DNA of 37,613 bases from Candidatus Taylorbacteria bacterium (GTDB lineage: Bacteria > Patescibacteriota > Minisyncoccia > Phycocordibacterales > HO2-43-120). The notes under the pieces were generated by a model that was not told where the DNA came from, did not search any database, and saw nothing but the letters and a program-made list of their open reading frames with translations. The stretch lies in assembly GCA_039934295.1 (NCBI GenBank), contig JBDTMN010000012.1, positions 1 through 37,613 on the forward strand. The letters are read 5' to 3'. Positions 1 through 37,613 of this stretch are shown here, one piece after another. A program made the position numbers and the translations under genes. Numbering within the stretch: the first letter of the stretch is position 1; each line of letters starts with the position of its first letter.

Positions 1-441
1 GCCCTTGTGAACGGGAGCGGAAGGATTGGAGATGTCGACGATTTCGAGGGCGTTGTTAAACTGTGAAGCCACATAGGCATAGTTGCCGGAGACGAAGACG
101 GATTGTGGACCGGAGAGAGCCGCACCGCCGACTCCGTTTGCGAGTGAGCCCTTGTGAACGGGAGCGGAAGGATTGGAGATGTCGACGATTTCGAGGGCGT
201 TGCTATCTCGTGAAGCCACATAGGCATAGTTACCGGAGACGAAGACAGATTGTGGAGTCTCCAGAGCCGCGCCACCGACTCCGTTTGCGAGTGAGCCTTT
301 GTGAACGGGATTTTTGGGGTCGGAAATGTCGACAATCTCGAGTGTTCCGGCGGCTGAAGCTATATACGCATAATTGCCGGAGACGAAGACGGATTGTGCG
401 CTCAAGAGAGCTGCTCCACCGACCCCATTCAAAATCTTCCC
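1..441 (-). repeat. Three tandem 147-bp LVIVD coding repeats
   Basis: Units start near 1, 148 and 295 and are exactly 147 bp (49 codons). Units 1 and 2 are almost identical in DNA, while unit 3 is more diverged. The array runs off the left edge, so the copy number cannot be given. Confidence 0.9.
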
Positions 442-1521
442 CGCATGCGTCGGCTGTGTCACTCCTCCCATAAGATTAAATCCGGTGGAAGAAGCGATGG
501 TGAAGAAGGGTTCCGCGGTGGGTGTGGTAGCCATGGCAAGAAGTGGATTTGTTTGGTTTGCCGTGCCTGCGATGGAGAGAGTAGCGAAAGGAGAAGTGGT
601 GCCGATGCCGACATTCCCCACGTTGTTGTTGAAAATATTATTCCCATTCGTTGACCATTCTGTCGAGGTGACACCAAGAGACGAAGTTGCCACAAGGTCA
701 TATCCACCTGTAGCATTTCCAAGAAGAAGCTGTCCTTGTGAAGGAGGAGAAGAAGTGCCGGTGCCTCCATTTGTGGTGGCAAGAGTGCCACTTAGGGTAA
801 GCGTGCCAGAAGAAGTAATCGGGCCTCCAGTAAAGGAGAGACCTGTTGTGCCTCCGGAAGCATCGAGAGAGGTGAGGGTGCCGGAGCTTCCACTGCTTCC
901 GCTTGAATTGGAGTTGGAGTTTGAGTTTGAACGTCTGATGCTATCAAAAATTCGGTCGGTTTGGAGGGATTCGTGGAGAGCGAGACCGTAGAGTTGGTTT
1001 TGGAGATTCGTGAAAAGAGCGTCGACGTAGGATTGTGAGACACCTCCTGTGGTGGTGTAGGTGTTGTAGTAGGTAGGATTTTGTGTGACGTAAGTGGGTG
1101 AACCTTCTCCGTTTGAACTTGGGGGTGGAGAGAAAGAGGGAGAGAAAGAAGGTTCGGGAGAAGAAGAGGGCTCGAGAACGAGAGGAGGTTCAAAAGTGGG
1201 TTCGGGAGAGACTACTGGAGCAGGAACATTTTCTTTGAGGCAATACGCGGGAGTTGCTCCGGGAACAAGGAAATCAATGGCGCATCTAAACTTCTGCCAC
1301 CAGGAAATGAGGGTGGTGGAGACCGAAGCAGATTGGGGAGAGAGAGCCGCGTCCGTTGCGGACGCGGCATGATTCTCTCCCACTTTCGCACCATGAATAC
1401 CCAAAGGAGGAGGGAGAACCGTAAGAACATCTGTCAAATATCCTTCTCTCGCAGAGAAAGCAAACACAAGGGTGAAGCATGTTGCTCCTGCTAACAGAAG
1501 AAACAGAAAAAAAGTTCTCAT
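1..1521 (-). CDS. Secreted surface protein with LVIVD repeats (C-terminus beyond window)
   Basis: The frame opens at ATG 1521 and is still open at base 1, so 507 residues are visible and the C-terminus is missing. A GGGAGG ribosome binding site 9 bases upstream favours this ATG over the in-frame ATG at 1563. Residues 1-23 are a hydrophobic signal peptide or anchor (FFLFLLLAGATCF). A Pro/Ser/Glu-rich stretch lies at about 95-140, and a Ser/Asn/Gly linker near 200. Residues about 210-345 carry NGGTGTSS, GQLLLGN and VGIGTTSPFATLSI, motifs common in tail-fibre-like parts of large Parcubacteria surface proteins. From about residue 361 come 49-residue repeats built on QSVFVSGNYAYVAS and LEIVDISNPSAPVHKG. 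This is the LVIVD family, thought to form beta-propellers. A role in surface attachment is inferred. The family call is secure; the full length is unknown. Confidence 0.93.
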   Translation of the reverse strand, partial: MRTFFLFLLLAGATCFTLVFAFSAREGYLTDVLTVLPPPLGIHGAKVGENHAASATDAALSPQSASVSTTLISWWQKFRCAIDFLVPGATPAYCLKENVPAPVVSPEPTFEPPLVLEPSSSPEPSFSPSFSPPPSSNGEGSPTYVTQNPTYYNTYTTTGGVSQSYVDALFTNLQNQLYGLALHESLQTDRIFDSIRRSNSNSNSNSSGSSGSSGTLTSLDASGGTTGLSFTGGPITSSGTLTLSGTLATTNGGTGTSSPPSQGQLLLGNATGGYDLVATSSLGVTSTEWSTNGNNIFNNNVGNVGIGTTSPFATLSIAGTANQTNPLLAMATTPTAEPFFTIASSTGFNLMGGVTQPTHAGKILNGVGGAALLSAQSVFVSGNYAYIASAAGTLEIVDISDPKNPVHKGSLANGVGGAALETPQSVFVSGNYAYVASRDSNALEIVDISNPSAPVHKGSLANGVGGAALSGPQSVFVSGNYAYVASQFNNALEIVDISNPSAPVHKG

Positions 1522-1548
1522 ATTAGAAAACCTCCCGTTAGAATTATC

Positions 1549-1603
1549 TAAACGTTCGCTCATGTAGCCATATTTTATCACAGAAGCATGGGCGATACTT
1601 CAA
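1549..1603 (-). promoter_or_regulatory. Possible promoter and dyad upstream of the LVIVD gene
   Basis: On the minus strand TTGAAG (1598-1603) lies 18 bases from GATAAA (1574-1579), which is preceded by a TGT extension. Just downstream, 1549-1564 reads ATGAGCGAACGTTTAG, matching 13 of 16 positions of the dyad in the lexA promoter. The boxes are imperfect, so confidence is low. Confidence 0.35.
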
Positions 1604-1688
1604 AAAGGTGGGGATAAGTTAAGCTAAGGAACGACTCTCCTTCAGGAGATCCTTTCAAGCTAAAGCTGTTAAGGATGTTGCGAATTTA

Positions 1689-3050
1689 TTATTTTGTTTT
1701 TGCAGATTTTTTAGAACTATTCCTGACGAGCTTGTCGAACTCATTTTCCGTGAGAATTTTTTTATGTATCGCAAGTTCACGAATGTTTTTTCCGGTCTCT
1801 CGCGATTCACGAACGAGTGCAGTTGTTGCGTCATACCCGATTTTTGGAGAAAGTAGAGTGGCATAAGCGGTTGAGTTCTCGAGATACTTCCTGCAAATTT
1901 CCTTGTTCGCTCTTATTCCCGCAATGCATTTACCGGAAAATTGAGTTAGAACCTCATTTGCAAGCTTAAGCGACTGAATCAGTCGATCTACAATCACGGG
2001 AAGCATGACGCCGAGCTCCAGTTGGGCGCCAGCACATGCCCCCTCGACAGATACGGTATTTCCCGAAATGAGGTAATATGCCTGGTTGACAGTTTCCGGG
2101 ACAACAGGGTTCACTTTTCCCGGCATGATTGAAGAGCCTTTTTGGAGTTCCGGCAATTCGATTTCGGCAAATCCACCCGAAGGTCCCCCAGCCATAAGCC
2201 GAAGGTCGTCAGCAATCTTTGACGAGTCAAGCATGAGCGCGCTTACGGCTTGAGAAATCGCCAGAAAATCCGTCTGGCTCGAAGTTTGTGACATGAAACT
2301 TTTTGCAGGATAAAATTGGCGATTCGTCATTCGTCGAAGCTCTAGAAATATGAAGGCAATATATTCCGGACTGGCATTTATTGAGTTGCCGATAGCAGTT
2401 CCTCCCAAGTTGAGCTCGAGACAATATTTTTTTACTCTTCCAATCCGCTCATGATGCCTCTTGAGTATGAATGCAAATGATAGAAATTCCGCGCCAAGGG
2501 TAGTCGGTAGAGCGTCCTGCAGATGAGTTCTTCCGAGCTTGAGAACGTCCCTAAATTCGCGCGATTTGTTCTCTAGGGCTGTAAAGAGAAGACTAACGCT
2601 ACGTTCGAGAGCCTCTAAGAGATCAAAACAGGCAAGTTTAAGGGCCGAAGGATTGACATCGTTCGTGGATTGGCTCCGATTTACATGGTCATTGGGGTGA
2701 ACTACATTTTTACCCCCCACATTTTCTAGTATTTCAGTCGCTCTATTTGCGATGACTTCGTTCACATTCATATTGACCGAAGTTCCCGCTCCGCCCTGAA
2801 TTCCCGGAAGTAGAAACTGCTCATCAAATTTCCCGTCCAAGATTTCGTCACAAGCCCTATCAATCGAGTTTTTTATCTCCTCGGCTAAGTCTCCGGTTCT
2901 GCTGTTGGCAAAAGCCGCAGCTTTTTTAATTTTCACGATTGCGTAAATGAATTCGCTATGCACCCTCGGGTAATCAAATGGAAAATTTGAAATTGCCCTT
3001 CCGGTTTCCTTGCCGTAATATTTCTTCTGTCGTATTTTGCGGTTTGTCAT
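1689..3050 (-). CDS. aspA: Aspartate ammonia-lyase (aspartase/fumarase superfamily)
   Basis: 453 residues, close to the usual length for class II fumarases and aspartases. The superfamily signature GSSIMPGKVNP is present with the catalytic serine. Substrate-site blocks are also there: GAGTSVNMNVNEVIANR, QSTNDVNPSA, LGRTHLQDALPTTLG and GGTAIGNSIN. The sequence VVPETVNQ after the signature, and QLELGVMLPVIVDRLI, fit aspartases better than fumarases. The expected reaction is aspartate to fumarate plus ammonia in the cytoplasm. Start ATG 3050 lies 8 bases from a TATGCT box, with no Shine-Dalgarno site. It stands alone; the divergence to the next minus-strand gene is 125 bp. No clear terminator follows. 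Superfamily certain; aspartase over fumarase likely. Confidence 0.85.
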   Translation of the reverse strand: MTNRKIRQKKYYGKETGRAISNFPFDYPRVHSEFIYAIVKIKKAAAFANSRTGDLAEEIKNSIDRACDEILDGKFDEQFLLPGIQGGAGTSVNMNVNEVIANRATEILENVGGKNVVHPNDHVNRSQSTNDVNPSALKLACFDLLEALERSVSLLFTALENKSREFRDVLKLGRTHLQDALPTTLGAEFLSFAFILKRHHERIGRVKKYCLELNLGGTAIGNSINASPEYIAFIFLELRRMTNRQFYPAKSFMSQTSSQTDFLAISQAVSALMLDSSKIADDLRLMAGGPSGGFAEIELPELQKGSSIMPGKVNPVVPETVNQAYYLISGNTVSVEGACAGAQLELGVMLPVIVDRLIQSLKLANEVLTQFSGKCIAGIRANKEICRKYLENSTAYATLLSPKIGYDATTALVRESRETGKNIRELAIHKKILTENEFDKLVRNSSKKSAKTK

Positions 3051-3058
3051 ATGTCGTT

Positions 3059-3064
3059 AGCATA
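3059..3064 (-). promoter_or_regulatory. -10 element of the aspartase gene, near-leaderless
   Basis: TATGCT on the minus strand ends 8 bases before ATG 3050. No Shine-Dalgarno sequence fits in the gap. Confidence 0.5.
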
Positions 3065-3131
3065 CACCCTAGCGCAGAAATGTTGCTGTGGATAAGTTTA
3101 CGAGTTGCGAAACTAAGCAACGATACGATAT

Positions 3132-3142
3132 TGGCTGACCCC
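3132..3142 (+). repeat. Dispersed motif TGGCTGACCCC
   Basis: One exact copy of an 11-base motif that recurs, with longer flanking identity, at 17992-18002 (plus), 19649-19659 (minus) and, one base shorter, near 21947 (minus). It lies between two minus-strand genes. Confidence 0.5.
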
Positions 3143-3175
3143 GCTTCCCTCTTTCTTCCATCAGTGTCTTCGTGT

Positions 3176-3916
3176 TCAAGTAGCTATACTTACTCTCCCG
3201 ACAAGGGCGCAGTGGTCGCTTAATCCGCAGAACATCTCTACGTCATGGACCTCATATCCGGGCGAGCTAAAAATGCCGTCAACCATAAGTTCAAGTTGCG
3301 CTCCTCCACGGTGAAGCTTCTTGTCTAGACTGCTAGAAAAGCGTGCCGGCACATTGTCTTTTAACTGCTCTGTAAGCATCCCAAATATTTCGCCACCTCT
3401 CGGAGCGTTAAAGTCTCCGGCAAGAAGAAGCTCATCAAAATTGCTTATGGCTTTCAGCAATTCTTTCATGTCTTTGCGCTGGTGACTGTCGGGCATTCCG
3501 TCTGGAGTCCAGGTGAAATGGGTAGTGGCAATTCTAAAAAGTTTAGAATCTTTTTCGAGTTCACACGCAAGCAGACTGTAACTTTGAGTTGCGTGTTTGG
3601 ACTCGGCGCTTCGGCGGTCAAATTCGACCGCGGGTTCATCATTTCCGGCATAGCGCATTATTGTTTTGTTTTTTATCGGGAAACGGGAGAAAATCGCGAT
3701 GCCTTCTTTGGACCGAACATTTTTTTTGGTGCGAAGAGTCATTCCCGCAAAAGCATATTCCGCATTGGCGGCCTCAGCGATGATTTGAAGCGCGGACTCC
3801 GGAACCTCCTGCATGCAGAGAACGTCAAATGAATTTTCCTTCACGAACGGAACAATGCGCTCCAAGTGCTTATCGCTTTCAATATTGAGCTGGAGCAATT
3901 TAATTTCATTTTTCAT
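3176..3916 (-). CDS. Endonuclease/exonuclease/phosphatase family protein
   Basis: 246 residues with the EEP fold signatures in order: an N-terminal beta strand IKLLQLNIESD, MQEVPES with the metal-binding glutamate, AGDFNAPRG with catalytic Asp and Asn, and C-terminal GLSDHCALVG with the catalytic Asp-His. Proteins of this family cut phosphodiester or phosphate ester bonds in nucleic acids, lipids or inositol phosphates; the substrate cannot be read from the sequence. No signal peptide is visible, so it is probably cytoplasmic. Start ATG 3916 lies 9 bases from TATAAT (3926-3931), another short-leader start. Neighbours do not suggest a shared pathway. Confidence 0.85.
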   Translation of the reverse strand: MKNEIKLLQLNIESDKHLERIVPFVKENSFDVLCMQEVPESALQIIAEAANAEYAFAGMTLRTKKNVRSKEGIAIFSRFPIKNKTIMRYAGNDEPAVEFDRRSAESKHATQSYSLLACELEKDSKLFRIATTHFTWTPDGMPDSHQRKDMKELLKAISNFDELLLAGDFNAPRGGEIFGMLTEQLKDNVPARFSSSLDKKLHRGGAQLELMVDGIFSSPGYEVHDVEMFCGLSDHCALVGRVSIAT

Positions 3917-3925
3917 ATTTCCGTC

Positions 3926-3931
3926 ATTATA
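3926..3931 (-). promoter_or_regulatory. -10 element TATAAT of the EEP gene
   Basis: Perfect TATAAT on the minus strand ending 9 bases before ATG 3916; no -35 box of note. Confidence 0.5.
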
Positions 3932-3988
3932 ACTATTTTTGCTATTTATGAAAGTAATACTTTCGCATCACGTTTTTAGGTTTACGAA

Positions 3989-4021
3989 TAAAAAAACCGA
4001 AGGCGCGGTTGTGCCTTCGGT
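3989..4021 (-). terminator. Rho-independent terminator of the ArgC-like gene
   Basis: On the minus strand ACCGAAGGC pairs perfectly with GCCTTCGGT (9 bp, 8-base loop), followed by a run of seven T. It begins 19 bases past the stop codon. Confidence 0.9.
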
Positions 4022-4040
4022 CATGGTTGTGAGAAATGAA

Positions 4041-4973
4041 TCAGGATTTCGGTGCTACGATGGCACCCGTAAGTCCCATGTTCGCCTCGAGTCCAAGCAT
4101 CAGATTCGCATTTTGAATTGCATGCCCCGCTCCGCCCTTTCCGTGTCGGGCGATTGACGAAAAGGCCACAGTCTCTTGGGGTGGCGACGCGTACGATATG
4201 ACCGCTAGATTTGAACCGTCCACTTTTTCTTTGTGAGCAGGCCTTATCGAAACGCGCACAAGCGGATTATTTTTGTAAAAGTCTTGCGCCAGCCCGAAGC
4301 ACACTTCGGCATCCAAACTTCCCTCGAGGAAGCAGGTTGTTAGATTGACCGAGCTCAAATGAATCAAGGGGGAATGGGATTTTGGACTTGAATCCTGACA
4401 GCCCCCGGATAGGCACTCAATAAGTCTGCCCATTTCCTTTGCGTGGAAGTGATCAACATTCGAGCAGTCTGAAGCTACCTTGCTGTGTCCCGCTGATTGC
4501 TCATCTGTTTCGCTCGATATGTCGGCGCCGGTGACTCCTGATGAAGAGTGAGAGATTAAATTCTCGTGACGCCACTCCATTTTTTTGGGAACCAGGATTG
4601 GCGCAAGAGCGATTAGTGCTCCGGTGAAGTAGCATCCTGGAACGATGACTCTTGTCTGTCCGCGGATTCTATCTGGATAAATGTCCGCTAGTCCGTCCAC
4701 CCATTCTGTATTCTCACCGCAGAAATCAGTCCCGAGATCGACGATCCTCGTTCGAGGTCCGATTTTATCCACAAACGCGGGCGAGGCATCCGGCGGAAGA
4801 GAAATGAAGATGAGGTCAAGCCCCGAGGGAGGTGTTTGGTTGTACTTCCTGCTCGTGGCGTCCACAAGATAAGTAAGTCCAAACTGTGGGTGGTTTCTCA
4901 CAAGTCGAACTAGGTTTTTCCAGGCGTCGTCATTTGTCCCAATAACTCCGATATTGAATTTTTTTTCGGGCAT
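4041..4973 (-). CDS. N-acetyl-gamma-glutamyl-phosphate reductase-like protein (ArgC family)
   Basis: 310 residues. An NAD(P)-binding N-terminus (FNIGVIGTND) is followed by VPGCYFTGALIAL, which holds the catalytic cysteine of aspartate-semialdehyde dehydrogenase/ArgC enzymes. SSSGVTGA, IHLSSVNL (likely the catalytic His block) and C-terminal GKGGAGHAIQNANLMLGL match the ArgC pattern. ArgC reduces N-acetylglutamyl phosphate in arginine synthesis. No other arginine gene is present here, and such pathways are usually absent in this group, so the substrate may differ. A GTG at 4985 is in frame, but GAGAGG 4-5 bases before ATG 4973 makes the ATG more likely. It ends at a strong terminator, so it is probably monocistronic. 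Confidence 0.8.
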   Translation of the reverse strand: MPEKKFNIGVIGTNDDAWKNLVRLVRNHPQFGLTYLVDATSRKYNQTPPSGLDLIFISLPPDASPAFVDKIGPRTRIVDLGTDFCGENTEWVDGLADIYPDRIRGQTRVIVPGCYFTGALIALAPILVPKKMEWRHENLISHSSSGVTGADISSETDEQSAGHSKVASDCSNVDHFHAKEMGRLIECLSGGCQDSSPKSHSPLIHLSSVNLTTCFLEGSLDAEVCFGLAQDFYKNNPLVRVSIRPAHKEKVDGSNLAVISYASPPQETVAFSSIARHGKGGAGHAIQNANLMLGLEANMGLTGAIVAPKS

Positions 4974-5127
4974 ATACCCTCTCACTTTTGCTTAGGTTTT
5001 CAAAAAAACAGCTGACCCGAGATAAACTCGCGAAAAGACAGCTGACTCCCCTAACTATGCACTAGTTTATAAAATTGTCAACTACTTCAGCGTTCATACT
5101 GAAAGAAGAATTAATTGAAGTAAAAAA

Positions 5128-5613
5128 TTACTGCGAAAAAATTGTGTCCTTGAATCTGTTCAATGCCTCCATCTGAAACGCATTTATATGGATAGAAGGT
5201 CTCTTGCTTTTCAAAAAGTTTATTGCCTCATCTATTCCCATGCCAGACTTAATCAAATACGCGATATATAAAGTTGGCGCTCTGCCGTGTCCATTTTTGC
5301 AGTGAATATATACTTTTATTTTTCGGTTTATTAGGAACTCAAGAACCTGCACCCCCAGGCTAAGGGCATCCGGGGTCGGGGCGCGGTCATTTTCCGTCGG
5401 CAACCAAAGAAAATAACTTACGCCCGCCGGGGCGTCTATTTTGTCTTTTTCCAAGCTGATGTCGGCTTGCACATTTTTTGATAAGAGCTCCCTGTTGAAA
5501 CCAAACTGGCAACACATATTGGTGCCTATAAAAACCAGCTCGTCTATCTGACTGTAATCAAAGCCGTGCTTCCCAAAAGAATGATTATAGATGTCAATAA
5601 TTTTATTTGGCAT
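5128..5613 (-). CDS. Dual-specificity/tyrosine phosphatase-like protein
   Basis: 161 residues. The active-site loop HCKNGHGR (Cys105, Arg111) fits the CX5R signature of cysteine-based phosphatases and is followed by APTLYIAYLIK, the usual helix. WLPTEND around residue 76 may supply the general acid Asp. The C-terminal SKRPSIHINAFQMEALNRF resembles the RPxI helix of dual-specificity phosphatases. It probably removes phosphate from proteins or small molecules in the cytoplasm. It lies 82 bases downstream of the DoxX gene on the same strand and shows no clear -10 box of its own, so the two may be co-transcribed. Confidence 0.85.
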   Translation of the reverse strand: MPNKIIDIYNHSFGKHGFDYSQIDELVFIGTNMCCQFGFNRELLSKNVQADISLEKDKIDAPAGVSYFLWLPTENDRAPTPDALSLGVQVLEFLINRKIKVYIHCKNGHGRAPTLYIAYLIKSGMGIDEAINFLKSKRPSIHINAFQMEALNRFKDTIFSQ

Positions 5614-5695
5614 GTGCTTTCTTTAGAACCTCAATGTCCATTTTTTCATTTTTTGCAAGTAATCTGTCCCAACAATGCGAAATATTGCACAATAT

Positions 5696-6112
5696 TTATT
5701 GGTAATTTCCTTTGCGTCGGCTTCGAACATATGCGTCAACGCTCCATTTCCCTGCCCCGTAAGCGGAAAGAAACAAAAAGACGAAGCACAGTAAAAAGGC
5801 GGTCTCGCCATGATTTTGTATCGGCCAGACTCCACTTGGAAAATGTCCGATAAAATAGGCAACTGCCATTTCTCCCGAAAGGATAAACGCGACGGGGCGA
5901 GTAAAAAGCCCCAGAAGAACAAGTGAACCTCCCACAACCTCAAGTATGCCCGCAGTCGTCAAAAGCGCACCCAATTCAAATCCCGGGGGCATTCCTCCAA
6001 ACCAGCCGAAAAGTTTCAACCCCCCAGCCTGAAAGAATATGACAAACGCGCCCATGCGAAGAAGCAATAAACTCACATCGGTCGCTTGCTCCTTTGTAAT
6101 TATTTTTTTCAT
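5696..6112 (-). CDS. DoxX family membrane protein
   Basis: 138 residues with four hydrophobic helices. The pattern LRMGAFVIFFQAGGLKLFGWFGG, then GILEVVGGSLVLLGLFTRPVAFIL, then AVAYFIGHFPSG and ETAFLLCFVFLFLSAYG is typical of DoxX/YqjF-like inner membrane proteins. Their biochemical role is poorly defined; links to redox stress and thiosulfate:quinone oxidoreductase subunits are known. The start ATG 6112 is the only sensible one. It precedes the phosphatase gene on the same strand. Confidence 0.88.
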   Translation of the reverse strand: MKKIITKEQATDVSLLLLRMGAFVIFFQAGGLKLFGWFGGMPPGFELGALLTTAGILEVVGGSLVLLGLFTRPVAFILSGEMAVAYFIGHFPSGVWPIQNHGETAFLLCFVFLFLSAYGAGKWSVDAYVRSRRKGNYQ

Positions 6113-6235
6113 GATTTTAAAATGATACTTTATTCTAATTTACAAATGGTAGCAAAAAATATCGATATCGGTCAACTTTATGGGGAGTGGACCTGAACAA
6201 TAACTCTACGTGTTTCCAATTTTAAAAAATCACTA

Positions 6236-6241
6236 TATAAT
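6236..6241 (+). promoter_or_regulatory. -10 element TATAAT, short leader
   Basis: Perfect TATAAT ending 9 bases before ATG 6251. GAGG lies only 3 bases from the ATG, too close for a normal Shine-Dalgarno site. Confidence 0.5.
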
Positions 6242-6250
6242 TATGAGGTC

Positions 6251-6727
6251 ATGAGTTCAAAAGACGTTCATTGGGTGAAAAACTTGCCATATTCTAAGAT
6301 GGTGTTTCCTAACACTTTTTCTGACCGAACAAAATATATTTTTTGGTGGCTGTATACACCCTGTCATCCGTATATTCGGGATATATTGCTTGCTTTGAGA
6401 ATTGTACGGCATGAGGGAAGACAAGATTTTCTTTTAGGAAAAATTGCGCCTCATCTAACAATCAAAGAATTTACCCATATTATTATCGAACGTGGCTACG
6501 GCAACCATTTTGTCGCCTGGAAAGACGAAGGTGAGCTGGTGAGCTTGCGTTATGTTGAGAATTTTGCTTTTCAATACCACTTGCGGGTATTTGAAGATCG
6601 GGAAGTGCGCGCGCATTATGAGCATACGCCGGAGTGTTTTCCCATTTCACATATAAAACAAATTAATATGGAAGATAGGCGGAGAGACTTTCTAAAGATT
6701 CTCGGTGATACCATTGTTAATCAGTGA
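6251..6727 (+). CDS. Conserved hypothetical protein
   Basis: 158 residues, not matched to a named family. It is soluble and rich in aromatic and basic residues, with a central IIIERGYGNHFVAWKDEGELVSLRY block that reads like a compact alpha/beta domain with a sheet of about four strands. The sequence type is familiar from other Patescibacteria genomes, but no function is known to me. It is the only plus-strand gene in the first 14 kb, flanked by divergent DoxX and convergent winged-helix genes. Codon use and the short-leader promoter support it as real. Confidence 0.75.
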   Translation: MSSKDVHWVKNLPYSKMVFPNTFSDRTKYIFWWLYTPCHPYIRDILLALRIVRHEGRQDFLLGKIAPHLTIKEFTHIIIERGYGNHFVAWKDEGELVSLRYVENFAFQYHLRVFEDREVRAHYEHTPECFPISHIKQINMEDRRRDFLKILGDTIVNQ

Positions 6728-6785
6728 AAGTTTGCCACATGTCTATCTCCGTCGCAAAGTGGGCAGGTACTCTCGTCACTTCCAA

Positions 6786-6819
6786 TAAAAAACCTCGAAT
6801 GGTTTGCACCAAGCGAGGT
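6786..6819 (-). terminator. Terminator of the winged-helix-like gene
   Basis: Minus strand: ACCTCG and CGAGGT close a hairpin with an inner TGGT/ACCA stem, followed by six T. It starts directly after the stop codon at 6821. Confidence 0.88.
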
Positions 6820-6820
6820 A

Positions 6821-7144
6821 TTAGTTAAATCTGATCCCTGGAGCGTAAAACTCCCTTGATTTGATTGCTCTCTTTCTTCCCATCAAGGAGACTATGTACT
6901 TTCTTTGACGATTTCTCCGTGGAGAGCCCAATGGTATGCCGAAACGTCCTTTCACCAGTTTTCGATTTTCGAGCTCCCACATGAACCGGTAAAAACTGGA
7001 AAAAGTGGCGGAGTAGTATCCGATGGACGTGAGTTTTTCCCACAATTCCTTGCACCACTCACCTCGGACGCTGACGGTAGCGTCGAGGGAAGAAAGGACG
7101 GCATATTCCAAGTGCGATAGTTCGGGAAGCTTCAGTTTATTCAT
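6821..7144 (-). CDS. Small winged-helix-like (PadR-type?) protein
   Basis: 107 residues. LSHLEYAVLSSLD at the N-terminus, a helix with GEWCKELWEKL, then SFYRFMWELENRKLVKGRFG resemble the helix-turn-helix and wing of PadR-like regulators (helix, helix, recognition helix with FYRxMxxLE, wing). The C-terminal half is very basic (PRRNRQRKY), consistent with DNA binding. The assignment is by pattern only; a DNA-binding role is inferred. It lies 97 bases downstream of the P-type ATPase and could be co-transcribed with it or regulate it. No Shine-Dalgarno site is seen. Confidence 0.6.
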   Translation of the reverse strand: MNKLKLPELSHLEYAVLSSLDATVSVRGEWCKELWEKLTSIGYYSATFSSFYRFMWELENRKLVKGRFGIPLGSPRRNRQRKYIVSLMGRKRAIKSREFYAPGIRFN

Positions 7145-7229
7145 TGTTTTTTTGGTTGTTGGTCGTGGACGTTTACTCTACTTGTTCCTTTTTAACATTT
7201 AAACGAAAACCTGTCAATCTCCTGTCTTC

Positions 7230-7270
7230 GAAACGACATCCTTATAAACTGGAGTTTGTAGGGGTCTTGC
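7230..7270. repeat. Degenerate copy of the 12747-12786 palindrome
   Basis: Shares ACATCCTTA, AAACTGGAGTTTGTA and following GG with the perfect palindrome at 12747-12786 (about 33 of 41 positions by eye). Here the right arm has decayed, and the stop codon of the P-type ATPase (7242-7244) lies inside it. Confidence 0.7.
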
Positions 7271-9632
7271 GGATATTGCGTGAAGCAATCTCATCCTGGG
7301 AAAACCATTTTGCGAGTATATATTGAATAACTGCATAGATAAGCGCAAGTGGCGCGAGTTCCAAGACGCTTAAGAGGCTCGGCGATTTTAGATTATAAAA
7401 AGTATCTATAAAGGGAATTTTCACCAAAAAAAGGAACGAAACTATCTCTAAAACAATGAGCGCGAAAAATTGTTTTTTCTGGGCATCTGTGGTAACTCCG
7501 GCATACACTCTCGGGGTAAACGTGAAGAATATGAGTCCAGCGAGAATAAAAGCCAGAATGACCAAACTTGTGGGACTGGTGATTTTTGTATTCTCAATAC
7601 TGGCGTAGAAAGCAAAAACAACCAATATTGTTTGAGGAAGTGCTGAGATTGCGGCAAATGGCAAAACTCTTTTTAGAAATGGTCTGGGGTCTTGCAACAA
7701 GTGAGCGTGCCTTGACCGGATAATCCAATAAAAAATCAGAGATGTGGGCAATCCTATCGCAAAGTAATTGATAAAAGTAATATTGAGGGGAGTAAATGGA
7801 AATGAATAGCCGAGCATTATGAGAGAAATGAAAAATAGAAAGCCAATGATTATCTGATTGAAAAATATGCTGGCACAAATTTCAATATTTTCAATAACAC
7901 TGTCCGCAAGCTTGACCCCATTCGGTAAATCTCCGAAGCTATTTTTTGTCAAAACAATGGATGCTATTTGGCGTGTGGCAACGGCGCCGTCAAACATAGC
8001 GACGCCGAGGTCGGATTTTTTTATCGCTACTGCGTCATTGGCGCCATCTCCTACCATTGCCGTAAAACCGTCATGTTTCAAAGCCTCGATAAGTTTTTCT
8101 TTTTGCAACGGTTTAACTCTGGCAAAAATCGTAAAGCCTTTCGTTTTTTCAATAAAATCTTCTGCTGACCATCCTTCTATCTCCGGACCCGTTATGACCG
8201 CGCCCGTATTTTTTACACCTGCCGATTCCGCGACAGCTCGAACGGTGTCAGGGTTGTCTCCGGAAATTATTCGAATAACCACTCCACGCTTTTGAAAAAA
8301 ATCGATGGCGTCCTTTACCCCTTCGCGAAGGTTGTTGCTCAATACAAAAACTGCAATTGCAGACAGTTGCACTTTAGAAAGATCGGATGGGATTACTCCC
8401 CCTTTCACTTCCGTAAAAAAAACAATTCGGTTGCCTATTTTTGTTTCCGTTTCAATAATATTTTTTAGCCATTCTTTTTCTTGAGAGCTGATGAGTTGGG
8501 AAAGTAAAATATCGGGCGCGCCAACCAATATACAGTTTTCCGCGTCATCGTTTTGAGCGCGAACCGCTCCAAACTGTCGGGTCGAGGAAAAAGAAAGATC
8601 TTCCACTATAACACCCTCAAAATCGGTATTCACGAATTTGCCAATCGCATTCATCATCAAAGATGCGTCATTTGAGCCCTTTATATAGGCCGTGGCGGCC
8701 TGCTCCGCCTCGGGTCTTGTGACACCTTCGGCAAGATGCATTTCCCTGACCTCAAGATTATTGTCGGTAAGCGTTCCGGTTTTGTCCATGCAGAGGTTTT
8801 TGATTCTCCCTATTTTTTCGACGGCATTTATCTCCTGAAGAAGAATATTTTTCCGATACAGATTTGATGCGCCAAAGGCAAAAATGAGCGTCATGATGAC
8901 CACCATACCTTGTGGCAAGAGGAGGCTGGTCAGGGCTCCCACATTTTTCACAATATCAACCGGTAGCTGATGAATGACATATCCCCTCACCGTAACAAAA
9001 AAAATGATGAGTATAAGAAGGTAACTCGAGTACTTAATGATTTTATTCAGTGCAATTTGAATGGGACTAAAATTGAGCGAGAATTTTTTGACGCTTTTAG
9101 TCATTTGAGCAATTCTACTGTTCGCAAATGTTTCTTCGACTTCCAAAACGCCTGAACCGGATGTAACTATCCCGCCAGCAAGAAGCTTCCCTCCCGGTAC
9201 GCGTAAAGATGACCGCGATTCTCCAGTAATGAGTGCTTCATTTACTTCAAATCCGTGAGATGAAACGAGGTGTCCATCGCACGGAACCTGGTCCCCTGTT
9301 TTAAGTTGTATCCGGTCATTTTTCTCCACTTCCTCGGTGTGAATGGAATGTTCGCTTCCGTCCTTTTCAATGCGGAGCGCTCGAGGAGCCGTCAATGATT
9401 GGAGTTTTTGAAGTGTCCACCAAGCTTTGGTTTCCTGTGCGGTCCCGATAATCATATTTAAGACAGTTATTGAACCCAGAAATATTCCCTCTCTCACATC
9501 TCCAAATAAAATGAGAAAAATAACAACCACTCCAATAATCGCGTTTACCAAAAGAAAGACATTCCGAAAAAGAATGCTCATGATGGCATCACGTTTCTGT
9601 CGCGTCGATTCGGATACTCTAAACATAATCAT
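7242..9632 (-). CDS. Cation-translocating P-type ATPase
   Basis: 796 residues. Hallmarks in order: two N-terminal membrane helices, actuator TGES in EALITGESRSS, two central helices, phosphorylation loop CMDKTGTLTDN (phospho-acceptor about Asp283), VGAPD in the nucleotide domain, SGDNPDTVRAVAESAG, and the hinge MVGDGANDAVAIKKSDLGVAM. About six helices close the C-terminus. There is no N-terminal heavy-metal domain or CPx motif, so it belongs near the P2/Exp7-CtpE type importers or exporters of Ca, Mg or K. The M4 motif usually reading PEGL is PQGM here, so a cation ligand is changed. TTG 9644 is in frame, but ATG 9632 or 9626 is more likely; no Shine-Dalgarno site is visible. Confidence 0.92.
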   Translation of the reverse strand: MIMFRVSESTRQKRDAIMSILFRNVFLLVNAIIGVVVIFLILFGDVREGIFLGSITVLNMIIGTAQETKAWWTLQKLQSLTAPRALRIEKDGSEHSIHTEEVEKNDRIQLKTGDQVPCDGHLVSSHGFEVNEALITGESRSSLRVPGGKLLAGGIVTSGSGVLEVEETFANSRIAQMTKSVKKFSLNFSPIQIALNKIIKYSSYLLILIIFFVTVRGYVIHQLPVDIVKNVGALTSLLLPQGMVVIMTLIFAFGASNLYRKNILLQEINAVEKIGRIKNLCMDKTGTLTDNNLEVREMHLAEGVTRPEAEQAATAYIKGSNDASLMMNAIGKFVNTDFEGVIVEDLSFSSTRQFGAVRAQNDDAENCILVGAPDILLSQLISSQEKEWLKNIIETETKIGNRIVFFTEVKGGVIPSDLSKVQLSAIAVFVLSNNLREGVKDAIDFFQKRGVVIRIISGDNPDTVRAVAESAGVKNTGAVITGPEIEGWSAEDFIEKTKGFTIFARVKPLQKEKLIEALKHDGFTAMVGDGANDAVAIKKSDLGVAMFDGAVATRQIASIVLTKNSFGDLPNGVKLADSVIENIEICASIFFNQIIIGFLFFISLIMLGYSFPFTPLNITFINYFAIGLPTSLIFYWIIRSRHAHLLQDPRPFLKRVLPFAAISALPQTILVVFAFYASIENTKITSPTSLVILAFILAGLIFFTFTPRVYAGVTTDAQKKQFFALIVLEIVSFLFLVKIPFIDTFYNLKSPSLLSVLELAPLALIYAVIQYILAKWFSQDEIASRNIRKTPTNSSL

Positions 9633-9723
9633 TAAGTATATCAAAAACTATGGTGGGAGTAGTAGCTAAACATTAAAGGTTCTCGTATTTCTGTATCAAT
9701 AGTGTATTTACGGGGCAACTTTT

Positions 9724-9756
9724 AAAAAAATGCCCGAACTCAAGCTAGAGTTCGGG
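9724..9756 (-). terminator. Terminator of the HELGH-motif gene
   Basis: Minus strand CCCGAACTC and GAGTTCGGG form a perfect 9-bp stem with a 6-base loop followed by seven T, 19 bases past the stop at 9775. Confidence 0.92.
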
Positions 9757-9774
9757 GATGTTGTTTCGAAGAAA

Positions 9775-10719
9775 CTATTTTCCAATGATCCAACGGTAGT
9801 GGTTAACCTTGTCTTTCATTTCCCCGTGCCGTTTGTCGAGAAAGGTGAAGCCGAGCATCACAATGTGTTCAGTGCACGCAACTCCCCGAACGTCGTACCC
9901 ATTTTCATGGACTCCGATTGCTCTGTCGAGCTCAAGTAAATCCCTAGCAGAAACTACTGCCATGAATTCGGTTACAGCCGGAGCCTGCGAATGCCTGTCG
10001 TAAACTGTGGCGAGCGTTTTCGTGTACGAGTTTGTTGTCAGATGGTCGAGCACATGCGCTTCGAGCTCATGCATGGCAACCTCTTCCTCAAACCACTCCT
10101 GTGAAAAATTGGAGTAGCGCGCTCCCATCTTTTTTTGGTACGCGTGGCCCAGCTCGTGCATGAGAACACCGATGAAAAAAGGGTCGGACCAATTAATAGC
10201 GCCTATCATCACCGCATTCCAGTCGCTTCTGTAAAAAAGTACCGAAGGCAGTTGTCCTTTTCGAAATTCGCTCTCTGGAAGAAAGCAAATTTCGAGCGAC
10301 CTGCGCATTTCTTCCTGATCAATCGTTCCCGTTTTCGAGAGAACCGATCCTCCATTTAGAAACTGCGAGGTGAAGAACGCTGTGAATGTCGTCGATATCT
10401 TTGTTGAAAGCTCTGAAGCCCCGGCAGACCTCTTTACCGCGTTCTCCACATTTGTGAGCGCGTGGGCAAGTGATTGAGCAAGCTTGGGCCCTGGATCAAG
10501 CGGCCTCTCTAGCCACCAGCTATCGTTACTCCGGCTCTGTGACATGTAAGTCTTGCATGTGTCTATAAGGCGGGATCGTGAATCGGCGACGTGAGCGTCC
10601 CGAGACAATGAACGGAGCGTTTCCTTTTGATAGAAAAGGCAGAGTATGCCCATCGTAGCGACAAAGCTTATAGCGATGCTCAATACCGGAAACACAGATT
10701 TATATTTTGTTTTTTTCAA
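9775..10719 (-). CDS. Membrane-anchored protein with an HELGH zinc-protease-like motif
   Basis: 314 residues from a TTG start (10719) with AGAAGGGA upstream. Residues 9-30 are a single N-terminal membrane helix or uncleaved signal, so the rest should face outside. VLMHELGHAYQKK (His188, Glu189, His192) fits the HExxH zinc motif of metallopeptidases. EEEVAMHELEAHVLDHL about 25 residues later could give the third ligand. I do not recognise the family, and substrate and activity are unknown. It has its own TTGACA promoter and terminator, so it is monocistronic. It is one of several orphan genes with this organisation between 9.7 and 12.7 kb. Confidence 0.7.
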   Translation of the reverse strand: MKKTKYKSVFPVLSIAISFVATMGILCLFYQKETLRSLSRDAHVADSRSRLIDTCKTYMSQSRSNDSWWLERPLDPGPKLAQSLAHALTNVENAVKRSAGASELSTKISTTFTAFFTSQFLNGGSVLSKTGTIDQEEMRRSLEICFLPESEFRKGQLPSVLFYRSDWNAVMIGAINWSDPFFIGVLMHELGHAYQKKMGARYSNFSQEWFEEEVAMHELEAHVLDHLTTNSYTKTLATVYDRHSQAPAVTEFMAVVSARDLLELDRAIGVHENGYDVRGVACTEHIVMLGFTFLDKRHGEMKDKVNHYRWIIGK

Positions 10720-10755
10720 TCGAATTATTCCCTTCTGGTTTTTTTTCTAAACAAT

Positions 10756-10784
10756 AGCATATAACAACTGGCGAGCATTGTCAA
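10756..10784 (-). promoter_or_regulatory. Sigma70-type promoter of the HELGH gene
   Basis: TTGACA (10779-10784), 17-base spacer, TATGCT (10756-10761) on the minus strand. Confidence 0.8.
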
Positions 10785-10792
10785 ACTTGGAA

Positions 10793-10827
10793 ATAAAAAA
10801 AAGCCGATGAACAGAACTCATCGGCTT
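10793..10827 (-). terminator. Terminator of the coiled-coil gene
   Basis: Minus strand AAGCCGATGA and TCATCGGCTT pair over 10 bp with a 7-base loop and a T-rich tail. It sits 9 bases upstream of the next promoter's -35 box. Confidence 0.92.
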
Positions 10828-10844
10828 TGGCTTTGCGATTGCAA

Positions 10845-11732
10845 TCAAGACTGTGGCACGGGCACCCAATTTTCTGTGACGCTTTTCCGTTTGTAAATAC
10901 GGATGTACTTGGATGTCTTTTCTGACCTGATGCTTTGGCGGAGAAGTGTTTGAGCGGTGGCAAGCTCTGGGAAAACATCGGCGTCAACATGCATTGCCAA
11001 GAACCTGTAAAGGTCGGGACCCACCTTGAAGTTGGTCTTTTCGACGAGCAATTGTCGAGTGAGCTCGTACAACGGTTTGACCTTCGCATCTAGATTGGCC
11101 TCCTGCTTGAAACGGTCGAAGAAACGCTCGATTTCCAACTTCGCTTCCGCCGCCAGGTCGCCTCTGACGATGGTCATGGTGTTTACCATGGCGACCACAC
11201 GATTCAATCCGTCCGAGCTCGTAAAGCTCAACTGGCTTCGCAGGTTGCCATGCTCATCAATGAGTCGTGGAAAGATATGGCGATTCAGGCATTCCTCGCG
11301 GTCGCTAGCCGCGCGCACCACAGCGTCATTGAGTGCGAGCACTTGTGTCACGATTTCATCGGTTGTCTTGGTGTCATTGATCTCCTTCTCGACCAGCAAC
11401 GCATGCTCTGTCGCAATCACTACTAGCTCGCCCTCGGTGGTCCGTATCTGGTCTCGGAAGGCATCTCGCTCCTTGGTAAGTTCGATGGTCTGCTTCGGCC
11501 AGTCCTTGATCTTCGCCACCAGTCCACGTTCTTTCTTCGTGCCGTGATGTTTCAAATCCGAGAGCTGTGTTGCCGCTCCGAGAAATGCCAGGTAGCCCTT
11601 CGTCCACCTGGCCCTCGAGCGTTTCTCCTCCGCTCTAAGTTGATTCAATTGCTTTGACACGGTCCTTTTTTTCCGTTCCAGCTCGGTTTTAAGCGTCTTA
11701 AAACCACCGCCTGTGCTTGTGCTTTTGCTCAT
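10845..11732 (-). CDS. Hypothetical coiled-coil protein
   Basis: 295 residues. ATG 11732 is chosen because GAGGAA lies 7-8 bases upstream; an in-frame start at 11801 would add 23 residues without a ribosome site and would lie upstream of the predicted transcription start. The N-terminal 110 residues are highly charged and helical (LKTELERKKRTVSKQLNQLRAE and following), typical of coiled coil. The middle and C-terminus look mixed helical, with no motif I recognise. No signal peptide or membrane helix is visible. The gene is monocistronic with a textbook promoter and terminator. Possible roles such as a scaffold or phage-like structural part cannot be decided. Confidence 0.75.
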   Translation of the reverse strand: MSKSTSTGGGFKTLKTELERKKRTVSKQLNQLRAEEKRSRARWTKGYLAFLGAATQLSDLKHHGTKKERGLVAKIKDWPKQTIELTKERDAFRDQIRTTEGELVVIATEHALLVEKEINDTKTTDEIVTQVLALNDAVVRAASDREECLNRHIFPRLIDEHGNLRSQLSFTSSDGLNRVVAMVNTMTIVRGDLAAEAKLEIERFFDRFKQEANLDAKVKPLYELTRQLLVEKTNFKVGPDLYRFLAMHVDADVFPELATAQTLLRQSIRSEKTSKYIRIYKRKSVTENWVPVPQS

Positions 11733-11791
11733 AGGTTTGTTCCTCGTGCTGTTTGCCGGCTGTGCCAGCGTTTGTGTATTTATCCAGTCTC

Positions 11792-11820
11792 TTTCTAGCA
11801 CGGCATTACTATTATGTCAA
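11792..11820 (-). promoter_or_regulatory. Sigma70-type promoter of the coiled-coil gene
   Basis: TTGACA (11815-11820), 17 bases, TAGAAA (11792-11797) on the minus strand. The leader is about 55 bases. Confidence 0.8.
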
Positions 11821-11953
11821 ATTCTAACTCATCTCGATATACACAAACGGTAAATGATATTTCATGTGTATAGGTCAGTCGCTCCGCCAGTTTCAGAAAT
11901 AATAACCATAAGTGGAGCCGACTAGTATGAAAATGAGTCTAACGATTTTTTAT

Positions 11954-11992
11954 AAAAAAACCGCCATGCAAGATGCTACTTGCTAGAGGCGG
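11954..11992 (-). terminator. Terminator of the CPHC-motif gene
   Basis: Minus strand CCGCC/GGCGG outer stem and GCAAG/CTTGC inner stem, followed by seven T. Confidence 0.88.
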
Positions 11993-12010
11993 TAACTGAA
12001 ACGCGTTTCA

Positions 12011-12574
12011 TCAGACGGAGTTGGCTAGTTTTCGCACTTGACTGAAAGCGAGTTGCTGGTCAGCTGTCAGTTTTCTCCCTTCTGCATTTAACCAGTTTTT
12101 AAGCTGAGTCGGGTTCGCTGGTGTGGCGGTGCTCCTGGCGGGAGTTCCTAAAACCAATTCAACGGGGACGAAAGCTCTAAGAACATTCCCGATAACCACT
12201 GCGCCGACTCCTCGCGAGATCCAAAATTGAAACTTACCGTGTGGTGTAAGCTCTTTCAGGAAGAGGTCGAGCGCGAAGCGAGGAATCGTTTCAAGCTGAA
12301 CGGTTCGCAGGAATGTTGCGAAGTAGCGTTCAATACTTTTGGGTGACTCGTCACCTAAAACGAAACGAACTGATTCAGCGAATGACTTCATGAGGCCAGG
12401 TTGCTCAATCAACTCGATGACGGACTGTTGCGAAGGAGCAAGATCCATCAATGAGCCGTACATTGCTTCTGAGTATCTTTGCAAGTGAACGATTTCTGTT
12501 CCCATTACGACTTCGACCAATCCTTTACAATGAGGACATTCCAGCACTTTTTTCTTAGTTATTTCTGTTTCCAT
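12011..12574 (-). CDS. Hypothetical protein with an N-terminal CPHC knuckle
   Basis: 187 residues. ECPHCKG at residues 12-18 is a single zinc-knuckle half; no second CxxC is present, so a complete zinc ribbon would need a partner or a dimer. The rest is a helical domain followed by a short Thr/Pro/Ala linker (RSTATPANPTQ) and a C-terminal helix (LKNWLNAEGRKLTADQQLAFSQ). I do not recognise the family. GGAAAG upstream serves as ribosome site. The mRNA begins with a long leader containing three hairpins (12598-12684) behind a TTGACA promoter, which hints at post-transcriptional control. Confidence 0.7.
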   Translation of the reverse strand: METEITKKKVLECPHCKGLVEVVMGTEIVHLQRYSEAMYGSLMDLAPSQQSVIELIEQPGLMKSFAESVRFVLGDESPKSIERYFATFLRTVQLETIPRFALDLFLKELTPHGKFQFWISRGVGAVVIGNVLRAFVPVELVLGTPARSTATPANPTQLKNWLNAEGRKLTADQQLAFSQVRKLANSV

Positions 12575-12597
12575 TTTTTCTTTCCGCTGTCTGCGAG

Positions 12598-12684
12598 TCT
12601 CGATAGTTTAATCGAGAGCCGGCGAATTTGCCGATTTTTTAGAGACAGCAGTATGTATTCCTCAAAATGCATACTGCTATCTCT
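12598..12684 (-). promoter_or_regulatory. Structured mRNA leader with three consecutive hairpins
   Basis: Minus strand order: AGAGATAGCAGTATG pairs with CATACTGCTGTCTCT (15 bp, one G-U, 14-base loop; 12641-12684). Then CGGC/GCCG around 12620-12633, then TCTCGAT/ATCGAGA (12598-12617). The G-U pair forms only in minus-strand RNA, so the fold belongs to this leader. Confidence 0.6.
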
Positions 12685-12695
12685 AACCCACGGTT

Positions 12696-12724
12696 AAGAT
12701 AACATAAGCGGGCACCAATGTCAA
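12696..12724 (-). promoter_or_regulatory. Sigma70-type promoter of the CPHC-motif gene
   Basis: TTGACA (12719-12724), 17 bases, TATCTT (12696-12701) on the minus strand. The start point is expected about 5 bases before the first leader hairpin. Confidence 0.8.
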
Positions 12725-12746
12725 CTGCCTGCCTTCTCCTAACACA

Positions 12747-12786
12747 AAACAACATCCTTACAAACTGGAGTTTGTAAGGATGTTGT
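12747..12786. repeat. Near-perfect palindrome, likely terminator
   Basis: ACAACATCCTTACAAACT and AGTTTGTAAGGATGTTGT are perfect 18-bp arms around a 2-base centre. The minus strand continues TTTTG. It lies about 57 bases past the stop of the exported protein gene and has a decayed relative at 7230-7270. Confidence 0.85.
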
Positions 12787-12842
12787 CGGTGATCATTTTG
12801 CTTATAGGCGCTAAATGAACTCGATATTTTTTCTTGGCATCC

Positions 12843-13865
12843 CTATGTAACTTTCCTCTTGCTTCTGTAGTTTTGAAATGACAATGTTCCCACTATCACA
12901 ATGCTGAAGATAATCACTCCGAGAAGAAAGAGCAAGGGCTTCGGATAATCGTTTATTCCCGTGTAAGGAACTTCTGTGAGAGAGACCACTTCGCTTGCAA
13001 GTGGAGCGGGCTCAACCGTTTGAACGAGAGTGACAACAGGTATTTTTGTGACGATACGTCTGCTTCCCCCGCCTCCTTTTCTGCTTTTTTTTACAGGAGT
13101 TTCCGAAACAACGAGCGTGTTGCACGATTTTGTCATTGTTAGATTTTTCGAGTCGGTAACTGTAACGGACGCTTCTTTCACTCCCGTTGTTGAGTACGCT
13201 TTTTTAATTGTTGACTCGCTCCCGGAGAGTTCGTCTGTTCCCGTCCAGCTAATTATAAATGGAGAAGTTCCCCCGGTAATTTCTACTTGGCGGGTAACCT
13301 CCTCATTGATCTTTACCTCGCCCGCAATTGCAGGACATGAGATGTTGAAAGGCAAAAGAGGAGTAGCAACTACAGTTACTTTCACCTCCTGATGAGCTCC
13401 TCCTTGGCTATCGGTATCGTTCTGATGAATATTCCCTGTGACGGATGCTTGCGCGTTGAGTGTCAGGCCAGATTCGAGGTTACTCTGCTTGGCAGTGTAG
13501 CTTGCGACATTTTGATAATCATCTGACTGTAGGTCAGTGAGCGTCGTTCTTGTCAAAGGAATGCTGTGACTTACTCCATCGGGAGTAACGAGGGTAGCTG
13601 CTATTTCGCTCGCATCGCACGCAATCAAGGGACTTCCCGGCGTATTATTGAAAACCGTAATACTGTAATGAATGACGTCGCCTACATGCACTTGAGGCAA
13701 GTCTGTAAAAAGAAAAACTCCCAAACCGCTTCCGGTACAGGTGTCAGGGCTTTTGTGAGCAAAAGCAGAGCTAGTTCCAATGCTAAGCAAGGAGAAAAGG
13801 AAGAAAAAAATGAGCGACGTTAATTGTAAAGCTTTTATTAAGAGTGTTTTATTGAATGTATTCAT
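12843..13865 (-). CDS. Exported surface protein with a VPYTG sortase-like tail
   Basis: 340 residues. The N-terminus has basic residues, a hydrophobic core (LTSLIFFFLFSLLSIG) and a SAFA cleavage site, a clear signal peptide. Residues about 45-165 resemble a DUF11-like beta-sandwich (VGDVIHYSITVFNNTP). Residues about 175-260 form a second, PKD-like beta domain (ITGGTSPFIISWTGTD) with a cysteine at each end. A basic Gly-rich linker follows, then EVPYTG, a membrane helix (LLFLLGVIIFSIVIVGTL) and RSKRK. This tripartite tail fits sortase sorting signals (LPxTG variant). No sortase is encoded in this window. A surface adhesin-like or structural role is inferred. The promoter is canonical (13921-13949). 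Confidence 0.8.
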   Translation of the reverse strand: MNTFNKTLLIKALQLTSLIFFFLFSLLSIGTSSAFAHKSPDTCTGSGLGVFLFTDLPQVHVGDVIHYSITVFNNTPGSPLIACDASEIAATLVTPDGVSHSIPLTRTTLTDLQSDDYQNVASYTAKQSNLESGLTLNAQASVTGNIHQNDTDSQGGAHQEVKVTVVATPLLPFNISCPAIAGEVKINEEVTRQVEITGGTSPFIISWTGTDELSGSESTIKKAYSTTGVKEASVTVTDSKNLTMTKSCNTLVVSETPVKKSRKGGGGSRRIVTKIPVVTLVQTVEPAPLASEVVSLTEVPYTGINDYPKPLLFLLGVIIFSIVIVGTLSFQNYRSKRKVT

Positions 13866-13920
13866 GTTGAAATTATTAGAGGCTTAGAGGTGATAAATGG
13901 CCACCCCAGGTCGTCTTTTA

Positions 13921-13949
13921 ATACTACACTATTTCATTACAAATGTCAA
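13921..13949 (-). promoter_or_regulatory. Sigma70-type promoter of the VPYTG protein gene
   Basis: TTGACA (13944-13949), 17 bases, TAGTAT (13921-13926) on the minus strand; leader about 50 bases. Confidence 0.78.
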
Positions 13950-14217
13950 GTGTCTTCTGTGGTCGAGAGTAAAGTTCACGATTATCACTATAGCACGTTT
14001 AACCCTGCATGTTGCCCAGAACCCACTCTGCACGAGAGCCAAATGGGTCGCAAAAAAGAAAAACCCGACAACGAATTGATCTATGCCCCAATAAGGTGGA
14101 CACATAATAAATGCCCACTTTATGGGGTACAGATCACAAACTGGAGGGTTTTTTAATATTCAATCCATCTTTGGTTGTCAGCCTGTTTTACGTTTCGTCT
14201 GAGGGCTGTATCTGGGT

Positions 14218-14223
14218 TATACT
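14218..14223 (+). promoter_or_regulatory. -10 element TATACT, leaderless start
   Basis: TATACT ends exactly 7 bases before ATG 14231, so transcription should begin at or next to the A of the start codon. Confidence 0.65.
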
Positions 14224-14230
14224 ATGAGCT

Positions 14231-17200
14231 ATGAAAAGTGAGCGATTCGAGAACGCATCATCGAAACCTCTACCTGATGAAGAACAGAACGAGATTCCCT
14301 ACGATGTGGCAAAAGGAAGCGATTTTAATCTACTCAAAAAAAATGTTGCTAACACAAAGACACTCGACGGTTTGAATGGTTTGAATGAAATTGAAATAGC
14401 AAAGAAAAGCCATGAATTTAAAAGGATTGCCAGTTCCGCGTTGCATACTGCCCGTGAAATCAAGCGATGTGAGAAAAAAATGAAGCGTGAAAAAGATCCG
14501 CGCGCACCCATACTTGGAAATACCGCTGACCTTCTCTTGCATATATGGGAAAACGGTGCCTCGCTCGCAGAATTTTCAGATAAACTCACAAAGGGAGCGG
14601 AGGGTGGCGAACCGCGCTTCAGTGAGAGAGAGCGAGGATTTTACCGTCTTGCGTTAATTCAAATACAAACTGAACTGAATGAACTTTTTCATAAAATTGA
14701 GGAAATTCCGATTGAATCGGGGTTTAACCCAGAAAATCTGCGGAGATGGCTAAAAAAAACTATTGGTTCACTTGCCACAGTTGGAATTTTGGGCGTCGCT
14801 CTTTCCGGTGACGCAAGGCATGAACAAAACATTTGGGAAGTTGCCAAAACGCACCAATCCAAAGCAAAAAATGAAAAGATTGTTAAAAATAATAGTTACC
14901 AGCTTGTCAACCCTCTTCGAAATGGTGATATCTACAAACCTCATATCGGAGGTGAAGAGAACGGCGAGCCCGGCGAGTTTCTCCCTATGGAGCCGATTGC
15001 GAGAATCCACGAGCGTTTTGGTAGCGCGATAAAAGATCCTTTGTGGATGACAGAAATCACGATGCGCACACTCAATGGCGAATTTCACGTTATGGAATCT
15101 GAAGCAAATGAGACGAGTCCTCGCATTCATGCAGATGTAATACTAAAGCCAATCTCAGTGGCTAAAGACCTCGAGGTTGTTCTTCCCGCGCCTCTGGGCT
15201 TTATAGTTGGCGAAGTAAAAACTAAGCCCTACGTGCCATTTTCACTCAATAAAAATAATTCAATCATTACTTTTCAAGGTGATGTCCAAGATGTGGGAAT
15301 TCAATATACGGTCATCGAAGGCAAGCGAGATTTTCCGGAAACCATTTATCCGAATCCCGACACTCTTCGAACTGAAGACGCAAATAGAGTCATCAAAAAT
15401 TTATCGAATTCCACTTACGACAATGTTCCGGCAGTACTTGATAAGTATTTGGAAGATTTTACGTATATAGCAAGCAACGAGCTCGAGACACTTCTGAGTA
15501 GATTGCCTGGAACGATTGAAGAAAAAATCGGCGCCTTAAAAATCGGTAGCTGTGATACGTTGTCAGCCTACACTGCCGGTTTGCTTAACGATGCAAATAA
15601 ACGCGCGTTTGTAGGAGGCGGTTACCTCCAAAATGACGATTTCATCGACTCCTCTCGTCCTCATGCAAAGCTCATATTATTTACGGGCAATGGAAGCACC
15701 CCAGCCATGTATGAGACAACCGCCGCACCAAGAAAAAATTTTATCAACCTGAAATTTGGAGCTGAAGATAGAAAAGCGCTGGAAGAAATAATCGCAACGA
15801 GCGAGCCCGGCCGTGATCCTGCGACTCGCTCGAAAATATACGAGTCCTTCAAGGAAAAACTTAACCAAATTTTATCAACAGATGCCTACAGTAAATTTAA
15901 AAACAAAGAAAAATCGCCAGAAGGTAAAATTTCTATAAGCGAGCTTTACAATAAGCTTGAAGAAAAAATTGATAGTTTACCATCGATAAGGAGAATTGCC
16001 TCCATAGCAGGCGTTGAGATCGCCCTCATAGCCGCGCTTATCACAGCAGGAATTCTCGGTGCAAAGGGTATAAAAAATATAAAGAGAAAAGTCAGTATTA
16101 AACTTCGAGAAGGCACGAATGAAGAAACAGTTAAAGCTTTCCAATCACTCTCGAGAGATTCAACGGAAAGAGAAGACAACGCAGACCCTGAAGAGGACAA
16201 AGCTGTTCAGTCGCGCCTCGACATTCTCTATCAAAAACAGCCCGAACTCCAATCGTTATTCCCTCTCGAAGAGGTCAAGCAATTAACATTAAATGAGAAA
16301 CGTGATTACTGCAAACTGCTCCTTGTCGCGCGAATGTTTGTAAAAGAGCCTTGGGGAATGTTCGATATGATTTCTTCCGTGGTGAATCAAAGAGAGTTAG
16401 GTCGAGAAATTGAACGGCTGAAAGCGGATGGCATCTCAGTCGACAAATGGATGAATCGAGTCAGAGAAAATTTTACTGATGAGAAAAGAAAAGAAAGAAT
16501 GAAAAAGTATATTCCGGAAAACGTTAAAGGGATTATGGACGTAGGAACAAAGATTGCTGTTGAGAAACTAGAAAAAACCAATGGTGTTAACTCTACCATG
16601 TTATTTAAAATATTGGGGATCGGACCTGCCGACGAAAGTCAGGAAAAGGGCAAACCAAAGCCAATAGCTGAAACTGGTTTTGAATTTCATGAGTATTTCC
16701 CCTACAGCGAGGGCATGGATGCGCGGTCCATTGATTGGAATGTTTATGCAAGAAGCGACCAATTAGTGGTAAAAAGATTTTCCGAAGCGAGGCTTGATAA
16801 AAAAGTTCCTGCGATTGATGTGGTTATTGATGTCACGGAGCATGATACCGATGAGCTCTCCGGATTTGTGGCGATGTTGCTTTATACCAGAAAATATAAG
16901 CGTCTTGATATTCAATCGATTACGCTCACAAGCTACGATCAGGTTGTTTTACGACTCAACAAAACGGTCGTCACTAAACTTATTGAAGAAGGAAGACAAA
17001 GCATAGAATATCTTATTACAAAAATTAAAACTCTAAAATGGGAGCATAGTCTTGAAATGTTTAAAGGAAACTTATTGAACAATAGTCGGGAACTTAGGGA
17101 GCCACTTCTGAGGCTTCCTCCAAGGAATCTCGGACTTGATAAAAATGCCACAGTATTGGGAATAGGAGAATTGGGAGGATTTCGCTTTGCAAAACATTCT

Positions 17201-17269
17201 AAAAGAATTGATTCCTTTTTAGTATTCAAGAAGACAGAAGAGGAAAAAAATAAGAATCTATCTGTCTAG
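14231..17269 (+). CDS. Fusion of transglutaminase-like and DUF58 domains
   Basis: 1012 residues. A helical N-terminal region is followed by a hydrophobic segment (about 178-194). The long middle part contains a transglutaminase-like core: Cys441 in GSCDTLSAYTAGLL and His478 in SRPHAKLILF, with a Gly/Asp-rich loop between. A second membrane helix lies at about 588-612 (GVEIALIAALITAGILGAKG). The C-terminal half has the DUF58 signature at about 816-854: EYFPYSEGMDARSIDWNVYAR, then LVVKRFSEAR, followed by a VWA-like fold. In other bacteria DUF58 and TgpA-type transglutaminase proteins are separate genes next to a MoxR ATPase. Here both are in one chain, with no MoxR in the window. Function is unknown; a membrane assembly or cell-envelope role is plausible. 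Confidence 0.82.
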   Translation: MKSERFENASSKPLPDEEQNEIPYDVAKGSDFNLLKKNVANTKTLDGLNGLNEIEIAKKSHEFKRIASSALHTAREIKRCEKKMKREKDPRAPILGNTADLLLHIWENGASLAEFSDKLTKGAEGGEPRFSERERGFYRLALIQIQTELNELFHKIEEIPIESGFNPENLRRWLKKTIGSLATVGILGVALSGDARHEQNIWEVAKTHQSKAKNEKIVKNNSYQLVNPLRNGDIYKPHIGGEENGEPGEFLPMEPIARIHERFGSAIKDPLWMTEITMRTLNGEFHVMESEANETSPRIHADVILKPISVAKDLEVVLPAPLGFIVGEVKTKPYVPFSLNKNNSIITFQGDVQDVGIQYTVIEGKRDFPETIYPNPDTLRTEDANRVIKNLSNSTYDNVPAVLDKYLEDFTYIASNELETLLSRLPGTIEEKIGALKIGSCDTLSAYTAGLLNDANKRAFVGGGYLQNDDFIDSSRPHAKLILFTGNGSTPAMYETTAAPRKNFINLKFGAEDRKALEEIIATSEPGRDPATRSKIYESFKEKLNQILSTDAYSKFKNKEKSPEGKISISELYNKLEEKIDSLPSIRRIASIAGVEIALIAALITAGILGAKGIKNIKRKVSIKLREGTNEETVKAFQSLSRDSTEREDNADPEEDKAVQSRLDILYQKQPELQSLFPLEEVKQLTLNEKRDYCKLLLVARMFVKEPWGMFDMISSVVNQRELGREIERLKADGISVDKWMNRVRENFTDEKRKERMKKYIPENVKGIMDVGTKIAVEKLEKTNGVNSTMLFKILGIGPADESQEKGKPKPIAETGFEFHEYFPYSEGMDARSIDWNVYARSDQLVVKRFSEARLDKKVPAIDVVIDVTEHDTDELSGFVAMLLYTRKYKRLDIQSITLTSYDQVVLRLNKTVVTKLIEEGRQSIEYLITKIKTLKWEHSLEMFKGNLLNNSRELREPLLRLPPRNLGLDKNATVLGIGELGGFRFAKHSKRIDSFLVFKKTEEEKNKNLSV

Positions 17270-17310
17270 GTTTTAGGGCTAGAAGCATAGCGCAATCTCA
17301 AAATCCCCGT

Positions 17311-17316
17311 TATAAT
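17311..17316 (+). promoter_or_regulatory. -10 element TATAAT, leaderless start
   Basis: Perfect TATAAT ending 6 bases before ATG 17323. Confidence 0.65.
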
Positions 17317-17322
17317 GCACTT

Positions 17323-17748
17323 ATGGCAGAAATAAAAACAAAAGTTAACGATGCTAATGTTGCGGATTTTATCAATTCAGTAGCGGACGAAACGAAGAGA
17401 AAAGACGGCCACGAGCTTCTTAGGATTTTTAACGGGATTACTGGTGAGAAACCAAAAATGTGGGGCACAAGTATTATTGGATTTGGTTCCTACCATTACA
17501 AATCTGAAAAGAGCGCGCAAGAGGGTGACTGGTTGCTCACTGGATTCTCTCCTCGAAAGCAAAATTTAACTCTCTACGTAATGCAGGGCAATGCCCCCAT
17601 TACTCCCCTTCTCAAAAAACTGGGGAAACATAAAACGAGCATGGGCTGTTTATATATTAATAAATTGGCAGATGTTGACATCAGCGTGCTCAAAAAAATC
17701 ATCCAAAAATCTTTCGTATCAAGGAAGAAAAAGTATAATAGTAAATAA
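17323..17748 (+). CDS. DUF1801 family protein
   Basis: 141 residues. KMWGTSIIGFGSYHYKSEKSAQEGDWLLTGFSPRKQNLTLYVM is the family core, followed by PLLKKLGKHKTSMGCLYINKL, the second conserved block. DUF1801 proteins are small soluble alpha/beta proteins of unknown biochemical role, common in stress-type accessory gene clusters. The start is fixed by a -10 box 6 bases upstream. The next gene begins 4 bases after the stop, so the two may form an operon. Confidence 0.92.
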   Translation: MAEIKTKVNDANVADFINSVADETKRKDGHELLRIFNGITGEKPKMWGTSIIGFGSYHYKSEKSAQEGDWLLTGFSPRKQNLTLYVMQGNAPITPLLKKLGKHKTSMGCLYINKLADVDISVLKKIIQKSFVSRKKKYNSK

Positions 17749-17752
17749 GCTT

Positions 17753-17980
17753 ATGCATACAATGCCGACAGATTTACGAAAGGCGCTTACATCATCGCCT
17801 GCGGCGCAGAGCGCTTGGGACGACATTACACCGCTCGCTCGAAATGAGTGGATTTGCTGGGTCGTTTCCGTGAAGAAAGAAGAGACGAGAAAAGATCATG
17901 TGAGGAGAGCAATAGAGGAGCTTGTAGGGGGAAAACGCCGACCTTGCTGTTGGGCGGGTTGCAGTCATCGCTCTAAATAA
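17753..17980 (+). CDS. YdeI/OmpD-associated-like small protein
   Basis: 75 residues from ATG 17753; ATG 17762 is an alternative. DLRKALTSSPAAQSAWDDITPLARNEWICWV and then RRAIEELVGGKRRPCCWAGCSHR match the short stand-alone form of YdeI-type bacteriocin-protection proteins, where TPLAR and KRRPCCW are typical. The molecular function is unknown. It follows the DUF1801 gene by 4 bases; a TATAAT (17734-17739) near the end of that gene could also give a separate transcript. The repeat motif GTGGCTGACCCC starts 10 bases after the stop. Confidence 0.82.
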   Translation: MHTMPTDLRKALTSSPAAQSAWDDITPLARNEWICWVVSVKKEETRKDHVRRAIEELVGGKRRPCCWAGCSHRSK

Positions 17981-17984
17981 TCTA

Positions 17985-18002
17985 AAAATTGTGGCTGACC
18001 CC
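17985..18002 (+). repeat. Copy of the AAAAATNGTGGCTGACCCC motif
   Basis: Same 18-20 bases as the outer ends of the repeats at 19649 and 21946, here on the plus strand and alone. Confidence 0.6.
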
Positions 18003-18007
18003 ATTAT

Positions 18008-18027
18008 CCCCCATAATCGGGGGTTTT
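18008..18027 (+). terminator. Possible terminator after the YdeI-like gene
   Basis: CCCCC and GGGGG with a 6-base loop followed by four T, 28 bases past the stop, between two convergent genes. Confidence 0.5.
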
Positions 18028-18048
18028 GAAAAGATTTCCTGTAACTTT

Positions 18049-18420
18049 TTAATTTTTAACTAAAACTTTGAATCCGCCGTTTGCAAAACGCTTCATGTTG
18101 AAAGGCATCGCTTTCTCGTCAAAATCTTTCATACTTGGATCGCTCATCACTTTTTTGTTTATTTGATCGCGACTCGTTTTAGATTTATATACTATAAAGG
18201 AGAAAATGACGGTTTCATCGGACTTGAGCTTGGCAAGTTTTTTAAAGCCTAGTCCCATCCCTTTTTGAACATTCAAATCATCGCCCACACATTCAAAATA
18301 CTCAAGTGCTCCATATTTTTTCCAGGTCTTGGCACCCCAAGTAGCCATTTTACGATAGGCAGCTAGATCCCTTTTCTTTATTGGTATTACGAACCCGTCT
18401 ACATATGTTCCTTTTTTCAT
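18049..18420 (-). CDS. DUF1428 family protein
   Basis: 123 residues. TYVDGFVIPIKKRDLAAYRKMA, WKKYGALEYFECVGDDL, TVIFSFIVYKSKTSRDQINKKVM and MPFNMKRFANGGFKVLV are the four conserved blocks of DUF1428 (YbaA-like), which adopts a ferredoxin-like dimeric alpha-beta barrel fold. Function unknown. TATAAT (18427-18432) ends 6 bases before ATG 18420, so the mRNA is probably leaderless. It faces the YdeI-like gene convergently. Confidence 0.92.
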   Translation of the reverse strand: MKKGTYVDGFVIPIKKRDLAAYRKMATWGAKTWKKYGALEYFECVGDDLNVQKGMGLGFKKLAKLKSDETVIFSFIVYKSKTSRDQINKKVMSDPSMKDFDEKAMPFNMKRFANGGFKVLVKN

Positions 18421-18426
18421 GATTGC

Positions 18427-18432
18427 ATTATA
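18427..18432 (-). promoter_or_regulatory. -10 element TATAAT, leaderless start
   Basis: Perfect TATAAT on the minus strand, 6 bases before ATG 18420. Confidence 0.65.
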
Positions 18433-18525
18433 TTTGTTTTATATTAATAAATCAATAGGAAGTTCACGGATGGAATGTATCCGCTGGTTAGGCAGACCTG
18501 TGAGGAGTTGGCGAGAGTGCTTTAA

Positions 18526-18636
18526 TTACTCCATCGACATCAAAACGAGTTGGCTGTTTTTGTCGGTATATAAAACATTACGAAAATTATCATTTTCGAG
18601 CGAGAGCTTTTCAATATTTGTAACGTATCCTTTCAT
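18526..18636 (-). pseudogene. 5' remnant of a cupin gene
   Basis: 36 codons reading MKGYVTNIEKLSLENDNFRNV and then LYTDKNSQLVLMSMEE-like residues before a TAA. This matches the N-terminus of a small cupin family common in this group, which normally continues with PGEEIG and a histidine-rich barrel. Here the frame stops before any metal ligand, so only the first strand remains. The -10 box TATATT (18644-18649) is still in place, 7 bases from the ATG. The loss of the 3' part points to a deletion between 18421 and 18526. Confidence 0.65.
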
Positions 18637-18651
18637 AATGTTGAATATATG

Positions 18652-19122
18652 TTAAGCCGAATGTAGCCCTTGCCGCAACGTAGACTCGAGTTTTTCCGGC
18701 TCATCGGTACCAATGCGATATATTTTTCCGCTCTTCATGGTTATTTCAACTGCGTCAAAACCGGAAACGCTATAGATCCACATGTGCGGCCAGAACCACA
18801 GCCGTATGCCCCAGCCGTAGTACCAATGATTTTTTACTTTTCTGATTGTGGCGATCTCAGTCAATGAAAACTTTTTGCGGAAAATTCCCCAACCAAAACG
18901 GATTTTTAGAAATTGTTCGTCAGTCATGACGGTGAGTGTCGAAAGCGAGGCGAGAATAAACAGAACGAATACCATGATGGCAGTAATAGCAAAATTTGTG
19001 CCAGAGTCAACTGAAGGAGGCTCAGCTCTGGCCGTGATTTGAAGCCATGCGAAAAGTACTAGCACAACCAGCGTAATAACCAGCATCAAGTAACCTATCT
19101 GTGTGTGTTTATAACGTTCCAT
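18652..19122 (-). CDS. Two-helix membrane protein with a PH-like domain
   Basis: 156 residues. Two membrane helices (about 11-30 and 44-66) are separated by a short Glu/Pro/Ser loop. The C-terminal part (LKIRFGWGIFRKKFSLTEIATIRKVKNHWYYGWG, then VEITMKSGKIYRIGTDEPEKLESTLRQ) is beta-rich and resembles the bacterial PH domains found after membrane helices. Function is unknown. TATATT with a TGC extension (19129-19137) ends 6 bases before ATG 19122. The gene lies 18 bases after the tspO stop on the same strand. Confidence 0.75.
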   Translation of the reverse strand: MERYKHTQIGYLMLVITLVVLVLFAWLQITARAEPPSVDSGTNFAITAIMVFVLFILASLSTLTVMTDEQFLKIRFGWGIFRKKFSLTEIATIRKVKNHWYYGWGIRLWFWPHMWIYSVSGFDAVEITMKSGKIYRIGTDEPEKLESTLRQGLHSA

Positions 19123-19128
19123 GTCTCT

Positions 19129-19134
19129 AATATA
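19129..19134 (-). promoter_or_regulatory. Extended -10 element, leaderless start
   Basis: TGC-TATATT on the minus strand ending 6 bases before ATG 19122. Confidence 0.6.
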
Positions 19135-19140
19135 GCAATT

Positions 19141-19617
19141 CTAATTCAAAACCCATATCGCAAGGTTGAGATATGTAGCAAAGCTTACCCAAAGAATATA
19201 CGGGATGAGTAGATACATCGCGGGCTTCGAGATTTTGTAAAAAAGAGTCATAGTCCAGACGATTGCAAGCCACATAGCGACTATGTTTACCAGTGCCCAA
19301 GCCGGACTATGCAGACCAAAGAATACAATTGACCAGAGAGCATTGAGTGCAAGCTGAAATCCAAATACACCAAGAGCCTTTCGCACATCTCTGCGATTCA
19401 AGCCTTTGTTCCAAACGAGAAATGCCGAGATACCCATGAGGGCGTACAGCGTCGTCCAGACCGGACCGAATATCCACGAAGGCGGATTGAATGCGGGCTT
19501 TGCGAGAGTTACATACCATGTTGGAATAGCGGAAATGGTAAATAGCGAACCCAAGATGCCGGCTAGTTCAGAAACTAGGATCGCTGTGACGAGTTTAAGG
19601 AAGGAGTTGAGCTTCAC
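19141..19617 (-). CDS. tspO: TspO/MBR family membrane protein
   Basis: 158 residues with five membrane helices. WYVTLAKPAFNPPSWIFGPVWTTLYALMGISAFLVW is the family signature (KPxFxPP and GPVWxxLY), followed by FQLALNALWSIVFFGLHSPAWALV. TspO proteins bind porphyrins and related ligands and are linked to stress and tetrapyrrole control; the ligand in an organism that likely lacks heme synthesis is unclear. Start is GTG 19617, with TGC-TAAAAT (19624-19632) ending 6 bases upstream. Confidence 0.95.
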   Translation of the reverse strand: MKLNSFLKLVTAILVSELAGILGSLFTISAIPTWYVTLAKPAFNPPSWIFGPVWTTLYALMGISAFLVWNKGLNRRDVRKALGVFGFQLALNALWSIVFFGLHSPAWALVNIVAMWLAIVWTMTLFYKISKPAMYLLIPYILWVSFATYLNLAIWVLN

Positions 19618-19623
19618 TATCTA

Positions 19624-19629
19624 ATTTTA
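19624..19629 (-). promoter_or_regulatory. Extended -10 element of tspO, leaderless start
   Basis: TGC-TAAAAT on the minus strand, 6 bases before GTG 19617. It would favour the GTG as first codon. Confidence 0.55.
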
Positions 19630-19648
19630 GCATATAAATGTGGGGTAT

Positions 19649-19709
19649 GGGGTCAGCCACTATTTTTTGCCGTCGTAAAACTTTTTTTACTTAAATAATC
19701 ATTGGGCTC
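19649..19709 (-). repeat. Repeat block A, copy 1
   Basis: About 60 bp nearly identical to 21946-22006: GGTCAGCCACTATTTTTTGC, then CGTAAA, then AAATAATCATTGGGCTC. Identity stops at GGGCTC, the point where the second copy continues into tRNA 3'-end sequence. Confidence 0.8.
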
Positions 19710-19771
19710 GACATAGTACGAGAAATAGGAAACTTATGGATTTTCAAGGGAGATAAGAGAAGCGCTCGCGA

Positions 19772-20230
19772 TTAAAAATCCGCAATCACAATCTTTCCCA
19801 TCTTCATCATCTTGGCAAAAGCACCTGGACGCTTTATTAATTCCTCCATATTTTCTGGTGTCACCTGCCAGCTCAGTCCATGCTTGTCTTTGAGCCAACC
19901 ACATATTTCAGATTCTGGCACGTTTGAGAGTTTCTCATAGTAGTAATCAATCTCTTTCTGATCTTTGCAAGGAATAGAAAAGGATACTGACTCATTAAAC
20001 TTAAACTCCGGACCGGCGTTAATAGCCACGAAACGATTGCCGCTTAGTTCAAATTCAATCGTCAAAATCTTACCCGCAAGGTTAAGTTGAAAATCGGCCA
20101 AACCTTCCTCGGCGCTCTTCGGATAATGAGTTGTGGAAATAACTTTACTGTTCGGAAATACTGACAGGTAAAAATCGACTGCTTCCTTAGCATTGCCATC
20201 GAACCATAGATTAGGTGTAATATTTTTCAT
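19772..20230 (-). CDS. VOC superfamily (PhnB/YjdN-like) protein
   Basis: 152 residues. ITPNLWFDGNAKEAVDFYLSVFPNSKV at the start and CGWLKDKHGLSWQVTPENMEELI near the end are the hallmarks of PhnB-like glyoxalase/dioxygenase-fold proteins. FVAINAGPEFKFNESVSFSIPC lies between. Many members lack a known reaction; old names such as 3-demethylubiquinone methyltransferase are not reliable. TATAAT (20262-20267 region) gives a leader of about 25 bases. The gene is enclosed by repeat block A and block B, so it may be cargo of that repeat unit. Confidence 0.9.
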   Translation of the reverse strand: MKNITPNLWFDGNAKEAVDFYLSVFPNSKVISTTHYPKSAEEGLADFQLNLAGKILTIEFELSGNRFVAINAGPEFKFNESVSFSIPCKDQKEIDYYYEKLSNVPESEICGWLKDKHGLSWQVTPENMEELIKRPGAFAKMMKMGKIVIADF

Positions 20231-20290
20231 AATATTTTTGGTTAATTGTTAATAATACTATTATATCAAAACTCGCTGAGTATGTTTATT

Positions 20291-20321
20291 CTAAGGCAGA
20301 CTATTTATGCTAGCGGCTCCG
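20291..20321 (-). repeat. Repeat block B, copy 1, with a fragment of the tRNA-Asn 3' end
   Basis: CTAAGGCAGACT-TTTATGCTA-CGGCTCCG matches 22159-22189 except two bases. In the second copy these bases run directly into the tRNA-Asn acceptor end. Here identity stops after GGCTCCG, inside what would be the acceptor stem. Confidence 0.8.
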
Positions 20322-20432
20322 TACTGTGGACGCATTCAGAACTGCTAATTGGAAGAGGATACAACAAGATTTGGAAATGAGCGGGATTTTGGGACTTTTT
20401 TCAACACCTACACTTCAGAACTAATTATTTGA

Positions 20433-20438
20433 TATAAT
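20433..20438 (+). promoter_or_regulatory. -10 element TATAAT, short leader
   Basis: Perfect TATAAT ending 8 bases before ATG 20447. Confidence 0.55.
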
Positions 20439-20446
20439 CATTAAAT

Positions 20447-20686
20447 ATGAAATTAACAAATGATAGCTATATAATTTCAATGGGTACAAAAAACTTCACT
20501 GAAAAATATTTTCGTGATAAAGATGGCTGGGTTAAAATTTCTGAAAAAGGAAATAAGTTTGCGATGACAGCAGAACAACTTCTTAATCATCTATTGCCAG
20601 CTATCTCTGGAGTAAAGCCAAATCTAATATGGAAAGTTGAATATAAGTATCAGAAGGATTTAAAACACACAAAGATAAAGAAGTAA
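20447..20686 (+). CDS. Small hypothetical protein
   Basis: 79 residues, lysine-rich, not recognised. SYIISMGTKNFTEKYFRDKDGWVKISEKG reads as a beta hairpin followed by MTAEQLLNHLLPAISGV, an amphipathic helix, and a basic tail. No membrane helix or signal peptide. The placement of TATAAT 8 bases before the ATG supports the start and argues that it is a real gene. The structured RNA candidate at 20724 begins 38 bases after its stop. Confidence 0.65.
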   Translation: MKLTNDSYIISMGTKNFTEKYFRDKDGWVKISEKGNKFAMTAEQLLNHLLPAISGVKPNLIWKVEYKYQKDLKHTKIKK

Positions 20687-20711
20687 ATTTCCAACTTTTT
20701 CTTTTAATTAG

Positions 20712-20717
20712 TACAAT
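20712..20717 (+). promoter_or_regulatory. Candidate -10 element for the structured RNA
   Basis: TACAAT ends 7 bases before 20724, the first paired base of the folded element. The -35 region is weak. Confidence 0.4.
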
Positions 20718-20723
20718 ATTTCA

Positions 20724-20818
20724 CAAAAGGTTCTGAACCCTATCTGGGTAAAAAAATCACCTTACAAATTAAGATGATTTTAATGGCTCGACAGGGTGGC
20801 TGAGGTAGGAACCTTTTG
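20724..20818 (+). ncRNA. Candidate structured RNA with a closed multi-helix junction
   Basis: CAAAAGGTTC (20724-20733) pairs perfectly with GAACCTTTTG (20809-20818), closing a 95-base element. Inside are ACCC/GGGT (20737-20749), AAAATCA/TGATTTT continuing with CTTA-loop-TAAG after one mismatch (20753-20781), and a weak CTCG/TGAG stem (20787-20804). Together they make a four-way junction. GGTAGGA and a TTG codon lie in the 3' strand of the closing stem, so folding could hide a start site. I do not recognise a known riboswitch class. Inferred from base pairing only. Confidence 0.4.
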
Positions 20819-20923
20819 CAAGCAGGACAAAGAGCTTATTTGGATCCCAAATATCAAGCAGGGTTTCTTAAGAATTACACAGCCGACGGAGGCGGAGATG
20901 GCGGAATTTATATAAAAAAATAA
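20816..20923 (+). CDS. Possible 35-residue peptide or C-terminal gene remnant
   Basis: A frame open after TGA 20801 runs to TAA 20921. From TTG 20816, 5 bases after AGGA, it encodes 35 residues: QAGQRAYLDPKYQAGFLKN then YTADGGGDGGIYIKK. The composition looks like real protein, and the Gly/Asp-rich end could be a loop of a larger domain, so it may be the tail of a deleted gene instead. No ATG is available. Low confidence. Confidence 0.3.
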   Translation: MQAGQRAYLDPKYQAGFLKNYTADGGGDGGIYIKK

Positions 20924-20947
20924 ACACCACATCGTTTTGATGTGGTG
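20914..20947 (-). terminator. Terminator of the 253-residue orphan gene
   Basis: Minus strand CACCACATC pairs with GATGTGGTG around a 5-base loop, then TTTATTTTTTT. Confidence 0.85.
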
Positions 20948-20993
20948 GCGCTTGAAACTTTTTACCCTTAGGTGTCTCTAACCTTTGTATTTC

Positions 20994-21755
20994 CTACGCG
21001 GCGATCGGCCGATAGACCGAGCACATGGATTCGTATTCTGCATCCACGAATTTGACCTCCTTCTCTTCCGTTGTGTTGGAGAAGAAGATGTTCTTGGTTG
21101 GACGGATCTGAGGATCTCGGACTGCCGCCACACGATAGAAGTCGTAGACGGTATCGCTGTTGCTGAAGTTGCCACTGACGCGGCGCTTTTTCGGTCCCTT
21201 CATCACGACGGGACAATCGATCATCCAGAAGTGCCGAGTCCCTTCATCGCATCCCACGCCCGCAATCGGAAATTTGGTCTGCAGATGAGGGTGCTGAGCG
21301 CTGAGAGCCAGGAGTTCTTCGACCAAAACTGGCCGATACCCGTAAGCTTTCAGCTCCTCAAGGATTTCGTCGTGATGCATCTGACGGCCTTTGCCGAAGT
21401 AAAAGATGGTCACGTTCACGTCCTCTTCGCGAGCGCCCAGGAATGAGCGATCGGGAATGTGTTCGTCAGGCTGCGTTTCGCAACCCGTCAAGACAGCAGC
21501 CTCGCGCAGCGTGAGCTTGCGATTGACCTTCACCGTCACATCGAAGTGAGCAGGTTCAGGCCATTTTTTCAAACCGAGTGCCGGTCTGACCTCGCTTCGT
21601 ACGAGATATCCACGACTGCGGATACCTGCGACGAGATCAGGCAGGATGCCCGATTCGAGGATGTGCTGCCACTCATTCCGAGTGACGTTCAGTGGTGCGA
21701 GCACGTTGTTGTAGAGGTGCTCGATTTGTTCTTCGCTTAGTGTTTTCGTTTTCAT
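20994..21755 (-). CDS. Hypothetical protein
   Basis: 253 residues, no recognised family. The N-terminus is helical (LSEEQIEHLYNNVLAPLNVTRNEWQHILES). A middle segment HFDVTVKVNRKLTLREAAVLTGCETQPD, then DVNVTIFYFGKGRQMHHDEILEELKAYGYRPVLVEELLAL, looks alpha/beta. GVGCDEGTRHFWMIDCPVVMKG and RVAAVRDPQ follow. No signal peptide. AAGGAAAG 8 bases before ATG 21755 is a good ribosome site. The gene has a TTGACA promoter, a 140-base leader with a 10-bp hairpin, and a terminator. It has the same isolated layout as the orphan genes at 9.8-12.6 kb. Confidence 0.72.
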   Translation of the reverse strand: MKTKTLSEEQIEHLYNNVLAPLNVTRNEWQHILESGILPDLVAGIRSRGYLVRSEVRPALGLKKWPEPAHFDVTVKVNRKLTLREAAVLTGCETQPDEHIPDRSFLGAREEDVNVTIFYFGKGRQMHHDEILEELKAYGYRPVLVEELLALSAQHPHLQTKFPIAGVGCDEGTRHFWMIDCPVVMKGPKKRRVSGNFSNSDTVYDFYRVAAVRDPQIRPTKNIFFSNTTEEKEVKFVDAEYESMCSVYRPIAA

Positions 21756-21822
21756 TGCTGACTTTCCTTTTTATTGGAGGTCTGTGTTTTGTTGCAAAGT
21801 TTAGCCACATAGGTTTTTAACC

Positions 21823-21865
21823 GCAACATAAAATGGACAAGGCTTGCTTATCACCTTTATGTTGC
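21823..21865 (-). promoter_or_regulatory. Leader hairpin of the 253-residue orphan gene
   Basis: GCAACATAAA and TTTATGTTGC form a perfect 10-bp stem with a 23-base loop in the 5' leader. Confidence 0.5.
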
Positions 21866-21900
21866 AGTGAAGGGTAATTTCAAAAAACTGTACTGGTACT

Positions 21901-21929
21901 ATATTAGCACATCTCTAGGTATATGTCAA
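21901..21929 (-). promoter_or_regulatory. Sigma70-type promoter of the 253-residue orphan gene
   Basis: TTGACA (21924-21929), 17 bases, TAATAT (21901-21906) on the minus strand. Confidence 0.75.
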
Positions 21930-21945
21930 TAACAAATGGAGGCAA

Positions 21946-22014
21946 TGGGTCAGCCACTATTTTTTGCCGCCGTAAATCTTCTTTTAATTAAATAATCATT
22001 GGGCTCCGGGAGCA
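21946..22014 (-). repeat. Repeat block A, copy 2, fused to a copy of the tRNA 3' end
   Basis: Matches 19649-19709 up to GGGCTC and then continues CGGGAGCA. GGCTCCGGGAGCA (22002-22014) is a 13-base exact copy of 22183-22195, the acceptor end of tRNA-Asn. Confidence 0.85.
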
Positions 22015-22158
22015 AAGTGATCTCGCCAACGGCGCGTGATTTTCTTGTTTGCTCGTCCCGTAGAGGTGGACTCGCAAATATAGAAAATCTTTCGATCCCT
22101 GCCCGCGAGCAGAGCAGTCTGCTCGCTTCCTCGGAGCCGTAAAGCAAAACAGTCCACC

Positions 22159-22189
22159 CTAAGGCAGACTGTTTATGCTAACGGCTCCG
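22159..22189 (-). repeat. Repeat block B, copy 2, abutting tRNA-Asn
   Basis: Counterpart of 20291-20321; it overlaps the last bases of the tRNA acceptor stem and reads straight into the gene. Confidence 0.8.
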
Positions 22190-22496
22190 GGAGCAGGGAT
22201 CGAACCTGCGACCAATCGCTTACACATTATCCATCATTACTGATGGTGTGGACTATATCATCTCCGTGTCCTTAAGATTTAGGAGCGAGGGGCTTCGCCT
22301 ACATCACTTACGTGATCGGCTACTCCATTACTGGATAGTCTCTACACCTTCCGAGCACCATTCTCTGGTGCTCGGCTTGGCTCGGGGTTACCCTTTGTGG
22401 GGTTTCTCCGAATTCACCTCGTTATTCGATCCGCCTTTCGGCGGAAAGCTGCAAGCTACTTTACAGGCGATTGCTCTACCGCTGAGCTATCCCGGA
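22185..22496 (-). tRNA. tRNA-Asn(GUU) interrupted by a group I intron
   Basis: Exon 1 is 22463-22496 (34 bases), exon 2 is 22185-22222 (38 bases). The joined RNA has acceptor TCCGGGA/TCCCGGA, D-arm GCTC-AGCGGTA-GAGC, anticodon stem ATCGC/GCGAT with loop CTGTTAA (anticodon GTT), variable loop TGGTC, and T-arm GCAGG-TTCGATC-CCTGC. The discriminator base is G, as expected for Asn. After it the sequence reads CCG, so CCA is not encoded. The intron interrupts after the second anticodon base, U35. Confidence 0.92.
22223..22462 (-). ncRNA. Self-splicing group I intron (240 bases, no ORF)
   Basis: The 5' exon end CUGU pairs with intron GCAG to give P1 with the required U-G at the splice site. The intron ends in G. 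Core strings read on the minus strand: P GAATTCGGAGAAACCCC (22399-22415), Q AACCCCGAGCC (22379-22389), R GTGTAGAGACTATCC (about 22333-22347) and S GATATAGTCC (22250-22259). R and S share GACTAT/ATAGTC for P7. A CCGCC-GAAA-GGCGG hairpin (22431-22444) and a 10-bp CCGAGCACCA hairpin (22351-22375) fit peripheral helices. Small ORF-less introns of this size are typical in bacterial tRNA genes. Confidence 0.93.
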
Positions 22497-22518
22497 ATAA
22501 TTAAATTCGACTTCATCC

Positions 22519-22546
22519 ATACTATCAGATGTATGAAAAATGTTAA
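22519..22546 (-). promoter_or_regulatory. Promoter of tRNA-Asn
   Basis: TTAACA (22541-22546), 16 bases, TAGTAT (22519-22524) on the minus strand, about 16 bases from the mature 5' end to the expected start point. Confidence 0.6.
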
Positions 22547-22597
22547 GCGACGTCAGCGAGGTTATAGCGTAGTTCCTTCGCCCTTGCCATTTAGATA

Positions 22598-22618
22598 AGT
22601 TGATCATTGACCATTGAC
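22598..22618 (+). repeat. Heptamer direct repeat (CATTGAC type)
   Basis: AGTTGAT, CATTGAC, CATTGAC in 7-base register. A matching set (ATTGACG, ATGAATG, ATTGACT) lies at 22673-22693 on the other side of the palindrome. Confidence 0.5.
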
Positions 22619-22623
22619 CACAG

Positions 22624-22663
22624 TATTCCATTCTAGTATTTTGCAAAATACTAGAATGGAATA
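22624..22663. repeat. Perfect 40-bp palindrome
   Basis: 19-bp arms TATTCCATTCTAGTATTTT and its exact complement around a GC centre. It sits between the tRNA promoter and the divergent gene at 22776. No adjacent T-run is needed for a cruciform, but the arm itself ends TTTT. Confidence 0.9.
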
Positions 22664-22702
22664 ATTCTAAATATTGACGATGAATGATTGACTTTGACTG
22701 AC

Positions 22703-22730
22703 TTGCAAAACTCGTGTTGCGTGATATATT
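22703..22730 (+). promoter_or_regulatory. Promoter of the 112-residue orphan gene
   Basis: TTGCAA (22703-22708), 16 bases, TATATT (22725-22730) with a TGA extension. Confidence 0.65.
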
Positions 22731-22775
22731 TGAAAAATCACATAGTACACCGGCAAAAAGGAAAGATGAAGAACA

Positions 22776-23114
22776 ATGAGAGCTGACTTACTTAACGAAC
22801 TTCTTGCGGAACTCGGCACAAAATATTCGCGAAGTGAACAGGAGACGCTTCGAGATTTTTTTCTCAACTGGGAGTTTAACGGGCAAATATTTGCGTTCCG
22901 ACTGCTTGAGAGAGCTGCTCTCGTTAAACCGAGATGGGAGTTTGAAAAGCTGATGCAACTTTGGAGGGACCGCACTCCGGTCTGGAATGGCAATCCAGAG
23001 AGAATCGGAGATACCGACGACGTTTTGGATGGGAATGGGGGAAAAATCTGGAAAGCATTGTGGGACATCTACATCGCACTCGGGATTGCCGGAAAATACA
23101 AAGGACTTCAGTGA
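22776..23114 (+). CDS. Small hypothetical protein
   Basis: 112 residues, acidic and helical, no recognised domain. MRADLLNELLAELGTKYSRSEQETLRDFFLNWEF and RLLERAALVKPRWEFEKLMQLWRDR suggest a helical bundle; a glycine- and aspartate-rich turn (DDVLDGNGG) precedes a last helix. AGGAAAG about 11 bases upstream of the ATG is a usable ribosome site. It has its own promoter and terminator. Nothing in the context points to a job. Confidence 0.65.
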   Translation: MRADLLNELLAELGTKYSRSEQETLRDFFLNWEFNGQIFAFRLLERAALVKPRWEFEKLMQLWRDRTPVWNGNPERIGDTDDVLDGNGGKIWKALWDIYIALGIAGKYKGLQ

Positions 23115-23137
23115 GTATCCTTTTCGTCAATTCCACC

Positions 23138-23162
23138 AACCGCATCGCCATGCGGTTTTTTT
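23138..23162 (+). terminator. Terminator of the 112-residue orphan gene
   Basis: AACCGCAT/ATGCGGTT, 4-base loop, followed by a run of T. Confidence 0.92.
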
Positions 23163-23177
23163 ATGAAAATCATATGG

Positions 23178-23183
23178 TATATT
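23178..23183 (+). promoter_or_regulatory. Extended -10 element, leaderless start
   Basis: TGG-TATATT ending 6 bases before ATG 23190. Confidence 0.65.
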
Positions 23184-23189
23184 TGATGC

Positions 23190-23600
23190 ATGGAGTCTAA
23201 TGTAAAAAAAGTCTTGGCGTTTGGAGTTTTTGATACTTTCCACGAGGGACATCGGGCTTTTTTGACGCAAGCGAAGGAGCTAGGCAACACGCTCACGGTT
23301 GTGGTTGCTCGAGATGACATGGTAAAGCTCTTAAAAAATAAAACTCCGGTTCAGACACTTCAGCAACGCAAAGAGGCGGTCAAAAAAGAAAAGATTGCAG
23401 ACGAGGTGATTTCAAGCGAGGACTCCCCGGGCGAGTGGAAAATAATTGGAGAAATCAGGCCTGACGTTATTGCGCTCGGATATGACCAGGACGAACTTCT
23501 AAAATCAATAAAGGCGATAGCTTCGGAATTTCCTTTTACTTTCGAGATAATAAAACTGAATCCGTATAGGTCCGGCACATTTCACTCCAGTTTACTCTAG
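23190..23600 (+). CDS. HxGH nucleotidyltransferase (FAD synthase/cytidylyltransferase-like)
   Basis: 136 residues. VLAFGVFDTFHEGHRAFLTQAKELG (His18 and HEGH at 18-21) is the nucleotide-binding signature of the cytidylyltransferase superfamily. LTVVVARDDMVKLLKNKTPVQTLQQRKEAV and RPDVIALGYDQDE are the expected second and third blocks. The end, YRSGTFHSSLL, replaces the usual ISST/KSSxxR loop. The short length matches archaeal-type FAD synthases (RibL) and glycerol-3-phosphate cytidylyltransferases; the substrate cannot be decided. Likely leaderless. A GC-rich hairpin follows. Confidence 0.88.
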   Translation: MESNVKKVLAFGVFDTFHEGHRAFLTQAKELGNTLTVVVARDDMVKLLKNKTPVQTLQQRKEAVKKEKIADEVISSEDSPGEWKIIGEIRPDVIALGYDQDELLKSIKAIASEFPFTFEIIKLNPYRSGTFHSSLL

Positions 23601-23616
23601 AATAAGAGGAGACTGG

Positions 23617-23636
23617 ATCCCCGCCTTCGCGGGGAT
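23617..23636. repeat. GC-rich hairpin ATCCCCGC-CTTC-GCGGGGAT
   Basis: Perfect 8-bp stem with a 4-base loop 17 bases past the stop of the nucleotidyltransferase. It looks like a REP-type element seen in many bacterial genomes; there is no T-run, so termination is uncertain. Confidence 0.6.
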
Positions 23637-23698
23637 GACGGAAACCGAAACGGTACGTTCGGGCGGGTCACACTTTCCACTCTCTCTCGTTATCCCTT

Positions 23699-23731
23699 TT
23701 TACTTTGCCCATTTTACTTTACACTTTACAC
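23699..23731 (+). repeat. Heptamer repeat TTTACTT/TACACTT overlapping the promoter
   Basis: TTTACTT, TGCCCAT, TTTACTT, TACACTT, TACAC in 7-base register up to the ATG. The -10 box TACACT (23720-23725) lies within it. Confidence 0.5.
23720..23725 (+). promoter_or_regulatory. -10 element TACACT, leaderless start
   Basis: Ends 6 bases before ATG 23732; the repeat context makes it less certain than the others. Confidence 0.45.
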
Positions 23732-25414
23732 ATGGATATATTCATCGAACTCTCCCTCATCATCGTCATTGCTTCGCTTCTCTCTATCATGATGAAAATC
23801 CTCCGCCAGCCCTTGGTGGTAGGATACATTCTGACAGGTATTTTGACGGGTCCTTACTTTTTCGGAATCCTTAAAGACGTGTCGCACGTGGAGGTGTTTT
23901 CGAAGATCGGCATTGCAACTCTCCTTTTTATAGTCGGCTTGAGTCTCTCCCCTCGCGTTATAAAGGAGGTGGGAAAAATTTCTGTCATATCGGGAGTGGG
24001 GCAAGTGATATTTACGAGTATTGTGGGCTTTGTCATTGTCCTTGCGCTCGGATTTACAGCACTACCGGCGTTCTACATCGCGGTCGCGCTCACCTTTTCG
24101 AGTACGATAATCGTTCTTAAGCTTCTCTCCGACAAGGGCGAATTGGACAAGTTGTATGGCAAGATTTCCATCGGTTTTCTCATTGTTCAGGACGTTATCG
24201 CTTCCCTTCTCCTCATCTCCATATCGGTGGTTTCCGAGTCCGGAGCAAACGCGGGCACTTTGATTCCCTTGATGGCGCTCAAGATTGTCGCGGTTACTAT
24301 TTTCCTCTACCTTGTGAGCAAGTACGTTATTTCTTCTCTAAGCGTTTTTTTTGCATCTTCCACGGAGCTTCTCTTTCTTTTTTCGATTGCGTGGGGCTTA
24401 GGTGTCTCTTCACTTTTCTTTGTCCTGGGTTTCTCGATGGAAATAGGTGCGCTCATTGCAGGCGTGGTTCTTTCTTTGACACCCTTTTCATACGAGATAG
24501 CCGCCCGACTAAAGCCCCTGCGTGATTTTTTTATCGTGCTTTTCTTTATTCTTCTCGGAGCGCAGATGGTCTTCGTGGACCTGCGAGCAATTTTTCTTCC
24601 AGCAATAATGATTTCCGTTTTTGTTCTCGTCGGGAAGCCCCTGATTATGATTGTGCTTATGAATCTTCTGGGCTACAAGAGGAGGACCGCGTTTATGACG
24701 GGAGTGGTGATAGCGCAGATAAGCGAATTTTCTATTATTTTAATCGCGCTCGGAGCTCAACTAGGGCACTTGTCGCCCGATGTTGTGGCTCTCGTAACGC
24801 TGGTCGGGCTTATCACCATCGCTGTTTCTTCATATGTGATTTTGTCCGCAAATTCTATTTATCCGAAAGTCGAATGGATTCTTCGATTTTTGGAGTTCCG
24901 CGACAATAAGAAGGATTCGTTGATTCAGGACCACGCATATGAGATGGCGCTCTTCGGTTACGACCGAGTGGGACACGAATTCGTGCGGGCCTTTCGAGAG
25001 CTCGGAAAAAATTTCGTAGTAATTGATTTCAACCCGAAATCAATCGAACGCTTGCGCGCTAAAAACATTGACTCGATTTATGGGGACGCGGACGATGTTG
25101 AATTCCTTGAGGGGTTGTCGCTTTCAAAGTTTAAGTTGATCGTTTCCACGATTCCCGAATTCAGAACAAATCGGATTCTGGTTTTCACGGTCAGGAAAAA
25201 CAATCCTCACGCCATCATTCTTGTCATTTCTCACAATGTGGATGATACGAAAGAGCTCTATGCCTTGGGCGCAACCTACGTCGTGATGCCACACCACTTG
25301 GGCGCGTATCACGCCTCGAAGCTCATTTCAAAATATGGTTTGGAACTCGATAGGTTCAAGGAAGAACGGGTGAGGCATTTGGCCTCGCTTTCAAAAGATA
25401 CCGGGAAGTACTAA
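23732..25414 (+). CDS. KefB-like monovalent cation:proton antiporter with TrkA-N domain
   Basis: 560 residues from ATG 23732; an in-frame TTG at 23705 lies upstream of the -10 box and is unlikely. About twelve membrane helices carry CPA2 family features: LRQPLVVGYILTGILTGPY, LFIVGLSLSPRVIKEVG, LTFSSTIIVLKLLSDKGELD, IGFLIVQDVIASLLL and AQISEFSIILIALG. The C-terminal cytoplasmic part has a TrkA-N Rossmann fold: MALFGYDRVGHEFVRAF, FVVIDFNPKSIERLRAKNIDSIYGDADD. The nucleotide loop reads GYDRVG, where GYGRVG is usual. No TrkA-C domain follows. It should exchange K+ or Na+ for H+ at the membrane, gated by NAD(H). It converges on the polymerase gene across a repeat. Confidence 0.93.
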   Translation: MDIFIELSLIIVIASLLSIMMKILRQPLVVGYILTGILTGPYFFGILKDVSHVEVFSKIGIATLLFIVGLSLSPRVIKEVGKISVISGVGQVIFTSIVGFVIVLALGFTALPAFYIAVALTFSSTIIVLKLLSDKGELDKLYGKISIGFLIVQDVIASLLLISISVVSESGANAGTLIPLMALKIVAVTIFLYLVSKYVISSLSVFFASSTELLFLFSIAWGLGVSSLFFVLGFSMEIGALIAGVVLSLTPFSYEIAARLKPLRDFFIVLFFILLGAQMVFVDLRAIFLPAIMISVFVLVGKPLIMIVLMNLLGYKRRTAFMTGVVIAQISEFSIILIALGAQLGHLSPDVVALVTLVGLITIAVSSYVILSANSIYPKVEWILRFLEFRDNKKDSLIQDHAYEMALFGYDRVGHEFVRAFRELGKNFVVIDFNPKSIERLRAKNIDSIYGDADDVEFLEGLSLSKFKLIVSTIPEFRTNRILVFTVRKNNPHAIILVISHNVDDTKELYALGATYVVMPHHLGAYHASKLISKYGLELDRFKEERVRHLASLSKDTGKY

Positions 25415-25432
25415 TTTTTTACAATCACTTGT

Positions 25433-25524
25433 TATTACACCACCGTGCCCCTGAGTTATGTGGCATAACTCAGGGGCAATAGTCGTATGACTACCCAATT
25501 GTCCAAAGCGTCTCTTTTGACAAG
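25433..25524. repeat. Multi-hairpin intergenic repeat, copy 1
   Basis: Contains CCCCTGAGTTATG/CATAACTCAGGGG (perfect 13-bp arms, loop TGG), then TAGTC-GTAT-GACTA, then TTGTCCAAAGCGTCTC. A longer copy is at 29733-29857. It lies between convergent genes and may also end transcription. Confidence 0.8.
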
Positions 25525-25552
25525 GTTCTCTTCGAGATATTAGGTATTTTTG

Positions 25553-26824
25553 TTACAATACTTCTTTCATCATCGGAATTCCCAGCCGTTTTCGCTCGGT
25601 TTCGCCCCGAAAGAGCGATCTTTTTCTCTCTGCGTTCACTCCCCTTTCTCCCCCATGCTGTTTGCGCATTGCGCTCATGCTCGATGCGAGGAAAACTACA
25701 TGTTTGCCGAATTTGCGCGATAAGCGGTCAACTTTCTCGTAGAGCGCGCTTTTGTCCGCCGATTTCTTGTGCTCTCCGAAAAAGTCAGTCTGGATTATGT
25801 TTCCGAAAGAGAGATTTCTCAAAACAACTCCCGTTGTCCGATAGAGATTTTTCGGTTTCCAGATTTGGTCGAAATTTCTTTCAACCGACTGCATAACTTT
25901 TTGCGGGTCATTTGTCGGGTATTCGAGCGATGCATCCGCCGAAAAATAATTGAACTCCTTGGTCTTAATAAAAAAACTGATTTCTTTCGCTTTCAGGTTG
26001 TATCGGCGCACTTTTATGCAGGCATTTTCTGCGTTCTTGGAGAGCTCGGATAAAAGGACCGCTCTCTCTCCCGACGCTGGGGTAAATGTTCTCGTCTTTG
26101 AGATGGATTGGTACTCGGTTTTCTTTTCATCTCGCACATGGTAAAGAGACGTGCCTCGAAGTTCGTGCCATATTTCCACATAGGGTTTATTCATATGTTC
26201 GTTCACCCACTCCTCTCTCATTTCCGTAAAATCGAGAGCAGTTCTAACCCCGTGCTTCCAAAGAGAGATTGCGGTTGCCATGCCTATGCCCCAGATTTTT
26301 TCGATTGGAATTGCTCCAAGATATTTCGGAGATTCTTCCCGCGTGATTATGGTCAAGCCGTCAGGCTTTTTAAATTTTGACGCGGCTTTGGCAAGCACTT
26401 TCGTCTCCCCCACTCCCAAAGAAAAAGTCATACCAAGCTCTGCTTGGAGCGTGTTTTTTATTTTTCTTACGATCGCTTCGATGTTTTCTTTTTTTAGCTT
26501 GAGCTCTGACAGGTCGGCAAAACATTCATCTATGCTGTATTCTTCCACTGTGGGAACAAAACGTCTTACGATGGCGTACATGCGCTCCGAGAGGATGCTG
26601 TATGTTTCGTAGTCGGAGGGAAGAATAATAACATCCGGACATATTTTTCTCATTTCAAAAAGTCGCATGCCTCTCGTGATTCCGCGCGCCTTGGCTTCGT
26701 AGGTCAAAGCCGATGCGATGCCCCTCTCGAGCCCGGTTACTACCGGTTTGCCTTTGAGACGGACATCGAGCGACACCTCGCATGAGGCGAAAAAAGCGTC
26801 TCCGTCAATGTGCAGAATCGGCAT
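25553..26824 (-). CDS. Y-family DNA polymerase (Pol IV/UmuC-like)
   Basis: 423 residues. MPILHIDGDAFFASCE supplies the first metal aspartates (Asp7, Asp9), EEYSIDECFADLS the Asp99-Glu100 pair, and SLGVGETKVLAKAASKFKKPDG and IWGIGMATAISLWKHGV the thumb. The C-terminal little-finger domain (ISKTRTFTPASGE to VVLRNLSF) is complete. It copies damaged DNA with low fidelity in the SOS response. The final about 60 residues are basic and could hold a clamp-binding motif, which I cannot pin down. Upstream on the same strand lie a 65-residue gene (50-base gap) and a lexA/umuD-type gene, a UmuDC-like cassette. Confidence 0.95.
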   Translation of the reverse strand: MPILHIDGDAFFASCEVSLDVRLKGKPVVTGLERGIASALTYEAKARGITRGMRLFEMRKICPDVIILPSDYETYSILSERMYAIVRRFVPTVEEYSIDECFADLSELKLKKENIEAIVRKIKNTLQAELGMTFSLGVGETKVLAKAASKFKKPDGLTIITREESPKYLGAIPIEKIWGIGMATAISLWKHGVRTALDFTEMREEWVNEHMNKPYVEIWHELRGTSLYHVRDEKKTEYQSISKTRTFTPASGERAVLLSELSKNAENACIKVRRYNLKAKEISFFIKTKEFNYFSADASLEYPTNDPQKVMQSVERNFDQIWKPKNLYRTTGVVLRNLSFGNIIQTDFFGEHKKSADKSALYEKVDRLSRKFGKHVVFLASSMSAMRKQHGGERGVNAERKRSLFRGETERKRLGIPMMKEVL

Positions 26825-26836
26825 AGGAATGCAAGG

Positions 26837-26864
26837 TGTTAGCTGTTAGGTTTTAGCTTAAGGG
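26837..26864 (+). repeat. Heptamer array TGTTAGN in the polymerase gene gap
   Basis: TGTTAGC, TGTTAGG, TTTTAGC, TTAAGGG in exact 7-base register, filling most of the gap between the 65-residue gene and the polymerase start. Confidence 0.65.
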
Positions 26865-26874
26865 AGAATGAAAA

Positions 26875-27072
26875 TTACAAGAGGAAGGAAAAAAAAGATA
26901 AGGAACGGGGCAGCCATTTCTTGCCGGTGAGCGTGCGGAGGCGGGAAAGAAGAAATTTGTGATGTTTGGAGTCGCTCCCATAAGGAACACCCTTGATAAT
27001 CTTTCTATCAATTTCCCTGTTCACCTTTTTCAATTCCTTGTATATTTCAATTTTTGTTCTTGTTTTGCTCAT
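26875..27072 (-). CDS. Small hypothetical protein in the lexA-polymerase cassette
   Basis: 65 residues, very basic: MSKTRTKIEIYKELKKVNREIDRKI followed by GVPYGSDSKHHKFLLSRLRTLTGKKW and a hydrophobic tail. The helix plus SDSKHHKFLLSRL block reads like a short helical DNA- or protein-binding module. I know of no function. It sits between the LexA/UmuD-type gene and the polymerase, where no gene is usual in umuDC operons. It starts 8 bases from a heptamer array. Confidence 0.65.
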   Translation of the reverse strand: MSKTRTKIEIYKELKKVNREIDRKIIKGVPYGSDSKHHKFLLSRLRTLTGKKWLPRSLSFFSFLL

Positions 27073-27079
27073 TTTTTTG

Positions 27080-27159
27080 TGTAACCTGTAACGTATAACT
27101 TATAACGTCTGAAAAAAGATCTTCATTCTTACGTTACACGTTACAAGCTACACGTTACA
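27080..27159. repeat. Inverted heptamer array, copy 1 (downstream of lexA)
   Basis: TGTAACC, TGTAACG, TATAACT, TATAACG (27080-27107), a 24-base spacer starting TCTGA and ending TTCTTA, then CGTTACA, CGTTACA, AGCTACA, CGTTACA (27132-27159). Every unit is in exact 7-base register. It fills the whole gap between lexA and the 65-residue gene. Confidence 0.88.
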
Positions 27160-27165
27160 CTTCTG

Positions 27166-27735
27166 CTAGTACTTCCTAATCACCGCCCTCACCACCGCCA
27201 CGACCTTCATATTTTCTTTGGGGAAAATTGGCCGGTATTTTTTGTTCGCCGGCTCCAGCCACATGAGTCCTCCCTTTTTCCGCAAATATTTCATCGTCCA
27301 TCCGCCGTCAACTTCCGCTATCACGATGTCTCCTTCTTTGGGAGGAATTCCACGTTCCACCAAGACCATATCTTTTTCCTGAATTCCGGCGTCTATCATC
27401 GAGTCTCCTTTTACCTCGAGCATGTAGGTGGCTTCCTTGTTGTCAATCAGGTATTCATCTAAGTTCATCGTGTCTTGCAGTTCTTCCTCCGCGGCCGAAG
27501 GGAATCCCGCTTCCACAAGCCCGAGCACTTTTATGTCTCCGAAGATTGAGTTTGGAGTAAGGCGACCTTTCGAGTCTTTGGAGACGAGCCCGTCTTCGAT
27601 AAGATGCTTCACGAGCTTGTATGCGGCATTTTTGGACTTGAAGCCGACGAGTTGCATAATCTCGCTCAATGACGGCATCCGTCTCTTGTTTTTATAAAAA
27701 GAAGATATTTTGTTTTTGTATTGAATGTAGGACAT
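27166..27735 (-). CDS. lexA: LexA/UmuD-type self-cleaving repressor
   Basis: 189 residues. The N-terminal winged helix (MPSLSEIMQLVGFKSKNAAYKLVKHLIEDGLVSKD) fits a LexA-like DNA-binding domain. The peptidase domain has the Ala76-Gly77 cleavage site in VEAGFPSAAEE, Ser112 in KGDSMIDAGI and Lys149 in GWTMKYLRKK. The EAGFPSAAEE segment resembles UmuD. Having the DNA-binding domain, it is a repressor rather than UmuD proper. In the SOS response RecA filaments trigger its self-cleavage, freeing the genes it blocks. A 16-base dyad sits between its own -35 and -10 boxes. Heptamer arrays lie on both sides of the gene. Confidence 0.93.
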   Translation of the reverse strand: MSYIQYKNKISSFYKNKRRMPSLSEIMQLVGFKSKNAAYKLVKHLIEDGLVSKDSKGRLTPNSIFGDIKVLGLVEAGFPSAAEEELQDTMNLDEYLIDNKEATYMLEVKGDSMIDAGIQEKDMVLVERGIPPKEGDIVIAEVDGGWTMKYLRKKGGLMWLEPANKKYRPIFPKENMKVVAVVRAVIRKY

Positions 27736-27742
27736 GAAAGAG

Positions 27743-27835
27743 TGTAACGTGTAGCATGTAACTTGTAACGTCTGAGGGTCAGGATAGGAAATCTTTCTTT
27801 TTTCTTACGTTACAGGTTACACGTTGTGTGTTACA
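27743..27835. repeat. Inverted heptamer array, copy 2 (lexA leader)
   Basis: TGTAACG, TGTAGCA, TGTAACT, TGTAACG (27743-27770), a 37-base spacer starting TCTGA and ending TTCTTA, then CGTTACA, GGTTACA, CGTTGTG, TGTTACA (27808-27835). It occupies nearly the whole lexA mRNA leader, ending 8 bases from the ATG. Confidence 0.88.
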
Positions 27836-27840
27836 TGTAG

Positions 27841-27869
27841 AGTATAGTAAACGTTCGTTCACCATGCAA
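27841..27869 (-). promoter_or_regulatory. lexA promoter with candidate SOS operator
   Basis: Minus strand TTGCAT (27864-27869), 17 bases, TATACT (27841-27846). Inside the spacer GTGAACGAACGTTTAC (27847-27862) is a dyad, GTRAACG-AA-CGTTYAC with one mismatch, similar in build to the Gram-positive LexA box (CGAAC-N4-GTTCG type). Autoregulation is inferred. Confidence 0.72.
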
Positions 27870-27942
27870 GTAAAAAGGTGGGGAAAACTTTTTGGAATAC
27901 TCTTTGCTCGACCTGTCAATATTTATCAAGACTAAGATTGGA

Positions 27943-27971
27943 TTGACACGTATTAAGTATCATGATATACT
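27943..27971 (+). promoter_or_regulatory. Promoter of the archaemetzincin-like gene
   Basis: TTGACA (27943-27948), 17 bases, TATACT (27966-27971) with a TGA extension; leader about 70 bases with a CTCGAG-GGT-CTCGAG hairpin. This region and the lexA control region make up the 311-bp gap 27736-28046. Confidence 0.85.
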
Positions 27972-28046
27972 TTTCTGTGCTATTCACACAATCCCAATAG
28001 CCCCACTCTCGAGGGTCTCGAGCGGTTCTTCAACAAGGAGGTCAGT

Positions 28047-28793
28047 ATGGCTTGGAACCCCAAGCGACAATTTAGTTCTGTTGGGTATCGCGAGCACGTT
28101 CAGAGGGTCGCTAGCGAAACTATGGGCGGTCACCGAACGCCCACCATCGGTGGCGAGACGCACTTGCCCCACTGGTGGATTCAAAGTGAGATCAGAGTTT
28201 TCTGGGACGTTGCAATTTCGCGGCAAACCGTTGACCTGATCGTCAAGGCAGTTGATGAGCGGATTCGGGAGACCATCGGTCTGCCGTTTCGCTTCAAGTT
28301 CCACGGCTCTCACCCGAGCGCCATGGAGCAAGTGGTAGATGCCACCATTAACGATGAAATTGACGAGCAACGGCTCTTCGCCACAGCTCTTTCCGAGAGC
28401 TGGCGTGATCTGTGTCATGGTGGTCAGCAACATGCTGATATCTACATCACGAACAAAGCGTTTCTCAACGATACTGTTTCCTGGGGTGCAGCTGATTTCA
28501 AATTCGGCGCGATGGTTTTCTGTCTGTATGGCAATCGAAGCCAAAGTCAGGAGTTCCTGCGCAAGGTCGCCCTCCACGAAACAAACCATCTGCTCGGTAT
28601 GTACTGCCACTGCGACGATTACCAAAACGTCGAAGAACTGAGCTACACGCCGAGTTGCAACATGCACTACAGTTGTCCAAGCGACGATCTGTGTCCCAAG
28701 TGCGTCGAATTCATTCGGCATTGGTGGGCGCAGATTGAATACGAATACGAGCAATCGTATGGAGAATTGCAACAAAAAATGGGCTTATCGTAA
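28047..28793 (+). CDS. Divergent archaemetzincin-like metalloprotease
   Basis: 248 residues; AAGGAGG 5 bases before ATG 28047 fixes the start. VALHETNHLLGMYCHC (His177, Glu178, His181, Gly184) gives the metzincin zinc motif. CNM (204-206) could be the Met-turn of archaemetzincins (family M54), and DLCPKC (216-219) the CxxC that with other cysteines binds a second zinc. In classical members the third histidine follows HExxHxxG by three residues; here that position is Cys187, with His188 next to it, and spacings to CxM and CxxC differ. No signal peptide, so probably cytoplasmic. Substrate unknown. The family call is good but not certain. Confidence 0.75.
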   Translation: MAWNPKRQFSSVGYREHVQRVASETMGGHRTPTIGGETHLPHWWIQSEIRVFWDVAISRQTVDLIVKAVDERIRETIGLPFRFKFHGSHPSAMEQVVDATINDEIDEQRLFATALSESWRDLCHGGQQHADIYITNKAFLNDTVSWGAADFKFGAMVFCLYGNRSQSQEFLRKVALHETNHLLGMYCHCDDYQNVEELSYTPSCNMHYSCPSDDLCPKCVEFIRHWWAQIEYEYEQSYGELQQKMGLS

Positions 28794-28872
28794 GGTAGGC
28801 CTTTTTCTTTTCAATATTGAACTTATTCACAAAAATGCTAGAGTTACGGTATTAACAAATATAACTATCAAT

Positions 28873-28890
28873 CCCGACCTTTCCGTCGGG
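28873..28890. repeat. Hairpin CCCGAC-CTTTCC-GTCGGG upstream of the slipin
   Basis: Perfect 6-bp GC-rich stem ending 10 bases before ATG 28901. No T-run follows. It may be a REP-like element or affect slipin translation. Confidence 0.5.
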
Positions 28891-28900
28891 GCTAACAACC

Positions 28901-29650
28901 ATGTATATGTATTACATTATAGGCATCGTAGTTTTCATCCTTCTTGCGAGTTTGAGACAAATTAATCAATATGAGAGAGGGGTAAAATTTACAATGGGAA
29001 GATACACCGGAATTATGGAGCCAGGCTGGAGAATCGTCATTCCAGTTTTTCAGTCATATAGAAAAGTGGACATGAGAGTGAAGGCGGTAGATGTTCCCGA
29101 CCAGAAAGCCATAACTCGGGATAACGTTTCCGTTACAGTGAACGCAGTCATTTATTACAAAGTTGCGTTTGCAGAAAAAGCAGTCATTGAAGTGGAGGAT
29201 TTTTACTATGCGATCTCACAGTATGCTCAAACTACAATGAGAAATATTGTCGGCGAAGTTACTTTGGATGAACTCTTAGCAAGCAGAGATAAAATTGCAG
29301 ATCGAATCCGTGAAATTGTAGACAAGGAAACAGACGCGTGGGGACTCAAGGTCAACAACGTCGAACTCAAGGATGTGTCGCTTCCTGAAAATATGGAGAG
29401 GACGATAGCCAAACAGGCAGAAGCGGAGCGGGAGAAGCGAGCGGTTATCATCAATTCCGAAGGTGAGCTTGCCGCGTCAAAAAACATGGCGGAAGCTGCA
29501 AGTATTCTTTCGGCAACACCCGGAGCATTGCATTTGAGGACGCTTCAATCAATCAACGATGTTTCTTCTGACCAGTCCAACACGATTATATTCACGGTTC
29601 CTTTGGAGATTTTGCAGGCGTATGTAGGATTTAAGGAAGGAAATAAGTAG
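28901..29650 (+). CDS. Slipin (stomatin/SPFH family) membrane protein
   Basis: 249 residues. One N-terminal membrane helix (YIIGIVVFILLASLRQ), then INQYERGVKFTMGRYTGIMEPGWRIVIPVFQ, the start of the SPFH domain. VPDQKAITRDNVSVTVNAVIYYKV, TMRNIVGEVTLDELLASRDKI and the helical AKQAEAEREKRAVIINSEGELAASKNMAEAA complete the slipin pattern. Such proteins oligomerise in membrane microdomains. The usual NfeD-type partner is not next to it here. ATG 28907 is an alternative start; no clear ribosome site is seen. A strong hairpin terminator follows 21 bases after the stop. Confidence 0.95.
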   Translation: MYMYYIIGIVVFILLASLRQINQYERGVKFTMGRYTGIMEPGWRIVIPVFQSYRKVDMRVKAVDVPDQKAITRDNVSVTVNAVIYYKVAFAEKAVIEVEDFYYAISQYAQTTMRNIVGEVTLDELLASRDKIADRIREIVDKETDAWGLKVNNVELKDVSLPENMERTIAKQAEAEREKRAVIINSEGELAASKNMAEAASILSATPGALHLRTLQSINDVSSDQSNTIIFTVPLEILQAYVGFKEGNK

Positions 29651-29671
29651 TTGATTTTTTACTGTAATCTA

Positions 29672-29708
29672 AAATCAGCCGGGCACCGCAACGGTGCCCG
29701 GCTGATTT
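29672..29708. terminator. Strong hairpin after the slipin gene
   Basis: Perfect 17-bp arms AAATCAGCCGGGCACCG and complement around CAA; the arms end in T-rich sequence on both strands. Confidence 0.8.
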
Positions 29709-29732
29709 GCTTTGCTGCATCCCCCACTTGCA

Positions 29733-29857
29733 TATTACACCGCCATGCCCCTGAGTTATGCCACATAACTCACGAGCTATAGTCGCATGACTATATCCCT
29801 TAGTTCTACTGGGGAGCAATAGTCGTATGGCTACCAAATTGTCCAAAGCGTCTCTTT
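29733..29857. repeat. Multi-hairpin intergenic repeat, copy 2
   Basis: Shares ATTACACC, CC-TGCCCCTGAGTTATG, CATAACTCA, CAATAGTCGTATG-CTACC and AATTGTCCAAAGCGTCTCTTT with 25433-25524. It is longer because the TAGTC-N4-GACTA-type hairpin occurs twice. Here TCCAAA-GCGTCTC-TTTGGA is a perfect third hairpin. Confidence 0.8.
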
Positions 29858-29900
29858 GGATTCCTGTTCCCCAAGCGGCAGGTTGGGTGGGCTGATTTTC

Positions 29901-29928
29901 TTGCATATTTTGCAATTCTTCTTAGTAT
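29901..29928 (+). promoter_or_regulatory. Candidate purE promoter
   Basis: TTGCAT (29901-29906), 16 bases, TAGTAT (29923-29928); leader about 70 bases with two hairpins and no Shine-Dalgarno site. Confidence 0.5.
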
Positions 29929-30005
29929 TGGTGACGGATAGACTGGGAACACATCCCAAAAGCTGATACGGCTTTCACCGTATTGCACGCAACAACAAAA
30001 AAACC

Positions 30006-30557
30006 ATGGAAATTGAACTCAAACCACTAGTACTCATCGTGATGGGGTCGTCGAGCGACGCCAAAAATTTCAAATTGGCGGAAATAACGCTCACTTCACT
30101 TCAAATTGCCCATTCATGCCACGTTTTGTCCGCGCACAGGACACCGAAAGAACTCATCGAACTTGCGACGGACGCTCGACATACGGGGGTAAGGGTGATC
30201 ATTGCGGGCGCAGGAGGTGCTGCGCATTTGGCGGGAGCTATTGCGGCCCATTCTCAAGGTGTTCCTGTAATCGGTGTTCCGATTCAATCTTCAGGCACAT
30301 TGGGTGGTTTGGATGCCCTCCTAGCAACGGTGCAAATGCCACCCGGTGTGCCGGTAGCGACTGTTGGAATCAATGGAGCAGAAAACGCCGCCCTTCTGGC
30401 CGCACAGATTTTGTCGGTCTGTCCCGATTGCCCGGAGATCTTTGGCAGACTCACTCTTCGTCGATTTGCTATGGCCGAAAAAGTGCGAGCGGACAACCTT
30501 GAAATGAGTCACGCTGGTATCGAGGGTTTTCTTCGGAACCATCCTCCCTCGTCGTGA
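30006..30557 (+). CDS. purE: N5-carboxyaminoimidazole ribonucleotide mutase
   Basis: 183 residues. IVMGSSSDAKN binds the phosphate, VLSAHRTPKEL holds the catalytic His44, and IIAGAGGAAHLAGAIAAHSQGVPVIGVPIQSSGTLGGLDALLATVQMPPGVPVATVGI is the classical PurE core. Class I PurE converts N5-CAIR to CAIR in purine synthesis. The substrate-producing PurK and most other pathway genes are not in the window; only purC, the next enzyme, is present, convergent with it. The C-terminal extension (RFAMAEKVRADNLEMSHAG) is of usual type. Terminator at 30581. Confidence 0.97.
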   Translation: MEIELKPLVLIVMGSSSDAKNFKLAEITLTSLQIAHSCHVLSAHRTPKELIELATDARHTGVRVIIAGAGGAAHLAGAIAAHSQGVPVIGVPIQSSGTLGGLDALLATVQMPPGVPVATVGINGAENAALLAAQILSVCPDCPEIFGRLTLRRFAMAEKVRADNLEMSHAGIEGFLRNHPPSS

Positions 30558-30580
30558 GGAATCTCAATAAACTGCTATGT

Positions 30581-30612
30581 CCCGAATGCAAAAGCGCGTT
30601 CGGGATTTTTTT
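30581..30612 (+). terminator. purE terminator
   Basis: CCCGAATGC/GCGTTCGGG, 9-bp stem with one G-U, 6-base loop, then eight T after an A. Confidence 0.93.
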
Positions 30613-30736
30613 TACGAAGTCTATTCTCCCATTCGTGAGAATAAGCGAGTACATTTGATAAAATAATTAACTCCATCCGTCCATCGGCCCATTCGCCCGT
30701 TCTCGCGAGTAGGCGAAAGTAATGGAAAAATGGAAT

Positions 30737-30776
30737 AAAAAAAACGCAGCAACAAGATTAAAACTTGTATACTGCG
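30737..30776 (-). terminator. purC terminator
   Basis: Minus strand CGCAG/CTGCG outer stem and CAAG/CTTG inner stem, followed by eight T. Confidence 0.88.
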
Positions 30777-30792
30777 CCATGTTTTTGACTGC

Positions 30793-31752
30793 TCAATTCG
30801 AAACGATCCGACCCACTGCCTGCTCATAGTGGAGACTGAAGCGCGAGAAACGCTCGGACGCTTCACCGATTTGCTCGGTTGTAAGCGAAGGATACGGTGG
30901 ATCCGCTTCACCCGCCGCACGCGCTTTCTGTACATCGGCGTAGAAGCCGTTTTGGACGAACAGTTGGCGGAGGAACTCCTTGGAGTGATGAATGACGATT
31001 CCCTCTTCGAGCTCTGCTGTCGGAGCATACCGATCTTCGTGGGGATTTCCGAAGGCGTCAATGAAGACAATTTGACGCTCCGGACCCATAAACGCGAGCT
31101 CCTTCTTGCCGTCGAGCCGTGTGAATCTTGAGGCGCGCGCCGCAAGACTCAACGCCCCGTTCAGTCGGTCAATCAATGCCCATGCCCTTTGCCACTCCTC
31201 GCGCGAAATTCCGCCAAGACGCATCGCCTCATCATCCTCCAACGGGCGATCAACCTTTTCCCATTTCGTGGTGCACTCATGCACTGGAAAAGGAAAGGGG
31301 GTTCCTTCTCGAGGCAATTTATCAAAGTCGTTACTCGCGAAGCCGTAGTTGGTCGGTTTCTTTTTTCCCGACTCTAATGCCCTGCGAATACTGCCCGACA
31401 CGCGCTCGCGATCAATAAACTCGAGGGGAATCATCACGTCTGTTTCCTCGGGATATAACGGGCGATCCTTGGGTGTCGCAAACTCTCGGACCAAAATGGT
31501 TCGGCCGTCTTTTTCACGAATGAAGTGCGTAGGGATGCACAGTGCGGCGGCAATCTTGAAGCCAGCAACATTGCACCTGCAAAGCGCTTCCCCCATGCCC
31601 GGAATTTCCTGTGGATGCGGTCCGCAATCGAACACCGAGAATCTGTCAGTGTGCTCGAATGCAAGCACATGTTCACCTGCTCGGCGGATGATTTTGACAC
31701 TGCCATGATGAACAATGGACAGTTGTTCTGTGGGACGGTCGTCGATATCCAT
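30793..31752 (-). CDS. purC: Phosphoribosylaminoimidazole-succinocarboxamide synthase
   Basis: 319 residues from ATG 31752; an in-frame TTG at 31806 would add 18 residues. IVHHGSVKIIRRAGEHVLAFEHTDRFSVFDCGPHPQEIPGMGEALCR is the N-terminal ATP-binding signature, THFIRE follows, then RPLYPEETDVMIPLEFIDRERVSGSI. Near the C-terminus KKELAFMGPERQIVFIDAFGNPHEDRY matches the second signature. It condenses CAIR with aspartate to SAICAR. The enzyme is longer than the usual 240-residue bacterial form and resembles the roughly 300-residue type. No Shine-Dalgarno site; TTGCAA-16-TAGTAT lies upstream of 31806. Convergent to purE, which makes its substrate. Confidence 0.92.
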   Translation of the reverse strand: MDIDDRPTEQLSIVHHGSVKIIRRAGEHVLAFEHTDRFSVFDCGPHPQEIPGMGEALCRCNVAGFKIAAALCIPTHFIREKDGRTILVREFATPKDRPLYPEETDVMIPLEFIDRERVSGSIRRALESGKKKPTNYGFASNDFDKLPREGTPFPFPVHECTTKWEKVDRPLEDDEAMRLGGISREEWQRAWALIDRLNGALSLAARASRFTRLDGKKELAFMGPERQIVFIDAFGNPHEDRYAPTAELEEGIVIHHSKEFLRQLFVQNGFYADVQKARAAGEADPPYPSLTTEQIGEASERFSRFSLHYEQAVGRIVSN

Positions 31753-31870
31753 AAGTTTTTGAGGCTGACTGTTTCGTTTTTTTGAGAGAAGCCCTAGAAC
31801 AAGCAACTTCTACTCTCATACTAAATAATAATCAATATTTTGCAAGCCAACTCATTTCCATTGATTCATG

Positions 31871-31876
31871 TATAAT
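31871..31876 (+). promoter_or_regulatory. -10 element TATAAT, leaderless start
   Basis: Perfect TATAAT ending 6 bases before ATG 31883. An earlier in-frame ATG at 31868 overlaps the box and so cannot be on the mRNA. Confidence 0.7.
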
Positions 31877-31882
31877 GACTAC

Positions 31883-33796
31883 ATGAAGGGGCTAAAGACA
31901 GGACGGATTTTAATTTTTTTCTTTTTTCTTTCTGCGCTTTTTTTTCTCGGCGAAAAAAAAGCGCATGCCTCGCCCTATAATTACGCGAGCATCGGGGAAA
32001 CTTTGGATTCGAAAGTGGTCATTGGCTACGATAGTCTGGATGAGCCGATTTATTTCGTGTGTGATAGTGGAGCCCTCTTATGCGAAAGTGCGGGCTCGAC
32101 GATTCCGACATTAACGAAACTCGATGCGGGAACGGAAGAAAAAAATCATTTTTGGAATCCGCAAAAGACAAAGCTCTTTGTGAGCGACATAGCGGCGGGG
32201 GGAGTGGTGCAAAATGCAATTTACAAGGTTGCGGGTGGAGTTGCCACACTCGAGTCTATTTTGCCCACTCATGAGAGAGTTTTTCGCGCTATTTTCAGTT
32301 CCGACGGCACTCGGCTCATTTTGATAACTCGCGAAGGCAACTTGGTGAGCGTTAATACCCAAACGAAAGCGGTGGTGTTCAAAAAGCCGTTTGTGGACAA
32401 ACCCTCGGCCTCGAGCCTCACGCTCTCTCCGAATGGAAAATTTCTCGCATACTATATTCCCGCCTACGCTTCAACGCATTTAAGAACCATCAAACTCTGG
32501 AGTCTCGCGGAAAACAAACTCTTTGAGACAAAAGACACCGTGGAGTATTGGGACTTGCTTTCGGAAAATCTGAAAATTTTTGAATTTGCTCCGGACAGCG
32601 CAAAGCTCGTGTATCTTGACGACCGCGATAATTTCCCGACCCTCTACTCGGTCAATCTTAAAAACCCAAACTCGATTTCAATGTCCGGTGAGCGAATACT
32701 CACGAAGCCCTACACGGTAAGTGACTTTATTTTTTCGGACTCAAGCACGATATATTTTGTTGCCAACCGCGAAAGTCCTCTCACGTGGTCCTTGTATCGC
32801 TTTGACCTCGTAAGTAGCAGTTTGACTCATGTTCGCGACGACATTTCATATGCTCAAACGATTCGAAAATTTGAAAATGCGTTACTCTATCTTCACATAG
32901 GAGAAAATGGAGCAGAACCCGAAATCGTGAACACTCAAAGCGGGAAAGTTTCTCCATTGACCACGTTGAGGGCTTCTGGGACTCAAGCTGATGCCGGTAA
33001 AGATGAGATAGCTGCAATTGGCGGGCTTTACGGCGTTTTGATGAAGCCCGCAGGTTTTAAATCAACAGAGTCTTATCCCCTCTTGATATGGCTTCATGGC
33101 GGACCGTACAGGCAGACATCAGTCGGGTTTCATTCATACGTAAGCTATGCAGGTTATGACGCGATACTTGAAGAAGTGCGGGCGATGGGCGCGGTAGTTT
33201 TGAAACTCGACTACACCGGCTCATACGGCTATGGCAGAGATTTTGCGGAAAAAATAAAGGGACGAGTTGGAGTTGCGGATGTCGCTGATGTCGCGAACGC
33301 CATTTCTTTTGTGAAAAAAACGGTGAATATTGACGGGGTGTATACGATGGGAAATAGTTACGGAGGATACCTCGCATTGCGCGCGGTCGTTGATAATCCA
33401 AAGGCCTACGCCGGAGCGATTTCCATAAACGGCGTTACGGACTGGGAGATTCTCCTGACACAACTTCGCGACTCTATTTTCAACGTCTATTTTGATGGAG
33501 TGCCGGATGCTACGAATAGGTCGCTTTATGACCGTGCCTCAATTTTGACTCGATTAAAAAACATTTCCGGACAAAAATTCCTGCTCATTAACGGAGAAAA
33601 CGACACGACTATTCCCCCAATACAGAGCGACGTGCTCTACGGAGCGCTCAAGGAATACAGTGTTGATGCACAGATTGTAAAATATCCCGGGGAAGATCAT
33701 ATTATTCGAGAAAGAGAAAGCTTGGAGGATATCTGTAAAAAGACGCTTGGTATGATGGAATTAAAGCTCGGGAGAAGTGCCTGCAGTTTCAAATAG
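31883..33796 (+). CDS. Exported S9-family (prolyl oligopeptidase-like) peptidase
   Basis: 637 residues. A signal peptide (GRILIFFFFLSALFFLG, cleavage near AHAS) directs export. Residues about 30-350 form a beta-propeller-like region with short WD-type repeats (LSPNGKFLAYY, FAPDSAKLVYLDD). The C-terminal alpha/beta hydrolase has IWLHGGPYRQ (oxyanion hole), GNSYGGYLAL with Ser492, NGENDTTIPP with Asp574 and PGEDHI with His606, a complete triad. It should cleave oligopeptides outside the cytoplasm, useful for a peptide-scavenging organism. Start chosen at the ATG downstream of the -10 box. Confidence 0.94.
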   Translation: MKGLKTGRILIFFFFLSALFFLGEKKAHASPYNYASIGETLDSKVVIGYDSLDEPIYFVCDSGALLCESAGSTIPTLTKLDAGTEEKNHFWNPQKTKLFVSDIAAGGVVQNAIYKVAGGVATLESILPTHERVFRAIFSSDGTRLILITREGNLVSVNTQTKAVVFKKPFVDKPSASSLTLSPNGKFLAYYIPAYASTHLRTIKLWSLAENKLFETKDTVEYWDLLSENLKIFEFAPDSAKLVYLDDRDNFPTLYSVNLKNPNSISMSGERILTKPYTVSDFIFSDSSTIYFVANRESPLTWSLYRFDLVSSSLTHVRDDISYAQTIRKFENALLYLHIGENGAEPEIVNTQSGKVSPLTTLRASGTQADAGKDEIAAIGGLYGVLMKPAGFKSTESYPLLIWLHGGPYRQTSVGFHSYVSYAGYDAILEEVRAMGAVVLKLDYTGSYGYGRDFAEKIKGRVGVADVADVANAISFVKKTVNIDGVYTMGNSYGGYLALRAVVDNPKAYAGAISINGVTDWEILLTQLRDSIFNVYFDGVPDATNRSLYDRASILTRLKNISGQKFLLINGENDTTIPPIQSDVLYGALKEYSVDAQIVKYPGEDHIIRERESLEDICKKTLGMMELKLGRSACSFK

Positions 33797-33890
33797 TAGG
33801 GTTCACCATTGGGAGTTGAGTAGTATCGGCTGGCTAAACTTATTGTGAGTGTTACAATGAAATCATCAATTAACAGCTAAATATAATGTT

Positions 33891-34043
33891 ATGCTAACAA
33901 TCATTGCGGTCGTCTTAGTGGTTTTGTGGCTCGTCGGATTTATCGGTTTTCATGTCGTAGGGGGTTTTATTCATATTCTGCTCGTGGTCGCCATTATCAT
34001 GATTCTTATACGACTCATTCAGGGGAGGAATCCGATTAAATAA
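33891..34043 (+). CDS. Lmo0937-type small membrane protein
   Basis: 50 residues: MLTIIAVVLVVLWLVGFIGF, HVVGGFIHILLVVAIIMILIRL, ending IQGRNPIK. Two membrane helices around a GFHVVGGFIH turn and a basic tail are the standard form of the Lmo0937/DUF5670 family, of unknown role and often linked to stress. A TATAAT at 33882-33887 is too close to the ATG; TGT-TACAAT (33853-33858) may serve instead, giving a leader of about 25 bases. A very strong terminator follows. Confidence 0.9.
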   Translation: MLTIIAVVLVVLWLVGFIGFHVVGGFIHILLVVAIIMILIRLIQGRNPIK

Positions 34044-34057
34044 ATTTGTTTGCAAGT

Positions 34058-34096
34058 GCCGTCAAAAAAACGCCCGAGGGGCGTTTTTTTGACGGC
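34058..34096. terminator. Bidirectional terminator after the Lmo0937-type gene
   Basis: Perfect 18-bp inverted repeat with GCCGTC, seven A and CGCCC in the left arm and a 3-base loop; each strand has a T-run after a GC stem. Confidence 0.93.
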
Positions 34097-34131
34097 TACC
34101 TATTACCACTATTATTTTAAAAATAATTTGC

Positions 34132-34137
34132 TATACT
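34132..34137 (+). promoter_or_regulatory. Extended -10 element, short leader
   Basis: TGC-TATACT ending 10 bases before ATG 34148. Confidence 0.55.
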
Positions 34138-34147
34138 TTCGGCAGTT

Positions 34148-34390
34148 ATGAATGCTACACTGCGTTTTAAAAAAGTCCCCCAGCCGCCTTTCCATCTGGG
34201 GCACTGTGTTGAAATTTTCATTGCGAATAAAGAGAGTGATGGCCCAATTTGCACCTTCTGTTTCAAGAAGGGGTGTTGGTCGGCCGTTGATCCAGTTCTC
34301 GTGTGTAAGCTTAGCACCGAACTTTACAAAAAGATCATTGGGACTCTCGAGAAGCAAAATCCATATGCAGATTTCGAACTCGTGCTCTAA
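34148..34390 (+). CDS. Small cysteine-rich hypothetical protein
   Basis: 80 residues. GHCVEIFIANKESDGPICTFCFKKGCWSAVDPVLVCKLS contains five cysteines, including a CTFCFKKGC cluster that could bind zinc. The rest is a short helix (STELYKKIIGTLEKQNP). No family recognised. The upstream extended -10 box supports this frame over the overlapping frame that begins 4 bases later. Confidence 0.62.
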   Translation: MNATLRFKKVPQPPFHLGHCVEIFIANKESDGPICTFCFKKGCWSAVDPVLVCKLSTELYKKIIGTLEKQNPYADFELVL

Positions 34391-34501
34391 ATCCCCTATC
34401 ATTCGTGGTACGGGATTTTCTTTTGACCCCGTAGTGAATTTTGACTTTGAACTTTGCCTTGTCTAGCTAATGCAGACGTTGTCAAAATCTACTTCGAGGT
34501 T

Positions 34502-34530
34502 TTGACACTCAACCCATTTTTTGTTAATAT
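34502..34530 (+). promoter_or_regulatory. typA promoter
   Basis: TTGACA (34502-34507), 17 bases, TAATAT (34525-34530). The -35 box is one arm of TGTCAAAA/TTTTGACA (34480-34507). A GACCC-GAG-GGGTC hairpin with a T-rich tail (34543-34562) lies in the 72-base leader. Confidence 0.75.
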
Positions 34531-34608
34531 TCTTGTTGAAATGACCCGAGGGGTCTATTTTTAGTTGAGTACCTACCCCAAATAAATTCGCGGACTAACA
34601 TTACATTT

Positions 34609-36393
34609 GTGGAATTTCGCAATATCGCCATTATCGCCCACGTTGACCACGGCAAGACTACTCTTACCGATGCTCTTTTGAAGCAAACGGGAGTAGTTGA
34701 GGAAGGAGTAAGCATGGATTCAAACGCGCTTGAAAAGGAACGTGGCATCACTATTTATTCCAAAAATACTTCCCTCATATATAAAGGGGTCAAAATCAAC
34801 ATTGTGGACACGCCCGGACATGCCGACTTCGGGAGCGAGGTCGAGCGCGTTCTCCGCTCTATCGACACCGTGCTTTTGGTTGTTGACGCTCAAGAAGGAC
34901 CGATGCCGCAAACCCGATTCGTGCTCAAGAAGTCGCTCGAGCTCGGGTTGAAACCGATTGTAATTATAAATAAAATCGACAAGAGCGCGGCTAGGCCCGA
35001 AGAAGCACATGAGGAAGTTCTGGAGCTCTTCTTGGAGTTGGGAGCTAACGATGAGCAATTGAATTTTACTACCGTGTACGCTGTCGGCAGATTGGGGGTG
35101 GCAAAAATGAAAATGACGGACGAAAGTTCCGACCTCACTCCCCTTCTGGACACGATTCTAAGAGAAGTTCCTCCCGCCCCCTCGAACACAGATGTTCCTC
35201 TCCGTATGCAGGCTTTTAATCTCGCGTACGACAACTTTCTCGGACGACTGGCGATAGGCAGAATTTTTGAGGGGAAAATAAAATCCGGAATGAATGTTTT
35301 CATTAACGAGCCGGGCAAGGAGACAGTCTCGGGTAAGATCACAAAGCTTTTCTCTTTCACAGGAATTCAAAGAAAAGAAGTACAGGAGGCAGTCGCGGGA
35401 GACATCGTGATGATCGCGGGACTTCCCTCTATCTATATCGGAGAAACTATCTGCGAAAAGCCCGACCAGGAACCCCTGCCCTCAATCACGATTGACGAGC
35501 CGACTATCTCGCTCCAGTTTCTTGTGAATGATTCGCCATTTGCGGGACGGGAAGGTAAGTTTGTGACCGGAAGACAGATTCGTGAGAGGCTCGAGCGCGA
35601 GCTCGAAGTTAACGTCGGACTGAAGGTTGATTTTACCGACGACACATTTACGGTGTACGGACGAGGAGAGCTTCACATCGCCATCTTGCTCGAAAATATG
35701 CGCCGAGAAGGGTACGAACTTCAGGTTTCCCAACCGAAAGTCATCATCAAAGAAACAGACGGCGTTACGATGGAGCCTTTTGAAGAAGTGATTATTGATG
35801 TTAAGGACGAAGTTTCGGGTAGCATCATTAGTACGCTTTCAGAGAGAAAAGGAATTCTCACGGATTCAAAAGAGCATCATGGGAATATGAGATTGGTGTT
35901 CGAAGTTCCGACCCGGGCGCTTTTGGGCTACCGAGGGCAGTTTGTTATTGAAACCAAGGGCGAGGGAATTCTCTCTTCCCGATTCATCGAATTTCGAAAG
36001 CACAAAGGAGAGATAAAGAGACAAAGCTACGGCTCGATGATTTCCATGGAGGCGGGAAAAGGCGTGGCATTTGCGCTCAACAATCTTCAGGAGAGAGGTG
36101 TGCTCTATATTGGAGCGGGCGATGAAGTGTATGTGGGAATGGTGATTGGAAATGTTACCAAAGGGCTCGATATGACGGTAAATCCAATTAAAGGAAAGCA
36201 ACTTACGAACATGCGCCAAACCGGCTCAGACGGACTTGTGCTTTTGACTCCGCCTTGGAGGCTCTCAATTGAACGCGGAATGGAGATAATGACGGAAGAT
36301 GAATATCTGGAAATTACTCCAAAATCGGTTCGGCTCCGTAAAAAATTTTTGACCGAAAACGAGCGCGTAAAAGCAACGAGAAAATCGGGCTGA
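34609..36393 (+). CDS. typA: Ribosome-associated GTPase TypA/BipA
   Basis: 594 residues from GTG 34609, within the normal range for the family. G motifs: [16 protein letters not shown] in switch [10 protein letters not shown] and NKIDK. An EF-Tu-like domain II ([19 protein letters not shown]), the EF-G-like domains ([29 protein letters not shown]) and the TypA-specific C-terminus ([26 protein letters not shown]) are all present. TypA binds 70S ribosomes and helps large-subunit assembly and stress adaptation. No Shine-Dalgarno site precedes the GTG. The stop lies 4 bases from the stop of the convergent gene, with no terminator between. Confidence 0.97.
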
Positions 36394-36397
36394 TTTT

Positions 36398-36985
36398 TTA
36401 TTTGACTTTCGGCATAAATTCTTGAGTCGATTCCTGTTTTTGCTCTGTAAAGAGCCCAAATTCGGATTGCATCCGTTTAAAAAACTTCTCCCGGAATCTT
36501 CTTAAAAGATCATCCTGATAGTTAATTTTGTCCGCCTGTTTTTTTATATCATCTCTTGCGGTTTCCATTTCAAGTTCGCTTGCTTCCCATGGCTTGTCTG
36601 TTCTCATAATTGCTCCTTCCTCTAGTGCGTCATTTAAGCCACCAATATGGTTATCCTTCCCTTCATCGTATCCCGCATAAATTTCACTCGAGATGGATTT
36701 TGATGCAGACATCCACATTTCCTCAACAATTTCCTTTGTAAGCTTCGTTTTTCCCTCATCAAATTTTTTAAATTGTTCTCGAGCAAGACGTTCTCCTGTT
36801 TCTCGCATTGATTTTGATATTCGCTCCGCCATGTCTGAAGTGTATTTAGCTATCTCCCAACCCGGGTAAGAGAAAGGCACTACCCTATATCTGTCTTTAA
36901 TTTTCAGCATCTCATTCAGACTTTCAACTAGCAAGTTTTTTATTAATTCAAAGCTTGAAACCTGGTGTAAATAAGGTGTTTTCAT
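36398..36985 (-). CDS. Hypothetical helical protein
   Basis: 195 residues, highly charged and almost all helical (SDMAERISKSMRETGERLAREQFKKFDEG, TARDDIKKQADKINYQDDLLRRFREKFFKRMQ). A YPGWEIAKY segment and SSEIYAGYDEGKDNHIGGLND break the helices. No recognised domain, signal peptide or membrane helix. It starts 3 bases after the stop of the P-loop kinase gene, so the two are surely one operon and translation may be coupled. A role together with the kinase is possible but unproven. Confidence 0.72.
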   Translation of the reverse strand: MKTPYLHQVSSFELIKNLLVESLNEMLKIKDRYRVVPFSYPGWEIAKYTSDMAERISKSMRETGERLAREQFKKFDEGKTKLTKEIVEEMWMSASKSISSEIYAGYDEGKDNHIGGLNDALEEGAIMRTDKPWEASELEMETARDDIKKQADKINYQDDLLRRFREKFFKRMQSEFGLFTEQKQESTQEFMPKVK

Positions 36986-36988
36986 ATT

Positions 36989-37549
36989 TTAAAATTTAGC
37001 GGCTATTATTTGGAAAATCGTGTCAATCTGATTATATAATGATTCAATTGTTGAATCATTTTCAATCGTAAAATCGCCGAGCTCCATTACCCCTTCGACA
37101 TTTTGGGCATTGGGGTCCGCGCTTCGAGCCTCCTTCTCGTCAAGAGCTTTAAATTCCTCAAATGTTCCTTCACTCGTTCGTCCTCTTTTTGAAAGCAAAT
37201 TGTAGCGGGTCTCGAGTGATGCCCGCAGTGTAACAATATACCCTCCATTTTTTTTAATTTCTTCTCCCTCTCTGATAGCCCGTATTCCGCTTATGATGAG
37301 GCGCGGGCTTTCATTTTTTAGGGCGATAGAAACTAAATAGTCTGACCCGTGCTTTTCTCTTATGAGAGTGCCTGTTTTACTCATATTTTTCCGCTCCAGA
37401 CCACCGAGATTATTTTTTTTAATATATTCTCTAACCAGGTCGCTTGTCGAGATATGGGTAAAACCATATTTTTTTACAAAATATTCTGCAACAGTGTCCT
37501 TTCCGGACCCGGGATGCCCAACCAGACCTATAATGATTTTTTTCTGCAT
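36989..37549 (-). CDS. P-loop nucleoside/nucleotide kinase-like protein
   Basis: 186 residues from ATG 37549; an in-frame GTG at 37585 would add 12 hydrophobic residues before the usual start. IIIGLVGHPGSGKDTVAEYFVKKYGFTHISTSDLVREY has a Walker A loop GHPGSGKDT and the DLVR segment of dephospho-CoA kinase and adenylate kinase relatives. LIISGIRAIREGEEI and YIVTLRASLETRYNLLSKRGR supply the Walker B-like strand and lid arginine. It is closest in look to the AAA-like UPF0200/DPCK-type kinases; the substrate is unknown. First gene of a pair with the helical protein. Confidence 0.85.
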   Translation of the reverse strand: MQKKIIIGLVGHPGSGKDTVAEYFVKKYGFTHISTSDLVREYIKKNNLGGLERKNMSKTGTLIREKHGSDYLVSIALKNESPRLIISGIRAIREGEEIKKNGGYIVTLRASLETRYNLLSKRGRTSEGTFEEFKALDEKEARSADPNAQNVEGVMELGDFTIENDSTIESLYNQIDTIFQIIAAKF

Positions 37550-37613
37550 TTGATAATATGTAAGAATTAAGAGCGTTGTTAACACTTTATCATCTTCGGT
37601 GTAAAGTGGGAAC

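Follow-up and report, generated by a model that had tools for sequence, protein, structure and literature searches.

Heptamer arrays flanking a lexA-type gene in a Taylorbacteria-like genome as probable ORF-less copies of a mobile hairpin family akin to ribosomal intervening sequences

The two inverted heptamer arrays that flank a lexA-type gene in the stretch of DNA analyzed here (the window; all 37,613 nt of contig JBDTMN010000012.1) are probably ORF-less, MITE-like copies of a family of small mobile hairpins, that is, intervening sequence (IVS) elements that reside in gene spacers and not in 23S rRNA. The window belongs to a Candidatus Taylorbacteria-like Paceibacteria genome of 1,046,490 bases (1.05 Mb) in 25 contigs. 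We observed shared inner ends, inverted heptamer arms, an association with IVP ORFs across phyla, joint divergence of arms and protein, and filled and empty orthologous sites. IVP (23S_rRNA_IVP or S23; Pfam PF05635) is a four-helix-bundle protein known from the IVS of bacterial 23S rRNA (PMC4990558). In its full form, an element of the proposed family would comprise an array of about four heptamers, GTCTGA, an IVP/S23 ORF, TTCTTAC and the array again in inverted orientation.

One element directly follows lexA and the other directly precedes it, and the coordinates confirm the reported placement on both sides of the gene (Table 1). In element 1, the direct arm (27080-27107; TGTAACC TGTAACG TATAACT TATAACG) is separated by a 24-nt spacer (27108-27131) from the inverted arm (27132-27159; CGTTACA CGTTACA AGCTACA CGTTACA). 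Element 2, which matches the strict core pattern, consists of the direct arm TGTAACG TGTAGCA TGTAACT TGTAACG (27743-27770), a 37-nt spacer (27771-27807) and the inverted arm CGTTACA GGTTACA CGTTGTG TGTTACA (27808-27835). Both spacers begin with TCTGA and end with TTCTTA. A first-pass annotation of the DNA had described direct heptamers, such a spacer and inverted heptamers in exact 7-base register. Both elements are indeed present, but the third inverted unit of element 2 is degenerate, and the register is kept inside each arm but not across the spacer. A third array, of TGTTAGN units, had been placed at 26837-26864; about three of its units are real and form a single arm, but the last (TTAAGGG, 26858-26864) does not match. 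The long hairpins envisaged for the two elements are supported by predicted RNA folds of -36.6 kcal/mol (z -7.9) for element 1 and -25.6 kcal/mol (z -4.2) for element 2.

Table 1. Heptamer elements and neighboring host genes around lexA in the window
Feature	Position	Strand	Description
Y-family DNA polymerase gene (impB/mucB/samB)	25553..26824	-	PF00817, E 3e-43; host gene
Single-arm array, second heptamer family TGTTAGN	26837..26857		About three units; in the gap from orf65 to the polymerase gene
orf65	26875..27072	-	Start codon 7 nt from the element 1 arm; host gene
ORF-less element 1	27080..27159		Between lexA and orf65; 4 TGTAACN + core GTCTGA...TTCTTAC + 4 NGTTACA
lexA-type gene	27166..27735	-	Peptidase_S24, Pfam PF00717, E 1e-27; weak LexA_DNA_bind; host gene, outside the element
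ORF-less element 2	27743..27835		Upstream of lexA; 4 TGTAACN + core GTCTGA...TTCTTAC + 4 NGTTACA (one degenerate)

With their four plus four heptamers, the window elements possess the stem of about 28 bp from terminal inverted repeats that characterizes an IVS, as well as the intergenic tandem arrays with a period of exactly 7 that define the heptamer SSR/STRR class. Two further IVS traits are missing from them: they lack an IVP/S23 ORF, which is present in two full TGTAACN copies of the same genome, and they lie between lexA, orf65 and the polymerase gene, not in 23S or 16S rRNA helices. A Pfam scan returned no match for orf65. Elsewhere in the window, tandem repeats of about 147 bp (two to three copies, 82-90% alike) occupy the contig start (1-423), and a 248-residue ORF with a HETNHLLGMYCHCDDY motif, an HExxH-type metalloprotease signature, lies at 28047-28793, with the lexA cassette on one side and a stomatin-like gene on the other.

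Arrays of the kind seen in the window are far beyond chance. With at most one mismatch allowed, TGTAACNTGTAACN matched the whole genome 122+77 = 199 times, compared to 2+3 = 5 times for the reversed pattern, and TGTTAGNTGTTAGN gave 73+64 = 137 matches as opposed to 7+2 = 9. Almost all TGTAACN-pair matches fall into spacers between genes. Arms and junctions were counted in stretches fetched around the genome matches; these held 55 TGTAAC array clusters beside unrelated genes and 71 TGTAAC array ends with 2-8 units and a clear mode of 4 (36/71). The commonest inner junctions, GTAAGA (23/71) and GTCTGA (15/71), stand opposite each other in most full elements, and the element is therefore an imperfect palindrome with a conserved two-base asymmetry. 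It was found in both orientations, and a third heptamer family, CGAAATN, is located between groES and groEL of the same genome. The idea of a binding platform specific to lexA, and the clustering at lexA that had been proposed as a check, gave way before this distribution: the sites are not confined to lexA or SOS genes, neither heptamer family is tied to lexA, a lexA operator platform is not supported, and we rejected a lexA-specific element. A search of Rfam gave one sub-threshold chance match only, and among 2.9 million viral contigs, only 9 stretches contained TGTAACN four-unit arrays. Several TGTAACN elements have a second, REP-like hairpin (CCTAAACCCGTCCGAC..GTCGGACTAGGG) nested within their heptamer arms (L069 1080-1197, L082 4523-4645, L054 1174-1330, L075 1506-1641).

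A second check, for unit-level covariation between the two arms, found none: arm identity was 0.702, versus 0.696 in shuffled pairs, and agreement of the bases at the N position was 0.452, versus 0.347 shuffled (92/2000 shuffles). Given this lack of covariation, pairing is possibly not under strong selection, and the stem may rest on concerted evolution of the repeats rather than on selection for each base pair.

In the host genome, a gap of about 400 bp between the two arms of some pairs is taken up by an ORF. Three arm-enclosed ORFs, of 118, 118 and 123 residues, were assigned to Pfam 23S_rRNA_IVP (PF05635); for two that were scanned directly, the E-values were 2e-27 and 6e-39, with bAvd as the second Pfam match, IVP being related to bAvd, an accessory protein of diversity-generating retroelements. 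Two TGTAACN elements each enclose a 118-residue PF05635 ORF, and one of them (L329, C9:30364-30812) has TGTAAC arms and the inner ends GTCTGA...TTTTCTTAC of the lexA elements, in the layout ...TGTAACgtctgagaagag...ATG[ORF]TAAttttcttacGTTACA... As L329 shares both arms and inner ends with the lexA elements, the latter are best read as ORF-less elements of the L329 type. The genome encodes seven PF05635 ORFs, nearly all bearing heptamer arms, and these arms represent at least four heptamer types; among them is TGTTAGN, the unit of the single-arm array of the window, which also flanks the PF05635 ORF of L319.

We collected 130 PF05635 ORFs from 71 genomes or plasmids and scored their flanks for period 7 (score of at least 9) and for an inverted match between the two sides (score of at least 16). 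At 107 non-redundant Patescibacteria loci, period 7 was present in 48.6% of flanks, compared to 13.8% of control flanks taken at these loci, a set that itself includes ORF-less arrays; periods other than 7 reached at most 8% of flanks. The two flanks matched in inverted orientation at 66% of the 107 loci, versus 5% for mismatched pairs and 5% for the direct orientation. With a looser inverted threshold of 14, 92/107 loci had period-7 flanks, an inverted flank match or both, and about one-seventh of the Patescibacteria IVP loci showed no clear arms. In an earlier set of 16 plasmid loci from cyanobacteria and Riemerella, some of which are close relatives of one another, 75% had period 7 and 81% an inverted match, compared to 3% in 150 control ORFs. 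The same build was observed in cyanobacterial, Bacteroidota and Azospirillum plasmid copies; the Azospirillum copy (L366), judged by eye, apparently lies within a 23S rRNA-like gene stretch. On cyanobacterial plasmids, IVP elements with clear heptamer arms lie between cas6 and cas4 (L359, L361), and one with weaker arms lies between cas10 and cmr3 (L369). Such insertions might be taken for CRISPR-associated genes.

Of 297 genomes in the order, only the host genome has the strict TGTAACN core element. A genome of the same genus (G001) contains no TGTAACNTGTAACN, and its orthologous gene pairs are free of the elements; between its groES and groEL genes, a different heptamer, TTAGAAA, forms an inverted array. 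Arrays with a period of exactly 7 recur in the spacers of relatives, with 12 in G043 and 6 in G001 versus at most 1 at other periods in either genome, and 14 at the lexA loci of 80 relatives versus 0-2 at other periods; several relative genomes had no period-7 arrays in the spacers examined. Thus, the period and the inverted build are common to the relatives, and the heptamer sequence is private. The first-pass annotation had equated absence from all close relatives with plain microsatellites. TGTAACN is indeed absent there, but a microsatellite origin does not follow, because other genomes show the same build with other heptamers.

Filled and empty sites could be compared directly within one genus, in which the nifS-sodA spacer is 40 bp long and empty in G222 and about 66 bp long in G189 and G006; in G090 and G148, it is occupied by IVP elements whose heptamers differ. 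Together with the absence of the elements from orthologous spacers of G001, this corresponds to the sporadic presence and absence among relatives that is typical of IVS. The IVP tree does not track the insertion site, as the spacer upstream of a PrgI-like gene holds different IVP clades in at least six genomes. The spacer upstream of this type IV secretion gene appears to be a hot spot with differing heptamers (L319, L321, L326, L332, L339, L352).

With same-genome pairs excluded, heptamer similarity rose from 3.55/7 at an IVP identity below 25% to 5.1/7 at 60-90% identity (r 0.24; 0/2000 permutations as high), while the reverse-complement control gave r -0.015. Heptamer arms and IVP ORF evolve together. 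This joint divergence of sequences fits recognition of the heptamer by IVP, but it is also expected from co-inheritance alone and is no proof of binding. Genomes amplify a heptamer type found on one of their own IVP elements: there are 22 TAGTGAG pairs in G027 versus 0-7 in other genomes, and 93 TAGGTTG pairs in G005 versus 0-10 elsewhere, with an IVP element of G005 (L350) having TAGGTTT-type arms. There are two exceptions. G032 has an IVP element and no heptamer amplification; G043 (96% complete) has no PF05635 match despite many inverted heptamer arrays of several types, its IVP having been lost, diverged too far or been replaced by another protein. Examples of the G043 arrays are at L275 11251-11334 and L278 15372-15451.

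Most elements occupy spacers between co-directional genes, with the closest arm usually 6-16 nt from a start codon and 3-20 nt from a stop codon. The first TGTAAC unit itself provides the stop codon of the upstream gene in eight cases. In 27/33 Patescibacteria IVP arms, the unit contains a stop codon when read in the direction of the ORF, compared to 15/33 on the reverse complement, and heptamers with a stop codon end all three frames within three units; plasmid copies gave 8 versus 9 of 23, and a stop codon in the unit was rejected as a general rule. Several elements are located within prepilin genes, where they form a translated portion of the leader (e.g., MKSKMQKRFSRVTCYKLHVTYSRG before FTLIEM); prepilin peptidase probably removes the repeat. 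Arrays of both heptamer families were found in frame within such leader peptides, immediately ahead of the GFTLIE cleavage site (L058 1001-1275, L072 and L080; C8, C17 and C2).

The closeness of arms to start and stop codons, the strong hairpins and the rarity of Shine-Dalgarno-like motifs in the genus (2/31 and 16/187 ORFs, with crude start calls) would also suit regulatory leaders or protein platforms that control the translation of neighboring genes or the SOS response, much like the role suggested for the TAACTGA repeats of Beggiatoaceae. We consider such a role unlikely to account for the arrays, which lie beside unrelated genes genome-wide, are absent or replaced by another heptamer at orthologous genes of the sister species, and in some cases sit within translated prepilin leaders. 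This distribution looks like tolerance of the arrays by their neighbors, and local effects are possible.

Plain heptamer microsatellites, in which polymerase slippage creates the tandem units and template switching the inverted pairs with no mobility involved, would agree with the variable unit number, with the missing covariation of the arms, with the differing heptamer numbers of Coxiella strains (PMC4990558) and with the heptamer excess already known in bacteria (Mrazek 2007, as cited in PMC4692102; PMC6344855). This origin also seems improbable to us: copying is required to place one and the same unit, together with its asymmetric inner ends, at many unlinked loci; both the period of 7 and the inverted match are specific to PF05635 ORFs; and the unit sequence tracks the IVP protein. 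REP/REPIN-like palindromes moved by a Y1 (RAYT, PF01797) transposase via single-stranded hairpins are a very improbable source, since, despite the palindromic build, the spacer location, the conserved 2-nt stem asymmetry and three Y1 genes in the host genome, none of these three (0/3) is flanked by TGTAACN arms, Y1 genes are also found in G001, which is without the TGTAACN family, and are absent from G043, which has heptamer arrays, and two TGTAACN elements enclose PF05635 ORFs instead; Y1/RAYT was rejected as the mobilizer.

The proposed IVS-like family resembles MITEs and REPINs in its short palindromes and in having many ORF-less and few coding copies with the same ends. Unlike in those systems, no transposase was found, the arms are heptamer arrays instead of a fixed terminal repeat, and inspection by eye revealed no target-site duplications, the relatives being too diverged. 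In rRNA, an IVS is excised by RNase III at the stem of its terminal inverted repeats, and some rRNA IVS, of roughly 100 nt, have no ORF. Unlike the ORF-bearing rRNA IVS, the window copies are ORF-less and lie between protein genes, and there are tens of copies per genome. Rare ORF-bearing beside many ORF-less copies, lineage-private heptamers and the location outside rRNA thus set the family apart. Cyanobacterial STRR heptamers (Nostoc/Calothrix relatives) are alike in that plasmid IVP ORFs there are flanked by such arrays; to our knowledge, and in the works cited by PMC4692102, STRRs have been described as tandem repeats only. With the 23S rRNA IVS that carry an S23p/IVP ORF (Leptospira, Coxiella and others), the family has in common the IVP ORF of its full copies, tandem heptamers beside the ORF and a sporadic distribution (PMC4990558). 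In the Coxiella 23S IVS, the stem measures 28 bp, (GACAGAT)n heptamers lie beside the S23 ORF, and RNase III cuts at the start of the first repeat (PMC4990558); this IVS shares terminal inverted repeats with our elements, its stem corresponding to four heptamers.

Comparable arrays are known outside rRNA. In Xanthomonas and Nostoc, GGGAATC / GGGGA(C/T)T arrays are intergenic, mostly comprise four units and lie near the upstream ORF, and there are about 70 close inverted heptamer pairs per Xanthomonas genome (PMC4692102). Our elements share the intergenic heptamers, the most frequent unit number of four and the inverted pairs, and of the solved structures closest to IVP (2GSC and 2RLD), 2GSC (XCC0516) comes from X. 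campestris. The Xanthomonas/Nostoc arrays were explained by G-quadruplexes, and a link to PF05635 is not described for them (PMC4692102); in contrast, TGTAACN has no G-tracts, and its four units therefore need no quadruplex explanation. In view of the inverted Xanthomonas arrays (PMC4692102) and the Coxiella IVS heptamers (PMC4990558), the earlier statement that no element with this build has been described is not quite right. In marine Beggiatoaceae, TAACTGA heptamers, described as direct repeats with one inverted case, lie right upstream of start codons genome-wide, where ribosome-binding sites are few, and were read as binding sites of a translation regulator (PMC4679880). Our arrays likewise lie upstream of starts genome-wide, and one IVP element (L331) has TAACTGA-type arms; unlike the mainly direct Beggiatoaceae repeats, they are inverted. 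Among about 7,000 prokaryotic genomes, tandem heptamers are the most abundant intergenic tandem repeats, with no clear clue to their function (PMC6344855). This excess and the Xanthomonas/Nostoc, Beggiatoaceae and Coxiella repeats were published separately. In literature that was mainly open-access, with subscription papers and preprints little covered, we found no paper joining the four reports; priority is uncertain.

We suggest that the 28-bp arms of an IVS-like spacer element would pair in the operon transcript and be cut there by RNase III, an enzyme encoded in the host genome, as in rRNA IVS, and that insertion between genes would be tolerated because of this cut in the four-heptamer stem. 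The IVP protein would recognize its own heptamer and help the element and, in trans, its ORF-less copies to spread. In Patescibacteria, the heptamer often contributes a stop codon, at several sites that of the upstream gene, and the downstream arm stays open and is even translatable, as in prepilin leaders. This explanation is weakened by the missing arm covariation, by arrays without PF05635 in G043 and an IVP element without amplification in G032, by the IVP loci that have no clear arms, and by the window copies being ORF-less and outside rRNA.

Somewhat more speculatively, the elements may represent an unnamed, bacterial-wide class of mobile hairpins, in which each IVP reads its own heptamer and the element and its ORF-less copies spread through gene spacers; rRNA IVS, cyanobacterial STRRs, the Xanthomonas and Beggiatoaceae arrays and the general prokaryotic period-7 excess may then have a common origin. 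The IVP link could account for the abundance of seven-base repeats between bacterial genes and offers a testable answer to the question of intergenic tandem heptamers; since the same elements are present in cultivable cyanobacteria, a direct test is feasible. PF05635, an orphan four-helix-bundle family, would thereby be given a likely job. If true, rRNA IVS would no longer be a curiosity but the rRNA-dwelling members of a genome-wide class of elements.
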